Below, piece after piece: positions 1 to 60,271 of a stretch of 60,271 nt of DNA. A program made the position numbers and the translations under genes. The stretch spans positions 1 through 60,271 of the forward strand of contig JAFPZF010000049.1 in the NCBI GenBank assembly GCA_017417385.1, in the 5' to 3' direction. The stretch is from Bacteroidales bacterium. GTDB lineage: Bacteria > Bacteroidota > Bacteroidia > Bacteroidales > Marinilabiliaceae. The notes beneath the pieces are model-generated. The model did not search any database. It saw only the letters and a list, made by a program, of their open reading frames with translations, and was not told where the DNA came from. The first letter of the stretch is position 1. Each line of letters begins with the position of its first letter.

Positions 1-1
1 C

Positions 2-1417
2 CCCCGCCGCTTCGGCAAGAGTCTTCTTCTAAGTACTCTAAAGGCATATTTCCTCGGCAAAAAGGAACTATTCCACGGTCTCGCTATCGAGAGTCTCGAG
101 TCCGACTGGAAAGAGTATCCTGTCCTCTATCTCGACCTCAACTCGGAGAATTACGGCGACGTGGAAGCTCTTGAGAATAGACTTGATCTTTCTGTCACGA
201 AATGGGAGGACGTATATGGCGCGAATGACAAGGAGCGTAGTCTTGCTTCTCGCTTCGAGGGCGTCATCCGCCGCGCCTACGAGAAGACTGGCCGTCAGGT
301 AGTCATACTCGTCGACGAGTACGAGAAGCCTCTCCTTGAAGCTATTGAAAAGCCTGAACTTCAAGATACGTTCCGCAATATCCTCCGTGCCTTCTACTCT
401 GTCCTCAAGAGTATGGACGCCTGCATACGTTTCGCCCTCCTCACTGGTGTTACTAAGTTCGGCCACCTCAGTATCTTCAGCAGCCTCAACAACTTGAAGG
501 ACATATCGATGGATAGCCGTTACTACAATGTCTGTGGCATCGACAATCAGGAGCTGACGACAGTGTTGCGCCCCTATGTCGAGCGCCTCGCCGAGAAGCA
601 GTGCTTGTCTGTAGATGAGACCTACACCGAGATTAAGCGTCGTTACGACGGCTACCGTTTCACTAAGGATGCTCTTGATGGCATCTACAATCCATTCAGC
701 GTCCTTTGGGCCCTAGACAGTCTCGACTTCGGCAGTTACTGGTTCTCCACTGGCACCCCCTCCTATCTCGTCACGTTGCTCAAGAAACACGACTATAACC
801 TCGAACGTCTGACGACCGAGGAGGTCACCGCCAACATCCTCTCCGCCATTGAATCTGACAACCCCGTCCCTCTCTTTTTCCAGAGCGGTTACCTGACTAT
901 CAAGGGCTACGACCAAAGGTTTGGTAGTTACCAACTGGGTTTCCCAAACGAGGAGGTCCGCGAGGGCTTCTTCAACTATCTCATGCCCGCCTATGTCCCT
1001 AAGGAGGTCGGCAACTCTGGCTTCCAGATTATGAACTTCGTCCGAGAATTGGAGTCCGGTAGAGTGAACGACTTCATGTCCCGCCTTAAGAGTTTCTTGG
1101 CAGACACTCCTTACAAACTTGTCCGAGAGCTAGAGAACCATTACCAGAATGTCCTCTACATTCTCTACAACCTCTGTGGCCTCTATACTCGTGCTGAATA
1201 CCACACATCTCAGGGCCGTATCGACATGACTATCGAGACCGACAAATATGTCTACATCTTCGAGTTCAAGTTCAACAAGACTGCAGAAGAGGCTCTCCAG
1301 CAGATTAAGAACAAGGGCTACGCACTACCCTTCCAGTCCTCCGGTAAGGAGATCGTCTGCCTCGGCGTCAACTTCTCTTCCGAGACTCGCAATATCGACG
1401 ACTATGTCGTAGGGTAG
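2..1417 (+). CDS. AAA-ATPase / PD-(D/E)XK nuclease-like protein, 5' end cut by the window edge
   Basis: The open frame runs to the first base of the window, so the N-terminus is missing; the GTG at 161 is only an internal codon. The visible start reads RRFGKSLL, the P-loop-like motif of the Bacteroidota 'predicted AAA-ATPase' family that is joined to a C-terminal PD-(D/E)XK nuclease-like domain (DUF1703 type). The C-terminus keeps nuclease-like residues: the Asp of GRIDM and the FEFKF strand, followed by QIKNKGYA. The middle has the family pattern around RRYDGYRF and YNPFSVLW. Bacteroidales genomes often carry many paralogues of this family, and their biological role is not settled (a mobile-element or defence link has been suggested). 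Family assignment is confident, function is not. Confidence 0.85.
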   Translation, partial: PRRFGKSLLLSTLKAYFLGKKELFHGLAIESLESDWKEYPVLYLDLNSENYGDVEALENRLDLSVTKWEDVYGANDKERSLASRFEGVIRRAYEKTGRQVVILVDEYEKPLLEAIEKPELQDTFRNILRAFYSVLKSMDACIRFALLTGVTKFGHLSIFSSLNNLKDISMDSRYYNVCGIDNQELTTVLRPYVERLAEKQCLSVDETYTEIKRRYDGYRFTKDALDGIYNPFSVLWALDSLDFGSYWFSTGTPSYLVTLLKKHDYNLERLTTEEVTANILSAIESDNPVPLFFQSGYLTIKGYDQRFGSYQLGFPNEEVREGFFNYLMPAYVPKEVGNSGFQIMNFVRELESGRVNDFMSRLKSFLADTPYKLVRELENHYQNVLYILYNLCGLYTRAEYHTSQGRIDMTIETDKYVYIFEFKFNKTAEEALQQIKNKGYALPFQSSGKEIVCLGVNFSSETRNIDDYVVG

Positions 1418-1534
1418 GGCTGTCATCCACTGTCGACTTTTCTGTTCGCTGTGGAAATTTGTCTGTGTATAGTGATTATCCGAAATATCTCTTACACAAT
1501 TACGCTCCTAAAATTCATTTTATACCCTTCTACC

Positions 1535-1566
1535 TTTTGTTAAAAGAGGGAATTTGTTAACTTTGC
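1535..1566 (+). promoter_or_regulatory. Bacteroidota promoter for the MBL-fold/coaX operon
   Basis: TTTTG (1535-1539), 18 bases, then TAACTTTGC (1558-1566), a near-ideal -33/-7 pair. It overlaps the upstream TTG codon at 1554, so that codon cannot be the start of the downstream gene. Confidence 0.75.
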
Positions 1567-1592
1567 ACCGTTTTTTGCCAGACAATTTAGTT

Positions 1593-2453
1593 TTGGACGG
1601 AGTTAAGATATGTTCGATTGCTTCCGGTAGCAATGGCAACGCCTATTACGTTGAGTATAGGGACGAGGCTATTGTCGTCGATGTAGGTGTCAGTTTCCGC
1701 AAGTTCTTTCAACGAATGAGCAGCCGTGGCTTGGACATCCGCAAAATCCGTGCTGTCCTCATTAGTCACGAGCATTCTGACCATGTCTACGGCGTCAAGG
1801 GGCTCTGCCACAGATATCAGGTGCCTGCCTTCATGAGCCGTGGGACACTCAAGGGGCTCAAGATTAAATACCGTCCCGAAAGCGGCTGTATCAAGCTCTT
1901 CGAGACCGGCGACACGCTCTCTGTCGGCAATTTCAAGATTCATACTTTCGCAAAACCTCACGACGTCGAGGACCCATGCAGCTTCCGCGTCGAAGTCGCT
2001 GGCGTCAATATCGGCATCATGACTGATATCGGGGCCGACTGCCAGGAGCTCGACACCCACCTCAGCCAATGCCACGTGGCTTTCCTCGAAGCTAACTACG
2101 ACGAGAAAATGCTCCGCGATGGCAGCTACCCGCAGGAACTGAAGCACCGTATCGTCAGCGGCCGCGGCCATCTCTCCAACATCCAGTCCGCCGATATCGT
2201 CCGGAAACTGAATCCCCCTAAACTCCATACTATCCTCCTCTCCCATATCAGCCAGGAGAACAATAAGCCTGAACTCGCGATGGCTGCCTTCGAGGAGTTT
2301 AAGTCCTCTCGCAGCATACGCGTCATGAGCAGGCACGAGGCTAGCGACCTTATGCTCGTCACCGACTCCTCATGCAAGTCTGTCCCGGCTCAGATCGAGA
2401 TCCCCGACCGTCTCGACAGACCTAATTTGCAACTTGAGTTTAACTTCCAATAG
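1593..2453 (+). CDS. MBL-fold metallo-hydrolase (YycJ/WalJ-like)
   Basis: Predicted metallo-beta-lactamase-fold hydrolase of about 286 residues. The N-terminus reads ICSIASGSNGN, typical of the YycJ/WalJ branch. The metal-binding HxHxDH motif is present as HEHSDH, and a later Asp (MTDIG) and His residues (GHLS, LLSHIS) fit the remaining ligands. The TTG at 1593 is chosen as start because the in-frame TTG at 1554 lies inside the promoter. The gene begins an operon-like run with coaX, 17 bases downstream. Family members are putative nucleases or phosphodiesterases acting on nucleic acid or its precursors; the substrate here cannot be told. Confidence 0.88.
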   Translation: MDGVKICSIASGSNGNAYYVEYRDEAIVVDVGVSFRKFFQRMSSRGLDIRKIRAVLISHEHSDHVYGVKGLCHRYQVPAFMSRGTLKGLKIKYRPESGCIKLFETGDTLSVGNFKIHTFAKPHDVEDPCSFRVEVAGVNIGIMTDIGADCQELDTHLSQCHVAFLEANYDEKMLRDGSYPQELKHRIVSGRGHLSNIQSADIVRKLNPPKLHTILLSHISQENNKPELAMAAFEEFKSSRSIRVMSRHEASDLMLVTDSSCKSVPAQIEIPDRLDRPNLQLEFNFQ

Positions 2454-2470
2454 ATAACACCCTGAGACAG

Positions 2471-3229
2471 ATGAGCACCAAGATACTCGTCATTGATATA
2501 GGTAACACTAAGTCTAAGTTGGCCATCTCCGAAGACGGACGGCTTATCAGCGAGGTGACGCTCCAAGACCATGAGACGACCGTGCGCGAGGCTCTCCGTA
2601 TGGCTCACGTGGGCGAGGTCGACGGGTGTATGGTCAGCAGCGTGACCGACGGCTCTACTAAGATGGTCAAGCGTATGAGGGCGGGCGGACTCTGGACTTC
2701 TATGCTCAAGCACGAGATGAGGCTCCCATTCCAGATCGGCTACGCTACGCCTCAGACTCTCGGAACTGACCGTATTGCTGCCGTCGCTGGCGTCGTCGCC
2801 TCTTTCGGCCTATGCGACGCCCTCGTCATCGACGCCGGGACTGCTATCACCTACGACTTCCTGACTGCCGACGGTCTGTTCCTCGGCGGCGCTATCGCCC
2901 CAGGCATCGGGATGCGATTCCGAGCCCTCCACGCCTTCACGTCCCGCCTCCCACTCTGCGACGCTGGCGACGATACGGGCGAGATCTATGGGACTGATAC
3001 GCGTGGCGCCATCGCTGCCGGCGTCATGACTGGTCTCCGCGCCGAGACCGCTACCTATGTCGCAAAGGCTCGCGAGAGAAACCCGCAGACTAAGGTTATT
3101 TTGACGGGCGGCGACTGCAAATTTTTTGAACTTTCACCAAAAGACACGATATTTGTACGCCCAAACTTGGTCCTGGAGGGCCTCGCTCACATCGCCTCGA
3201 TGAACCTCGATAGATGTACGAGACACTGA
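2471..3229 (+). CDS. coaX: Type III pantothenate kinase
   Basis: Catalyses the first step of coenzyme A synthesis, ATP-dependent phosphorylation of pantothenate, in the cytosol. The 252-residue protein has the ASKHA-fold signatures of CoaX: N-terminal VIDIGNTKSK (phosphate loop), the TLGTDR segment that binds pantothenate, VIDAGTAITYD, and GGAIAPGIGMR. The length is normal for the family. It follows the MBL gene closely and precedes a TPR protein and lptC, a grouping common in Bacteroidales. Type III enzymes need a monovalent cation and resist CoA feedback (family knowledge). Confidence 0.95.
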   Translation: MSTKILVIDIGNTKSKLAISEDGRLISEVTLQDHETTVREALRMAHVGEVDGCMVSSVTDGSTKMVKRMRAGGLWTSMLKHEMRLPFQIGYATPQTLGTDRIAAVAGVVASFGLCDALVIDAGTAITYDFLTADGLFLGGAIAPGIGMRFRALHAFTSRLPLCDAGDDTGEIYGTDTRGAIAAGVMTGLRAETATYVAKARERNPQTKVILTGGDCKFFELSPKDTIFVRPNLVLEGLAHIASMNLDRCTRH

Positions 3230-3307
3230 CAACTTGACGAGTTTGGCAAAGTATTTGTAAAACACTAATCAGAAAACGGATTAAGAAACTATAATAAACT
3301 AAGAGAT

Positions 3308-4666
3308 ATGAACAGTTATAGACTCATATTAGCAGCTGGTCTGATGTCGGTCTCGACACTGACTTTCGCTCAGAAGGGAGTCGAGGACGGCTCGAAGTTC
3401 GGTCACGGAGCTGACAGCGTCAGGTGCATTGACAATTATGTGCGTTATGGTGACGCTGTCAAGATGAAGGACTTCAAGGAGGCTTACGAGCCTTGGAAGG
3501 TCGTATTCGAGGAGTGCCCGCTCGCTAAGGGCGTCACTCTCTACTCCGATGGCGTCAAGATCGCTAAGAGCCTTATGCAGACCGACAAGGCTAACAAGGA
3601 TACTTACTACGACCTCCTTCTCAAGGTCTACGACCAGAGAATGAAGTACTTCGGCAAGAACAAGAAGTACCCGACGTCCTACCTCAAGGGTATGAAGGCC
3701 CTCGATATGCTGCAGTATAAGACTGACAATGCTACCCGTAAGGCAGCTGTCGCTCTCCTCAACGACGCTATCGTCGGAGACCCGGCTACTGTCCAGGGCG
3801 CTTTCCTCCAGACTCTTATGCTCCAGGTCGTCAACCAGTTCAAGGACGACGAGGTAAGCAGCGAGGATGTTGTCAACACTTATGTTAAGTGTACTGAGAT
3901 AGCTGTCAAGGCTGAGGCCGCAGCTCAGGAGAAGGCTAAGGAGTCTGTCGCGCAGGCTAAGGAGCAGGTAGAACAGATTTTCGCTCAGAGCGGCGCTGCC
4001 GACTGCGAGATCCTCGCCAAGATCTTCACCCCTCAGCTCGAGGCTAACAAGAATAATACTGACTGGCTCAAGAAGGTCAACCGTCTCCTCGGCAACAGCG
4101 ACTGCGCTGAGACTGACCTCGCTTTCCATATCAGCGAGAGCCTCCACAAGCTCGACCCGGACGCATCTTCTGCTCGCGGTCTCGCTAAGCACCTTATTAA
4201 GGAGGGTAAGACGGCCGAGGCTTTCTCTTACTACGAGGAGGCTATCAAGCTCGAGACGGAGGACAAGATGAAGGCTAAGTACTACTACGAGATGGGGCTT
4301 ATCAACTACGCTTCTCAGAAGTACGCCGAGGCTAAGGCTGCTGCCTACAACGCTATCAAGCTCCGTGGCGACTGGGGCGACCCTTACCTCCTCCTCGCTA
4401 AGGTCTACGCTCAGGGCGCTAGGAACATCGGCGAGAAGGACTACGAGAAGAGGGCTGGCTACTGGGCTGCCGTCGACAAGGCTGCTAAGGCTAAGGCTGT
4501 CGACCAGTCTGAGTCCGTACAGAAGGAGGCCGCTGAGCTTATCCGTCAGTACTCTCAGCACTTCCCAAGCAAGGAGGATCTCTTCTTCGAGGGTCTCAAG
4601 GACGGTTCTGCTTACAAGGTCGGTGGCTTCATCAACGAGTCTACTACCGTTCGCGCAAAGAAATAG
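3308..4666 (+). CDS. Exported TPR-repeat protein
   Basis: A 452-residue protein with a signal peptide (MNSYRLILAAGLMSVSTLTFAQ, cleavage likely after TFA) and helical tetratricopeptide-type repeats, clearest in residues 280-350 (AEAFSYYEEAIKL, YYEMGLINYASQKYAEAKAA). It is probably periplasmic or attached to the outer membrane. It lies 78 bases after coaX and its stop is 3 bases before the start of lptC, so the two are probably co-transcribed. A similar TPR protein next to lptC is common in Bacteroidales, and an envelope-assembly role is plausible but only inferred. The coding strand is rich in CTC, GTC and AAG codons. Confidence 0.85.
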   Translation: MNSYRLILAAGLMSVSTLTFAQKGVEDGSKFGHGADSVRCIDNYVRYGDAVKMKDFKEAYEPWKVVFEECPLAKGVTLYSDGVKIAKSLMQTDKANKDTYYDLLLKVYDQRMKYFGKNKKYPTSYLKGMKALDMLQYKTDNATRKAAVALLNDAIVGDPATVQGAFLQTLMLQVVNQFKDDEVSSEDVVNTYVKCTEIAVKAEAAAQEKAKESVAQAKEQVEQIFAQSGAADCEILAKIFTPQLEANKNNTDWLKKVNRLLGNSDCAETDLAFHISESLHKLDPDASSARGLAKHLIKEGKTAEAFSYYEEAIKLETEDKMKAKYYYEMGLINYASQKYAEAKAAAYNAIKLRGDWGDPYLLLAKVYAQGARNIGEKDYEKRAGYWAAVDKAAKAKAVDQSESVQKEAAELIRQYSQHFPSKEDLFFEGLKDGSAYKVGGFINESTTVRAKK

Positions 4667-4668
4667 AA

Positions 4669-5253
4669 GTGAGACACGTCTATTCTAAATATCAGAGTCC
4701 GGCAGTCAGCGCCTATGCGTTGACTGCCTCTCTCTTTTTTATGCTCCTCGCCTCCGGCTGTATGCGCAACACTGATAGTGAACTGCGAGCCTACGAGGAG
4801 GAACAGGAGCGCTCGACGATGTCTGCCTACGACGTCCATACTGTCGTCACCGACTCGGGCTTCTATAAATATGAGTTCGAGACCCCGGAAATGCACCAGT
4901 ACGACAACGTCGAGTCTGCTTATACGGATTTTCCCGGCGGTCTATCCTTCAAGATGTACGGTCAGAAGGGTACTAAGGTGACCTCCCGTATCCGTTGCAA
5001 CAACGCGAAGTTCTACAAGCAGAAGAATCTCTGGGAGCTTAACAACGATGTCGAGGCCCACACTGAGAAGGGTGATGTCCTCAATACTGAGCAAATGTTT
5101 TGGGACGCAACCGCCGGCAAGATCTATTCTGACAAGTTTGTCAAGATTACGACTAAGGGGCAGATGATCACCGGACGTGGCTTCGAGAGCGATGACAGGA
5201 TGTCTAAGTACGTTATTAAACGCCCCGGTGGCGAAATTGAGGTCGAAGAGTGA
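4669..5253 (+). CDS. lptC: LPS export system periplasmic protein LptC
   Basis: LptC links the LptBFG transporter in the inner membrane to LptA in moving lipopolysaccharide to the outer membrane. The 194-residue protein has an N-terminal hydrophobic segment ending in LLASGC, a lipobox that makes it a predicted lipoprotein as in many Bacteroidota LptC proteins. The rest is repeating beta strands of the OstA/LptC fold (ITTKGQMITGRGFES). A GTG at 4669, two bases after the previous stop, is taken as start because it alone gives a full signal sequence. The last ten codons are repeated three more times downstream of the stop (see the repeat at 5216-5767). Confidence 0.85.
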   Translation: MRHVYSKYQSPAVSAYALTASLFFMLLASGCMRNTDSELRAYEEEQERSTMSAYDVHTVVTDSGFYKYEFETPEMHQYDNVESAYTDFPGGLSFKMYGQKGTKVTSRIRCNNAKFYKQKNLWELNNDVEAHTEKGDVLNTEQMFWDATAGKIYSDKFVKITTKGQMITGRGFESDDRMSKYVIKRPGGEIEVEE

Positions 5254-5767
5254 CTTTTTGCCGCCCTCGGCACTTTTCATCCCCCCTTCTATCCGATTAT
5301 CCTATGGCTGGAGACCGTCTCTCCAGCCTTTTTTCGTCTAAAACGCACTTTTTTAAACGCCCCGGTGGCGAAATTAAGGTCGAAGAGTGACTTTTTCTGC
5401 CGCACACAGCAGATTTCACCCTCTTCTACCCGCTTTTTCTCTGGCTGGTGATCACCTTTCCGGTCATTTTTTTCATCTAAAACGCTCCTTTTAGACGCCT
5501 CGGTGAAGAAATTGAGGTCGAGGAATGACTTTTTCTGCTGCCTTCAGCAGATTTCACCCCCTTCTACCCGCTTTTTCTCTGGCTGGTGACCACCATCCCG
5601 GCCATTTTTTCATCGAAAACGCTCTTTTTAAACGCCCCGGTGAAGAAATTTAGGTCGAAGTGTGACTTTTTTCGCCGCCCTCAGCCGTTTTCGACCCCCT
5701 TCTAGCCTGTTTTTCTATGTCTGAAGACCGACTTTTCGGCCATTTTCCATCGAAAATGCACTTTTTT
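5216..5767 (+). repeat. Four tandem copies of a ~137-bp unit: lptC 3' end plus terminator
   Basis: Units start at 5216, 5353, 5491 and 5628 (spacing 137, 138, 137). Each begins with the last codons of lptC (cgccccggtggcgaaatt...) and ends with a hairpin plus T-run zone and the shared phrase tcgaaaa(c/t)gc(a/t)c. Unit 1 is the true gene end. Units 2 and 3 still encode an RPGGEIKVEE-like tail with a stop at the same place; in unit 4 the frame has a premature TAG. The copies have diverged, most strongly in unit 4. The array fills the stretch between lptC and the tRNA promoter, and no other gene is seen there. Confidence 0.9.
5306..5334 (+). terminator. Rho-independent terminator of the coaX-lptC operon
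   Basis: A 9-bp stem, ggctggaga (5306-5314) pairing with tctccagcc (5320-5328), followed by six T. Decayed versions sit at the same place in the three downstream repeat units. Confidence 0.85.
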
Positions 5768-5799
5768 CAAGAAAAATTGAAAAAAAAACGCCTTGGGTA

Positions 5800-5829
5800 T
5801 TGTAGGTAATAAAAAAAGCAGTAATTTTG
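5800..5829 (+). promoter_or_regulatory. Promoter of the tRNA cluster
   Basis: TTG (5800-5802), 19 bases, then TAATTTTG (5822-5829), matching the Bacteroidota -33/-7 consensus. It lies about 75 bases before tRNA-Leu and is the only clear promoter ahead of the three tRNAs. Confidence 0.7.
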
Positions 5830-5903
5830 TACTCGGAAACGCAAGGGAACAGGTTCAAAGCTGAAACGAAGCGCTTCCGAAAGTTCTTAAAATACTGAAT
5901 GTC

Positions 5904-5987
5904 GCGCAGGTGGTGAAATTGGTATACACGCTACTTTGAGGGGGTAGTGGCAGCAATGCCGTGTGAGTTCGAGTCTCATCCTGCGCA
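5904..5987 (+). tRNA. tRNA-Leu (anticodon GAG)
   Basis: 84 nt. The acceptor GCGCAGG pairs with CCTGCGC. The anticodon stem CTACT/GGTAG holds the loop TTGAGGG with GAG at 5938-5940. It has a long variable arm, as expected for Leu. T-loop GTTCGAGTC is present. CCA is not encoded. Confidence 0.95.
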
Positions 5988-5993
5988 CAACAT

Positions 5994-6066
5994 GCGGAAA
6001 TAGCTCAGTTGGTAGAGCACAACCTTGCCAAGGTTGGGGTCGCGAGTTCGAGTCTCGTTTTCCGCT
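5994..6066 (+). tRNA. tRNA-Gly (anticodon GCC)
   Basis: 73 nt, acceptor GCGGAAA/TTTCCGC, anticodon arm AACCT-TGCCA-AGGTT with loop TTGCCAA. It starts 6 bases after tRNA-Leu, so the two share a transcript. CCA is not encoded. Confidence 0.95.
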
Positions 6067-6078
6067 CTATCTTGTGAT

Positions 6079-6150
6079 GGCCGATTCGTCTAACGGTTAG
6101 GACATCAGATTCTCAATCTGGTAATAGGAGTTCGATTCTCCTATCGGCTA
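6079..6150 (+). tRNA. tRNA-Glu (anticodon CTC)
   Basis: 72 nt, acceptor GGCCGAT/ATCGGCT (G1 pairs with T), anticodon stem TCAGA/TCTGG, loop TTCTCAA with CTC at 6112-6114. It is the last tRNA of the cluster and lies 71 bases ahead of the glutamyl-tRNA synthetase gene, with a terminator between. CCA is not encoded. Confidence 0.93.
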
Positions 6151-6155
6151 CTTGA

Positions 6156-6190
6156 AGAGGCTGCACCGAGTGCGGCCTCTTTTCTTTTTT
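6156..6190 (+). terminator. Terminator between the tRNA cluster and gltX
   Basis: Arms agaggctgcac (6156-6166) and gtgcggcctct (6170-6180), then a T-rich tract (ttttctttttt). Confidence 0.85.
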
Positions 6191-6221
6191 TACTGGTTAA
6201 TAACATATTCTCTGCTTTTAA

Positions 6222-7760
6222 ATGAACAACGAGAGGCGAGTAAGGGTGCGCTTCGCACCAAGCCCTACCGGTGCACTGCATATCGGCGGCGTAAGAACGG
6301 CTCTTTATAACTATCTCTTCGCCCGCCAGCACGGCGGTGACTTTATCCTCCGTATCGAAGATACTGATAGCCAGCGCTTCGTCCCTGGCGCCGAGGACTA
6401 CATCATGCAGAGCCTCAAATGGTGCGGCATCTCTATCGACGAGGGTATCAACGAGGGTGGACCACACGCACCTTACCGTCAGAGCGAGAGACGCGACATC
6501 TACCTTAAATACGCTCTCCAGCTCGTCCAGAACGGCAACGCTTACTATGCCTTCGACTCCGCAGAGGACCTCAACAAGCTCCGCGAACAGGCTGAGGCCA
6601 ACGGACAGACGTTCTCCTACGACGCTAAGGTCAGAAACTCTCTCCAGACTTCTCTCAACCTCTCCGAGGACGAGGTCAACGAGCGTATCAACCGTGGCGA
6701 CCAGTGGGTCATACGCTTCAAGATGCCAGAGAACGAGAACGTAGAGATGGACGACCTTATCCGTGGCCACATCTCTATCAACACGCAGACTCTCGACGAC
6801 AAGGTGCTCTACAAGAGCGCTGATAAACTCCCGACTTACCACCTCGCCAACATCGTCGACGATCACCTTATGGAGATCTCTCACGTCATCCGTGGCGAGG
6901 AATGGCTGCCTTCGCTGCCACTCCACTATCTTCTCTACCGCGCCTTCGGCTGGGAAAGCACTAGGCCGCAGTTCGCTCACCTCCCTCTGCTCCTCAAGCC
7001 GCAGGGTCAGGGTAAGCTCAGTAAGAGAGACGGCGACAAGTTCGGCTTCCCGGTATTCCCGCTCGAATGGCACCCTGAGGATGGTCAGGTCGCTATGGGC
7101 TACCGCGAGGCCGGCTACCTCCCAGAGGCGTTTATCAATATGCTCGCCCTCCTCGGCTGGAATCCGGGGACTGAGCAGGAGATATTTACTATGGACGACC
7201 TCATCTCTGCTTTCTCGCTCGAGCACGTCAGCAAGAGCGGCGCTCGCTTCAACCCGGAGAAGGCTAAGTGGTTCAACCAGCAGTGGCTGCGTACGACCGA
7301 CGACAAGAAGCTCGCCGAGATGATCAAGCCGCTCCACGAGGCTATGGGGATCAACGCCTCTGTCGAGAGGACTGCCGAGGCTATCGCTCTCATGAAGGAC
7401 AGGGCGACATTCGTCCAGGACTACGCCTCCCTCACAGAGCGTATGTTCAAGAGGCCGGACTCCTACGACGAGAAGTCGGTCAACAAGTTCTGGAAGGTTG
7501 ACAATGTCTCGAAACTGCGCGAACTTCGCGACCTGCTCGCTGGCGAGTCTCAGATCGTCCCAGAGACGACCGAGCCGAAGGTCATGGACTGGATCAAGGA
7601 GAACGGCTACCAGATGGGGCAGCTGATGAACACTCTCCGTACTGCTATCTGGGGCATCAGCAATGGTCCGAGCATCTTCCATATCTGCGCCTTCATCGGC
7701 AAGGAGGAGTCGCTCGCCAGGATCGACCAGGCTATCGCAACTCTCGGCGAGGGAAAGTAG
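6222..7760 (+). CDS. gltX: Glutamyl-tRNA synthetase
   Basis: Charges tRNA-Glu with glutamate. The 512-residue protein has the class I HIGH-type motif near the N-terminus (RFAPSPTGALHIGG), the RIEDTD segment that reads glutamate, and the KMSKS-type loop as KLSKRDG around residues 265-271. The C-terminal helical anticodon-binding region runs from about residue 340. The length fits the family. The gene lies directly downstream of tRNA-Glu(CTC). A GlnRS alternative is unlikely given the HIGH-loop context and size. Confidence 0.96.
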   Translation: MNNERRVRVRFAPSPTGALHIGGVRTALYNYLFARQHGGDFILRIEDTDSQRFVPGAEDYIMQSLKWCGISIDEGINEGGPHAPYRQSERRDIYLKYALQLVQNGNAYYAFDSAEDLNKLREQAEANGQTFSYDAKVRNSLQTSLNLSEDEVNERINRGDQWVIRFKMPENENVEMDDLIRGHISINTQTLDDKVLYKSADKLPTYHLANIVDDHLMEISHVIRGEEWLPSLPLHYLLYRAFGWESTRPQFAHLPLLLKPQGQGKLSKRDGDKFGFPVFPLEWHPEDGQVAMGYREAGYLPEAFINMLALLGWNPGTEQEIFTMDDLISAFSLEHVSKSGARFNPEKAKWFNQQWLRTTDDKKLAEMIKPLHEAMGINASVERTAEAIALMKDRATFVQDYASLTERMFKRPDSYDEKSVNKFWKVDNVSKLRELRDLLAGESQIVPETTEPKVMDWIKENGYQMGQLMNTLRTAIWGISNGPSIFHICAFIGKEESLARIDQAIATLGEGK

Positions 7761-7785
7761 GACTCTTTAGTTTTTGAAATATCTG

Positions 7786-7812
7786 GGGCATCAGGCAACT
7801 GGTGCCCTTTTT
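7786..7812 (+). terminator. Terminator of gltX
   Basis: gggcatcag (7786-7794), loop gcaa, ctggtgccc (7799-7807) with one G-T pair, followed by five T. Confidence 0.85.
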
Positions 7813-7870
7813 CTATCCCCCCGGTAACTCGTTATCTTATAAGCGAAACACTGAAAGTCGGTTGGTGGTG

Positions 7871-7901
7871 TTGTGTGAAAAAATAATAATGTATATCTTC
7901 G
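7871..7901 (+). promoter_or_regulatory. Candidate promoter for the class I amidotransferase gene
   Basis: TTG (7871-7873), 20 bases, TATCTTCG (7894-7901). This supports the ATG at 7951 over the upstream in-frame ATG at 7906, which would lie at the transcript's very 5' end. Confidence 0.5.
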
Positions 7902-7950
7902 TGAAATGAACTTCTCCCGAACTGGGCGTTTAACTAATACGAAGATTGAT

Positions 7951-8670
7951 ATGAAACCTCTCATTCTCATTACGCCTCTCTACGACGACGAACGTGAGAG
8001 CCTTTGGATGTTGCCTGGCTACCTCAAGAGTCTCCGCGACGCCGGCGCTTGGACGCTGACTCTCGACCTCTGCGACGACGAGGACTACCTCCTCGAAATG
8101 ATAAGCCTCTCTAGCGGTATCGTCATCTCCGGCGGTCAGGACGTCAACCCCTCTCTCTATGGCGAACCTACATTCCCTACCTGCGGCCCTAACAATACGA
8201 CTAGGGACCGTATGGATATGACTCTTATCCGTCTCGCCCACCTCCACGACATCCCGATGCTCGGCATCTGTCGCGGTATGCAGATGATGAACGTATTCTA
8301 TGGCGGTACCCTGATTCAGGATATCCCGACCGAGGTCTCTACCGAGGTGCAGCATCGTACGCCTCCCCCTTACGACAAGCCTGCTCATAGCGTCACTATC
8401 GACGAGGACAGCCTCCTCTATCGTATCATCGGCAAGACGAGCATCGACGTCAACAGCTATCACCATCAGGGCGTCAAGAGGCTCGCAACTGGTCTGACTG
8501 CCGTAGCACACTCTTCCGACGGTCTTATCGAGGCTGCTGAGCATCAGGGCAAGACTTTCATGCTCGGCGTACAGTGGCACCCGGAATTCCTCTCGGCTAA
8601 GGACGAGAACCAGCAGAATCTCTTCAATGGTTTCGCCAAGGCTGCAGAGTGGAAAATGAACAATAGGTAG
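7951..8670 (+). CDS. Class I glutamine amidotransferase-like peptidase C26 (gamma-glutamyl-GABA hydrolase type)
   Basis: A 239-residue protein of the PuuD/peptidase C26 group. It has SGGQDVNPSLY (substrate-loop signature of this branch), the nucleophile elbow GICRGMQ with the catalytic Cys, and the His-Glu pair in QWHPEF. Family members split gamma-glutamyl amides such as gamma-glutamyl-GABA, releasing glutamate; the true substrate here is unknown, and no putrescine-pathway genes are nearby. The start is set at 7951, where the conserved region begins (MKPLILITPLY). It is a single gene between gltX and the esterase. Confidence 0.88.
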   Translation: MKPLILITPLYDDERESLWMLPGYLKSLRDAGAWTLTLDLCDDEDYLLEMISLSSGIVISGGQDVNPSLYGEPTFPTCGPNNTTRDRMDMTLIRLAHLHDIPMLGICRGMQMMNVFYGGTLIQDIPTEVSTEVQHRTPPPYDKPAHSVTIDEDSLLYRIIGKTSIDVNSYHHQGVKRLATGLTAVAHSSDGLIEAAEHQGKTFMLGVQWHPEFLSAKDENQQNLFNGFAKAAEWKMNNR

Positions 8671-8743
8671 CGAGTCGCAGTTTTGGCTCTTTTCTACTAC
8701 CTCTATGACGAGTTTTTTACCGCCACCATCGAGTCCGTTGGCT

Positions 8744-8752
8744 TAGCTTTGC
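8744..8752 (+). promoter_or_regulatory. -7 box of the acetylxylan-esterase-like gene
   Basis: TAGCTTTGC lies 12 bases before the ATG at 8765, so the predicted mRNA leader is under about ten bases. A clear -33 element is not seen. Confidence 0.6.
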
Positions 8753-8764
8753 AATAAAAAACAG

Positions 8765-10072
8765 ATGCAGAAGAAACTGACTTTTATCGCTTTGCTGCTG
8801 ATGGCGCTCCTGATGAGCGTCCGTCCCCTTTGCGCTCAGAACTACCCTTCTAACAACGACTTCCTCTGGGTGACTGTCCCAGACCACCCAGATTGGCTCT
8901 ACAAGTCTGGCGAGACGGCCTCTGTCGAGGTCCAGCTATATCGTTATGGTATTCCTCAGGAGGCTGAGGTCGCCTATGAGATTGCTAAGGATATGATGCC
9001 GGCGGAGCGGACTGGCAAACTGTCTCTCAAGAACGGGCGTGCGGTGCTTAAGCTCGGTACGCTTAAGGACCCAGGCTTCCTCGACTGTAAGTTCTCTGTC
9101 GAGATAGACGGACTGAAGTCTCATCATCATGTAAAGGTCGGCTTCTCGCCCGAGCAACTGAAGCCTTATACCTCGGAGCCTAAGGACTTCGACGAGTTCT
9201 GGACGACCTCTCTCAGCCAGGCGAGGAAGCACCCACTGTCATTCACGATGAGGAAGGTCGACGCCTACACTACCGATGAATTCGACTGTTTCCTGGTCAA
9301 GATTCTCTATGACGGCACTCACAGCGTCTATGGCTACCTGACTAAGCCTAAGAAGACGGGCAAGTATCCTGTCGTCCTCTGTCCACCAGGTGCCGGCATC
9401 AAGACTATCAAGTTGCCCATGCGCAACACGTACTACGCCAAGAATGGTTTCATCCGTCTCGAGATCGAGATCCATGGTCTCAATCCCGAACTGTCCGACG
9501 ACACTTTCAAGGAGATCAGCACTGCCTTCACTCACGAGAATGGCTACCTCGAGAATGGTCTCGACAACAAGGACAACTACTATATGCGTCACGTCTACGT
9601 CGCCTGCGTCCGTTGCATCGACTTCCTGACACAGCTCGACGAGTGGGACGGGAAGAATGTGGCTGTCCAGGGGGGCAGTCAGGGAGGCGCCCTCTCGATT
9701 GTCACTGCAGGTCTCGACAGCCGTGTGACTCATTGTGTCGCCAATCACCCAGCTCTCAGCGATATGGCCGGATACAAGGCTGGTCGCGCAGGTGGCTACC
9801 CGCATTTTAACAAGGAGAATGGGATGCTGACTGACCAGAAGATATTGACGATGAGCTATTTCGACGTCGTCAACTTCGCCAAGAGGGTCAAGGCGGACTT
9901 CTTCATGACTTGGGGGTACAACGACAATGTGTGTCCGCCGACGACGAGTTATATCGTCTGGAATCTCGTGACGGCTCCGAAGGAGGCTCTTGTCACTCCT
10001 ATCAATGAGCACTGGACGTCCGAGACGACTAACAGACGACAAATGCAATGGATTAAACAGCGCTTGAAGTGA
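8765..10072 (+). CDS. Secreted acetylxylan-esterase-like (AXE1-family) hydrolase
   Basis: A 435-residue protein with a signal peptide (MQKKLTFIALLLMALLMSVRPLCAQ) and an N-terminal beta domain of about 120 residues. The alpha/beta hydrolase domain then begins with the AXE1/cephalosporin-C deacetylase pattern PKDFDEFW. The nucleophile elbow is GGSQGG near residue 300, the acid is probably in WGYNDNVCPP, and the His is in NEHW near the C-terminus. AXE1 enzymes remove acetyl groups from xylan fragments or other acetylated sugars in the periplasm. No other carbohydrate-degrading gene is adjacent, so the substrate is open. The stop overlaps the GTG start of the next gene, implying translational coupling. 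Confidence 0.87.
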   Translation: MQKKLTFIALLLMALLMSVRPLCAQNYPSNNDFLWVTVPDHPDWLYKSGETASVEVQLYRYGIPQEAEVAYEIAKDMMPAERTGKLSLKNGRAVLKLGTLKDPGFLDCKFSVEIDGLKSHHHVKVGFSPEQLKPYTSEPKDFDEFWTTSLSQARKHPLSFTMRKVDAYTTDEFDCFLVKILYDGTHSVYGYLTKPKKTGKYPVVLCPPGAGIKTIKLPMRNTYYAKNGFIRLEIEIHGLNPELSDDTFKEISTAFTHENGYLENGLDNKDNYYMRHVYVACVRCIDFLTQLDEWDGKNVAVQGGSQGGALSIVTAGLDSRVTHCVANHPALSDMAGYKAGRAGGYPHFNKENGMLTDQKILTMSYFDVVNFAKRVKADFFMTWGYNDNVCPPTTSYIVWNLVTAPKEALVTPINEHWTSETTNRRQMQWIKQRLK

Positions 10073-10983
10073 AATATGGTGCAACAGTGGCAGTCGCCGC
10101 CAGTATATTTGCAGCTTCCTGCTCTTCAGGTGATATGATTGAACAGCGAGACATAGAGGTCGACAATGGTGTCAGAATCCACGTCTCGACCTGCGGTAAG
10201 GGCTCCCCTATAGTGTTGCTCCACGGACATTCTCTCGATAGCAGGATGTGGGCGGAGCAGATCGAGGACTTCAAGAAGTCTCACTACGTCGTCAATATCG
10301 ACTTGCGTGGCTACGGTCTCTCCTCCCCTCAGTCAGAGGACGTCCCCTTCACTCACGAGGCTGATGTCAGAAAGGTGTTGGACGTCCTGGGGGTCGAGAA
10401 GGCTCATTTCGTCGGCCTTTCGATGGGTGCCTTCATCGTCGGCGATATCATGGCTGTGCACCCTGAACTGTGTCTGAGCTGCACCCTCGTCAGTGGCGGC
10501 ATCAGAAATACGCCAGGACCCAATACTCCTCCCGACAGCGCGGAGATAGCGCGGCGGACTAACGAGATAGCTCGAGTCGAGGCTATCGGAGTGGACTCTA
10601 TGAAGCGTCAGTGGCTCAATGCGTTGCTCTCGTCGGCAGGCTCGCATCGAGACAGAATTGTCGAGCCTCTGCGCGAGATGGTGACCGACTGGAGCGCTTG
10701 GCAGGCTACTCATCACGAGGTACATTGCTACCTCGGCAAGGATGCCATGAGGGCTCTCCAGGATAGAAACCGTACTGACCTCAGCGTCCTCTTTATCCGC
10801 GGCTCCAACGAGGTGAAGGACGTAGCCAGAAGACCTCGCGAAATGGACTACCTCTCCGACGGCAGGTATGTCATCCTCGACGACTGTGGCCACATGCTCA
10901 ATATGGAGCGGCCGGCAGAATTCAACGAGCTCGTGCTCGGCTTTATCGGCGAAGTCGAGAAATCTTGGCTGAATCATCATTGA
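10069..10983 (+). CDS. Alpha/beta hydrolase, predicted lipoprotein
   Basis: A 304-residue alpha/beta-fold hydrolase. The N-terminus is a short hydrophobic segment ending in FAASCSSGD, a probable lipobox. LLHGHSLDSRMW is the HG oxyanion motif, the nucleophile elbow is GLSMGA, and the catalytic His is in CGHMLNMERP; an Asp from the C-terminal half would complete the triad. The GTG start overlaps the previous stop by 4 bases (gtga), so it is probably co-translated with the esterase, and both may act on the same acylated substrate. The exact reaction cannot be told. Confidence 0.85.
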   Translation: MKYGATVAVAASIFAASCSSGDMIEQRDIEVDNGVRIHVSTCGKGSPIVLLHGHSLDSRMWAEQIEDFKKSHYVVNIDLRGYGLSSPQSEDVPFTHEADVRKVLDVLGVEKAHFVGLSMGAFIVGDIMAVHPELCLSCTLVSGGIRNTPGPNTPPDSAEIARRTNEIARVEAIGVDSMKRQWLNALLSSAGSHRDRIVEPLREMVTDWSAWQATHHEVHCYLGKDAMRALQDRNRTDLSVLFIRGSNEVKDVARRPREMDYLSDGRYVILDDCGHMLNMERPAEFNELVLGFIGEVEKSWLNHH

Positions 10984-11016
10984 AGCTACGCTGAAACATC
11001 AAATATAGACAACACA

Positions 11017-11943
11017 ATGCTTATTGACTCGATTGCAGTAAAGCTGCTGCTTGACAAGACTAAGTGGCAGGAGAACGGACAGGTGTTCGTCTCCGACGGA
11101 TTCTTCATGCTGAAGGACTTCAAACTTGGCGGTCGAGAGTTCCTCGTCTCCTCCCAGCCATACCGACTTCTCGAAGGACGTATCGTCCGCGTGCTCAAAG
11201 GCTCGGCCTGCTATTCCTTCAACCTCGTCGAGTACTCTTTCTCCGCCGGCGACCTTGTCGTGTTCTTGGCTGATACCCTTATCGAGAAGCGTTACCATTC
11301 TGATGATTTCGAGTTCAACGCCCTGACCTTTACTGCCGATTCTGATTGGAACGACATGGCGAGCGGTGGCTTCCTCAGGTTGTCTATGACAGAAGAGGAG
11401 CAGGAGATTGTCGATGGTCATATCAACCTGATTTGGCAGACTATCAGAGGGAAGAACTTCATGCCGAAGAATGTCTCGCTGCTGACTCGCTCCCTCCTCC
11501 TCTATGCCTCCAGCTGTCGCTCGCAGAACGTGTCGCTCCGCCCTAAGGGGTCGCGTCGCAGCAGTATCATTCAGCGTTTTCTGACGCTCGTCAGTCAGCA
11601 TGCCGCGCTCGAGCGTACCGTCGGGTTCTATGCCGAGCAGCTCTGCCTGGCACCACACTACCTCTGCAACCTCGTCAAGGAGGAGACTCAGAAGACTGTC
11701 ATGGACTGGGTGACAGCCGCCGCAGTCAAGGAAATCAAGGTCTGGCTTGCCTTTAGCGACGAGACGATCGCTTCTATTGCTGACAGAATGAACTTTAGTT
11801 GCGCCTCCGCCTTGACTAAGCTCTTCAAGAGAGCGACGGGTCAGACGCCTGCCGAGTATCGAGAGATCTGCTACGCCAACAGCAAGACGATGCCGCAGTC
11901 CTTGCCCGCTGACATTATCCGCAACGGTTGTTTCGATGTCTGA
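11017..11943 (+). CDS. AraC-family transcriptional regulator
   Basis: A 308-residue protein with a cupin-like or variable N-terminal sensor half (residues 1-190) and a C-terminal AraC/XylS double helix-turn-helix (about 205-300). The first HTH covers YAEQLCLAPHYLCNLVKEE; the second covers ASIADRMNFSCASALTKLFKR, ending in TGQTPAEYR, the usual AraC tail. It lies 33 bases after the hydrolase gene on the same strand, so it may control the esterase/hydrolase pair, but no operator is recognisable. Ligand unknown. Confidence 0.9.
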   Translation: MLIDSIAVKLLLDKTKWQENGQVFVSDGFFMLKDFKLGGREFLVSSQPYRLLEGRIVRVLKGSACYSFNLVEYSFSAGDLVVFLADTLIEKRYHSDDFEFNALTFTADSDWNDMASGGFLRLSMTEEEQEIVDGHINLIWQTIRGKNFMPKNVSLLTRSLLLYASSCRSQNVSLRPKGSRRSSIIQRFLTLVSQHAALERTVGFYAEQLCLAPHYLCNLVKEETQKTVMDWVTAAAVKEIKVWLAFSDETIASIADRMNFSCASALTKLFKRATGQTPAEYREICYANSKTMPQSLPADIIRNGCFDV

Positions 11944-11980
11944 GACCTCTACGCCTCCTTTCATTTTGTAAGATTATTTA

Positions 11981-11989
11981 TATCTTTGC
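11981..11989 (+). promoter_or_regulatory. -7 box for thrH
   Basis: TATCTTTGC, 57 bases before the thrH start. The TTTTG at 11964-11968 is too close to serve as a standard -33 element. Confidence 0.55.
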
Positions 11990-12045
11990 CGGCAGAATCT
12001 TTTACTATTGTTGAAATAAATATCATATTATAATTATTGTAAGTC

Positions 12046-12648
12046 ATGTGGGTAATATGTGCTGACCTCGAAGGTGTCTTCATCCCAGAGATATGGGTGA
12101 ATGTAGCGCTCAAGACTGGCATCGAGGAGCTGAAGTTGACAACGAGAGACATCAAGGACTACGATGAGCTCATGCGTATGAGGCTCCGCATCTTGGATGA
12201 GCATAAGCTGAAGCTGCAGGATATCCAGGAGGTCATCGGGACGCTAGACCCTCTCCCGGGCGCTCTCGACTTCGTCAGAGAGATGAAGCGAATCGCGCGT
12301 TTTACGATTGTCAGCGACACTTTCGTTGAGTTTGCTAAGCCGCTGATGGCCAAGCTGGAGGACCCATTCCTCCTCTGCCATAACCTCAAGACGGACGCAA
12401 CTGGCAGGATTACTGACTACTGCCTCCGTCAGCCAGACCCGAAGCGGAAGACTGTCGAGGCCTTCAAGTCGCTTAACTACAATGTCGTAGCATTCGGAGA
12501 CTCCTACAACGACGTCACGATGCTCGAGGCTGCCGACAAGGGTATCCTCTTCTGTCCGCCAGATAATGTCGTCGCAGACTACCCGCAGTATCCTGTCGTC
12601 AGGGACATCAACACGCTTCGCGAGAAGCTGAGGGAGATTGTCCTTTAG
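12046..12648 (+). CDS. thrH: Phosphoserine phosphatase / homoserine phosphotransferase ThrH
   Basis: A 200-residue HAD-superfamily enzyme closely resembling ThrH: motif I is DLEG (Asp then Glu in place of the usual DxD, a ThrH trait) in CADLEGVFIPE. KTTRDI-like LTTRDIKDYD and LRILDEHKLKLQDIQEVI follow the family closely. Motif II is IVSDTF, and motifs III/IV are DPKRKTVEAF and AFGDSYNDVTML. ThrH can dephosphorylate phosphoserine and pass phosphate to homoserine, feeding serine and threonine synthesis (family knowledge). It stands alone with its own promoter and terminator. Confidence 0.92.
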   Translation: MWVICADLEGVFIPEIWVNVALKTGIEELKLTTRDIKDYDELMRMRLRILDEHKLKLQDIQEVIGTLDPLPGALDFVREMKRIARFTIVSDTFVEFAKPLMAKLEDPFLLCHNLKTDATGRITDYCLRQPDPKRKTVEAFKSLNYNVVAFGDSYNDVTMLEAADKGILFCPPDNVVADYPQYPVVRDINTLREKLREIVL

Positions 12649-12670
12649 GCTCAATCTCATAAGACTGACT

Positions 12671-12706
12671 AGCTGGAGGCGCATTGCTCCTCCGGCTTTT
12701 TTTTTT
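12671..12706 (+). terminator. Terminator of thrH
   Basis: agctggagg (12671-12679) pairs with cctccggct (12689-12697, one G-T pair), followed by a ten-base T run. Confidence 0.9.
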
Positions 12707-12720
12707 GTATTATCAGTAAA

Positions 12721-12767
12721 CAAAAAACAGCAGTCGCCGACACTCAACTGATTGAATGTCGGCGACT
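12721..12767 (-). terminator. Terminator downstream of tRNA-Pro (minus strand)
   Basis: A perfect 11-bp inverted repeat (12732-12742 with 12757-12767) followed, on the minus strand, by gctgttttttg. Confidence 0.85.
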
Positions 12768-12776
12768 TCCGTAGTG

Positions 12777-12851
12777 TCGGGGTGACTGGATTCGAACCAG
12801 CGACAACACGCCCCCCAGACGTGTACTCTAACCGGGCTGAGCTACACCCCG
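12777..12851 (-). tRNA. tRNA-Pro (anticodon GGG)
   Basis: 75 nt. Acceptor CGGGGTG/CACCCCG, D arm with GCTC/GAGT, anticodon stem CACGT/GCGTG around CTGGGGG (anticodon GGG), T loop GGTTCGAATCC. It is the only tRNA here on the minus strand. CCA is not encoded. Confidence 0.93.
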
Positions 12852-13273
12852 AATACTGTCATCAGTATTCTTCTCACTTTTGACACTGCAAAATTACTTC
12901 TTTTATTTTAAGATTACAACATCACATGTCTATTTCTTTAAACTCCATGATTCATCCATAGCCCTGCCGCTCCAGTGCGACAAGGCTTTCATTCTTGCCG
13001 CTTCCATAATTATCATTACAAGACAGCACGTTCATGCGTGAGTCACTCTCCGCCACCGTGCTGAGGTTAGTCCGCTTTCACTCCCCCAGATGTCTCTGTA
13101 TACACTATCACTTTCATCTCTATATCATTTTTCCGTTGTTCCTGTGCCTTTGGGTTAGACCTGTATTAGACCTGTCCCCTCTCATTGTCATCTTTCCCAT
13201 TGCCGCCAGAGGCTTTACTCTCAGCCGTTATTGCCTCTTCTCCACCTCTCCTCTTGCTCATCTCGTTCCTAAA
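12852..13273 (+). other. Gene-poor stretch upstream of the small ORF
   Basis: No convincing gene. It is pyrimidine-rich and holds one reverse-oriented copy of a dispersed repeat: 13150-13169 matches the complement of 25445-25464 over 20 bases. An 81-codon frame at 13034-13279 has no family features and contains the repeat, so it is not called. Confidence 0.6.
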
Positions 13274-13552
13274 CTATAAACTTGCTTTGTCGATTTCCGA
13301 CAATTGGTAGTCAGACTTCGCGGAATAGAACTGCGAGCCACTGGCTACCTTTATGTTATCAGCATTCTTTAGGACACACAACAAGTCAGGTGTTGATGCG
13401 GAATCTTTGCCGAAGAGCATTCTATGGTGGTCGTCATTTTTGACCTCCATTTGGAACTGCTCCGAGGCAATTCTTTTTTCTAGAAACGATAGTCGGCTCT
13501 CTATTTCGCTACTTTTACGCCCTTTCCTCTGATAATACCCCGAAGTTTTCAT
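13274..13552 (-). CDS. Possible small hypothetical protein (92 aa)
   Basis: A frame of 92 codons starting with ATG at 13552. The product is hydrophilic, with a charged, coiled-coil-like N-terminal half (residues 10-40: KGRKSSEIESRLSFLEKRI) and no recognised domain. It lacks a visible promoter or Shine-Dalgarno, and its start abuts the promoter of the divergent lptF/G gene. It could be a decayed gene fragment or chance. Codon use is mixed and not like the neighbours. Confidence 0.3.
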   Translation of the reverse strand: MKTSGYYQRKGRKSSEIESRLSFLEKRIASEQFQMEVKNDDHHRMLFGKDSASTPDLLCVLKNADNIKVASGSQFYSAKSDYQLSEIDKASL

Positions 13553-13560
13553 ATCTTTGC
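13552..13560 (+). promoter_or_regulatory. -7 box for the lptF/G-type gene
   Basis: TATCTTTGC, 32 bases before the GTG start at 13592. It drives the run lptF/G, ribBA, glycosyltransferase, pyrC. Confidence 0.6.
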
Positions 13561-13591
13561 ATAAATTATGTCTTAGTCACCAGATACTGTA

Positions 13592-15088
13592 GTGAAAAAA
13601 CTTCACACTTTCGTCCTGAAGAGCTACGCTGGACCGATGGCAATGACTTTCTTCATATCATTGTTCATCCTTGTCATGCAAGGTCTCTGGCGTTATGTGG
13701 ACGATATCGTCGGCAAGGGCTTGGAAATAAGCGTCATGGCAGAGCTGCTTTTCTACGTGGCTCTCCAGGTGGTCCCTATGGCCCTCCCTCTCGCTATTCT
13801 GCTCGCGGCACTCATGACCTTCGGCAACCTCGGCGAGAACTACGAGCTGACAGCCATGAAGGCAAGCGGCATAAGCCTGTGGCGCATCATGAAGCCGCTC
13901 GTCGTCGTCACATTCTTTATCTCGGTCAGCGCCTTCTGGTTCTCCAACAATGTGTTGCCCGTCGCCAACCTGAAGTTTTACACGCTCCTCTATAGCGTCA
14001 GGCATGCACGCCCCGAGCTCGAACTGAAGGAGAAGGTCTATTACGACGGAGTGGATGGGTTCCGCATCAAGATAGACCATAAGGACCGACAGACCGGTAC
14101 TCTCTACGACGTCATAATCCACGACCACAGGGACGGGATCAATAGGAACGTCAATGTCACGATGGCGGATTCGGGGCGTATGGACATCGACGACACAGCT
14201 GGCATCGTGAGGCTCGTCCTCTACAGTGGAGTCACATACGACGAGAAGGTCGCTCTCAACACGAAGCGACTCACCGAGCGCGAGCGCCAGATGTATCGTC
14301 ATGACATCTTCTCCAAGGAGGTCTTTCAGATTCGCGTCGACGGGCTCGACTTCTCCCGCATCAGCGAGGAGGGCTTCAAGACGAACGACAGGATGAAGGA
14401 CCTCACGCAGCTCTTTCACGACGAGGACTCGCTCCAGATGTCTTGCGACTCTATCACGAATGCGATACACACGAATGCGAAGTCCTACGTCATGAGACGC
14501 TCTCGTAGCCGTTTCGCCTCAGACTCGGCCTATGCCGTAGTCCTCGACACGTCGAATGTCGTCGCGCTCTCGTCGCTCTCCTCGCCGCTGACCCCACGCA
14601 AGATACAGACGGCGGTACAGACTGCTCTACGTACAGCGCGTCTGAACAAGCAGGTCGTCGACGAGAAACGTTATATCTACGAGAGTGAGCGCATCAAGAC
14701 AAACCGTCACGGGATGGAGATCCACAAGAAGTTCACCCTGACGGCGGCGTGCCTGCTCTTCTTCTTCGTCGGGGCTCCACTCGGGGGCATCATCCGCAAG
14801 GGTGGCCTCGGGATGCCTATTGTCATATCTGTCCTCTTCTTCATATTCTACTACATCATAGACACATTCGGCTGCAAGATGGCGCGCGAGAGCGTCTGGC
14901 CGGTCTGGTGCGGAGTGTGGCTCTCGTCCGGGGTGCTCGGGGCGATAGGCGCCTTCCTGACCTACAATGCGGCAACGGACTCATCACTCTTCAAGACCGA
15001 GGCCTACACGAGAATCGCCGACAAGGTCAAGATGTGGATCATCAAGCGGCGAGAGGCTAAGAAACAAAAGGATTCATCAGAAAATTAA
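13592..15088 (+). CDS. LptF/LptG-family permease (YjgP/YjgQ)
   Basis: An inner-membrane permease subunit of the LPS export ABC transporter. The 498-residue protein begins with [15 protein letters not shown], the usual LptF/G N-terminus, and has three N-terminal membrane helices (about residues 14-36, 50-80 and 105-130). A periplasmic beta region follows (about 150-390), with a charged insertion rich in Ser and Arg. Three C-terminal helices include the [12 protein letters not shown] loop. It is longer than E. coli LptF/G, as usual in Bacteroidota. Whether it is F or G cannot be settled here. It starts with GTG and is probably co-transcribed with ribBA (8 bases apart). Confidence 0.9.
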
Positions 15089-15096
15089 TTTGTCCA

Positions 15097-16320
15097 ATGG
15101 ATAATAACAATATCGATAAGATTCATCTCGATACCGTCGAGGAGGCTGTCAAGGCCTTCGCGGCGGGCGAGTTTGTCATTGTCGTCGACGACGAGGACCG
15201 TGAGAACGAGGGCGACTTCATCACGGCCGCTGAGTTTATCACTCCAGAGAAAGTCAACTTCATGGTCAAGGAGGGTAGGGGGGTGCTCTGTGTCCCTCTG
15301 ACGATAGACAGGTGCGAGGAGCTGGAGCTTCGCCACATGGTGGAGGACAACACGTCCCTTCTCGGGACTCCATTCACAATCTCAGTGGACTACAAGCCGG
15401 GCTGTGCTACGGGTGTATCTGCGGCTGACCGTGCGGCGACCATACGTGCACTTTCCGACCCGGCTAGCAAACCGACTGACTTCGGTCGCCCAGGTCATAT
15501 CATGCCGCTCTATGCTCAGAATAGAGGCGTCATCCGTCGAGCAGGTCATACCGAGGCGGCTATCGACCTTGCTAGGCTTGCCGGTCTCAATCCTGCAGCA
15601 GCCCTCATAGAGGTCATGAACGAGGATGGGACGATGGCTAGGCTCCCTCAGCTCCGACAGATAGCAGATAAGTTTGGTCTCAAGCTGATATCAATCAAGG
15701 ACTTGATAGCCTTCCGACTGCAGAAGGAAAGTCTTGTCGAGAAGAGCAGCGAGGTCATGCTCCCGACAGAGTACGGAGACTTCCATCTCATCGCCTTCAG
15801 GCAGAAGAGCAACGGCAAGGAGCATATCGTCCTCAAGAAGGGGGCGTGGCTTCCCGACGAGCCTGTCCTCGTCAGGGTGCACTCCTCATGCGTCACGGGT
15901 GACATATTCTCCTCCAAGCGTTGCGAGTGTGGCGAGCAGCTCCACGAGGCAATGCGCCGCATCGAGAAGGAGGGCAAGGGCGTCCTCGTCTACCTCAATC
16001 AGGAGGGTAGGGGCATAGGTCTCATGGCGAAGATTGAGGCCTACAAGCTCCAGGAACAGGGCTATGACACTGTCGACGCTAACGTTCACCTCGGGTTCGA
16101 CCCTGACGAGCGTGACTATGGTGTCGGCGCCTCAATCCTCCGCGAGATAGGTGTCCGCAAGATGAGGCTGATGACGAACAACCCGGTCAAGCGCGTCGGT
16201 CTCGAGGCTTACGGGCTGGAGATATCGGAGGTCGTCCCTATCGAAATCAAACCAAACGAGTACAACAAGTTCTATATGGAGACCAAGAAGCTCCGTATGA
16301 ACCACGATCTGCATTTGTAA
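15097..16320 (+). CDS. ribBA: Bifunctional riboflavin enzyme RibBA
   Basis: Two early steps of riboflavin synthesis in one 407-residue protein. Residues 1-205 are 3,4-dihydroxy-2-butanone-4-phosphate synthase (motifs [11 protein letters not shown] and [12 protein letters not shown]). Residues 210-400 are GTP cyclohydrolase II, with the zinc cysteines in [16 protein letters not shown] and the catalytic arginine in EGRGIGL. The metal-binding residues of both halves appear intact. No FMN riboswitch is seen upstream; the gene follows the permease after 8 bases. Confidence 0.96.
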
Positions 16321-16333
16321 GACACATTATACT

Positions 16334-17074
16334 ATGACAAAAGACGTTGTCATTATTCCGACCTATAATGAGAAGGAGAACATCACGGCAATCATCAACG
16401 CGGTGTTCTCTCAGCAGCACGATTTCCACATCTTGATCATTGACGACGGCTCGCCAGACGGGACGGGACAGATCGTCAAGGACCTGATGACGAAATACAA
16501 CGAGGAGCTTTTCCTCATCGAGCGCAGTGGCAAGCTCGGACTTGGCACTGCCTATCTGACAGGCTTCAAGTGGGCCGTCGAGCACGGCTACGACTATATC
16601 TTCGAGATGGATGCTGACTTCAGTCATGACCCAGACGACCTCGAGAGACTCCTCGACGCATGCAAGGACGAGGGGGCTGACCTTGCGATAGGCAGCCGCT
16701 ACATCTCTGGCGTCAACGTTGTCAACTGGCCTATGGGGCGCGTCCTGATGTCCTATTTCGCATCGGTATACGTCCGTCTTGTCACGGGCATGAAGGTGAT
16801 GGACACGACGGCTGGCTTCAAGTGCTACAGCCGTCGGGTGCTCGAGACTATCGAGCTCGACAAGATACGCCTCAAGGGCTACGGATTCCAGATAGAGATG
16901 AAGTTCAGGGCGTGGAAGCATGGCTTCCGCATCATCGAGGTGCCAATCATATTTACTGACCGCAAGCAGGGCAAGTCCAAGATGAGCGGTGGTATCTTCA
17001 ACGAGGCAGTGTGGGGCGTCATCTGGATGAAGCTATGCAGCTTCTTCGAACACTTCAAGAAAGTCAATGTATAG
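16334..17074 (+). CDS. Polyprenyl-phosphate mannosyltransferase-like GT2 (DPM1 type)
   Basis: A 246-residue GT-A-fold glycosyltransferase. It opens with VIIPTYNEKENI and the nucleotide-binding LIIDDGSPDGT, then has DADFSHDP (the metal-binding DxD region), GSRYI, and the C-terminal EVPIIFTDRKQGKSKM typical of dolichyl/polyprenyl-phosphate mannose synthases. It probably moves mannose or glucose from a nucleotide sugar to a polyprenyl phosphate at the inner membrane. No C-terminal membrane segment is seen. It overlaps pyrC by 8 bases. Confidence 0.9.
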   Translation: MTKDVVIIPTYNEKENITAIINAVFSQQHDFHILIIDDGSPDGTGQIVKDLMTKYNEELFLIERSGKLGLGTAYLTGFKWAVEHGYDYIFEMDADFSHDPDDLERLLDACKDEGADLAIGSRYISGVNVVNWPMGRVLMSYFASVYVRLVTGMKVMDTTAGFKCYSRRVLETIELDKIRLKGYGFQIEMKFRAWKHGFRIIEVPIIFTDRKQGKSKMSGGIFNEAVWGVIWMKLCSFFEHFKKVNV

Positions 17075-18380
17075 CCTCCTGATAGCAAACGCCACTGTCG
17101 TCTCGGCAGACGGCCGTCGTCGGGCCTCCATAGCCATTGATGGCGAGGGGCGGATAGCGGACATCGTAGCAGATGGCGCACCGATACCTTCGGCTCATGA
17201 GGTGATAGATGCGGCAGAACTGCTGGTCTTCCCGGGAGTCATCGACGAGCATGTCCATTTCCGTGACCCGGGACTGACGCACAAGGCTGACATGGTCTCG
17301 GAGTCGGTGGCTGCTATAGCAGGTGGCGTGACGACTGTCTTCGACATGCCGAACACAGCACCGCAGACGACGACAGTAGAGGCGTGGGAGGCGAAGATGA
17401 GAATGGCGGCTGGGCGCATGTCGACCAACTACGCCTTCTATCTCGGTGCGACCAACGACAATATCGACGAGTTGCTGCGGGCGGACTATAGCAAGATACC
17501 TTCCGTCAAGCTTTTCATGGGCTCATCGACGGGAGGAATGCTCGTCGACAAGGAGGACACACTCTCGCGCCTTTTCCGCAACTCACCGGCGCTGATAGCT
17601 GCGCATTGTGAGGATGAGGCGCTTGTCCGTCTCGGCTTGGAGCAGGCAAAGGCTAAATACGACAAGATACCATGGCGTGCGCATCCCGAGATAAGGAGTG
17701 AGGAGGCGTGCTATCGGTCGTCGGCTCTTGCCGCAAGTCTTGCGAGGGAGACGGGAGCCCGTCTGCACATCATGCACCTGACGACAGCGAGGGAGATAGA
17801 GCTGCTAGGAGAGAACGTCACTGGCGAGGCGTGCATAGCACATCTGTGGTTCACAGACGAAGACTATGACCGTCTCGGTCCGCTCATCAAGTGCAATCCG
17901 TCGGTCAAGACAGAGGCGGATAGGGCGGCGCTACGCAAGGCTGTCGCAAGTGGACGAATATCGACAGTAGCCACAGACCATGCGCCACATACACTCGACG
18001 AGAAGACCTCTCGCCCATACGAGTTCACGCCGAGCGGAATTCCAATGATCGAGCATAGCCTGCCGCTCATGCTACGGATGGCGGACGAGGGACACTGGGA
18101 CTACGAGACAGTGGCACGTGTCATGGCGGAGTCTGTTGCGGATCTCTATGGACTCCGGGAGCGAGGTCATATCCGTGTAGGTTGCTATGCAGACCTTGCG
18201 CTTGTCCGCCGGGAGAGGTGGAAGGTTGGCGACGTCCACTACAAGTGTGGTTGGTCGCCGGTGACCGGGGAGGAGATGAGCCATAGGGTCGTGGCGACGG
18301 TAGTGAGCGGGAAGGTAGTCTACAGAGACGGCGAGGTCGTGACGGAGCCGAGCGGTCGCAGTGTAGGTTTCGACAGATAG
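17067..18380 (+). CDS. pyrC: Dihydroorotase (class I, PyrC-like)
   Basis: Closes carbamoyl-aspartate to dihydroorotate in pyrimidine synthesis. The 437-residue amidohydrolase has the metal-binding HVHFRDPG motif near residue 60, MPNTAPQTTT, a later His in HCEDE, HIMHLTTA, and the Asp of ATDHAPH. The SGIPMIEHSLP segment is also typical. A related allantoinase or hydantoinase is possible but less likely given the DHAPH context. It starts inside the glycosyltransferase 3' end, so it is translationally coupled. Confidence 0.9.
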   Translation: MYSLLIANATVVSADGRRRASIAIDGEGRIADIVADGAPIPSAHEVIDAAELLVFPGVIDEHVHFRDPGLTHKADMVSESVAAIAGGVTTVFDMPNTAPQTTTVEAWEAKMRMAAGRMSTNYAFYLGATNDNIDELLRADYSKIPSVKLFMGSSTGGMLVDKEDTLSRLFRNSPALIAAHCEDEALVRLGLEQAKAKYDKIPWRAHPEIRSEEACYRSSALAASLARETGARLHIMHLTTAREIELLGENVTGEACIAHLWFTDEDYDRLGPLIKCNPSVKTEADRAALRKAVASGRISTVATDHAPHTLDEKTSRPYEFTPSGIPMIEHSLPLMLRMADEGHWDYETVARVMAESVADLYGLRERGHIRVGCYADLALVRRERWKVGDVHYKCGWSPVTGEEMSHRVVATVVSGKVVYRDGEVVTEPSGRSVGFDR

Positions 18381-18420
18381 CAATCAATAATAGTAACCGG
18401 AAAACTAAAGACATAAACAA

Positions 18421-19785
18421 ATGAGCAGCAGAAAACGCTTCATGCTCCCAGAGGAGGAGATACCGCGCCAGTGGTATAACATCGTGGCAGACATGCCGAC
18501 CAAGCCACTGCCACCACTCGACCCGAAGACCCACAAGCCGTTGAAGCCGGAGGACCTGTATCCGATCTTCTCTAAGGCAGTCTCTCAGCAGGAGCTCAAC
18601 GAGACGGATGCGTGGATAGACATCCCGGAGGAGGTATGGAACTGCTACCGCAACTATCGTAGCACACCGCTTGTACGTGCGACAGAGCTCGAGAAGGCCC
18701 TCGGCACGCCGGCGCATATCTACTTCAAGAACGAGAGTGTCAGTCCCGTCGGTTCGCACAAGCTAAACTCCGCCCTTGCGCAGGCATATTACTGCAAGAG
18801 CGAGGGCATCACGAACGTCACCACGGAGACGGGTGCGGGACAGTGGGGCTGTGCACTAGCGTATGCTGCTCAGACGTTTGGCCTTGAGGCTGCAGTCTAT
18901 CAGGTCAAGATCAGCTACAACCAGAAGCCGTACAGAAGGAGCATCATGCAGACCTTCGGTGCGCAGGTGACGCCGTCGCCGTCAATGTCCACTCGAGCAG
19001 GAAAGGACATCCTGACGCGCGACCCGAACAATCAGGGCTCGCTCGGTACGGCGATCTCGGAAGCCGTCGAGCTTGCAGTCACGACGCCTAACTGCCGTTA
19101 CACGCTCGGTTCGGTCCTCAACCACGTCACCCTTCATCAGACCATTATCGGACTCGAGGCCGAGAAGCAGATGGCGATGGCGGGAGAGTATCCTGACGTT
19201 GTCATAGCATGCTTTGGAGGCGGCTCGAACTTCGGTGGACTCTCGTTCCCATTCATGAGGCATAACATACTTGACGGGAAGAAGACACGTTTCGTAGCAT
19301 CGGAGCCAGCGTCTTGTCCGAAGTTGACGCATGGAGTCTTCCAGTATGACTTCGGCGACGTAGCGGGCTACACGCCATTGCTGCCAATGTTCACGCTCGG
19401 GCATAACTTCATGCCGGCGAACATCCATGCTGGAGGTCTACGTTATCATGGTGCGGGTACGATAGTCAGCCAGCTCCTGAAGGACAAGATGATGGAGGCT
19501 GTCGACGTCAAGCAGCTGGAGAGCTTCGAGGCAGGAATCCTGTTTGCGAGGACGGAGGGCATAGTACCGGCACCGGAGTCGTGTCATGCGATAGCGGCGA
19601 CGATCAGGGAAGCCAAGAGGTGCAAGGAAGAGGGCAAGGCAGAAGTGTTGCTCTTCAACCTCTCTGGTCACGGACTGATCGACATGAGTGCATACGACCA
19701 GTATCTCTCTGGCAGCCTCCAGAACTTCGAGGTGTCGCAGGAGGATGTGAATAGAAACATCGAGCAGCTCGAGAAGATAATCTAA
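18421..19785 (+). CDS. TrpB-like PLP enzyme (TrpB2)
   Basis: A 454-residue tryptophan synthase beta-like enzyme of the long TrpB2 class. It has an N-terminal extension ending in PLVRATELEKALG, the PLP lysine in GSHKLNSALA, the glutamate region TETGAGQWG, and the phosphate-binding FGGGSNFGG loop. TrpB2 proteins make Trp from indole and serine, often without a TrpA partner, and no trpA is near. It lies 40 bases after pyrC. A dedicated promoter is not obvious. Confidence 0.92.
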   Translation: MSSRKRFMLPEEEIPRQWYNIVADMPTKPLPPLDPKTHKPLKPEDLYPIFSKAVSQQELNETDAWIDIPEEVWNCYRNYRSTPLVRATELEKALGTPAHIYFKNESVSPVGSHKLNSALAQAYYCKSEGITNVTTETGAGQWGCALAYAAQTFGLEAAVYQVKISYNQKPYRRSIMQTFGAQVTPSPSMSTRAGKDILTRDPNNQGSLGTAISEAVELAVTTPNCRYTLGSVLNHVTLHQTIIGLEAEKQMAMAGEYPDVVIACFGGGSNFGGLSFPFMRHNILDGKKTRFVASEPASCPKLTHGVFQYDFGDVAGYTPLLPMFTLGHNFMPANIHAGGLRYHGAGTIVSQLLKDKMMEAVDVKQLESFEAGILFARTEGIVPAPESCHAIAATIREAKRCKEEGKAEVLLFNLSGHGLIDMSAYDQYLSGSLQNFEVSQEDVNRNIEQLEKII

Positions 19786-19810
19786 GAAAGATTTCAGTCT
19801 ATAATAGGAA

Positions 19811-19848
19811 GGGGGGAGCATCGAGTCAACTCGGCGCTCTCCCCTTTC
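19811..19848 (+). terminator. Terminator of trpB2
   Basis: A 9-bp stem (19811-19819 with 19836-19844, one G-T pair) with an inner cgag/ctcg stem, followed by TTTCT. Confidence 0.7.
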
Positions 19849-19894
19849 TCGTGAGCGTCGAGACGCAAGAAGAAAAGGAATGTTAGGTGATGGG

Positions 19895-19934
19895 CAAAAA
19901 AGAAGAGGCTGCCCGAGTGGTGGACAGCCTCTTT
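19895..19934 (-). terminator. Terminator of the TonB-receptor operon (minus strand)
   Basis: Arms aagaggctg (19903-19911) and cagcctctt (19925-19933). On the minus strand it is followed by a T-rich run (cttttttg). It probably also stops plus-strand readthrough. Confidence 0.8.
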
Positions 19935-19975
19935 ATCGTAATACCCTAAAATGGCTTTAAGAAGCCTTTTAAGGC

Positions 19976-22345
19976 TTAGTTAGCAGCCTCCATGAGAGAA
20001 CCCTCGACGTACTCGAAAACGCCGTCGGAAACCACCTTGTAGACAATCGTCCAGCTATGGTCGGCAGCGTTACCGCCATCGACACCGTAGTAGGCAATGA
20101 AGTTGACCGTGTAGGTAACATCGACGCCAGGGACAGCCTTAGCAGCTGGGTAGAGGCGAGCGAGCGTGCCAGCCCAAGCCTCGATAAGGTTCTTCTTCAT
20201 CTGCTCGACAACCTGCTCGTCTGTCATGCCCTCGTAGCCAGCGGCATACTGCTGACGAGCGGAACCTGCGCGCCAGTCGACATCGTTCTGGTAGGCGCTG
20301 CTACCCGTGTAGTACTCGTTGTTGCCGTAGCTCGTGACGTAGCCCTGGCCCTTGGTCGTGAAGCCAGCCTTCGTATCGACATTGTCCCATACCCAGTCCG
20401 TGCAAGCTTGATAGAAAGACTGGATGAAGGCGTCGCCCTTGAGGTGAGGGAGGTCGATGACTACGCTAGGAGCGAGGAGCCAAGCGCCGTTGGTCTTAGC
20501 GAAGCGGTTCGTAGAAACCTCGAACTTAGGAGCGGTCTTCCAAGCGCCAGCCTCGAAGACATACTCGTCGGCAGAGATAGAAGTCTCCTTAGAAGAAGCG
20601 TCGTAGAAGTTGTAGACAACCTCCTTGACCATGCCCTCAGTCGGGTACTCAACCTTCTTGGCGAGGAAGTTAGGCAGGTAGTTGCTAGCAGGCATAGAAG
20701 CGCTGAAGTTGCTGTACTTGCTGCCCATAGCCGTGTAGTCCTCGGAAGAGACGACGACAGCGTCGGTAGCCTCGTTCCAAGCCTTACCGTTGTAGCTGTA
20801 GATCAAGCTGCGAGTTGCGTTCTCGGCAGCCTTGAGGCTCTTGTTGCCGTTGACGACGAATTTAGCACCCTCGGTGTAGTCGGTAGAGACGCAGACAGAG
20901 AAGTACTTAGCCATCGTCTCCTGGTCGTTGAAGTAGTTGCCGCAGAGGTTGAAGATAGCGAGCGGCGTGGTAGCCTCGGTGAGGTCGATCTCAGGAGTCA
21001 CTACCCAGCTCTCTGCAGCGTAGTTGACCTTGCTAACGTTAGCCGTAGCCTTAAGACCATACTGCTTCGTCGTAGACCATACAGCGCTAACCTCTGGAGC
21101 AAGGTTGACATCGACAAACGTGTAGCCCTCTGGAGCGTCGGTAGAAGCAGAGCAGAGGTGGCTAGCGGCGTACTTGCCGGAGTAAGCGCCATAGTTCTTG
21201 AAGCCCTTGTCGTAGGTGAGAACCTTAGAAGTCAGAGTGTTGCTGACAGCGAACTTGTTGCTGCCGAGCGAGGTGAAGAGCCACTCAGCGCCCTCAGCAG
21301 GAACCTCGTCAGCATAGTTGAAGTTGTTGTAGGTACCCTTCATGTAGAGGTACTTGCCGGCAGCGTTCTTGATAGTCTTGCCGAGCGTCCCGTTAGCGAT
21401 CTCGAGGACATAAGGAGCAGCGGCCTCAGCCGTCAGGGTCTCCGTGTAGTCGATAGAGTCGCTCTTGCAGTAGCCGTAGCCCTTCTCAGCGTCCTTGCCC
21501 ATGAGCGAGCCGAAGAACATGAGGTGGTTGCCGTCGGCGGTCTTAGCAGCGATGAGATACTTGCCCTCCTTTATCTTGCTAGACAGAGCATAGGAGCCGT
21601 CGGTACCTTCAGCGAAGAGGAGCACCTCGTTGTCGCGAGCAGCGCCCTCGTTGATGTTGAGGTTGATGAGCTCGATAGTACCTGCGACAGTCTCGTCGCT
21701 CGTGTAGCGGAAGCCGAGACGAACCTTCTGACCAGCGTAGGCAGAGAGGTCGACAGTAGCCTGGGTGTAGTCCCAAGACTTTCCGTTAGGGAGATTGTTG
21801 ACAGCGACAGACTTCCAGTTAGCGAGGACTTCCTCCTCTTCAGGCTCCGTTGTAGCGACTGCGTCGCTCCAGTTCATCGTGACGACGACGTAGTCGCCGC
21901 TAGCTGGCTGAGCCACGACAGAAGGGAGGAGGGACTTAACGTTGTCGAGAGTAGCCGGGGTGACGACCTTATTGGCGCCGATCTTAGCGTAGTCCTCGTC
22001 AGCGAGCGTGTAGGCTTTAGCCTTACGAGCAGCCTCGAGCTTAGCAGAAGCGGTGGTCGCGAGGTTGTAGGTGACCTCGATAGCGCTCTTGTCGTCAGCT
22101 GTCGGGTACTTAGAGGAGAGGATGTTGATGATAGCTGCGGCAGCGGCGTCGTCGGACTCGAAGTAGCCAGCCTTAGCGCCGTTCTTAGAGTAGTCCTCGT
22201 CGGTCAGCGTGTAGCTGAGCTTCTTGATGTCCGTATAGTCAGCGCGGACAAGGTCGTCGAGACCTTCGAAGTGGTCGTCGTTGTAGTCGCAGGCAGCCAG
22301 CGCGAGGGCTGAGAGGCAAGCGATTGAATATATCTTAGTATTCAT
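19976..22345 (-). CDS. Large surface lipoprotein with choice-of-anchor-like beta domain
   Basis: A 789-residue lipoprotein. The signal peptide ends at Cys19 (ALALAAC) and is followed by DYNDDHFEG, an acidic stretch that fits the lipoprotein surface-export signal of Bacteroidota. A ~60-residue module recurs: YTLTDEDYSKNGA (46-58), YTLADEDYAKIGA (112-124) and VVVSSEDYTAMGS (about 520). Residues 180-230 (TQATVDLSAYAGQKVRLGFRY) and 415-490 (ESWVVTPEIDL) look like jelly-roll 'choice-of-anchor' domains. It sits 22 bases downstream of a TonB-dependent receptor and is probably its cell-surface partner in place of SusD. Substrate unknown. Confidence 0.82.
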   Translation of the reverse strand: MNTKIYSIACLSALALAACDYNDDHFEGLDDLVRADYTDIKKLSYTLTDEDYSKNGAKAGYFESDDAAAAAIINILSSKYPTADDKSAIEVTYNLATTASAKLEAARKAKAYTLADEDYAKIGANKVVTPATLDNVKSLLPSVVAQPASGDYVVVTMNWSDAVATTEPEEEEVLANWKSVAVNNLPNGKSWDYTQATVDLSAYAGQKVRLGFRYTSDETVAGTIELINLNINEGAARDNEVLLFAEGTDGSYALSSKIKEGKYLIAAKTADGNHLMFFGSLMGKDAEKGYGYCKSDSIDYTETLTAEAAAPYVLEIANGTLGKTIKNAAGKYLYMKGTYNNFNYADEVPAEGAEWLFTSLGSNKFAVSNTLTSKVLTYDKGFKNYGAYSGKYAASHLCSASTDAPEGYTFVDVNLAPEVSAVWSTTKQYGLKATANVSKVNYAAESWVVTPEIDLTEATTPLAIFNLCGNYFNDQETMAKYFSVCVSTDYTEGAKFVVNGNKSLKAAENATRSLIYSYNGKAWNEATDAVVVSSEDYTAMGSKYSNFSASMPASNYLPNFLAKKVEYPTEGMVKEVVYNFYDASSKETSISADEYVFEAGAWKTAPKFEVSTNRFAKTNGAWLLAPSVVIDLPHLKGDAFIQSFYQACTDWVWDNVDTKAGFTTKGQGYVTSYGNNEYYTGSSAYQNDVDWRAGSARQQYAAGYEGMTDEQVVEQMKKNLIEAWAGTLARLYPAAKAVPGVDVTYTVNFIAYYGVDGGNAADHSWTIVYKVVSDGVFEYVEGSLMEAAN

Positions 22346-22367
22346 TGTATAGACTTAAAGGGTCAGA

Positions 22368-25088
22368 TTAGAAAGAAACTTTGAACTTGACGGAGTAGGT
22401 CCTACCGAAGTTGTAGAAGATCGAGTAGGCAGACTTCCAGTCGTGGTTAGCTCCATCGGTAGCGTTGACGATGTACTCGTTGTTGAAGAGGTTGTCGACG
22501 TTGCCAGAGAAGCTAGCATTCAGCTTGTCGCAGAGCTTGAAAGAGTAGCCGGCGTTGGCGCTGAACTTGTGGCCCGACGGGATGCGCCAAGGATCCTTGA
22601 ACGTCTTAGTGCCGCCCCACTCGATGTCGGAGCCCTTGACCTCCCAGTCGGCGTAGTTGCGAGCGAAGAGGTTGTAGTCGATACCGAGGCGGAGACCCTT
22701 CATAGGCTTGAACTTGATGCCGAGGGCAGCAGTTGTCTGAGCGGAGCCACCGACGCGAACCTTATCGAGCTCGATGACAGACTTAGCGTGGTCGGCAGCC
22801 TTAGCGCCGCTTGCTACAGTACCCTTGCTGTCTGCCAAAGGCTGACCCATAGAGTCGTAGAAGTAGCCCGTCGTGTTGCAGTCCCAGATCCAGTTGCCGA
22901 GAGAGAGCATACCGTTCATCTCGACCCACTCAGCAGGGCGAGCCTTCAAGTCGAGCTCAACACCCATGTGGCGAGCGTCGACGCCTTCCATGTTGATGTT
23001 CCAACGGTCGGTAGTGCCATCGGCGAGAGTGAAGTCGCCAGTCTTCGTCATCGTCTTGTCCATCCACTTAGTGAAGTAGGCGTTGAGGTCGAGTTTAAGG
23101 ATGTCGTTGTTGAAGCCGTAGCCAGCCTCGAAGGAGACGATCTTCTCGTTGACAGCGTCAGGGTTGGTAGCGTTGCTGACCTGAGCGGAGAGGAAGGCGC
23201 CGCCGGAGAAGAACGGAGCGCGGCTGATGTAGCCGGCGTTGAAGAATACGTTGTTGTACTCGTTGAGGTTGTAGTTAGCGCCGCCCTTGACAGTGTAGCC
23301 CCAGAAGTTGACGTGCTCAGACTCAGCGTGGCTGTCGTCATAGTAGAAGCGGTCGTAGCGCCAGTAGGTAGTATTGGAGAGGGAGCCAGAGAGGAAGAAG
23401 TTGAAGTCGTCGAGAGTGTATTCAGCCTGAGCGAAGGCGCCGCCCTGGACAGTGTAGCCGTCGTAGTCGCGGTAGACGACGTCGCCGACGTGGAGTTTCT
23501 CAGTCTTGAAGTTCGGGTCGTTAGCCTTGTAGTTGTTAGCAGCCTTGACGTTCTTACGGCTATCCTCGTCGATGTAGTATGCACCGTTGTAGAGGTCGAT
23601 AAGTTCATTGGTGTGGACGCCCTTGTACCAACGGAAGTCGATACCGCCAGAGATAGTCAGGTCGTCGTTGACCTCGTGGTTGTAGTTGGAGAGGAGTCCG
23701 AGCCAAGTGTGGTAGTTTTTGTTCTTGGACATTACCATGATAGAGCCCTGGTCGCTCTGCTCGTTCATTTCCTGGATCTTGTCGTAGGCGAAAGTGCCAT
23801 CAGCGTTACGGTACTTCATATTGAGAGTGCCGCTGTTGGCGCCGTACCAGTCGTTGCGGGTATTGTTGCGACCCTGGCCAGCGTAGCCGTTACCGCGGCC
23901 TATAGAAGAGTAGAGAGCCGTCGAGAGCGTCTGGCGCTCGTTGATTTGCCACTGGTGGTTGAGGGAGATCTGTGGCTTGTGGTATTCGTTGTGAGAAGAA
24001 GTCTTACGTTCGCCGTTCTTGCCGAAGCCGTAGGTCGGGTTGTACTTGTAATGACTATCGTTTTTCATGTAGTCCTTAGCCTGCTGCCAGCCGACGATTG
24101 TGAGGCCGTCGTAGCTGCTACGCTGGTTGTGCCACTGTGGAGCGCCGAAGGCCGTGAGGGAGAGCTGGTGGGAGTCGTTGAGACGCTTAGCGATAGAGAC
24201 GAACCAGTTGTAGGCCTCGAACTCAGTGCCCTGGACGTAGCCGTTGCCCCAGTTCTTAGCGAGGAGGACGGTGAGAGCCCAGCCCTTGTCGTTCATGCCT
24301 GTCGAGACCGTGGCGAGCATCTTCTGGTAGCCGTCGTTGCCGACAGCGTAGGAGACAGAGCCGCCGCGCTTAGCGTCGATAGACTTCGTGACGACGTTGA
24401 TAGTACCGCCGACAGAAGGTGCGGAGACCTTGCTGGCGCCGAGACCACGCTGAGTCTGCATCTGTCGGGTGACGTCAGAGAGGCCAGCCCAGTTGGACCA
24501 ATATACGCCGCCCCACTCCATATCGTTGACAGGGACGCCATTGATCATGACAGCGACGTTGGCGCTCTTGAAGCCACGCATGTTGATCTCAGAGTCACCG
24601 AAGCCGCCACCCTTCTTAGTAGCGTAGACGCCTGGGGTAGAGTTGAGGAGCTCAGGGAACTCCTGGTTGCCTAGCTTCTCCTCGATGATAATCGGGTCGA
24701 TGCTGGAGAGGGCGACCGGGGTCTTACGAGCGACGGCGATAGAAGACTTGACGACGACGTCGTCGAGGGCCTTGCTATCCGTCTTAAGCTGGATGTTGCC
24801 GACGTTGGCGCTAGTAGCCTGGAGCTTTTCGGAAGAGTAACCGAGGAAGCTAACCTCCAAGTCGGAAGGAATATTTTCGACAGAGATAGAGAAGTTGCCG
24901 TCGATGTCGGTTACAGTACCCTTAGTCGTACCGCTCTGGATTACGGCTGCGCCGACGATAGGTTCGCCCGTGGTAGCGTCGATAACCCGTCCTTTGACGG
25001 CTGTCTGCGCGGAGACGCAGACAGAAATCATCAGAAAAAGCAGCGATAGCGCGATGTGCGCCATGCTCTTGAAGTGAAGTTTCTTCAT
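22368..25088 (-). CDS. TonB-dependent outer-membrane receptor with CarboxypepD-like N-domain
   Basis: A 906-residue receptor. Signal peptide (to about residue 27, VCVSAQ), a CarboxypepD_reg-like domain at 29-112 (VKGRVIDATTGEPIVGAAV), the plug domain at about 125-240 (NMRGFKSANVAVMINGVPVNDMEW) and a C-terminal 22-strand-type barrel ending in F (SVKFKVSF). No STN/anti-sigma domain is present. It differs from classical SusC because no susD follows; instead a choice-of-anchor-type lipoprotein does. Transport substrate cannot be inferred. The coding strand uses mostly C-ending codons, which leaves long empty frames on the other strand. Confidence 0.92.
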   Translation of the reverse strand: MKKLHFKSMAHIALSLLFLMISVCVSAQTAVKGRVIDATTGEPIVGAAVIQSGTTKGTVTDIDGNFSISVENIPSDLEVSFLGYSSEKLQATSANVGNIQLKTDSKALDDVVVKSSIAVARKTPVALSSIDPIIIEEKLGNQEFPELLNSTPGVYATKKGGGFGDSEINMRGFKSANVAVMINGVPVNDMEWGGVYWSNWAGLSDVTRQMQTQRGLGASKVSAPSVGGTINVVTKSIDAKRGGSVSYAVGNDGYQKMLATVSTGMNDKGWALTVLLAKNWGNGYVQGTEFEAYNWFVSIAKRLNDSHQLSLTAFGAPQWHNQRSSYDGLTIVGWQQAKDYMKNDSHYKYNPTYGFGKNGERKTSSHNEYHKPQISLNHQWQINERQTLSTALYSSIGRGNGYAGQGRNNTRNDWYGANSGTLNMKYRNADGTFAYDKIQEMNEQSDQGSIMVMSKNKNYHTWLGLLSNYNHEVNDDLTISGGIDFRWYKGVHTNELIDLYNGAYYIDEDSRKNVKAANNYKANDPNFKTEKLHVGDVVYRDYDGYTVQGGAFAQAEYTLDDFNFFLSGSLSNTTYWRYDRFYYDDSHAESEHVNFWGYTVKGGANYNLNEYNNVFFNAGYISRAPFFSGGAFLSAQVSNATNPDAVNEKIVSFEAGYGFNNDILKLDLNAYFTKWMDKTMTKTGDFTLADGTTDRWNINMEGVDARHMGVELDLKARPAEWVEMNGMLSLGNWIWDCNTTGYFYDSMGQPLADSKGTVASGAKAADHAKSVIELDKVRVGGSAQTTAALGIKFKPMKGLRLGIDYNLFARNYADWEVKGSDIEWGGTKTFKDPWRIPSGHKFSANAGYSFKLCDKLNASFSGNVDNLFNNEYIVNATDGANHDWKSAYSIFYNFGRTYSVKFKVSF

Positions 25089-25114
25089 TTGTAGGTCTTA
25101 GAATGATTGTTGGT

Positions 25115-25123
25115 GCAAAACTA
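25115..25123 (-). promoter_or_regulatory. -7 box of the TonB-receptor operon
   Basis: On the minus strand this reads TAGTTTTGC, 26 bases before the ATG. A TTG about 22 bases further upstream (25146-25148) may be the -33 element. Confidence 0.65.
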
Positions 25124-25229
25124 CAAAAAAACATATATAATGGAACAATAAAAGGGATAATTATGCATTTGGGAATATCGTAGTATGGAATAAATCTGTA
25201 AAAGCGCAAGGTTGGGTCGGTGAAAGACT

Positions 25230-25476
25230 TAAGTTCCAATTAGGAATGAGGAATGAGGGATTAGGAATTAGCAATGAGGGGCGAGGAAGTTAACATAAGA
25301 CGGGAAAAGGCTAAGACAATTAGGAATTAGGAATGAGGAATTGGGCGGTGGAGGGGGTGAAGGGAAAGACGGGCGAAACGGAAGAGGAAGGAGGGGAGGA
25401 TAGGTATTAAGGACGAGGTGAAGTTAACATAAGACGGGAAAAGGCTAATACAGGTCTAACCCAAGAAAGCGGAGAG
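25230..25476 (+). repeat. Low-complexity direct repeats and a dispersed ~28-45 bp repeat
   Basis: Short direct repeats (ttaggaat, gaatgagg) around 25240-25350 surround two copies of aagttaacataagacggg... (25287-25314 and 25421-25465). Further copies are at 29029-29066 and, reversed, 13150-13169. No gene is seen. Confidence 0.75.
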
Positions 25477-25554
25477 TTATATTAAGTACCGGTTTGCTGC
25501 CTCGTCGATACTGGGAATTTCTGAAAGCTGCTTATTTCCGCGTTGCGCTTCATC

Positions 25555-25594
25555 ATCAAAATCCTCATTTACTTCAGTAAACTCCGGTTTTGAT
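25555..25594. repeat. Nested palindrome
   Basis: Outer arms ATCAAAA (25555-25561) and TTTTGAT (25588-25594); inner arms TTTACT (25568-25573) and AGTAAA (25576-25581). A diverged relative split by a hairpin unit is at 42706-42820. A 71-codon minus frame (25477-25692) crosses this palindrome and is not called as a gene. Confidence 0.7.
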
Positions 25595-25642
25595 GACTCG
25601 CGCGCCTTGACTTTGTCTTCATTCCTCACGTTGACTCCGTCG

Positions 25643-26119
25643 ACTTTTCTCACGCTCGGCAGAACGAGCAAGCTCGTTCTGCACTCGCTCAATCGAAAAG
25701 TTCGGCAATTTGTGCAAGCACATTGCTCTCGCTTAATCGGAATGTTGACTTCGCCTCATGTGCTCACGCTCGGCAATAGGAGCAAGCTCATTGACTAGCG
25801 TCTTACTTTCTCACGTTAGCTTCGCTGACTTTTCTACCGCTTGGCATAACGAGCAAGCTCGTTCTGCACTCGCTTAATCGAAAAGTTCGGCAATTGGAAC
25901 AAGTTCCATTGCACTCGCTTAATCGAAAGTTTGCTCTCGCTTAATCGGAATGTTGACTTTGTCTTCATTCCTCACGCTCGGCAATTTGTGCAAGCACATT
26001 GCTCTCGTTTAATCGGAATGTTGGCTTCGCCTCATGTGCTCACGCTCGGCAATAGGAGCAAGCTCCATTGACTAGCGTCTTACTTTCTCACGCTCGGCAA
26101 TTGGAACAAGTTCCATTGC
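25643..26119. repeat. Array of eight related hairpin units with a conserved AA loop
   Basis: Core palindromes at 25659-25682, 25705-25726, 25773-25793, 25844-25867, 25890-25912, 25981-26002, 26049-26070 and 26097-26119. Each is GCA + variable arm + AA + complementary arm + TTGC or CTGC. Four arm types occur (GAACGAGC, TTGTGC, AGGAGC, GGAAC), each with its matching partner. They are framed by (c)acgctcggc on the left and ctcgcttaatcg on the right. Units 1 and 4 have outer arms ACTTTTC/GAAAAGT. A segment of about 110 bases (25702-25815) recurs at 25978-26092. No gene is seen in 25093-26273. Confidence 0.88.
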
Positions 26120-26273
26120 ATTCGCTTAATCGAAAGTTTGCCCTCGCTTAATCGCACAAGTGAAAAACCTAATTTCTAGAAGCCTCCTTCTGTAAGGTAT
26201 GTATGGAATAAGATAGATCCCGGCCGGAAGGCTGGGATTTTTTAGTGGGTTGGAGGGAAGGGGAGTAAGAAAA

Positions 26274-28892
26274 CTAAAGCCAATCAAAGGCTCTACTGTT
26301 TAAAAGACGTATTCTGTCTTCGATTTCTTGAGGAAGGGAGTCGCACTCGTAAAACGCAGAATCACCGATCGAGGTGAGGGAGTCGGGCAGGGATATGGAC
26401 TTGAGGCTGTAGCAGGAGGAAAACGCAGAATCACCGATTGAAGAGAGGGTGTCGGGCAGGGAGATGGACTGGAGGCTTTGGCACATGTAAAACGCAGAAT
26501 CACCGATCGAGGTGAGGGAGTCGGGCAAGAAGATGGACTTGAGGCTACTGCAGGAGGAAAACGCATAATCACCGATTGAGGTGACGGAGGCGGGGACGGA
26601 GAAGGAAGTCACGTCCGAAGGAACGTATATTAGCGTAGTCTTGTTCTTGTCGTAGAGAGCTCCATCATCACCGACAGAGAAATGAGGGGACGAACAAGAA
26701 ATGCGAAGTGAACAGCCAATGAATGGATTTCCATTAATCGAGGTGAGGGAGTCGGGCAGGGAGATGGACTGGAGGCTTTCGCAGTAGTAAAACGCATAAT
26801 TACCGATCGAGGTGACGGAGTCGGGCAAGGAGATGGACTGGAGGCTTTTGCAGTTGTAAAAAGCATGATTTCCGATTGAGGTGAGGGAGTTGGGCAGGGA
26901 GATGTACTGGAGGCTTTCGCAGCCTATAAACGCATCACCTATCAAGGTGAGGGAGTTGGGCAGGGAGATGGACTGGAGGCTTTTGCAGCTGGAAAACGCA
27001 GCATTTCCGATTGAGGTGAGGGAGTCGGGTAGGGAGATGGACTGGAGGCTACTGCAGCCGCCAAACGCAGAATTTCCGATTGAGGAGAGGGTGTCGGGTA
27101 GGGAGATGGACTGGAGGCTTGAGCAGTACATAAATGCAGAATCTCCGATTGAGGAGAGGGTGTCGGGCAGGGAGATGGACTGGAGGCTTTCGCAGTAGGA
27201 AAACGCAGAATCTCCGATTGAGGTGACGGAGGCGGGGACGGAGAAGGAAGTCACGTCCGAAGGAACGTATATTAGCGTAGTCTTGTTCTTGTCGTAGAGA
27301 GCACCAACACCGTCGACGGAGAAATGAGGTGACGAGCAAGAAATGCGAAGGGATAGTCCTCTGAATGGGTTGATGCCAATCGAGGAGAGGGAGTTGGGCA
27401 GGGAGATGGACTGGAGGCTACTGCAGTCCCAAAACGCATAATCACCGATCGAGGTGAGGGAGTCGGGCAGGGAGATGGACTTGAGGCTACTGCAGTAGGA
27501 AAACGCATAATCACCGATTGAGGTGACGGAGTCGGGCAGGGAGATGGAGTGGAGGCTACTGCAGTCCAAAAACGCATGATTTCCGATTGAGGTGACGGAG
27601 TCTGGTAGGGAGAATGAAGTCACGCCAGAGGGAACGTATATTAGCGTAGTCTTGTTCTTGTCGTAGAGAGCTCCATCATCACCGACAGAGAAATGAGGGG
27701 ACGAACAAGAAATGCGAAGGAATAGTCCTCTGAATGGGTTGATGCCAATCGAGGTGAGGGAGTTGGGCAGGGAGATGGAGCGGAGGCTGTCGCAGCCGGA
27801 AAACGCATCATCACATATAACTTTGCAGCCGGACTTGACGGTGTAGTTGGTTATATATCCCTTAGTCCACTCTAGTAAGCGTTTGCCGTCGGGACTATAG
27901 AGGACTCCGAACTCGTCCGATACGCCAGCTTTTCTGTCCTCGGCGGTGACTTTTGTGGAAAGGAGTTCTTCGACAGGGATACGCTCGGGGCGGTCGAGGT
28001 TGAGGAGACGGAAGGAGACATGAGAGAGGTCGCCTCGGGACAGGGCGAGCAAGAAGAGGGCGAAACACTTGTCGAGCTCGGGGTCGCCGGAGGGGAACTC
28101 GTTGCGGAGGAAGGCGGAGTGGCCTGGGTCTCGGTAGTCGGCATCGGAGAGGAGGAGACGGTCGTTGGCGCCGTAGGAGGAGAACCAGGAGGGGTTGAAG
28201 GCGAGGGCGCGGAGAGAGAGGAGTATGCTTGCTACGGCGAAGTCGTCGATATGCTCGTCGAAGGTAGAGTCAGGGGTGCGACTCGGGTGGCGGAAGTCCG
28301 GGGTGCCAGTCTCGCGGGCCTTCTGACCAGCCATCTTAGGAACGTACATGCCGTCGTAATCCACAAGGACGAGGTTGCCCTCGGGGGTGACGAGGATGTT
28401 ATCTGGTTTCATGTCACCGTGGGCAAAAGGTTGCGAGAGGAGCCATGCGCTCATACGGCTGAACTGATAGGCGAGGAGAGCGAGGGCGTTGGAGTCCGAG
28501 ATATGTTCGCGGACGTAGCGGTCCAGCGGCACGCCCTCTATCCAGTCCATGAGGAGGACGGGGAACTCAGTCTCCGTGGTAGCCGCGCTATCGACAAAAA
28601 TCTCCTTCTCGAGGAAGCGGATAGGGGTGAGGAAGGTCGAGGAGACGAACTCCAGTTCGTCGGCTATCAGACGGTAGCTCTCGCACCGATTGGGCTGATC
28701 CTTCAAGAAGCATTTCAGGGCATGGAGCTTGCCAGTCTTCTTATTGCGCATCTTGAAGACTACGGCGAAGTTGCCGCTACTCAAGATGGGGTGGTTGTTG
28801 GAATCGAGGACTGGCTCCAGGTCGGTCAACTGGTCGAAATCCTCGGGGGTGCAGATGGAGGAGATATAATCTGAGATAGTGGGGTAAAGCAT
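26274..28892 (-). CDS. Eukaryotic-like protein kinase fused to BspA-type leucine-rich repeats
   Basis: 872 residues from the ATG at 28892. An upstream in-frame ATG at 29159 would add 89 residues that run through a dispersed repeat, so it is rejected. Residues 35-270 look like a protein kinase: SSGNFAVVFK, Lys60 (HALKCF), catalytic loop HGDMKPDN (158-165), DYDG (178-181) in place of DFG, and TGTPDFRHP in the activation segment. Residues 345-855 are some 20 LRR_5/BspA repeats of about 23 residues (SISLPDSLTSIGDYAF), broken by near-identical spacers containing DKNKTTLIYVPS. No signal peptide, so it is predicted to be cytosolic, unlike most BspA proteins. Function unknown. Confidence 0.85.
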   Translation of the reverse strand: MLYPTISDYISSICTPEDFDQLTDLEPVLDSNNHPILSSGNFAVVFKMRNKKTGKLHALKCFLKDQPNRCESYRLIADELEFVSSTFLTPIRFLEKEIFVDSAATTETEFPVLLMDWIEGVPLDRYVREHISDSNALALLAYQFSRMSAWLLSQPFAHGDMKPDNILVTPEGNLVLVDYDGMYVPKMAGQKARETGTPDFRHPSRTPDSTFDEHIDDFAVASILLSLRALAFNPSWFSSYGANDRLLLSDADYRDPGHSAFLRNEFPSGDPELDKCFALFLLALSRGDLSHVSFRLLNLDRPERIPVEELLSTKVTAEDRKAGVSDEFGVLYSPDGKRLLEWTKGYITNYTVKSGCKVICDDAFSGCDSLRSISLPNSLTSIGINPFRGLFLRISCSSPHFSVGDDGALYDKNKTTLIYVPSGVTSFSLPDSVTSIGNHAFLDCSSLHSISLPDSVTSIGDYAFSYCSSLKSISLPDSLTSIGDYAFWDCSSLQSISLPNSLSSIGINPFRGLSLRISCSSPHFSVDGVGALYDKNKTTLIYVPSDVTSFSVPASVTSIGDSAFSYCESLQSISLPDTLSSIGDSAFMYCSSLQSISLPDTLSSIGNSAFGGCSSLQSISLPDSLTSIGNAAFSSCKSLQSISLPNSLTLIGDAFIGCESLQYISLPNSLTSIGNHAFYNCKSLQSISLPDSVTSIGNYAFYYCESLQSISLPDSLTSINGNPFIGCSLRISCSSPHFSVGDDGALYDKNKTTLIYVPSDVTSFSVPASVTSIGDYAFSSCSSLKSIFLPDSLTSIGDSAFYMCQSLQSISLPDTLSSIGDSAFSSCYSLKSISLPDSLTSIGDSAFYECDSLPQEIEDRIRLLNSRAFDWL

Positions 28893-29299
28893 AGTAATAG
28901 TCGGTTGATGGTTCAGAGTATAGAGGAGTGGGCGAATGCGAAGATAAGAAAGATTTCTGAAAGAGGGAGGGAAGAATAGGAAACGACGGGAGAGATGCTG
29001 GTCGTGGAGAGACGTGGATGGCGTAGAGGTTAACATAAGACGGGAAAAGGCTAATACAGGTATAACATTTGTCTTAGAATTCCGAAACAATTCTGTATAG
29101 AAACCGTAGAATTCGTAAGAGAAATAAACACAGCTAAGAGATAATGTGGAATCAAACAAAACAGGACAGAGAAATGGTTAACCTTATCAGGGCTAACGTA
29201 AGACTAATCCTCTTGACTTTGGGGATGAGTAAGAAGGATAGTGCGTCCCGTGGTTCTAAGACTCGCAACTCGTAATACATAATTCGTAACTATATAACT
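28893..29299. promoter_or_regulatory. Divergent intergenic region between the kinase-LRR gene and the giant gene
   Basis: About 400 bases separate two divergent starts and should hold both promoters, but no box matches the consensus well. It contains one copy of the dispersed repeat (29029-29066). A/T-rich just before 29300. Confidence 0.4.
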
Positions 29300-32200
29300 A
29301 TGAACACCATAAAAAACAAACTTGCCGTTTTGCTAACACTATTGTTAGTTACGGTGCTGCTGCCGGAGAGGGCGGCGGCGGAGAATGTGGAAGACACATG
29401 GCGTTACTCCGTTATGCTTAGCGGTGCTAACACCATCACCATCAAGATGCCTGTCTATGATGAAGAGGGCGCCGACGATTGGGTGGACAACGGCTATCTA
29501 AAGGCATCGTGGACGGATGCCAATGGCACTCACACCAACGAGACCGTCATCTGGTGGTCGAAAGATGAGGATAGCCACGACAACGATGACAGCGACCTGT
29601 GGTGTAAGTTCTATACCAATGTCGGCGGTAGCTTCGACGTGACACAAGGAAACTCAAGCAGTCACTTTACGCTGACCAAGGGCGACGGGACGCTGCGCCG
29701 CAAGATTTACGAGAACAACGATGGCAACACCTACGATATCACTATTGTGTGGCGCGTGCCATACGACATGTTAGGCTGCAAGGTCAAGTTCTCGTGGGAC
29801 GTGAAATGCGACTATACTAACGGCCTTGCGTGGGACACTCACTACTCCGTGTCGCCATCGGGGGCAGACTTCACCTTGCCTAAGGCGCAGAGCGTGGTGA
29901 GTCCGCAGATTACTTTGGCGACTATTTCGTATAGCGAGGTTGGTAAATTGGAGCTGCCCTGGTTCATGGGCTCTACCGAATTGACATCCATATATTATAA
30001 GTATACCGATGCCAACGGCAACACCGTTAAGCAGACGCTGCCAAGCAACGAGAACAGCGGCACGATATACCTCGATGCCACCGAGCCGCATAACAACTTC
30101 GGCCTCGTGGTGAGCTATAAAGACAATAACAACTACCTAATCGAGAATATATCGTCGGAGACGCAGGATCTGACGATGGTTCATGCGCCAGTTGGTTTCA
30201 CGGCTACGCCCGTTGGCAACAGCAAGGCGGCGGTGCGGCTCAACTGGTACGTAGAGCACACAGGAACCAACGACATCACCAGTTCGGACTTTTTCGAGGT
30301 TCAGCGCTCGCTGACGGGCGAGGAGGCCGACTTCGTGACCATCGGCTCGGTGCCATACGCTATGAATAGCGACACTCACGACTACGAATATGTTGATAGC
30401 ACGCTGATTAACGCCATCACAGCCGAGCAGCTCGTAAAGGGTGGTACACTCGACAAGCTGACCTACCGCGTGCGCCGTATGCTTACGCAGTCGTGGGGAT
30501 GGGATGGCAACCCGTGTGCTGCTACGGCATCGTGCGTTGTGGACGACCTTCACCTGAGGCGCATATCTACATATTCGGCTAAATGGCAAGACGAACGTGC
30601 CTACACTGTGCGCGTGGCGTGGGATTATGCCAACGAGTATGGCGCTGTGTGGGACAGCCGCGCCAAGGTTCTGATGCGCGTGACGTCTACTGACCGCTCG
30701 GGTGCTGTGGTGGAGAATACTATATATGAACTTTCGGAAGACGAGATTGATCAGCGCTACAAGGTGGTTACGCTTGCGCGCCCATGCGTGAAGTACGACA
30801 TTGAGGTGTATGTAGACCGCGCCACGTCGCCTATTAACCTCCTGGAGAACGTCAAGGAGTTCTTCTTCCCCATACGCAACGCTGACGACTGGAACACCTT
30901 CCGCATCATGGTTAGCAACGCAAAGGGTCAGTCCGACGTGAACGCACGCCTATATGCAGACATCAGTACTTCTGCCAGTTGCGGTGACAGCGATTCACCA
31001 TTCCGTGGACGCTTCGACGGCAACGGCCATACGCTGAACATAAACATCGACTATAGTAGTGGCGCTAATGAAGCGCCATTCAAGGTAGGTAAAGACTACA
31101 CGATAGAGAACTTGCGCGTCACGGGAACTATCAAGGGCGGAATCCATTCGGCAGGACTCGTGGGTAGCAGTAGTGCCAGCGATGGTAAGCGCAACACGAT
31201 CCGCAACGTGCGAGTATCAGCTACGGTAGAATGTAGCAACAGCTATGTGGGCGGCATCGTGGGGCACGGAGGTCGCTCCAGCCACTATATCAATAACTGT
31301 CTGTTTGATGGCAAACTGATATGTAAGGGCAGCAATGCTTACGGCGGTGCCATCATTGGTTGGTGCGACGACAATAGTGGCAACTGGATTACCAACTGCT
31401 TGGAGAACGGCACTTACGAAGGGCTTACTCATCCCTACATGAACTATCAGTATAAGTCCGGTGGTAACATAGCCTACAGCAACGGCGCACAGGGCTCAAA
31501 CAACTGGAGCGTTCACAGTTGGGGACACGAAAAATATGCTGATGCCTTCATTATCAATAATGCAGAAGACTGGAATACATTCTGCTCTATGGTAAAGGCT
31601 GCTGCAGGTAATTATGATGTAAATGCCGTGCTGAATGCCGACATCAGCATTAGTTCTTCAACGACTTCCGGGTATTACGCAGGTATGGATACCTATCCTT
31701 ATCGCGGTACGTTCGACGGTAACGGCCACACAATGAGAGTGGATATTGATTGGGGGACGAACTATTACGCTGCGCCATTCCCTACAGTTAACAAGGCTAC
31801 CATTAAGAATCTGTATGTGAGGGGTTATGTCAAAGGAGGTATTCATTCCGCTGGTCTTATCGGACATACCTACGGCTCGTCTCCTTCTATTATCATAGAA
31901 AATGTATATGTAGGTACCGATGTTACAACCACAGCCAGCCATGCAGGTGGAATTATAGGTCACGCACATAGCGCAACGGTTAAGATAGAGGACTGCAAAT
32001 CTTGGGGTGACATCACTGCTAAGGGTTCAAATGCATACTGCGGTTCTATCATTGGATGGGCAGACAATGCGAACAATTGGGAGATGCACCGAGTTGCTGA
32101 ATACGTATCCTTCACAGATGTCGCTCATGCGGGATTCAGTTACTATAATCCCGGAACACCTTGGGGCTATAACAGCAAGAGCACCACTTGTGTCTCTGCC

Positions 32201-35200
32201 CATAGTTGGGGCGAAGTGAAGGCAGAGTATCGTAATAAGTATAGTAGCGATGCGGCTGTCATATTCAATCAAGAACAACCTGGGTCGTGGGTTTTAGATG
32301 CTTATAGCATTTGGATGCCAGCTATGGAAACAGACGCATTCCCTTCTGTTGACGACTTGTTAGCTTCGCTTGGTCATGCTTGGGTGAAAGACGGCAGCAA
32401 TGCTGTGCTACTCATGACGTCGGTCGATAGAGATGTGCTACCTACCTACACTAAGCCTACGCTGCCGGACTTCTACCACGAGAGCTTCGGCAAGGTGGAC
32501 AAGACGCTTATGACGCAGACTCGCCAGAGCAGTGTGCTTCTTGCGTGGGAGACTGACGGCAATCCTGTTGATTACTTCGAGGTGCTGCGCCGCGCGGTGG
32601 GCACTACGGCATGGGACACCATAGCTACCGACCTCGACAATATGAGCTATGAGGACATCGACGTGTCGCCGCTTGTGGATTATGAATACAAGGTGCGCGG
32701 CGCTAACGACTGCGAGGGCATGAGCTACTCCGAGACTGCCATTGCCAAGGGCGCTTGCAAGCATAGCGGCAAGGTGGAAGGCTACATTCGCTTCCTAGAT
32801 GGCACGGGCGCTCCGGGCATCACGGTGGAGATTGTGTCGGGCAGCACTAAAGTAACTGCCGTAACTGACGAGACTGGCTACTACATGGCCGACGACCTCT
32901 CGTATCTCGGGCAGCAGAGCGTCACCTACGACGTAACGCCCGTAAGCACGAGTGGCATAAAGCTCGAAGTGGAGAGCTACGCTGCTACGTTCAACGACAA
33001 GAGCAACCACGAGATGGTGCACGAGTTCACCATAACAAACAGTCATCTTTTTACGGGCTTCGTCATGTACGAAGGCACGAGCATACCTGTCAAGGGCGTG
33101 CGCTTCCGCGTGAACGGCAGTTTGCTTCACAACGCTAAAGATGGCTACGTGGAGTCCGACTTCGAAGGCAAGTTCTCGTTCAACGTCCTCGACGGCAATA
33201 ATATCATTCAGGCTGAGATGGATGGCCACAAATTTGTGGACGATGGCTACTTCAAGAGTAAAGATGGCTTTGTGTTCAACGACAACGTGTCGCAGATCTA
33301 CTTCTACGATGCTACCAAGGTGAAACTCACCGGACGCGTCGTGGGTGGTAACGACCAAGGCAAACTGCCGCTCGACAACAACCTGAGCCGCAACAACCTC
33401 GGCGACGACCTTACTATGGTGCTTACGCTTGAGGGCGACAACACTTCGTGGCTCGTCTACGACAACCAGAACCCGACGCTCACCAAGCGCGAAGATTCAT
33501 TTGCTCACCCGGGCGGTGGCGGCCATAAGACGACTGCCGAAGTATTGCGCAAACGTATGGTTGTAAAGCCCGATACTGTCACGGGTGAATATGTGCTGAT
33601 GCTCCCGCCGGTGCGCTGGAAAGTGCAGCAGATCTACTGCGAAGGCTACCCGACGCTCTTCCAAGACGGTATGGTGAGCGAGGTCATCGACCTGACTAAC
33701 AGCCTGAAGACCGATACGGTCACGCACGAAGGCACATTCGTGGACGTTGACAAAAAGAACGTCTCTCAGCCGACTGAGACCTACAACGCCATCTACAACC
33801 GTATCTACCATGCCCCAGTGGAGATCACCTACCGTCAAGTGGGCTACGACACCTTCGACTACTTTGGCGACAAGAGCTACACGGCTACTAACGTCGGTGG
33901 CGACAAGGTGGTTGTGCCGTTGGCATACTTAGGAAGCGATAATAAAGCGGATTATACCTTCGGACATCCAGTATTTAGTCTTGAACGCCGATATCCGATT
34001 GAAATTGCTGTGGTGGAACGCTATCCGTGGAATGGCGTGGCTGGCAGTGCTAAAGAGGACTTAGTGAGGGTCGGCGGTGGTCGCGTTACGATCCACAACG
34101 GATTGAAGGACGGCTTGAACCAAGAGTTTGTTGAACTCGACAGCGAGGGTCGCGGTCTGTACTACTTGCAAGCTGGTCAGACTACGCGCCTGCTTACTGA
34201 CAAAGATGCTTTGCGCACGGTAACGATGACGCTCGAGCAGGACGGCACTACCTACGAGGCGGAGCCTTTGCGCGGCTACATCCTTAACATGTTTGCCACT
34301 GGCGCAGGTAAGGAAGTCCTCGTCAACGGTCAGCCGCTGCTCTTCGACATCTTGCGAGACCCTCCTGGAAGTGGCAGTAGCGCTACCCTCTCGAAAGGCT
34401 CTACGCTGAAATATACCTATACCCTCGACATGAAGTTGCAAGCCGGTCTCCACCTTAACATCGTCACTGGCAGCACTATGGATAATTTCCAGGGCACTGT
34501 GGCAGCTCCTCAGGGCGCTGGTGGCGTGGCTGGCATCATCAACAGCAGCAACAGCGAAGAACTCATCGACTTTACCTACGCCTTCGATATGGAAGGTCGT
34601 CGTGCCTTCGCCTACACGATGAACATCAATCAGGACATCAGCACAAGCACCGATAGGGTTATGGTGGGCGCCGATGCCGACCTATACATAGGTACGGTTC
34701 AGAATATTGTGGTTGAACCTGTGTCGACCATTCGCGCTATCCCCGACGCTATGTACCAGCAGATGCTTGGCAAACTTGGCGGCGGCTCGTTGACTGGCGT
34801 AAATAATAAGTATGGCACGTTGGTACATATTGCTGAAGGCACCGATGCCGACGGCAAAAAATATCATCTTGTGCGCGACGAGTCAATTGGCTACGGTCCA
34901 GAAGTGACGTCCCATTTCGTCCACTCGCAGAAGCACATTCTTACGGAACTCATTCCTGCCAAGGTGAAGGAGTTGCGAGCACTGATGTTCACCGGGTCAA
35001 AGGCAGATGCACAGGCGAAAGCCAACGCCACGCGTAAGCCGGTCTATTGGACGGATATGGCTGTTGACGACGATCTTTTCGGCTCTAAGTACGAGATGGT
35101 GAAGCCAGAAGGCTCTTCGGAGAACTTCACAGACGAGGCACTCCAGATCTATCAGATTATAGAGGCTTGGGTGCAGATGATAGCTCAGAACGAGCGCGAG

Positions 35201-38200
35201 AAACTGCAAGCTACCGACCGTGTTGCTAACTACGACGTAGATGGCGGCTCTAAGGTGCAGTATAGCGAGCAGTTCAAGAGCGACTACGACATAACTAACT
35301 ACTACCACCTGCCGGGCATCATCAGTGCAACCTACTTCGACGAGAGTGGTACAGACATGGGCATAACCGTTGCTTCGATTGTGGGTGTCAAGATCGTGAG
35401 CGCCATTCTCAAGGCTGTCTACGATAACACTATCAACTCCTCGACATCTGCTGTTGGTGCCGGAGCTGCTCAAGGCACGCAAAATGCTAATGGCTTCAAT
35501 ACTGCTGTTAACTTCTATGGCAGCACATTCAAGTTTAGCCTCCTGCCCGTTCTCGACTACAACGTCAAAGATGTTTCTGGTGAGTCTAAGAGCTACAATC
35601 GCAAGGAGAGTTTCAACATAGTTATGGATAAGCGAAGCCACTTGAATTTCGACGTCTATCGCGTTTGGACCGACACGACTACGGTGGGCAACAGCGGTGT
35701 ACTTGATGTTTACACCAACCAGAATTTCAACAAAATGACCAACTACGTGGCAGAATACCTACATCGCGACAACACTATGGCGGATGCTCGCTACGCTCGC
35801 AGCTTCGTCTATCGCACGCGCGGTGGCGCTACTGTCAACACGTGGGAGGACGAACGTCGTACGCTGTTCTACAACGAGGGCACTATCCTCGACGAGCGCA
35901 CCAAGAAGATTTGCAACCCGAAGATTACGCTCGACCGTCAGAGTGTGAGCGGCGTGGCGGTTGGCGACCCGGCTCGCTTCAAGGTCTACCTGACCAACGA
36001 GAGCGAGCAGCCTGAGGCGGCCACTGATAACTTGACCTTGTTCACTTTCTTCTTAGATGAAGCAAGCAATCCTGCTGGAGCTAAATTCTTTGTTGACGGT
36101 TCGCCGCTCAATGGGAACGGTATACCTATTGTCCTCAACCCTGGCATAGTGGTAGAGAAGACTATTGAAGTTTATGCTGGCAACGGCTTCGACTACAATG
36201 GGTTGACAATCGGTGTCGCCTCAAGTTCCGACTTCGTTCTTACACAAAACAAGGTGATGCTCGACGTGCACTACCTGCGTCAGGCTGGACCGGTGAACAT
36301 TTCATCGCCGGGCGACAAGTGGATCATGAATACTGATGCGCAGTGGAACGACAAGCACGGCTGGTTCTTGCCAATAACTATCGATGGTTTCAATAAGTAT
36401 CAGCACAACTTCGACCACATCGAATTCCAGTACAAAGAGAGTCTCCGTGGCGACGACTATTGGACAAATCTCTGTTCATATTATGCTGATTCTACGCTTA
36501 TGGCCAAGGCTTCCGGCGTGTGCGACATGATTCCTGAGAACGGCAACATCGTTACTCAGTTCTACGGCGAAGGCACTGTCATGGAGAAGGCTTACGACCT
36601 GCGCGCCGTGCTCTACTGCCGAGATGGAAACTCGTTCCTGACGACCTCGTCTGCTATCATCAGCGGTGTTAAGGATACGCGCCGTCCGCAGTTGTTCGGC
36701 ACTCCAGAGCCTACCGACGGCATACTTACTGCGGGCAGCAACATTATATTCAACTTCTCGGAGGATATTGAGCACAACTACCTCAATGCTATCACTAACT
36801 TCGAGGTGAAGGGCGAGGTGAACAACGACAATGTCTCCGAGTCGGTAAGCGTGCAGTTCGATGGCACATCGAGTGTTGAGAGCGAGGCGCAGCGCAACTT
36901 CAGCGGTAAGAGCGTAACTATTGACATGATGGTCAAGCCCGACGCAACGGGTCGCGACATGCCTCTCTTCTCTCACGGCACGAATGGTAAGAAACTGCAA
37001 CTGTGGCTGACTGGCGACCTCAAGCTGAAAGCTGTTGTCGATGAGCAAGAGTTCACTTCCAATGAGAAGATTGCAAAAGGCGGCTTCACACAAGTGGCTA
37101 TGAGCATCAACCACGAGGACAGCACGCTGACATTCTACAATGGCGGCGTCGAGATTGGACAGTTCAAGATGAAAGAGCCATACCACGGCACGGGCGCACT
37201 AATCTTCGGTCGTACCAACGAGACCGACCGCACCATGAGTCAATACTACAAAGGTCGCATGATGGAGGCTCGGTTGTGGTACCGCGCTCTCACGGGCGGT
37301 CAGGTGGGCACTACTTACGGCAACCGCCGACTGACGGGCTACGAGATGGGCTTGGTGGACTACTACCCGATGAACGAAGGCTCGAGCGTCTACGCTCTTG
37401 ACCATACGCAAGGCGCAAATGCTCAGCTAATGGGCGCTTCGTGGGCTATCCCTCGTGGTCTTTCGTTACACATAGAAAACGATGGCTTTGCGCTCAAGCA
37501 GAACGCCATCAACCGCACCGCCGAGCAAGACTACACGCTGACTTTCTGGTTCAAGACCGACGACGAGAATGGTACGCTTGTTTGCAATGGTAACGGTAAC
37601 AATGACGTGGCTGGTGCTGAGAATCAGTTCTGGCTTGGCTTCGACGGCGGACAGCTCCACTTCCGTTCCAATGGGCAGACTTTCGATGCTGGCAGCGGCT
37701 ACAACGACAACCAGTGGCATCATTATGCTATGACTGTCAACCGTGCTCGCGGCGTTGTTAATATCTACGTTGATCAGACTCTGAAGGCTACCTTCTCGCC
37801 AGATTTGATAGGCGGCATCAGTGGCGGCACGCCAACCATCGGCTCAGACCTGACGGGCTACTTCGACGAGTTCTGCATGTTCCAGCAAGCACTGCCGCTG
37901 ACGCTCATCAAGACATACGCGACCAAGAGTCCACAGGGCGATGAGGCTGGCCTGCTTACCTACCTTAGCTTCGACACCCAAGAACGTCAGAAGGACAACG
38001 ACATCGAGCTTGTGGCATATCCATATAGCAAGAAGATCTACCTCGACGAAAAGGGTAACGTGAAGTACTCACTCGACCCGCTGACTAAAGAGGCTACTTC
38101 TACGCCAGTGCGCGACTACGTGTTCGTTGCTTCGCAAGACGAAATCATGAAGCACATCACCAACGAGACGGCCGCTCCTGTTGTGCCCTACGAAGAGCTG

Positions 38201-40033
38201 AAGAATTTGAATTACAGTTTCGTAGGTAAGGACAATCAGATCTATGTGGGTATCGATGAATTGGCGTCACGCATCAACCATCGCAACATCTACATCACCT
38301 TGCGTGATATTGAGGACAAGAACGGCAACGCTATGGCTTCGCCTGCAACGGCTAGCTACTATGTGACAAACAGCAGCTTGCAGTGGGTGATCAACTGTAG
38401 CTCGGAGACGACCACGTATGGAAGGGAGGAGAGTCTGTACATGACGATCTACAACAGCAGCGCATTGAGTCATACGTACAGCATTGAGAACTGTCCGAAG
38501 TGGCTCACGCTCGACAACTACAGCGATGTCATCGGTCCGCAGACAATAACGTCGGTCATGGCGAAGGTGAACAAGAATCTGAACGTCGGCAAGTATGACG
38601 AGATCATCTACTTAGTCGACGAGGAGGGTAACGCCGAGCCTTACTACCTCAACTTGACTGTGGAAGGCGAGCAGCCTGATTGGGCTTGGAACGTTGATAG
38701 CGACTTGCTCGAGTACTCTATGAACATTGCTGGTCGTGTATATCTCAACGGCGAGATTGACATCGATTCGCGCGACATCGTAGGAGTGTTTGACAAAGAG
38801 AACAGGTGTCACGGCTTTGCTAATGTCGACTACTCGGCGCAGACGGGAGAGACGGGCGTCTATCTGACAGTCTACGACAATCAGGCCAGTGGTCGCGACC
38901 TGTACTTCAAGTTGTGGCAGTACTCCACAGGTTTGGAGATCTTGCTTGCGGTGAATGGCGAGAGGACGATGACGTTTGAGAAGTCGGCAGTGCATGGAGT
39001 AGACACGCCGGTACGCTTTGATGGAGGTGACATGTATATTCAGGTGTTCGACTTGAAGGCGGGCTGGAACTGGATCTCGTTCAACGTTGCCAACGAAGCG
39101 CTTGCTGATGTGAACAACTTGCTCAGCGGCCTGCCGTGGAAAGACGGAGACGTCTTGACGGACATGAACAGTGACCTCACGCTCGTCTATCGTGGCGGAC
39201 GTTGGCTCTCGACGGACAATGTGAGCGACATCCGCTTGTCGCCGCAGAAGTCGTATGCCATCAAGGTGAAGGAGGACATCTCGTTCCCGATAGGCGGCAG
39301 CATCATCAGGGCAGTCGATCAGCGCACCGTCAGCATGAAGCAGGGCTGGAACGGCATAGGCTACACGCCGATGATGAATCTCAGCATCGAGACCGCGTTG
39401 AGCGACTACTACGACAAGGCGGAGCCGGGCGACGTCATCAAGAGTCATGACGAGTTTGCGTACTTCACAGTTTCGGGTGGCGTCGGACGTTGGAGAGGCA
39501 GCTTGCAGTATATGAAGCCGGGCATCGGCTACATGATGCTGCGCCACAGCAGCAAGGAGGCGTCGTTCACGTATCCGTTCTATGAGCCGGGCAGCACCTT
39601 CATCGACGAGTGGGCATACACGTCGGCAATCAACAAGAGTGCGATGAACCTGCGCTCGACGATGTCGCTGTCGGCAGTCGTGGAAGGCTTTGAACTTGCT
39701 GCTGGTGACCGTATAGTGGCATACGCTGGCGAGCAGCAGTGTGGCATAGCCGAAACCAGCGACGAGGTCATATACATGAGTATTGAAGGCGAGGGCAACA
39801 AGACGCTCTGGTTTGCGATAGAGCGCGACGGCTGTATTGTCGCCAAGACAGACGAGCAGATGTCGTTCAGGGCGAATGGGGTCCTCGGGAGTCCGGATGA
39901 GCCAGTCGTTATACGCTTCGAGAGCGAAATGGAAGACGGTCCGTGGTACTCGATAATTGGTGTCAAGTGGTTTGCGAAACCAGCTGCGCCAGGGCTGTAT
40001 ATACACAATGGAAAGAAAGTATTGATTAAATGA
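29300..40033 (+). CDS. Giant secreted multidomain protein (3577 aa) with GLUG, Fn3-like and LamG-like domains
   Basis: Signal peptide at residues 1-27 (LLLVTVLLPERAAA). Approximate domains: Fn3-like 293-415; two tandem GLUG-type beta-helix modules 526-740 and 753-988 (both start N-A-x-DWNTF and contain FDGNGHT and KGGIHSAGL); Fn3-like 1066-1155; two CarboxypepD-like folds 1156-1245 and 1251-1335; a large unassigned region 1500-2500; two LamG/ConA-like domains 2517-2700 and 2722-2880; a BACON-like strand region 3024-3125; two GWNW/GWNG modules 3255-3430. C-terminal PGLYIHNGKKVLIK resembles sorting tails of secreted Bacteroidota proteins. Probably exported and surface-bound. The stop overlaps the next gene (atga). 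Confidence 0.85.
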   Translation: MNTIKNKLAVLLTLLLVTVLLPERAAAENVEDTWRYSVMLSGANTITIKMPVYDEEGADDWVDNGYLKASWTDANGTHTNETVIWWSKDEDSHDNDDSDLWCKFYTNVGGSFDVTQGNSSSHFTLTKGDGTLRRKIYENNDGNTYDITIVWRVPYDMLGCKVKFSWDVKCDYTNGLAWDTHYSVSPSGADFTLPKAQSVVSPQITLATISYSEVGKLELPWFMGSTELTSIYYKYTDANGNTVKQTLPSNENSGTIYLDATEPHNNFGLVVSYKDNNNYLIENISSETQDLTMVHAPVGFTATPVGNSKAAVRLNWYVEHTGTNDITSSDFFEVQRSLTGEEADFVTIGSVPYAMNSDTHDYEYVDSTLINAITAEQLVKGGTLDKLTYRVRRMLTQSWGWDGNPCAATASCVVDDLHLRRISTYSAKWQDERAYTVRVAWDYANEYGAVWDSRAKVLMRVTSTDRSGAVVENTIYELSEDEIDQRYKVVTLARPCVKYDIEVYVDRATSPINLLENVKEFFFPIRNADDWNTFRIMVSNAKGQSDVNARLYADISTSASCGDSDSPFRGRFDGNGHTLNINIDYSSGANEAPFKVGKDYTIENLRVTGTIKGGIHSAGLVGSSSASDGKRNTIRNVRVSATVECSNSYVGGIVGHGGRSSHYINNCLFDGKLICKGSNAYGGAIIGWCDDNSGNWITNCLENGTYEGLTHPYMNYQYKSGGNIAYSNGAQGSNNWSVHSWGHEKYADAFIINNAEDWNTFCSMVKAAAGNYDVNAVLNADISISSSTTSGYYAGMDTYPYRGTFDGNGHTMRVDIDWGTNYYAAPFPTVNKATIKNLYVRGYVKGGIHSAGLIGHTYGSSPSIIIENVYVGTDVTTTASHAGGIIGHAHSATVKIEDCKSWGDITAKGSNAYCGSIIGWADNANNWEMHRVAEYVSFTDVAHAGFSYYNPGTPWGYNSKSTTCVSAHSWGEVKAEYRNKYSSDAAVIFNQEQPGSWVLDAYSIWMPAMETDAFPSVDDLLASLGHAWVKDGSNAVLLMTSVDRDVLPTYTKPTLPDFYHESFGKVDKTLMTQTRQSSVLLAWETDGNPVDYFEVLRRAVGTTAWDTIATDLDNMSYEDIDVSPLVDYEYKVRGANDCEGMSYSETAIAKGACKHSGKVEGYIRFLDGTGAPGITVEIVSGSTKVTAVTDETGYYMADDLSYLGQQSVTYDVTPVSTSGIKLEVESYAATFNDKSNHEMVHEFTITNSHLFTGFVMYEGTSIPVKGVRFRVNGSLLHNAKDGYVESDFEGKFSFNVLDGNNIIQAEMDGHKFVDDGYFKSKDGFVFNDNVSQIYFYDATKVKLTGRVVGGNDQGKLPLDNNLSRNNLGDDLTMVLTLEGDNTSWLVYDNQNPTLTKREDSFAHPGGGGHKTTAEVLRKRMVVKPDTVTGEYVLMLPPVRWKVQQIYCEGYPTLFQDGMVSEVIDLTNSLKTDTVTHEGTFVDVDKKNVSQPTETYNAIYNRIYHAPVEITYRQVGYDTFDYFGDKSYTATNVGGDKVVVPLAYLGSDNKADYTFGHPVFSLERRYPIEIAVVERYPWNGVAGSAKEDLVRVGGGRVTIHNGLKDGLNQEFVELDSEGRGLYYLQAGQTTRLLTDKDALRTVTMTLEQDGTTYEAEPLRGYILNMFATGAGKEVLVNGQPLLFDILRDPPGSGSSATLSKGSTLKYTYTLDMKLQAGLHLNIVTGSTMDNFQGTVAAPQGAGGVAGIINSSNSEELIDFTYAFDMEGRRAFAYTMNINQDISTSTDRVMVGADADLYIGTVQNIVVEPVSTIRAIPDAMYQQMLGKLGGGSLTGVNNKYGTLVHIAEGTDADGKKYHLVRDESIGYGPEVTSHFVHSQKHILTELIPAKVKELRALMFTGSKADAQAKANATRKPVYWTDMAVDDDLFGSKYEMVKPEGSSENFTDEALQIYQIIEAWVQMIAQNEREKLQATDRVANYDVDGGSKVQYSEQFKSDYDITNYYHLPGIISATYFDESGTDMGITVASIVGVKIVSAILKAVYDNTINSSTSAVGAGAAQGTQNANGFNTAVNFYGSTFKFSLLPVLDYNVKDVSGESKSYNRKESFNIVMDKRSHLNFDVYRVWTDTTTVGNSGVLDVYTNQNFNKMTNYVAEYLHRDNTMADARYARSFVYRTRGGATVNTWEDERRTLFYNEGTILDERTKKICNPKITLDRQSVSGVAVGDPARFKVYLTNESEQPEAATDNLTLFTFFLDEASNPAGAKFFVDGSPLNGNGIPIVLNPGIVVEKTIEVYAGNGFDYNGLTIGVASSSDFVLTQNKVMLDVHYLRQAGPVNISSPGDKWIMNTDAQWNDKHGWFLPITIDGFNKYQHNFDHIEFQYKESLRGDDYWTNLCSYYADSTLMAKASGVCDMIPENGNIVTQFYGEGTVMEKAYDLRAVLYCRDGNSFLTTSSAIISGVKDTRRPQLFGTPEPTDGILTAGSNIIFNFSEDIEHNYLNAITNFEVKGEVNNDNVSESVSVQFDGTSSVESEAQRNFSGKSVTIDMMVKPDATGRDMPLFSHGTNGKKLQLWLTGDLKLKAVVDEQEFTSNEKIAKGGFTQVAMSINHEDSTLTFYNGGVEIGQFKMKEPYHGTGALIFGRTNETDRTMSQYYKGRMMEARLWYRALTGGQVGTTYGNRRLTGYEMGLVDYYPMNEGSSVYALDHTQGANAQLMGASWAIPRGLSLHIENDGFALKQNAINRTAEQDYTLTFWFKTDDENGTLVCNGNGNNDVAGAENQFWLGFDGGQLHFRSNGQTFDAGSGYNDNQWHHYAMTVNRARGVVNIYVDQTLKATFSPDLIGGISGGTPTIGSDLTGYFDEFCMFQQALPLTLIKTYATKSPQGDEAGLLTYLSFDTQERQKDNDIELVAYPYSKKIYLDEKGNVKYSLDPLTKEATSTPVRDYVFVASQDEIMKHITNETAAPVVPYEELKNLNYSFVGKDNQIYVGIDELASRINHRNIYITLRDIEDKNGNAMASPATASYYVTNSSLQWVINCSSETTTYGREESLYMTIYNSSALSHTYSIENCPKWLTLDNYSDVIGPQTITSVMAKVNKNLNVGKYDEIIYLVDEEGNAEPYYLNLTVEGEQPDWAWNVDSDLLEYSMNIAGRVYLNGEIDIDSRDIVGVFDKENRCHGFANVDYSAQTGETGVYLTVYDNQASGRDLYFKLWQYSTGLEILLAVNGERTMTFEKSAVHGVDTPVRFDGGDMYIQVFDLKAGWNWISFNVANEALADVNNLLSGLPWKDGDVLTDMNSDLTLVYRGGRWLSTDNVSDIRLSPQKSYAIKVKEDISFPIGGSIIRAVDQRTVSMKQGWNGIGYTPMMNLSIETALSDYYDKAEPGDVIKSHDEFAYFTVSGGVGRWRGSLQYMKPGIGYMMLRHSSKEASFTYPFYEPGSTFIDEWAYTSAINKSAMNLRSTMSLSAVVEGFELAAGDRIVAYAGEQQCGIAETSDEVIYMSIEGEGNKTLWFAIERDGCIVAKTDEQMSFRANGVLGSPDEPVVIRFESEMEDGPWYSIIGVKWFAKPAAPGLYIHNGKKVLIK

Positions 40034-40878
40034 TGAAAGCTATGAATCGCATGGTATTCCGTAGTGTCATCCTGCTTGCAAGCCTCACATTATTGTGGGC
40101 TTGCAGCAAAGATGACGATGAGAACAATAGTACGTACAGTGTAGCGAACGTTAGCGAGTCGCCGGCGTGGCAGATAGACTGGAGCAACAACCAGGAGCGT
40201 CCCGACTGGCAGGAGCCCGTCGCCTCCGACTACGAGAATTGGGCGGTGATGCTCTTCAAGATAGAGGATGAGTTGAGTCCATACGTCAGCGACAACGACA
40301 TGATGGCGTTGTTTGTGGACGGCGAGTTGCGTGGGTTGGCGAAGCCTGCCATAAGCTTAGGGGAAGGCTACGAGGATGGTAAGTTCTTCCTTCTGAAGGC
40401 CTACGGCAACGATTCCGGGCAGTCGCTGCTCGACGTGACGCTCCGGTACTACAGCAGCAGCTTGAGTCACATATTCACTCGCTCCGCACAGATCCACTAT
40501 GTGCCGGATGAAGTCTACGGGGTCGATGAAGACTACATGCCGCAGTTCACTCTTGGGGCGGAGAAGTATACGACAACCATGAGTCTTCAGCTATCGACGT
40601 CGCCTATAGCAAAGCTATTCGAGATGCCGGAGGCAAGCTCGGCGAAAGCAAAGGACGAGGCATCGCCAATCGTAGTTCCTGAGGAGGGAGATGTCGTGGC
40701 AGCCTTTGTTGGTGGCGAGTGTCGTGGCGTCTATACTCTTGACGGCCAGTTGGTCGGTCCAGATGTCAGCATGACGATACTGGGCACGTCAGCTGGGGAG
40801 TCGTTCACGCTGAAGTATTTCGATGTTGACGAGATGACCGTGTACACATTTACCGATGCAGTGAAGATGAAGAAATGA
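40030..40878 (+). CDS. Surface lipoprotein sharing a domain with the giant protein
   Basis: A 282-residue lipoprotein; lipobox LLWAC followed by SKDDDENN, a canonical acidic surface-export signal. Two copies of a ~90-residue beta module are visible: NDMMALFVDGELRGLAK (about residues 87-160) and GDVVAAFVGGECRGVYT (220-280). Both resemble modules near the C-terminus of the upstream giant protein (RDIVGVFDKENRCHGFA; GDRIVAYAGEQQCGIAE). The start overlaps that gene's stop by 4 bases, so production is coupled and the two proteins probably work together at the cell surface. Function unknown. Confidence 0.85.
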   Translation: MMKAMNRMVFRSVILLASLTLLWACSKDDDENNSTYSVANVSESPAWQIDWSNNQERPDWQEPVASDYENWAVMLFKIEDELSPYVSDNDMMALFVDGELRGLAKPAISLGEGYEDGKFFLLKAYGNDSGQSLLDVTLRYYSSSLSHIFTRSAQIHYVPDEVYGVDEDYMPQFTLGAEKYTTTMSLQLSTSPIAKLFEMPEASSAKAKDEASPIVVPEEGDVVAAFVGGECRGVYTLDGQLVGPDVSMTILGTSAGESFTLKYFDVDEMTVYTFTDAVKMKK

Positions 40879-40899
40879 AATTGTGATCATAAAGAAGGG

Positions 40900-40938
40900 A
40901 ATCCTCGCGGACTGTCGCAGCTCGCGAGGATTTAATTT
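40900..40938 (+). terminator. Terminator after the giant protein/lipoprotein operon
   Basis: A perfect 10-bp inverted repeat, aatcctcgcg (40900-40909) and cgcgaggatt (40923-40932), followed by ttaattt. Confidence 0.8.
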
Positions 40939-41042
40939 CCCCTCGCCATTCCGAAGAGGTGTCGGGTGTGAGGGTGAGGGTTGGTGAGGAAGGAGGATGA
41001 GAATAAAAATGGGGCGGGAGTGGGAAGTTGGAGAGAAAGTAG

Positions 41043-41050
41043 TAACTTTG
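41043..41050 (+). promoter_or_regulatory. -7 box for the class IV aminotransferase
   Basis: TAACTTTG, 31 bases before the ATG at 41081. No convincing -33 element at the normal distance. Confidence 0.55.
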
Positions 41051-41080
41051 TAGTGTTGAAGGGAAAGGAAGGAACGAAGA

Positions 41081-41887
41081 ATGGAATACACAGGAAAAAG
41101 TATCATAATAGACGGGCGTATAGAGGACGCTAGGAAACAGATGCCGATAGGAGTCGAGGGAGAGGTGTATGAAGTGCTCCGAGTCGAGAGGGGAGTTGCC
41201 CTTTTCGTAGACGAACACATCGAGCGATGGAGGAACAGCCTATCTTGTCGGGGACTTGCACTGCCGGAGTGGGCAGGGAGGCTACAGGAGCTGACTGGAG
41301 AGCTATGCGAGAGGAACGGGATAGAGAACTGCGACATCAGGATAGTGACGAAGGCAGACGGGAGCAGCCAGTTTGGATTTGTAGAGACCGAGTATCCTAC
41401 CGAGGAGATGTATGCCGAGGGAGTCTCGACGGACCTCTTGAAGGCTATGCGCGAGCAGCCTGAGGCGAAGGTGTATCATTCGGACATGCGTAGTCGTGCG
41501 GCGCGCCAGCAGGCGGAGGAGGGACTCTATGAGAGCTTGCTTGTCGATGACGAGGGTCGGATAACAGAGGGGAGTAGGAGCAACGTCTATTTTGAGACAG
41601 AGGGGAAGATCGTGACAGCGCCGGTTGGCACGGTGCTGGGTGGAATAATGCGTCGGCACGTGATGGGATTGTGTAAGAAGCTAGGCATAGAAGTTGTGGA
41701 GAGGAGGATCAGCGTAGGGGAATTGAGCCAGTATGACGGAGCATTTCTCTCGAGCACGCCGATGAGGATATTGCCGATAGCACGAGTCGGAGACGTCAGG
41801 TATGGCAGGCCGACAGCTATGTGCATGAAACTTATCCGAGAAATGAACGTAGAAGTAGAGGACTACATAAGTCAGATAAAAATATGA
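41081..41887 (+). CDS. Class IV PLP aminotransferase (branched-chain / aminodeoxychorismate lyase fold)
   Basis: A 268-residue fold-type IV PLP enzyme. The Schiff-base Lys is in EAKVYHSD; its distance to ESLLVDDEG matches that in PabC and branched-chain aminotransferases. ITEGSRSNVYF and APVGTVLGGIMRR are the usual cofactor phosphate motifs. Which of the family reactions it runs (BCAT, D-amino-acid transaminase, aminodeoxychorismate lyase) cannot be decided; no pabB or ilv genes are adjacent. It shares an ATGA overlap with the next lipoprotein gene. Confidence 0.85.
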   Translation: MEYTGKSIIIDGRIEDARKQMPIGVEGEVYEVLRVERGVALFVDEHIERWRNSLSCRGLALPEWAGRLQELTGELCERNGIENCDIRIVTKADGSSQFGFVETEYPTEEMYAEGVSTDLLKAMREQPEAKVYHSDMRSRAARQQAEEGLYESLLVDDEGRITEGSRSNVYFETEGKIVTAPVGTVLGGIMRRHVMGLCKKLGIEVVERRISVGELSQYDGAFLSSTPMRILPIARVGDVRYGRPTAMCMKLIREMNVEVEDYISQIKI

Positions 41888-42651
41888 CATTTCTGGCAAA
41901 AATGGAACGATCGAGGCGGCTACAGTGGGGTGTGATGATACAGACTCTGCTAGTAGTTGTCGTAATGTTGTTGACATACAGTTGCAGTGGAGACGATGAC
42001 GGGCGGATACCATTGAAGGGTGAGGTCACGTATGAGTTGATGTTGTCTGACGACATCACGAGCAGCACGGAGTTCGGGTCGTTTCTGCCGCACACGGTGA
42101 AGGGGGTGTATGACACGTCTAACGTCAAGTTGATGGTTAGTGCGCCGATGGGTCTAGTGAACGTCAGTTTCGTGCTTGGGGAGAAGGAGGACTTCGTGGC
42201 GGTAGACTTTGACGAGGCTAAGCTACTGCTCACGATGGCGGAGTTCTTCAATCAGGACGAGGCGATGACGATAGCAGAGAACCTGACGGTAACGGAGGAG
42301 CCTGAGCTCGTGAACATATCGGGGTACATGTCGAGGCACGTGTCGGTCACGCCGAGCATAGAGGACCAGTCGAACAGCAGGATAGATGTCTTCTTTGTCC
42401 CGTTCACAGGCAGGGACATCAGCAACTTGTCGGCAGTCGACTTGTTCAAGGAGAAGCTGGCACACAAGAAGTCGTCGCCAGGAGTTGTCACGGCAGTAAA
42501 CATCAGGATGGGTGACAGCAACATCATGATGGTCGCGAAGAAGATAAGGCCACTGGACGGGATAACGAAGAAAGACTTCCAGCGACCGCCGGGCTTCATC
42601 AGGGCGAATCACAAGGATTTGCTGTCGATGATGGATATTGTATTGAACTGA
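41884..42651 (+). CDS. Lipoprotein of unknown function
   Basis: 255 residues from the ATG at 41884, which overlaps the preceding stop (atga). A hydrophobic segment of about 16 residues (VMIQTLLVVVVMLLTY) ends in SC, followed by SGDDDGR, an acidic surface-export-like signal. The rest looks beta-rich with no domain I can name. Translational coupling to an aminotransferase is odd and may be only an operon convenience. An earlier in-frame ATG at 41821 would lie within the aminotransferase and bury the signal peptide. Confidence 0.75.
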   Translation: MTFLAKMERSRRLQWGVMIQTLLVVVVMLLTYSCSGDDDGRIPLKGEVTYELMLSDDITSSTEFGSFLPHTVKGVYDTSNVKLMVSAPMGLVNVSFVLGEKEDFVAVDFDEAKLLLTMAEFFNQDEAMTIAENLTVTEEPELVNISGYMSRHVSVTPSIEDQSNSRIDVFFVPFTGRDISNLSAVDLFKEKLAHKKSSPGVVTAVNIRMGDSNIMMVAKKIRPLDGITKKDFQRPPGFIRANHKDLLSMMDIVLN

Positions 42652-43046
42652 GAGAATCGTTAGAGAGGGAATCTCTATAAATTGCTTTTTCTGCGTTGGA
42701 GTAGCCTTTGAAATCCTCATGTAGCTACGCTGACCTTTCTCACGCTCAGCATAACGAGCAAGCTCGTTCTGCTCTCGCTTAATCGAAAGGTTACCTACAG
42801 TACACTCCGGTATTCAAAAGCAACTCCGCCTAAAAAAATCTAATTTCTAGAACTTCCCTTTAAGTACCCCAGTAGATGTTATTGAATTTGTGAGGTCTTG
42901 GAGGTCGTGAGGACCTGAGGGGACAATTAAGAAAAATGGGATGCGGGTCGCAGTGATTGCGGCGGCGCAGAGAGAAACGAACGAACACACACACAAGGTG
43001 TCGCGTTGCGACAGAGGAGCGATGCGACAAGAAAAGTCAACGAAAT
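42652..43046. repeat. Intergenic region with one hairpin unit of the dispersed family
   Basis: A core palindrome at 42749-42772 (GCATAACGAGC-AA-GCTCGTTCTGC) with outer arms ACCTTTC (42733-42739) and GAAAGGT (42785-42791). It is nested between sequences like the 25555-25594 palindrome (aaatcctcat on the left, actccgg on the right). Downstream, ctaatttctagaa (42839-42852) also follows the 26 kb array (near 26171). No gene is seen here; the frame upstream of the ftsK ATG is not thought to be coding. Confidence 0.8.
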
Positions 43047-45599
43047 ATGGCCAAGAAGACAAATAATAAGCCAACGCGGGAAACGCGCACGGCAGGAGCA
43101 CAGCAGATGTCGGAGTCGTCCGTCAGTGCCTTCAAGTTTGGGATAGGCATAGTTCTGTTAGTTGCGGGTGTGCTATTATTCATAGCAATAGTGTCCTTTC
43201 TGTTCACAGGGGGGGCAGACAGGAGCATATTTGACTTGTCGCTGGGAGAGTTGATCAGCAATACAGACATCGAGGTGCGCAATCCGATAGGGAAGGTTGG
43301 TGCGTGGCTGTCTGACATGCTGGTGACGAACGGGATAGGGTTGATGTCGTTGAGCGTCCCGTATTTCATAGTAGTTTTTGGACTCTGGATGCTTGGGTTG
43401 CGAGCCGTCTCGTTGCTCAGGCAGTTAGGCTGGTGCATAGGAGTGTCGATATGGGGCAGTGTCGCGTTGGGCTTCATCTTTTTCAAACTGTCGAGTAGGT
43501 CATATCTGTTGATGGGAGGCATGCACGGGTTCTATGTGTCGAAGTGGCTTTCGAGTGCGATAGGGCCAGTCGGGGCGTTCTGTCTGATATTCGTCGTCCT
43601 CTTGCTAGTCTTGACGACGAAGGTTGCGAGACTGAGAGAAGGCATAATGAGACTACTGTCGCGGATGCGAGTGCCGGGAATCAAGATGCCGCAGATAGCA
43701 TTTACAGACGGGAGGGAAGTCGAGATAGACGAGCTCCGTCGGAAGTCAGATGAGAGCGTGCGAGAAGTTAGAGGAGGAGATGACGAGGATGACGACGACG
43801 AGGATGACGAGGAGGGGGATGATGACGACGAACAAGGGAATGACGAAGGAGGCGACAAGGGGAGAGATGGCGTAGGCGTCGTCGGGGTGACGATAGACAG
43901 GGAGAGAAGCGAGGAACCCGAAAGGAACGAGAGGAACGAGAGGGAGATCGTCGGAAAGCCGATAGAAGTCACAGTCGGAGGAGACGAAGAGCCCGATGAC
44001 AAGCTGCGGACGATAGATATCACAGTCGGCAAAGATGATGAGATAGATACGACGGCGGTTATGGGCCCGACCGAGAAGTACGACCCGACGTCGGACCTGG
44101 CGCACTATGAGTTCCCGACGCTCGATATGCTTGCAGATCATGGGAGCAACGTGCCTCAGTTCAGCAAGGAGGAGGTGCAGGCCAATAATGACAGGATAGT
44201 ACAGGCCTTTGAGAATTTCGGCATCAAGATAGACCAGATCAAGGCGATAGTAGGGCCGACCGTGACGCTATACGAGGTTGTCCAGGCGCCGGGCGTCAGG
44301 ATCAACAAGATACAGGCGCTACAGGACGACATAGCGCAGAGCCTTGCTGCTCAGGGCATAAGAATCATAGCGCCGATACCGGGGAGGGGCGTGATAGGCA
44401 TAGAGGTGCCCAATGCGGACCCACAGGTCGTCAGCATGAAGTCCGTATTGAGTTCGATGAAGTTCCAGAACAGCACGTATGAGTTGCCGGTTGCGATAGG
44501 GAAGACAATATCAAACGAGACCTTCATCTTTGACTTGGCGAAGACGCCGCACCTACTCGTAGCAGGTGCGACGGGACAGGGCAAGTCGGTCGGCATAAAT
44601 GCCATCATCACGTCGTTGCTGTACAAGAAGCATCCGAGCCAGTTGAAGTTCGTCTTGGTGGACCCGAAGATGGTCGAGTTCAGTCCGTATAAAGTGCTGG
44701 AGAAGTTCTATCTAGCGAAGATGGAGAGCGAGGAGGCCGCAGTCATCACGGACATGAGCAAGGCGCGAGCTACGCTCGAGAGCCTGACAGTCGAGATGGA
44801 CGACAGGTACAAGTTGCTGATGGATGCGAAGGTGAGGGACATCAAGGAGTACAATGCCAAGTTCATCGACAGGAGGCTAAATCCGGAGAAGGGTCATAGG
44901 TACATGCCGTACATCGTCGTCGTCGTGGACGAGTTTGCGGACCTGTTCATGACCGTCGGCAAGGAAGTAGAGAAGCCGATAGCGAGGATAGCGCAGAAGG
45001 CGAGGGCAGTCGGCATCCACATGATACTGGCGACCCAGAGGCCGTCGGCGAACATCATAACGGGCGTGATAAAGGCCAATTTCCCGTCGAGGATAGCGTT
45101 CAAGGTGAGCCAGATGGTCGATTCGAAGACCATACTCGATCAGAGTGGTGCGCAGCACTTGGCGGGCAAGGGTGACATGCTCGTGCAGCTAGCGGGTGAC
45201 ATGGCGATGCAGCGAGTCCAGTGTGCGTATGTCGATACAGACGAGGTCGTCAGCATAACGGAGCACATAGAGCATCAGGTCGGGTATGAGTCGGCGTACA
45301 TGTTGCCGGATTGCGAAGTCGGGGAAGACGGACAAGTGACGGGGCCGGTAGATATGGACCCAGCGAAGTTTGACAGCATAATAAAGGACGTCGCGCGGAT
45401 GGTCGTAAGTTCGGGCAATGGTTCGACGAGCAACATACAGAGGATATTTGAGATAGGGTATAACAGGGCGGGGAAGATAACCGACCAGCTCGAGAGGATG
45501 GGGGTTGTATCGCCTCCGACGGGACCGAGGAAAGACAGGAACGTCTTGGTTCAGACAGAGACGGAGCTGGAGCGGATATTTACAGCCTTCGGGCTGTAG
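43047..45599 (+). CDS. ftsK: DNA translocase FtsK
   Basis: A septum-anchored motor that pumps chromosomal DNA during division and activates XerCD at dif. 850 residues from the ATG at 43047 (MAKKTNNKPTRET); the longer frame from a TTG at 42957 adds only a basic leader. Four or so N-terminal membrane helices lie within residues 25-195, then an acidic linker at about 245-280 (runs of D and E). The motor carries Walker A GATGQGKSVG and the VVVVDEFADL Walker B. The C-terminal gamma winged helix covers residues 775-850 (GYNRAGKITDQLERMGVVS), which reads KOPS. The next gene duplicates this gamma domain. Confidence 0.96.
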   Translation: MAKKTNNKPTRETRTAGAQQMSESSVSAFKFGIGIVLLVAGVLLFIAIVSFLFTGGADRSIFDLSLGELISNTDIEVRNPIGKVGAWLSDMLVTNGIGLMSLSVPYFIVVFGLWMLGLRAVSLLRQLGWCIGVSIWGSVALGFIFFKLSSRSYLLMGGMHGFYVSKWLSSAIGPVGAFCLIFVVLLLVLTTKVARLREGIMRLLSRMRVPGIKMPQIAFTDGREVEIDELRRKSDESVREVRGGDDEDDDDEDDEEGDDDDEQGNDEGGDKGRDGVGVVGVTIDRERSEEPERNERNEREIVGKPIEVTVGGDEEPDDKLRTIDITVGKDDEIDTTAVMGPTEKYDPTSDLAHYEFPTLDMLADHGSNVPQFSKEEVQANNDRIVQAFENFGIKIDQIKAIVGPTVTLYEVVQAPGVRINKIQALQDDIAQSLAAQGIRIIAPIPGRGVIGIEVPNADPQVVSMKSVLSSMKFQNSTYELPVAIGKTISNETFIFDLAKTPHLLVAGATGQGKSVGINAIITSLLYKKHPSQLKFVLVDPKMVEFSPYKVLEKFYLAKMESEEAAVITDMSKARATLESLTVEMDDRYKLLMDAKVRDIKEYNAKFIDRRLNPEKGHRYMPYIVVVVDEFADLFMTVGKEVEKPIARIAQKARAVGIHMILATQRPSANIITGVIKANFPSRIAFKVSQMVDSKTILDQSGAQHLAGKGDMLVQLAGDMAMQRVQCAYVDTDEVVSITEHIEHQVGYESAYMLPDCEVGEDGQVTGPVDMDPAKFDSIIKDVARMVVSSGNGSTSNIQRIFEIGYNRAGKITDQLERMGVVSPPTGPRKDRNVLVQTETELERIFTAFGL

Positions 45600-45728
45600 G
45601 AAGGGGCGAGTCGGAGGTCAGCTAATACAAGCAGTACTCTTCAATCCGCCGTCGTGGAGCGGAGAGAATAAGCGGACATGGCATGATCCTCGGAGAAGAG
45701 CGTCGCTAAAAGATAAAGATAGAAAGAG

Positions 45729-46301
45729 ATGACACAGAGAACAGAGAAGATAGACAGCCTAGTGAAAGATGTCGCGAGGATGGTTGCGAGTTCGGGCAAT
45801 GGTTCGACGAGCAACATACAGAGGATATTTGAGATAGGGTATAACAGGGCGGAGAACATAGCGAAGCAGTTGGAGGAGATAGGAGTACTCTCGTTGCCGG
45901 CGGGTCCGGGTATGAAACGCGACGTGCTGGTAAGGACAGAGGCAGACTTGGAGTGGGTGTTCAGAGCCTTTGAGGGGAGGCAAAAGACAGAGAGCGGCAC
46001 GACTGGGAGCATAGAGAAGCAGATGGAGAGCATACTCGGAGGAGACGGACAGGACAGGGCGGAAGAGGAGCTGGACAGCCTAGTGAAAGACATCGCAAGG
46101 ATGGTCGTAAGAGAGGGGAATGGCTCGACGAGCAACATACAGAAAGTCTTCGATATAGGCTATAATCGAGCGGGGAAGATAACCGACCAGCTCGAGAGGA
46201 TGGGGGTCGTATCGCCTCCGACGGGAGCGAGGAAAGACAGGAACGTCTTGGTTCAGACAGAGACGGAGCTGGAGCGGATATTCAGAGCCTTCGGGCTGTA
46301 G
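45729..46301 (+). CDS. Stand-alone protein of two FtsK gamma (KOPS-reading) domains
   Basis: 190 residues with no motor, linker or membrane part. Gamma copy 1 covers residues 7-82 and copy 2 residues 114-190, joined by a charged linker. Both keep the recognition-helix core (STSNIQ, GYNRA). At DNA level copy 1 shares an almost unbroken ~65-base block with ftsK (45788-45850 against 45406-45468), and copy 2 shares the last ~110 bases of ftsK almost exactly, so the duplication is recent or kept alike by gene conversion. Predicted to bind KOPS-like DNA and perhaps XerD; it might compete with or assist FtsK (inference). The start region resembles that of the following gene. Confidence 0.85.
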   Translation: MTQRTEKIDSLVKDVARMVASSGNGSTSNIQRIFEIGYNRAENIAKQLEEIGVLSLPAGPGMKRDVLVRTEADLEWVFRAFEGRQKTESGTTGSIEKQMESILGGDGQDRAEEELDSLVKDIARMVVREGNGSTSNIQKVFDIGYNRAGKITDQLERMGVVSPPTGARKDRNVLVQTETELERIFRAFGL

Positions 46302-46348
46302 ACGGGTCAGGGGAGAAAGTCTCCCAGAAGTGCTAAAGAAGAAAAACA

Positions 46349-46381
46349 TTTGCAAATACAGAATATAAGTTGTAGTATTGC
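46349..46381 (+). promoter_or_regulatory. Promoter of the ECF S-component gene
   Basis: TTTG (46349-46352), 20 bases, TAGTATTG (46373-46380). It matches the Bacteroidota spacing with one mismatch in the -7 box. Confidence 0.6.
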
Positions 46382-46473
46382 AAAAAGTTGCAGTGGAGCT
46401 AAAGAGCAAAAGTAGCGCCCCACATCGAGGATCTCGGTATAGAGAGCCGCTAAAAGAGAAGGATACAAAAGAG

Positions 46474-47049
46474 ATGAAACAGAGAGCAGTAAACTTTGGA
46501 GTCGTCGGGGTCTATAGCATAATGTATGTGTTTATAGCCTTTCTGGTGGCGTTTCTTGGATTCCTAACACCATTCGGGTGGGTCTATTCGTCGGTTTTCA
46601 CAGCGGTACTTGGAGCATTTCCGTATTACAAGGCGACATCAGCGTTTAGGAGTTTTGGCGTGTCGGCAATAATGATGACATTTTTTGCGTTGTTTCTGTT
46701 AGTGTCCGACGAGTCGGACTGGGAACGAGCCGTGATATTAGTAGGGAGTGGCGTCTTGAGTGACCTTGTACGTATGTTGTTAGGGAACACCAAGGCGATA
46801 GGTGCAGTAATCTCGTATCCGATCATGGCGATAGGCAACATAGCGTGGCCTTTGCCTATGTGGACAAATCCGGAGTTGTATTATGAGCTGACAGCAGAGG
46901 AGCTCGGATACGAGTATGCGAAGGTTCTCAAGACCTATATGACGTGGGACACGTTTAGCATAGTCGTCATATTGACAATCGTAAGTGCGGTGGTTAGTGC
47001 ACAGTTGGCAGTACACTTTGTCGACAGCGGCCTGACGAGGTCAAAATAG
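46474..47049 (+). CDS. MptD-type ECF transporter substrate-specific (S) component
   Basis: A 191-residue, highly hydrophobic protein with five or six predicted membrane helices, resembling the MptD/Trep_Strep family of putative ECF S components (N-terminal VNFGVVGVYSIMYV and the PIMAIGNIAWPLPMW helix are typical). S components bind a vitamin or similar ligand and need an EcfAAT module, which is not nearby. The start is the ATG at 46474 (MKQRAVNF); upstream codons to 46378 overlap the promoter. Its ~90-base leader is duplicated in front of the gamma-domain gene. Confidence 0.75.
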   Translation: MKQRAVNFGVVGVYSIMYVFIAFLVAFLGFLTPFGWVYSSVFTAVLGAFPYYKATSAFRSFGVSAIMMTFFALFLLVSDESDWERAVILVGSGVLSDLVRMLLGNTKAIGAVISYPIMAIGNIAWPLPMWTNPELYYELTAEELGYEYAKVLKTYMTWDTFSIVVILTIVSAVVSAQLAVHFVDSGLTRSK

Positions 47050-47136
47050 CGCGAGGCGTGAGGCCTCGGAGCCAGGTGATAGAAGTCCGAAGACAAAGAA
47101 AGCGGGTAAAAAAGTGTGTGAAGTCCAAATAAGCAT

Positions 47137-47145
47137 TAACTTTGC
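47137..47145 (+). promoter_or_regulatory. -7 box for the DedA operon
   Basis: TAACTTTGC, 26 bases before the GTG at 47171. It serves the run dedA, nitroreductase, plsC, prfC, GNAT. Confidence 0.65.
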
Positions 47146-47170
47146 AGGCTAAATAGCAAAAAAGTAGACA

Positions 47171-47809
47171 GTGGAGAGTGTAAGCTTCATAGCCTGGTGT
47201 CTTGATCACCTAAATTATTGGACGATAACATTGTTGATGACGATAGAGAGTTCGTTCATCCCATTTCCAAGCGAGGTTGTCGTTCCGCCGGCGGCGTATA
47301 GGGCGGCGAGCAGTCCGGACCTGAATGTATTTCTGATAGTATTATTTTCGACCATAGGAGCGGATCTTGGTGCGGTGATAAACTACGTATTGTCTCGCAC
47401 GTTAGGGCGGTTGATAGTGTATAAGTTTGCGGACAGCAAGCTCGGGCATCTATTACTACTAGATTCGGAGAAAGTCGAGAAGGCGGAGAAGTATTTTGCG
47501 GAGCATGGTGCCATATCGACGTTTGTCGGGCGGTTGATACCGGCGATACGACAGTTGATCTCGATACCGGCGGGGCTTTCGAAGATGCATTTTGGGAAGT
47601 TCATCTTTTTCACCACCCTCGGAGCCGGGGTATGGAACAGCATATTGGCGGCAGCGGGTTACGGGATGGCTCATGTCATGCCGGAGGAGGAGATGATGAG
47701 AAAGGTGACGGAGTATAACACAGAGCTGAAGATAGTGTGCGGGGTGCTGATTGTCGCGGGGGCTGTATGGCTATGGTACAAGCACGGGCGCGCGCAGAAA
47801 GCGAAATAG
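47171..47809 (+). CDS. DedA-family membrane protein
   Basis: A 212-residue inner-membrane protein of the DedA/SNARE-associated family. It has ESSFIPFPSEVVVPPAA (the conserved loop with Glu and Pro), then GADLGAVINYVLSRTLGR, then the FVGRLIPAIRQLISIPAG re-entrant segment with the conserved Arg residues. DedA proteins act in undecaprenyl-phosphate or phospholipid flipping and membrane homeostasis (family knowledge). The GTG start is the only one giving the full first helix. First gene of its operon; plsC, two genes on, also concerns membrane lipid. Confidence 0.9.
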   Translation: MESVSFIAWCLDHLNYWTITLLMTIESSFIPFPSEVVVPPAAYRAASSPDLNVFLIVLFSTIGADLGAVINYVLSRTLGRLIVYKFADSKLGHLLLLDSEKVEKAEKYFAEHGAISTFVGRLIPAIRQLISIPAGLSKMHFGKFIFFTTLGAGVWNSILAAAGYGMAHVMPEEEMMRKVTEYNTELKIVCGVLIVAGAVWLWYKHGRAQKAK

Positions 47810-47816
47810 AAAGAAC

Positions 47817-48344
47817 ATGGAGAACATAATAGAGATGATGGCGGCTCGTCGGAGCTGCAGGAAATACACCTCGGAGCCATTGACGGCGGAGGAGATCAAG
47901 GACCTGAAGAGGGCGGCGCTGATGTCACCGACGTCGAAGAACTGCCATTCGTGGGAGTACGTCTTCGTAGAGGACAAGGAAGTCATCGAGAAGCTGTCTA
48001 AGAGCAAGGAGCATGGTGCGTCGTTCGTCAGTGGAGCGACGCTTGCGATAGTCATATTCGGCAACACGTCGAAGACCGACGTATGGGTCGAGGATGCGGC
48101 GATAGCGTCGGCGATGCTTATGATAGAGGCACATTCGATGGGACTTGGGACATGCTACGTACAGCTGAAGGGACGTGGATATTCCGATGGCCGGACGGCG
48201 AAGGACATCGTCAAGGAGTTGCTGAACGTCCCGGAGGGCGTCGAGCCGCTGTGCATATTGGCAGTCGGGCGACCAGACGAGAGCCATCGTCCGTATACAG
48301 ACGACAGGCTCGAGTGGGGGCACATACATGACGAGCGATTCTAG
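47817..48344 (+). CDS. Nitroreductase-family flavoprotein
   Basis: 175 residues from the ATG at 47817, 7 bases after dedA. N-terminal MMAARRSCRKY is the FMN-binding start of the nitroreductase family, followed by ALMSPTSKNCHSWEYVFV, and later GLGTCYVQLKGRGYSDG and CILAVGRPDE. These are FMN-dependent NAD(P)H oxidoreductases with broad substrates; the physiological one is unknown. It is a short form, as in many anaerobes. Confidence 0.88.
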   Translation: MENIIEMMAARRSCRKYTSEPLTAEEIKDLKRAALMSPTSKNCHSWEYVFVEDKEVIEKLSKSKEHGASFVSGATLAIVIFGNTSKTDVWVEDAAIASAMLMIEAHSMGLGTCYVQLKGRGYSDGRTAKDIVKELLNVPEGVEPLCILAVGRPDESHRPYTDDRLEWGHIHDERF

Positions 48345-48350
48345 AGGGCG

Positions 48351-49076
48351 ATGAAGAAAGTACTACTTTGGCTTTATCAGCCCTATAAGTATCTGATATT
48401 ATTGCCGATATTTATAGCCGAGACGCTCTTTTTCACGATATGGGCGTGGCTATTCTCGTTCTTCAGTGAGAAGCTGAGCGGAAAGGCGGCGATAGCGTGG
48501 GCGAAGATCATGCAGTGGTTGACGCCGATGCCGACGGAGGTTGTCGGAGAGGAGAACATCGACAAGAAGCAGTCTTACGTCGTCATCTGCAACCATCAGA
48601 GTGCGTATGACATCATGGCGATATACGGGAGCCTGCCGATAGACTTCCGGTGGATAATGAAGAAAGAGTTGCGGAACGTCCCGGCGCTGGGCTTTGCGTG
48701 CGAGAAGTGCGGACATATCTTCATCGACAGGTCGTCGGCGCGGGCGGCGTACAGGACGTTGCAGGAGGCCAAGAAAGTCCTTGTCGACGGCAAGTCCGTC
48801 GTCATCTTCCCCGAGGGAACGCGGTCTGGGACACGCGAGATGCATGCGTTCAAGCATGGAGCGTTCAAGATGGCGCTAGACCTCGGGTTGCCGATATTGC
48901 CAGTCTCTATCAAGGACACACACATCGTGATGTCAAAGGGACTTGCGAGCCTGCGGCCAGGGCGGGTGCGGCTGACGATACATAAGCCGTTTGAGATAAC
49001 GGAGGCGGACTATAACAGAGAAGAGCTCGAGCATCACATAGAGCAGTTGCAGGCGACGATAGCGTCGGCGTTGTAG
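48351..49076 (+). CDS. plsC: 1-acyl-sn-glycerol-3-phosphate acyltransferase
   Basis: Adds the second acyl chain to make phosphatidic acid at the inner membrane. 241 residues with an N-terminal membrane segment (residues 12-45), the catalytic NHQSAYD motif (NHx4D) near residue 80 and the FPEGTRSG motif near 150. It begins 6 bases after the nitroreductase stop. A hemolysin-type or lysophospholipid variant is possible, but the motif set is that of PlsC. Confidence 0.9.
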   Translation: MKKVLLWLYQPYKYLILLPIFIAETLFFTIWAWLFSFFSEKLSGKAAIAWAKIMQWLTPMPTEVVGEENIDKKQSYVVICNHQSAYDIMAIYGSLPIDFRWIMKKELRNVPALGFACEKCGHIFIDRSSARAAYRTLQEAKKVLVDGKSVVIFPEGTRSGTREMHAFKHGAFKMALDLGLPILPVSIKDTHIVMSKGLASLRPGRVRLTIHKPFEITEADYNREELEHHIEQLQATIASAL

Positions 49077-49100
49077 AGAACGAGAAAGAAAGCAAAACAG

Positions 49101-50675
49101 ATGGATTTCAAGCAAGAGATAGAGAGGCGTCGCACATTTGCGATCATCAGTCATCCGGATGCCGGAAAGACGACATTGACCGAGAAGCTGCTGCTCTTCG
49201 GAGGTGCCATACACGTAGCTGGTGCCGTCAAGAGCAACAAGATCAAGAAGACAGCGACGTCCGATTTCATGGAGATAGAGAAGCAGAGAGGAATATCGGT
49301 GGCGACGTCGGTCATGGGATTCGAGTATGACGGATACAAAGTAAACATCCTTGATACGCCGGGACACCAGGACTTTGCGGAGGACACCTTCAGGACGTTG
49401 ACGGCAGTCGATAGCGTCATCATCGTGATAGATGCGGCGAAGGGCGTCGAGACACAGACGCGCAAGCTCATGCAGGTCTGCAGAATGCGCAACACTCCGG
49501 TCATCGTCTTTGTCAACAAGATGGACCGTCCGGCGAACGACCCCTTTGACCTTCTTGACGAGATAGAGAGCGAGCTGAGCATAGGAGTCAGGCCGTTGAG
49601 CTGGCCGATAGGTTCGGGAGACCTGTTCAAGGGCGTCTATAACCTGTTTGAGAGTTCGCTGTACCTCTACGAGCCGAGCAAGCAGACAGTCCAGGAGGGC
49701 GTGAACGTCGGGCTGGAGAGCGAGGAGCTCGACAAGAGGATAGGCGACAGTGCAGCGGAGACACTCAGAGAGGAGGTTGAGACCATCAATGGCGTATATA
49801 CCGAATTTGACGTCGAGGAGTACCTCAAGGGAAAAGTAGCGCCAGTGTTCTTCGGAAGTGCGTTGAACAACTTCGGAGTCAGGGAGCTGCTACATTGCTT
49901 CCTGAAGATAGCGCCGAAGCCACAGCCGAGTCATGCAGAGGAGCGCGACGTACAGCCCGACGAGAACAAGTTCACAGGATTCGTCTTCAAGATACATGCA
50001 AACATGGACCCGAACCACAGGAACAGGATCGCGTTCGTGAAAGTATGCAGTGGAAAGTTCGAGAGGGGCAAGGGATATAAGCACGTACGACTCGACAAGG
50101 AGCTCAAGTTCTCGAGTCCGACGGCGTTCATGGCGGACAAGAAGTCCATCATCGACGAGGCGTATCCGGGCGACATAGTCGGTCTCCCAGACACAGGAAA
50201 CTTCAAGATAGGCGATTCAGTCTCGGAGGGAGAGAAGATACATTTCAGGGGACTGCCAAGTTTCTCGCCGGAGCTCTTCAGATACATAGACAATGCCGAC
50301 CCGATGAAGGCCAAGCAGTTGGCTAAGGGCATCGACCAGCTGATGGACGAGGGTGTCGCTCAGCTATTCGTACACCAGTTCAATGGCAGGAAGATCATCG
50401 GCACCGTCGGGGCGCTGCAGTTTGAAGTCATCGAGTACAGGTTGCTGCACGAGTATGGGGCGAAGTGCCGATATGAAGGCTTGTCGCTATACAAGGCGTG
50501 CTGGATAGAGAGTGACGACGAGAAGGAGCTTCAGGAGTTCAAGAAGCGCAAGGTGCAGTATCTCGCGAAGGACAAGGACGGTCGCGACGTCTTCTTGGCG
50601 GAGAGCGGGTTCATGCTGCAGATGGCGCAGCAGGACTTCAAGAACATCAGATTCCACTTCTCGAGTGAGTTTTAG
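49101..50675 (+). CDS. prfC: Peptide chain release factor 3
   Basis: A GTPase that removes RF1/RF2 from the ribosome after termination. 524 residues, with G1 [10 protein letters not shown], the RF3-typical insert [15 protein letters not shown], switch region [14 protein letters not shown]3 DTPGHQDF and G4 NKMDR. C-terminal domains II-III continue to the RFHFSSEF end. The length and inserts separate it from EF-G and TypA. It is followed after 9 bases by a GNAT gene. Confidence 0.96.
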
Positions 50676-50684
50676 CATAAGGTC

Positions 50685-51311
50685 ATGGCAGACATATCCG
50701 ACATAATCAACTCCGACGAGTTGAGCCACATGATAGTCATATCGCGCGAGAACATCAAGCGAGCGGTGGACTGTTCGGCTCAGGCGTATTCCGACTATCC
50801 GTTGACCGACTGGGTGTTTAACGGACATGCGACGCAGAAGCAGCTCTCAATCTTTTGGCGGGCGAACTTGTTGTCGTTGACGTCAGAGATGGTCGTCATG
50901 TGTGATTCGGAGCAGATGAACCTATTGGCGGCGATAGGCTTTGCGTCGTTTGGAGGCGTCAATCCGCTCAAGTTCATCATGAACGGAGGATATCGCATAC
51001 TCGGGTATGCGAGGCGGATGATCAAGTATGACAAGTATTCGCTAGAGCAGCGGAGGAAAGTCTGTCGTGGTGACGAGCTGTATCTCTATGACCTGGCGGT
51101 GAAGCCGTCGATGCAGGGACATGGGTTGGCGTCGCAGTTTTTGCGGCCGATGACAGACTTGGCAGACAGGTTGGGGCTGCCGATATTTCTCGAGACTCAC
51201 GACGAGAGCAGCATAGCGATATACGAGCGCTATGACTTCAGTCGGATAGTCTTGGGGACCATACCTGGCAGCCATTTGACACATTTTGCGATGATGCGGC
51301 AGCCACATTAG
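50685..51311 (+). CDS. GNAT-family N-acetyltransferase
   Basis: A 208-residue protein. The acetyl-CoA-binding motif is LYDLAVKPSMQGHGLASQFLRPM (residues 130-152), followed by LPIFLETHDESSIAIYERYDF, the last strand-helix typical of GNAT enzymes. The acceptor substrate is unknown. Last gene of the dedA-prfC run. Confidence 0.85.
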   Translation: MADISDIINSDELSHMIVISRENIKRAVDCSAQAYSDYPLTDWVFNGHATQKQLSIFWRANLLSLTSEMVVMCDSEQMNLLAAIGFASFGGVNPLKFIMNGGYRILGYARRMIKYDKYSLEQRRKVCRGDELYLYDLAVKPSMQGHGLASQFLRPMTDLADRLGLPIFLETHDESSIAIYERYDFSRIVLGTIPGSHLTHFAMMRQPH

Positions 51312-51356
51312 GAGGTGGTGGTAGGAACAGCATCGTAGTGCAAAAAAGAGTAATAA

Positions 51357-51388
51357 TTTGCATAATTTGCATTTTTTACTAACTTTGC
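51357..51388 (+). promoter_or_regulatory. Strong promoter of pckA
   Basis: TTTG (51357-51360), 19 bases, TAACTTTGC (51380-51388), a textbook Bacteroidota promoter. It implies a leader of about 155 bases ahead of the pckA ATG; no riboswitch class is recognised in that purine-rich leader. Confidence 0.8.
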
Positions 51389-51549
51389 GGCGGTTTCAGA
51401 TGCGGAAGGAGTGCGAAAGGGGGCAGAGAAGGGGAAAAAAGAGAAAATGAGGGGAAAAATAGTTTAAGATGAGTGAAACCTGATGCGGTCTGGAGACGTA
51501 AGAAAGCGAGGAAAATAGAACTAATAAAACTATATAACTATAAAACGGC

Positions 51550-53154
51550 ATGGCAAACTTAGATTTGACCAAGTATGGCATAGTCGGAACGACCGAGGTG
51601 CTGTACAATCCTTCTTACGAGGTTCTGTTCAACGAGGAGACGAAGCCAGAGCTGACCGGGTTTGACAAGGGTCAGGTAACGGAGCTTGGCGCGGTGAACG
51701 TCATGACAGGAGTCTACACGGGACGTAGCCCGAAGGACAAGTTCATCGTCGACGACAAGAATTCCCACGATACCGTATGGTGGACGACCGAGGAGTACAA
51801 GAACGACAACAAGCCAGTCACAGAGAAGACGTGGGCAGAGTTGAAGAAGCTTGCCGTTAAGGAGCTTTCTAACAAGAAGCTTTACGTAGTCGATGGATTC
51901 TGCGGCGCCAACGAGAAGACGAGGTTGAAGGTACGCTTCATCATGGAGGTAGCATGGCAGGCACACTTCGTCACGAACATGTTCATTCGTCCGAAGAACC
52001 AGAAGGAGTTTGACCAGGAGCCGGACTTCATCGTCTACAATGCATCGAAGGCAAAGGTAGAGAACTACAAGGAGCTCGGGTTGAACTCGGAGACGGCAGT
52101 CGTATTCAACGTCACGAGCAAGGAGCAGGTCATCATCAACACGTGGTATGGTGGTGAGATGAAGAAGGGCATGTTCTCTATGCAGAACTACTTCTTGCCA
52201 CTCCAGGGCATTGCTTCAATGCACTGCTCGGCAAACACGGACCTCAAGGGTCAGAACACGGCAATCTTCTTCGGACTTTCTGGAACGGGCAAGACGACCC
52301 TTTCTACGGATCCGAAGCGTCTCCTGATCGGTGACGACGAGCACGGATGGGATGACGAGGGCGTCTTCAACCTCGAGGGAGGCTGCTACGCAAAGGTCAT
52401 CAACCTCGACAAGGACAGCGAGCCTGACATCTACAATGCAATCCGCAGGGATGCGCTCCTCGAGAACGTCACTGTCGATGCAAACGGCAAGATAGACTTT
52501 GCAGACAAGAGCGTCACGGAGAACACGCGTGTATCTTACCCGATCTATCATATCAAGAACATCGTACGTCCGGTATCGGCAGCGCCAGCAGCAAAGCAGG
52601 TCATCTTCCTGTCAGCAGACGCGTTTGGTGTCCTGCCTCCAGTCTCCATCTTGACGCCTGAGCAGACGAAGTACTACTTCCTCTCTGGCTTCACGGCCAA
52701 GTTGGCAGGTACGGAGCGTGGCATCACGGAGCCGACCCCGACGTTCTCGGCATGCTTTGGTCAGGCATTCCTCGAGTTGCACCCGACGAAGTACGCAGAG
52801 GAGCTCGTCAAGAAGATGCAGAAGAGCGGTGCAAGGGCATACCTCGTCAACACAGGTTGGAATGGTACGGGCAAGCGCATCTCAATCAAGGATACGAGAG
52901 GCATCATCGACGCCATCCTCGACGGATCGATCAACAGTGCGCCGACGAAGGAGATACCTATCTTCGGATTCCAGGTACCGACGGCGTTGCCAGGCGTAGA
53001 TCCGAAGATCCTCGACCCACGCGACACGTATGCAAATGCATCGGAGTGGGAGGTCAAGGCGAAGGATTTGGCAGGCAGGTTCATCAAGAACTTCGTCAAG
53101 TATCAGGGCAATGCAGAGGGCAAGGCTCTCGTCGCAGCAGGTCCGAAGCTCTAA
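51550..53154 (+). CDS. pckA: Phosphoenolpyruvate carboxykinase (ATP)
   Basis: Interconverts oxaloacetate + ATP and PEP + CO2 + ADP. In gut Bacteroidales it commonly runs as CO2-fixing entry to succinate fermentation (family knowledge). 534 residues with [11 protein letters not shown], the kinase-1a P-loop [11 protein letters not shown], kinase-2 LIGDDEHGW, and the metal and oxaloacetate residues around [11 protein letters not shown]. Codon use is strongly biased (AAG, GAC, ATC), fitting a highly expressed gene with a strong promoter. Confidence 0.97.
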
Positions 53155-53224
53155 GGCAGTTCTTTCTTTTAGAACATTCCTAAATAACAAGGGCGAACCT
53201 CGTGAAAACGGGGCAGTTAAAGAG

Positions 53225-53263
53225 TCGGAGAGGGGAGATAATCCTCTCTCCGATTTCGTTTTG
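53225..53263 (+). terminator. Terminator of pckA
   Basis: tcggagagggga (53225-53236) pairs with tcctctctccga (53242-53253), 12 bp with one G-T pair, followed by tttcgtttt. Confidence 0.85.
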
Positions 53264-53296
53264 ATAAAGGACGTAGGAAAATAAGAAAGTTTGGAG

Positions 53297-53304
53297 TAAC
53301 TTTG
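53297..53304 (+). promoter_or_regulatory. -7 box of the tdk operon
   Basis: TAACTTTG, 20 bases before the tdk ATG. No matching -33 element at standard distance. Confidence 0.55.
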
Positions 53305-53323
53305 TTCTTGTAAGCACAGAGCG

Positions 53324-53938
53324 ATGAACACAGAAATGCACTATGACGGGACACGAGGTTGGATAGAAGTAATCACAGGGTCGATGTTTTCCGGGAAGAC
53401 AGAGGAGCTACTTCGCAGACTTAAGAGGGCGGAGATAGCACGTCAGACAGTGAGACTCTATAAGCCATTGATAGACACGCGGTTCAGTATGGACAGCGTG
53501 GTGAGCCACTCGATGCACAGTCGTGGGTGTCAGCGCGTTGCCGATGCTCGTCAGATACTCAACGAGGTCGATGGGTGCTGTGTCGTCGGGATCGACGAGG
53601 CGCAGTTTTTCAAGAGCGGGCTTGCGGAGGTCTGTCGGATACTAGCGGAGCGTTCGTGCCGTGTCATAGTAGCGGGATTGGACATGGACTTCAGGGGCGT
53701 CCCGTTTGGAGAGATGCCGACGTTGCTTGCGCAGGCGGAGTACGTGACGAAGGTACATGCCGTGTGCACCGAGTGTGGTCGGCCGGCGTTGTACAGCCAT
53801 CGGATATCGGACGAGGAGTCGTTGATAGTGATAGGCGAGAAGGACAGGTATGAGCCATTGTGTCGTCAGTGCATGATGCTAAAGAACTACTGGGTGGACA
53901 GCGAGTTCGCCCAAGGAAAGAGGAGTGTAGCGGAATGA
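53324..53938 (+). CDS. tdk: Thymidine kinase (type II)
   Basis: Phosphorylates thymidine in nucleotide salvage. 204 residues: P-loop GSMFSGKTEELLRRL, the DEAQFF catalytic Glu region, GLDMDFRGVPF lasso-type loop, and a zinc ribbon with CTEC and CRQC. The C-terminus overlaps the murF-alr start (atga), so the two are coupled even though their pathways differ. Confidence 0.95.
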   Translation: MNTEMHYDGTRGWIEVITGSMFSGKTEELLRRLKRAEIARQTVRLYKPLIDTRFSMDSVVSHSMHSRGCQRVADARQILNEVDGCCVVGIDEAQFFKSGLAEVCRILAERSCRVIVAGLDMDFRGVPFGEMPTLLAQAEYVTKVHAVCTECGRPALYSHRISDEESLIVIGEKDRYEPLCRQCMMLKNYWVDSEFAQGKRSVAE

Positions 53939-56412
53939 AGTATTCACTTAGCGAGATAGCGGAGGCGTGTGGTGGTCGGCTAGTGGGTAGCGACGTACCA
54001 TGCATAGATGAGCTGCTGACCGACAGTCGGCGGCTGTTTGTCCCGGAGCGGACGATCTTTGTCGCATTGCGTGGCGAGCGTCATGATGGGCATGACTATA
54101 TCTCCGACTTGTACAGTCGTGGCATGAGGGCGTTCATGTGTGAGGAGCCAGTGCAGGCGGACAAGATGGGAGATGCCTCGTTCGTCGTTGTCGGCGACAC
54201 GCTCGCTGCGCTGCAGAAGTTGGCGGGCTATCATCGCAAGAAGTCGAAGGCACGAGTATTGGCAGTCTGCGGCAGCAACGGCAAGACCATAGTCAAGGAG
54301 TGGCTGAGCCAGTTGGTCGGAGGAGACATGATGACAGTCCGGTCGCCGCGGAGCTACAATAGCCAAGTTGGCGTCCCGTTGTCGGTCCTAAAGATAGAGG
54401 AGCAGACCGAGCTGGCGATTATCGAGACCGGCATATCGAAGATGGGTGAGATGACCAAGTTGAACGACATCGTCTTGCCGGACGACGTGATAGTCACCAA
54501 CATAGGTGGGGCGCATCAGGAGAATTTCCCGTCGGTCGATGTCAAGTTGAGGGAGAAGCTCGATATAGCGGAGGGAGCCAAGAGAATATATTTCTGTGCA
54601 GACCAGAAAGACGTCGCATCGGCCATCAGGAGACGATTCCCGTCGGCAGAGCTGATAGGGTGGGGGACAGACCCGTACGTCGACTATGTCGTCAAGTCCG
54701 AGCAGAGCGGGGACGGATGCCAGATAACAGTCGCGCATGGAGGTGAGACGATGAAGTTCTCGTTCTTCATGACCGACCAGATGTCAATCGAGAATATCAG
54801 TCACACCATAGTCTATGCCATCGACAACGGCATAGACAAGGCGAAGGTGGCGGAGCGGCTTCTCAGCATAGAGCCCGTCGGGATGCGACTCGAGCAGAAG
54901 GAGGGGCACAATGGGTGCCTGATAATCGATGACGCATATAATGCAGACTTGACGTCGACCGAGGTGGCGCTGGACATGCTTCATGTCCTCGGGGACAAGA
55001 AGGGACTCACGCGGACCGTCATATTGTCTGACATGCAGGAGACAGGTCTGCCGGATAGCGTACTATACAAGCGTGTAGAGCGGTTACTGGTCGAGAAGAA
55101 GATAGACAGACTCATAGGCATAGGCCAGCACATAACAGACAGCCTGTCTGCGCTTCAGCCATCGGAGGGACAGAGACTCAGGATGCAGTTTTTCGGCAGC
55201 ACCGAAGACTTCCTGAGGAGGATGTCGACGGCCGACTTCTCGCATGAGGCCATACTGTTGAAGGGACAGAGGAAGTTCGGCTTCGAGCGGATAAGCGTCA
55301 TGCTCGAGAACATGCGAAACAGGACCGTCATGCAGGTGAATCTTGCGTCGTTGGCACATAACATAGCACATTTCAGGAGTTTCCTGAAGCCAGGCGTGAA
55401 GTTGTTGGCGATGGTCAAGGCACACAGCTACGGGACAGGCTCGTTCGAGATAGCGAAGGTCATGCAGCAGCAGGGCGTCGACTACTTAGGAGTCGCGTTT
55501 GCAGACGAGGGAGTAGAGCTTAGGGAGGCTGGCATATCGATGCCGATAGCAGTCATGAATCCCGAGGTGCACAGTTTCGACCTGATGCTAGCGTACGACT
55601 TGGAGCCTCAGATCTACGGATTCGAGGAGTTGGAAGCGTATTCGCAGGCCGTCAGTCGTTCTGGGGCGGCGAGTGCAGACGTCCATATCAAGTTCAACAC
55701 TGGGATGACGAGGAGCGGTTTTGAGCCAGAGGAGGCGGCGGATGTTGCACAGCGGCTCAAGGAAGTCGGCAACTTGAGAGTCGTCTCAGCGTTCTCTCAT
55801 CTAGTCGAGAGCGAGGATCCAAGGGCTGATGCTGGTACTTTGAGACAGATAGAGATGTTCAAGGGGGCTTGTGAGGTGTTGATGAAGGAGATAGGGTACA
55901 AGTTCGACAGGCACATCCTGAACTCGGCAGGCATAGAGCGATTCTCGGAGCATCAGATGGAGATGGTTCGACTAGGAATCGGACTGTATGGCTTGTCAGC
56001 CGTCGACAATAGCAGGCTGCAGAATGTCGTGACGCTCAAGTCTTACGTGTCGTTAGTCAGGAATGTCAAGGCTGGGGAGACCGTCGGTTATAACAGGAGG
56101 ACACGTCTGACGAGGGATTCGAAGATAGCGATAGTGCCGATAGGCTATGCCGATGGCGTCGACAGGCGGTTGAGCAATGGCGTCGGTCGGGTCTTGATAA
56201 GGGGGCAGTTTTCGCCGATAGCGGGCAATGTCTGCATGGACATCATCATGGTTGACGTGACGGACATAGCTGGAGTCAAGGCAGGAGACAGCGTAGAGCT
56301 GTTTGGCGACACCGATCCAGTCTGGAACATGGCGTCTCGGATAGGGACCATCTGCTATGAGATACTCACGGGGATTGGTCGAAGAGTCAAGAGAGTATAT
56401 TACGTAGAGTAG
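53935..56412 (+). CDS. murF-alr: MurF-alanine racemase fusion
   Basis: An 825-residue bifunctional wall enzyme, a fusion common in Bacteroidota. Residues 1-455 are MurF (UDP-MurNAc-tripeptide:D-Ala-D-Ala ligase): P-loop CGSNGKTIVKEW, ETGISKMGEM, the IIDDAYNAD motif. Residues 460-825 are alanine racemase: NRTVMQVNLASLAHNI, the PLP Lys in MVKAHSYG, HIKFNTGMTRSGF, and the catalytic Tyr in VGYNRR. It makes D-Ala and attaches D-Ala-D-Ala. The ATG at 53935 overlaps the tdk stop. The MurF P-loop is GSNGKT followed by I, a mild variant of the usual GSNGKTTTK. Confidence 0.95.
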   Translation: MKYSLSEIAEACGGRLVGSDVPCIDELLTDSRRLFVPERTIFVALRGERHDGHDYISDLYSRGMRAFMCEEPVQADKMGDASFVVVGDTLAALQKLAGYHRKKSKARVLAVCGSNGKTIVKEWLSQLVGGDMMTVRSPRSYNSQVGVPLSVLKIEEQTELAIIETGISKMGEMTKLNDIVLPDDVIVTNIGGAHQENFPSVDVKLREKLDIAEGAKRIYFCADQKDVASAIRRRFPSAELIGWGTDPYVDYVVKSEQSGDGCQITVAHGGETMKFSFFMTDQMSIENISHTIVYAIDNGIDKAKVAERLLSIEPVGMRLEQKEGHNGCLIIDDAYNADLTSTEVALDMLHVLGDKKGLTRTVILSDMQETGLPDSVLYKRVERLLVEKKIDRLIGIGQHITDSLSALQPSEGQRLRMQFFGSTEDFLRRMSTADFSHEAILLKGQRKFGFERISVMLENMRNRTVMQVNLASLAHNIAHFRSFLKPGVKLLAMVKAHSYGTGSFEIAKVMQQQGVDYLGVAFADEGVELREAGISMPIAVMNPEVHSFDLMLAYDLEPQIYGFEELEAYSQAVSRSGAASADVHIKFNTGMTRSGFEPEEAADVAQRLKEVGNLRVVSAFSHLVESEDPRADAGTLRQIEMFKGACEVLMKEIGYKFDRHILNSAGIERFSEHQMEMVRLGIGLYGLSAVDNSRLQNVVTLKSYVSLVRNVKAGETVGYNRRTRLTRDSKIAIVPIGYADGVDRRLSNGVGRVLIRGQFSPIAGNVCMDIIMVDVTDIAGVKAGDSVELFGDTDPVWNMASRIGTICYEILTGIGRRVKRVYYVE

Positions 56413-56418
56413 GTAGCA

Positions 56419-56892
56419 GTGAAGGTAACGCTGATCGTCGTAGGAAAGACCGATGCGGAGTATTTGCGGACCGGCATAGACGAGTATACCAAGCGTCTGA
56501 AGCACTATCTGCCGATGGAGGTCGTCGTGTTGCCGGACGTGAAGAATGCGAAGTCGCTTAGCGAGGAACAGCAGAAGAAGGCCGAGGGTCAGATGATATT
56601 GTCGCAGGTCGCAACGTCGGATCATGTGTGTCTGCTTGACGAGAATGGACAGGAGTTCACGTCGCGTCAGTTTGCGGAAACGTTCGAGCGGCTTTCGGCG
56701 AGTGGGGCGAAGCGAGTCGTCTTCGTCATAGGAGGGCCGTACGGATTCTCGGAAGAAGTGTATGGACGGGCGAACAGCAAGATTTCCCTTTCGCGGATGA
56801 CATATTCACACCAGATGGTGCGACTGATATTCGTCGAGCAGTTGTATCGAGCGCAGACCATATTGAGGGGTGAGCCGTATCACCATGACTAA
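56419..56892 (+). CDS. rlmH: 23S rRNA pseudouridine-1915 N3-methyltransferase
   Basis: A 157-residue SPOUT methyltransferase that modifies m3-psi1915 in 23S rRNA. The trefoil-knot motif FVIGGPYGFSEEVY and the C-terminal SHQMVRLIFVEQLYRAQTILRGEPYHH are diagnostic. GTG start 6 bases after murF-alr, so it is likely on the tdk operon. Confidence 0.96.
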   Translation: MKVTLIVVGKTDAEYLRTGIDEYTKRLKHYLPMEVVVLPDVKNAKSLSEEQQKKAEGQMILSQVATSDHVCLLDENGQEFTSRQFAETFERLSASGAKRVVFVIGGPYGFSEEVYGRANSKISLSRMTYSHQMVRLIFVEQLYRAQTILRGEPYHHD

Positions 56893-57007
56893 GCTGCGAA
56901 AGCGTCGGCGAGAAAGATTTGCGGCGGTTAAAGTCAAAAAAGCGGAAATTTATTCCTAATTTTACAAGGGAATATACATAGAACAAGAAATGAGCAGTCG
57001 GTAGACG

Positions 57008-58420
57008 ATGGCAAATAGTACAGAAGAACAAGCGAGAGCGTCGTGGGCGAGTTGCCTTAGCGAGGTAGAGAAGAGCATAGAGAAGGCAGACTATGAGAAG
57101 TGGTTCAAGCCGCTTCGAGCAGTTGCTTTTGATGGCTCGATGCTGACTATTGCTGCTCCGACACCAGGATTCGTTGACACCCTGGAGAAGAAGTTTCTGC
57201 CCCAGCTCAATTTGGCAGTACAGAGGGCATTGGGGTCAGCGGTACGACTACGTTACTCGATAAGTTTTGGAGGAGGCGAGATGAAGATGCCGGCCACACA
57301 GCAGGCTCGAGTGAGCTTGCCTGGTGGCTTCGAGTCACATCCGCCGGTGGTTGACCCATACATAGGAGTCATGCTAAAGGGTCAGGTTGCGGACCCTCAG
57401 CTGAATAAAGACTATACATTTGAGAGTTACATAGAGGGTGAGAACAACCGACTGGCGACGTCGGTCGGAAAGAAGGTTGCTGAGTCTCCGGCGGGGACGT
57501 TCAACCCGTTGTTCATATATGGAGGTCCGGGAGTGGGGAAGACCCACCTGATACAGGCGATAGGTGCGAGGACAAAGGAGCTACATAACGACATGGTCGT
57601 CGTCTATCTCTCGGCGGATCGGTTCATGCGACAGTATACAGAGGCGTGCAGTCCGAGAGTGAACAACATCAACGGTTTTCTACAGTTCTATCAGCAGGAT
57701 GTCAGCATGCTGATACTCGACGACATACAGTTGTTGATAGGCAAGGACAAGACGGCAGACATATTCTTCCAGATATTCAATCACTTGATGTTGAACGGCA
57801 AGCAGGTCGTCTTGACGTCGGACAAGAAGCCATCGGAGCTTGTCGGATTTCCAGACAGGTTGTTGTCGAGGTTCCGTCAGGGTCTTGTGGCAGAGATCGG
57901 GGAGCCCGATTATGCGATGAGGATAGGGATAGTCAAGGGAATAGCTGAGTCTGAGGGAATCGATATACCTGAGGACGTCGTCCAGTATGTAGCTACGAAC
58001 GTCGTAGGGAATGCGAGGGAGTTGCGCGGGGCGTTGACGGGGCTGTTGGCTCATGCGACAGTTTATAAGACAGAGGTGACGTTGCAGCTTGCGCAGAAGG
58101 TCGTCTCGAATCAGAATGGGGCGCCAATGTCGGTAGCGATCACGCGCGACATCGTAGTCAAGGCAGTGTGTGACTACTTCAAGGTAGAGACGAGTTCGAT
58201 GCAGGAGGATACGCGAAAGCGCGAGGTCGTCCTGGCGCGACAGATAGCCATGTATCTCTGCAAGAAGTTGACAAACGACAGTCTTTCGGTCATAGGTGCC
58301 AATCTTGGCAATCGTCGGCATACGACAGTTGTCTATGCCTGCAAGGCGATAGAGGGGCTGATAGAGACAGACAAGAAAGTAGCGGAGGCAGTAGAGAGGA
58401 TAGAGGCCTCGCTGAAATAG
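57008..58420 (+). CDS. dnaA: Chromosomal replication initiator DnaA
   Basis: AAA+ initiator that opens oriC. 470 residues: domain I at 1-80 (WFKPLRAVAF), linker, Walker A GGPGVGKTHL, Walker B LILDDIQLL, sensor II region NARELRGAL, and C-terminal domain IV with the helix-turn-helix signature NRRHTTVVYACKAIE. The common consensus has Asp before His (GxRDHTTV); here it is Arg. No cluster of TTATCCACA-like DnaA boxes is evident beside the gene; Bacteroidota often place oriC away from dnaA. It is followed after 16 bases by mnmE. Confidence 0.95.
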   Translation: MANSTEEQARASWASCLSEVEKSIEKADYEKWFKPLRAVAFDGSMLTIAAPTPGFVDTLEKKFLPQLNLAVQRALGSAVRLRYSISFGGGEMKMPATQQARVSLPGGFESHPPVVDPYIGVMLKGQVADPQLNKDYTFESYIEGENNRLATSVGKKVAESPAGTFNPLFIYGGPGVGKTHLIQAIGARTKELHNDMVVVYLSADRFMRQYTEACSPRVNNINGFLQFYQQDVSMLILDDIQLLIGKDKTADIFFQIFNHLMLNGKQVVLTSDKKPSELVGFPDRLLSRFRQGLVAEIGEPDYAMRIGIVKGIAESEGIDIPEDVVQYVATNVVGNARELRGALTGLLAHATVYKTEVTLQLAQKVVSNQNGAPMSVAITRDIVVKAVCDYFKVETSSMQEDTRKREVVLARQIAMYLCKKLTNDSLSVIGANLGNRRHTTVVYACKAIEGLIETDKKVAEAVERIEASLK

Positions 58421-58436
58421 CAAGGAGGGAATCGAG

Positions 58437-59831
58437 ATGGACAGCGATACGATATGCGCTGTTGCCACGGGCGACGGCATGACGGCGATAGGGGTCATCA
58501 GGGTGTCGGGAGCGGCAGCCATCTTGACCGTTGAGAAGGTATTCGTATCGGCAGTCGCCGGTAAGAGGTTGTCTGAGCAGAGGACGCGGACCTTGCATGT
58601 CGGGAACATAGCATATCAGGGAGAGACGATAGACGAAGTTGTAGTTGCGATATTTCGAGGTCCTCATTCGTACACAGGAGAGGACGTGGTGGAGATATCC
58701 TGTCATGGCTCGCGGATAGTAAAGAGGCGCATATTGGAGGCGTTGACGCACAGCGGAGCGAGGTTGGCTAGAGCTGGCGAGTTCACACAGAGAGCATTTT
58801 TGAACGGGAGGATGGACCTCTCTCAGGCCGAGGCAGTCGCTGACCTCATAGAGTCGAGCAGCGATGCGCAGAGACGCATAGCGTTGACCCAGTTGAAGGG
58901 AGGCATATCCAAGAAGTTGAAGGAGTTGCGGGGGCGACTAGTAGAGTTGTCGTCGTTGCTCGAGTTGGAGCTCGACTTCAGTGAGGAAGATGTAGAGTTT
59001 GCAGACAGGAAGGAGCTACTACAGCTAGTCGAGACAATAATAGAGACCGTCGGGAGGCTGACGGAAACCTTCAAGACAGGAAATGCCATAAAGGAGGGGG
59101 TTCCGGTAGCGATAGTCGGAGCGCCTAACGTCGGTAAGAGCACGCTGCTGAATGCGCTGATAGGGGAGGAGAAGGCGATAGTCTCTGACATAGCTGGGAC
59201 GACGAGGGACACCATAGAGGACGTCATGACGTATGACGGGATAATGTTCCGGTTCATAGACACGGCGGGGATAAGGCAGTCGGCAGACACCGTAGAGAAG
59301 ATGGGTATACAGCGGACGTATGGGCAGATAGAGAAGGCGAGGGTGATATTAGTCGTAGCGGACGCCACGAAGGGCAAGGAGTCGGTCGAGACAGTAGTCC
59401 GTGAGGTCGTGGAGAAGTCGGACAGGCGGTGGCAGAAGGTAGTCATAGTGGCGAACAAGACAGACGTTGCTGCGGCGGAGTGGATAAATGGAGACTGGAA
59501 GGAGACGGTGGATGCGGATGCCGTCATCAGGATATCTGCCAAGCAAGGGAATGGTCTCAAGGAGTTGAAAGAGAAGATAGTAGACTTAATAGAGGCACGT
59601 CAGAGTGATGATGGGGAGGTGCTGGTAAGCAATGCCAGGCATTACGAGGCGCTCGTGAAGTCTCGCGAGTCGCTTGAGAGAGTGAGAGAGGGACTACAGG
59701 CGGGCATAAGTGGGGAGCTCGTGGCGATAGACCTCCACAGGGCGACGGACAGCCTCGGGACCATAACGGGCGAGGTCACCAATCATGACGTCCTAAAGAA
59801 CATATTCTCGCATTTCTGCGTCGGGAAGTAG
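58437..59831 (+). CDS. mnmE: tRNA modification GTPase MnmE
   Basis: With MnmG it makes the carboxymethylaminomethyl-uridine modification at wobble U34. 464 residues: N-terminal TICAVATGDGMTAIGVIRVSG, helical domain, inserted G domain with G1 GAPNVGKSTL, G3 DTAGI and G4 NKTD, and a C-terminal CVGK that matches the CxGK catalytic cysteine motif. Reads downstream of dnaA and shares its G/A-rich codon usage. Confidence 0.96.
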   Translation: MDSDTICAVATGDGMTAIGVIRVSGAAAILTVEKVFVSAVAGKRLSEQRTRTLHVGNIAYQGETIDEVVVAIFRGPHSYTGEDVVEISCHGSRIVKRRILEALTHSGARLARAGEFTQRAFLNGRMDLSQAEAVADLIESSSDAQRRIALTQLKGGISKKLKELRGRLVELSSLLELELDFSEEDVEFADRKELLQLVETIIETVGRLTETFKTGNAIKEGVPVAIVGAPNVGKSTLLNALIGEEKAIVSDIAGTTRDTIEDVMTYDGIMFRFIDTAGIRQSADTVEKMGIQRTYGQIEKARVILVVADATKGKESVETVVREVVEKSDRRWQKVVIVANKTDVAAAEWINGDWKETVDADAVIRISAKQGNGLKELKEKIVDLIEARQSDDGEVLVSNARHYEALVKSRESLERVREGLQAGISGELVAIDLHRATDSLGTITGEVTNHDVLKNIFSHFCVGK

Positions 59832-60247
59832 ATTTTGCGTGGGAAAGTGATTTTTCGCAAAGAAAAGCATTCTATATGCAAAAATGGCTTGTAAATCGCA
59901 TGATTTCAAGCATTTAAAATTTCGTCTATTTTGCAGACTTTTGATTTTTAACTTCGATATTTGCAGATTATCACCCATTTTGTTCCCCATCTTTCCCCCG
60001 AAGTAACACTTTTTCTTCGAGGGACAAAAAATTTCATCATAGTTGATTCGCACTATTTTATGAACCATAAAAAACTTCTTAACGTTGCTTTAAGAGTTGG
60101 CAAGGGAAGTATGGGAATGCAAGGAATTACCGAATTATTTCACCCTTGGGCCAGGAAAAGTTTTTATTGGATGCCCTGCAGACGGCAAAAAGTTTTGAAA
60201 AAATTCGAGGAATAAGGCACCTGGTACTTGCAGAATACGGCTTGCAC
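59832..60247. other. Intergenic stretch at the window's right end
   Basis: About 415 A/T-rich bases without a convincing gene. There is one imperfect hairpin (about 59996-60024, cgaag/cttcg core). Short frames of 84 codons (plus, 59961-60215) and 91 codons (minus, 59793-60068) have no family features. Noticeably lower G+C than the neighbouring genes. Confidence 0.6.
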
Positions 60248-60256
60248 TAACTTTGC
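60248..60256 (+). promoter_or_regulatory. -7 box for a gene beyond the window
   Basis: TAACTTTGC with a TTG (60228-60230) 17 bases upstream. It indicates a plus-strand gene starting after the window ends. Confidence 0.6.
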
Positions 60257-60271
60257 GACGGAAAAAGTAAG

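Follow-up and report, generated by a model that had tools for sequence, protein, structure and literature searches.

A double-gamma gene downstream of ftsK

The window analysed here is the whole stretch of 60,271 bp, which constitutes one entire contig of a 97-contig draft genome of a Bacteroidales bacterium (completeness 98.6%, contamination 0.4%). Judged by the relatives of its FtsK and gammas, the host belongs in Bacteroidota, which agrees with this assignment. The plus strand of the window carries ftsK (43047–45599), encoding a protein with 4TM, alpha, motor and gamma parts, the last of which (45369–45599) is the donor or partner of the copies described below. The listed open reading frame begins with a TTG at 42957, and the MAKK start at 43047 is the more likely one. 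A gap of 129 bp separates the end of ftsK (45599) from a gene of 190 codons (45729–46301, plus strand), which runs from ATG to TAG with no internal stop or frameshift (the first-pass annotation had likewise called the frame intact), and which is followed by a gene encoding a Trep_Strep membrane protein (PF09605; 46474–47049, plus strand; the listed frame starts with TTG at 46378).

The product of the 190-codon gene had been described from the letters alone as a gamma-only protein, and this description held. Against Pfam it matches FtsK_gamma (PF09397, E 5.4e-38) in two stretches, and no other family at a threshold of E 0.001. The whole protein scores 129 bits and the single gamma copies 75 and 58.3 bits, each above the gathering score of 30.6, while the RecA-type motor (PF01580) and the alpha domain, both present in the ftsK product, are missing. 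In an NCBIfam scan the FtsK model remained far below its cut-off, and a single hit to ArgJ was at the level expected by chance. The protein can be divided into: (i) gamma1 (45750–45977, aa 8–83), (ii) a linker of 31 codons (45978–46070) and (iii) gamma2 (46071–46301, aa 115–190), the re-derived limits lying within one residue of those proposed before (7–82 and 114–190). The letters GYNRA are present in both domains. A PF09397 search of the whole genome revealed three gammas in total, all at this locus (45372–45551 within ftsK, 45750–45932 and 46068–46253), and no stops occur within any of them. No Rfam family reached its gathering score in the region 42600–47200, and no promoter site was found in a scan of 45560–46500 with the sigma-70 type consensus, which may not be the type used by the host phylum.

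Inferred local duplication and mosaic structure of the gamma copies

At the nucleotide level, the ftsK gamma (g0) differs by 26% from gamma1 (g1) and by 12% from gamma2 (g2), and g1 and g2 differ from each other by 31%. In a gamma tree (49 rows, few columns) the three constitute one clade with support of 100/99. Similarity extends to the flanking DNA. The intergenic region and leader preceding the double-gamma gene, together with its ATG and first codons (45624–45744, plus strand), match the leader and initial codons of the gene that follows (46362–46489, plus strand) at 89 of 119 ungapped columns with six gaps, a score that was reached by none of 1000 single-letter shuffles. The match is strongest over 57 columns (E 6e-11); upstream of these it is weak when scored separately, with 19 of 1000 shuffles doing as well. 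The linker DNA is weakly similar to two stretches of the ftsK linker (6 and 2 of 1000 shuffles, respectively). When the whole genome was queried with the 106-bp leader, three weak hits (E 0.6) came back but the known partner at 46362 did not, so this search is not a proof of leader uniqueness.

Because the three gammas form one clade and the leader with the first codons matches that of the next gene, the gene is, judged by sequence comparison, of local birth within its lineage, from the host's own ftsK gamma. The simplest history would be a single tandem duplication of a segment comprising the ftsK gamma, the intergenic region and the beginning of the next gene (leader plus first codons), by which a gamma would have come to lie behind an existing start codon. 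The second gamma could then have arisen by internal duplication or by a second copying out of ftsK, and subsequent recopying between ftsK and both copies would have created a mosaic. Such a history would exemplify a route of gene birth in which a terminal domain is copied together with the leader of the next gene. In the corresponding loci of ten genus mates, the first open reading frame after ftsK encodes 210–220 aa in eight cases and about 300 aa in two, so the DNA following ftsK has a different arrangement here. The position of the gene between ftsK and the Trep_Strep gene, and the clustering of its gammas with that of the host ftsK, disfavour a phage origin.

Acquisition with a mobile element was also considered and is unlikely, since the only three gammas of the genome adjoin and form one clade.

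Other local tandem duplications occur in the window. An element of about 70–80 bp is found at 42714–42792 (upstream of ftsK), 25623–25702 and 25817–25887, the copies being 85–89% identical.

The gamma copies are indeed mosaics. A 64-bp tract of gamma1 (45789–45852; codons 14–35, covering alpha2, the loop and GYNRA, and ending just past the latter) is identical to ftsK 45408–45471, synonymous sites included. In gamma2, the tract from codon 34 to the stop (46170–46301; the C-terminal half of the recognition helix, the wing and the C-terminus) matches ftsK 45468–45599 at 128 of 132 bp, with four differences. Among the 76 sites that vary between the three copies, g0 and g1 are grouped at 15 consecutive ones (reached in 0 of 20,000 permutations), g0 and g2 at 21 (P 0.0001) and g1 and g2 at 4 (P 0.002). 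Outside the tracts dS amounts to 1.16 (g0–g1, 3' part) and 1.23 (g0–g2, 5' part), and inside the g0–g2 tract to 0.07. That the parts differ in age agrees with gene conversion, in either copying direction. The first-pass annotation had taken the undiverged core for a mark of constraint. However, since the core of gamma1 sits in the DNA-identical tract, synonymous sites included, its intact GYNRA looks like the outcome of recent recopying (gene conversion), and the argument from the core is not supported.

Distribution among genomes, viruses and plasmids

A search for PF09397 was performed in 747 distinct genomes, including this one (degenerate gammas would escape it). Positive genomes, again including this one, were 14 of 15 in the genus, 68 of 71 in the family, 288 of 295 in the order and 389 of 392 in the phylum. 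A gamma-only pair was found in this genome and in none of the 746 others searched, among them all 14 genus mates (one of which, 74% complete, shows no gamma). Two or more gamma matches (E up to 0.01 or 0.001) were detected in 22 genomes, of which this one and G358 have three, while the remaining twenty have two, placed on different contigs or widely separated. FtsK identity to the genus mates compared is 49–57% and the end branch of the host FtsK is the longest of 18 (0.63), so absence of the pair elsewhere says little about recent evolution. G358 encodes a 741–742-aa protein (L098:43-2268) with two adjacent gammas, both with altered recognition helices, and, by eye, an AAA-type ATP-binding motif.

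With the 190-aa protein as a query, no relative was found in genome_contigs or viral_contigs, two collections that may omit records close to that of the window. An FtsK query gave at least nine loci, the best segment among the matches listed reaching 46%. The gamma alignment matched 199 viral loci, 80 of which were kept; each of these has one gamma ORF and none has two (the scan patterns required GYNRA or the alpha2 stretch, and ORFs were called by a simple script). The viral gamma ORFs are often short (29 of 80 under 300 aa, 19 under 150 aa). The 190-aa protein matched 168 phage and 51 plasmid records, and six of those among the matches listed (20 per set) were examined. These are: (i) a plasmid protein of 201 aa whose canonical gamma is preceded by a doubtful one, (ii) an actinobacterial protein of 722 aa ending in two gammas, (iii–v) three annotated FtsK translocases (the one scanned has motor, alpha and gamma) and (vi) a phage-labelled contig that has no annotation and carries an ORF resembling FtsK. 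The unannotated Staphylococcus phage records OR850357 and OR844993, also among the matches listed, have gamma matches of 49.6%, and one of them is only 1.6 kb long. In the titles and abstract openings of the open PMC papers that the literature searches listed, no double-gamma protein beside ftsK was found.

Function or drift

It had been claimed that the gene is in use rather than in decay. The rival view is that it is an evolutionary by-product, i.e. a functionless, drifting partial tandem duplicate of ftsK kept similar by recombination, which is quite possible, although we lean against it. Pairwise dN/dS across the domain, a comparison already suggested for each gamma copy in the first-pass annotation, is well below 1: 0.31 (g0–g1), 0.20 (g0–g2) and 0.23 (g1–g2). 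In the unconverted parts it equals 0.12 (gamma2, 5' part) and 0.33 (gamma1, 3' part), which speaks against a by-product. The outcome of drift simulations depended on where the changes are placed. With all changes on the copy, drift was rejected (P 0.011 for the gamma1 3' part, 0 of 5000 for the gamma2 5' part and 0.004 for the gamma1 5' edge), but neutrality stood when half of them were assumed to sit silently on ftsK (P 1.0, 0.80 and 0.67, respectively). An open frame could also have survived by chance, as the probability of no stop arising under drift in the three unconverted parts is 0.32, 0.62 and 0.90. Frameshifts argue the other way: the leader copy has accumulated six gaps, five of frameshifting length, whereas the 190-codon gene has neither a frameshift nor a stop. 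The 164 unconverted columns of gamma1 contain no frameshifting indel, where the leader gaps predict 3.45 if half of them arose in the copy (P 0.03) and 6.89 if all did (P 0.001), assuming equal indel origin in leader and gamma.

The two domains differ when their changes are set against a conservation profile of 82 gammas (66 distinct) from the fetched loci (GYNRA present, at least 68 aa, E < 1e-15). The 9 substitutions in the unconverted part of gamma2 tend away from conserved columns (P 0.039 and 0.055), as do all 11 (P 0.024 and 0.027; two fall in columns without data from others), and gamma2 thus seems constrained. The 20 substitutions in the 3' part of gamma1 are drift-like (P 0.26 and 0.40; for all 24, P 0.13 and 0.20), which favours the by-product view, as do the occurrence of the pair in a single genome, the further local tandem duplications in the window and the copied promoter region, which appears degraded by eye against what we take to be the consensus of the phylum.

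Taken together, selection on the double-gamma gene, chiefly on gamma2, is moderately supported, and function appears likelier than decay, again mainly for gamma2. The earlier claim of use can therefore be kept in a weakened form, use being somewhat likelier overall and the 3' part of gamma1 being drift-like. The gene is real, locally born and probably, though not surely, functional.

KOPS-reading and XerD-facing residues

According to passages of PMC2680272, residues R1300, E1303 and E1306 of the FtsK gamma (E. coli numbering throughout) contribute to KOPS recognition. Passages of PMC5052618 name R1289 as the most influential of the FtsK residues, report that residues 1289–1297 attached to XerC suffice to stimulate XerCD (far less than the whole gamma does) and infer that a gamma is unable to hold KOPS and XerD simultaneously. 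In the 66 distinct gammas, most of which belong to FtsKs, position 1289 is R in all 66, 1300 is R or K in 65, 1303 is D or E in 66 and 1306 is E in 65. The residues at 1289, 1300, 1303 and 1306 are R, K, D, E in the host FtsK, R, N, K, E in gamma1 and K, K, D, E in gamma2. Hence gamma2 has all three KOPS-reading residues (K1300, D1303, E1306) in the host FtsK state and gamma1 differs at two of the three. In the activating stretch 1289–1297, gamma1 agrees with the host FtsK at 9 of 9 positions and gamma2 at 6 of 9, with R1289K. Of the earlier statement that the recognition core is intact in both domains, the GYNRA letters stand, but gamma1 departs at 1300 and 1303, and gamma2 has K at 1289, a position occupied by R in all 66 gammas compared. 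Among the 80 viral gammas, K1289 occurs in 3, N1300 in 2 and K1303 in 0, so the first two changes need not mean much.

These residues bear on the first-pass proposal of a two-headed KOPS binder that competes with FtsK loading, taken here as a pair of equal readers that would fill two of the three subsites for gamma in a KOPS. GYNRA in both gammas agrees with this, as does the binding of one KOPS by three gammas, each touching a part of it (described in passages of PMC5052618 and PMC5357621). However, the combination of N1300 and K1303 in gamma1 runs counter to near-invariant columns and K1303 is absent from the viral gammas, so two equal readers are improbable.

The pattern is rather suggestive of a complementary split, in which gamma1 would retain the activating peptide and have lost KOPS-reading residues, and the converse would hold for gamma2, with a mild change from R to K. 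This split is mostly produced by the positions of the two tracts, and hypergeometric tests of it (P 0.024, 0.24, 0.12 and 0.62) are not significant alone.

Two Xer-type recombinase genes were found in the genome (322 and 256 bits), both below the XerD family cut-off. The best XerD candidate (L112:1480-2388) has R, D, T, R and D at positions E119, Q123, I127, E184 and Y187 of E. coli XerD, and keeps E183 (W188 and H257 were left out of this comparison). It thus lacks the five inspected gamma-contact residues, although position 1289 of gamma is R in all 66 gammas compared, and the gamma–XerD interface in the phylum may differ from that of E. coli.

The wing of the ftsK gamma (45513–45542) has an extra residue and is unusual for the family, and G001 and G003 deviate there in a different manner. 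KOPS reading may be shifted in the lineages of the host and of G001/G003. The octamer GGGNAGGG occurs 18 times on the plus strand of the window and 0 times on the minus strand, with 13 of the 18 at one repeat array; outside it, counts of 5 and 0 versus simulated 3.9 and 0.9 give no signal of KOPS polarity. The 13 plus-strand octamers at 26255–27772, of which 12 lie within a repeat-protein ORF (26274–29159, minus strand), result from repeated SLPD/SLPN codons in this ORF. By eye, the encoded protein has a kinase-like domain and leucine-rich repeats.

Proposed role of the double-gamma protein

The reading that we tentatively favour is that the protein is a lineage-specific, motor-less paralogue of the FtsK gamma acting as a KOPS-anchored adaptor or as a loading competitor. 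It would be made at a low level via read-through from ftsK. Gamma2, with the KOPS-reading residues and wing of the host FtsK, would sit on KOPS-type sites, and gamma1, hardly able to read KOPS likewise, would be tethered nearby by the flexible linker, where it would add a further weak contact to DNA or dock the partner of the alpha2-loop-GYNR surface (XerD in E. coli). In this way the protein could reduce or mark the KOPS sites open to FtsK loading or, alternatively, bring the activating surface of gamma to XerCD without translocation, and so may tune chromosome sorting at division.

In favour of an adaptor or competitor are the intact gamma-only frame, the host clade, the leader duplication, the mosaic tracts and the absent frameshifts, the rejection of drift with all changes on the copy, and the sparing of conserved columns by gamma2. 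The stimulation of recombination by the XerC-attached peptide (in passages of PMC5052618), the 9/9 and 3/3 residues of gamma1 and gamma2 and the presence of two Xer-type genes point in the same direction. Against it stand the confinement to one of 747 genomes, the survival of drift with half of the changes on ftsK, the changes of gamma1, which are not steered away from conserved columns, the non-significant split between heads, the differing contacts of the XerD candidate, the sub-cut-off scores of both Xer genes and the lack of a sigma-70-type site. A more specific version, in which gamma2 reads KOPS, gamma1 touches the recombinase or the motor and gene conversion keeps this adaptor in step with ftsK, is unlikely; if true, two jobs of the gamma surface that one gamma cannot do at once would be divided between tethered heads.

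A role at the DNA level, with the copies serving as a recombination cassette for diversifying or repairing the gamma of ftsK, is very unlikely. The mosaic tracts common to the copies and ftsK would suit it, as would the unusual wing of the host FtsK gamma, which scores 74 bits against 96–104 in most FtsK gammas of the other genera in the family. Nevertheless, recopying can have run from ftsK to the copies only, with no sign that ftsK received letters, and the reading frame is preserved. An assembly artefact, conceivable where the window is a whole contig of a 97-contig draft, can be dismissed as extremely unlikely, since copies differing by 12–31% in DNA are unexplained by a misjoined repeat and completeness and contamination values are good.

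Comparison with known systems

Among the closest counterparts of the proposed adaptor or competitor is the gamma of the host FtsK, a member of the same family (PF09397) that forms one clade with both copies and shares DNA-identical tracts with them. The 190-aa protein differs from this FtsK in having no 4TM, alpha or motor part, in its tandem gammas, and in N1300/K1303 of gamma1 and K1289 of gamma2. Single-gamma phage proteins (PHROGs 22882, 13700 and others, to which matches were found) are likewise motor-less, but none of the 80 kept from the 199 loci has two gammas, and they lie on viral contigs instead of next to the ftsK of the host.

Another small gamma protein is encoded by the 4.4-kb mobilizable Enterobacter cloacae plasmid pSZECL_c (NZ_KU302805; L075:2890-3495). 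This 201-aa protein, annotated as FtsK, has a canonical gamma and shares 30% over 185 columns (BLASTP) with the 190-aa protein. Its first gamma-like match (6.5 bits) is not significant and was missed by Pfam. Only one of 260 matching plasmid records, namely pSZECL_c itself, covers 80% of the protein, which is possibly used for plasmid multimer resolution.

Accessory gammas outside ftsK are also present within the genus. These are: (i) a DUF4236-gamma protein (G001), (ii) a gamma behind an AAA_15 fragment (G011) and (iii) proteins of 334–335 aa (G009 and G010), all of them longer, located elsewhere in the genome and with one significant gamma each. The G001 protein (684 aa; L053:6416-8470) has DUF4236 and a C-terminal gamma, which falls together in the tree with the gammas of the G001/G003 FtsKs (95/94). 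Since it groups with the FtsK gammas of its own sub-clade, capture of a gamma from the lineage's FtsK recurs independently in the genus, and together with the double-gamma gene it would represent repeated capture within one genus. A 998-aa DUF4236-gamma-AAA protein was seen by Pfam at L070:5206-8202.

Finally, laboratory fusions XerC-gamma and XerD-gamma, as described in passages of PMC5052618, demonstrate that gamma activates XerCD without the motor. They are engineered, whereas the 190-aa protein carries no recombinase; if made and KOPS-binding, it would be a natural motor-less gamma beside ftsK, with which the effects of KOPS occupancy and of XerD activation in a cell could be studied separately.
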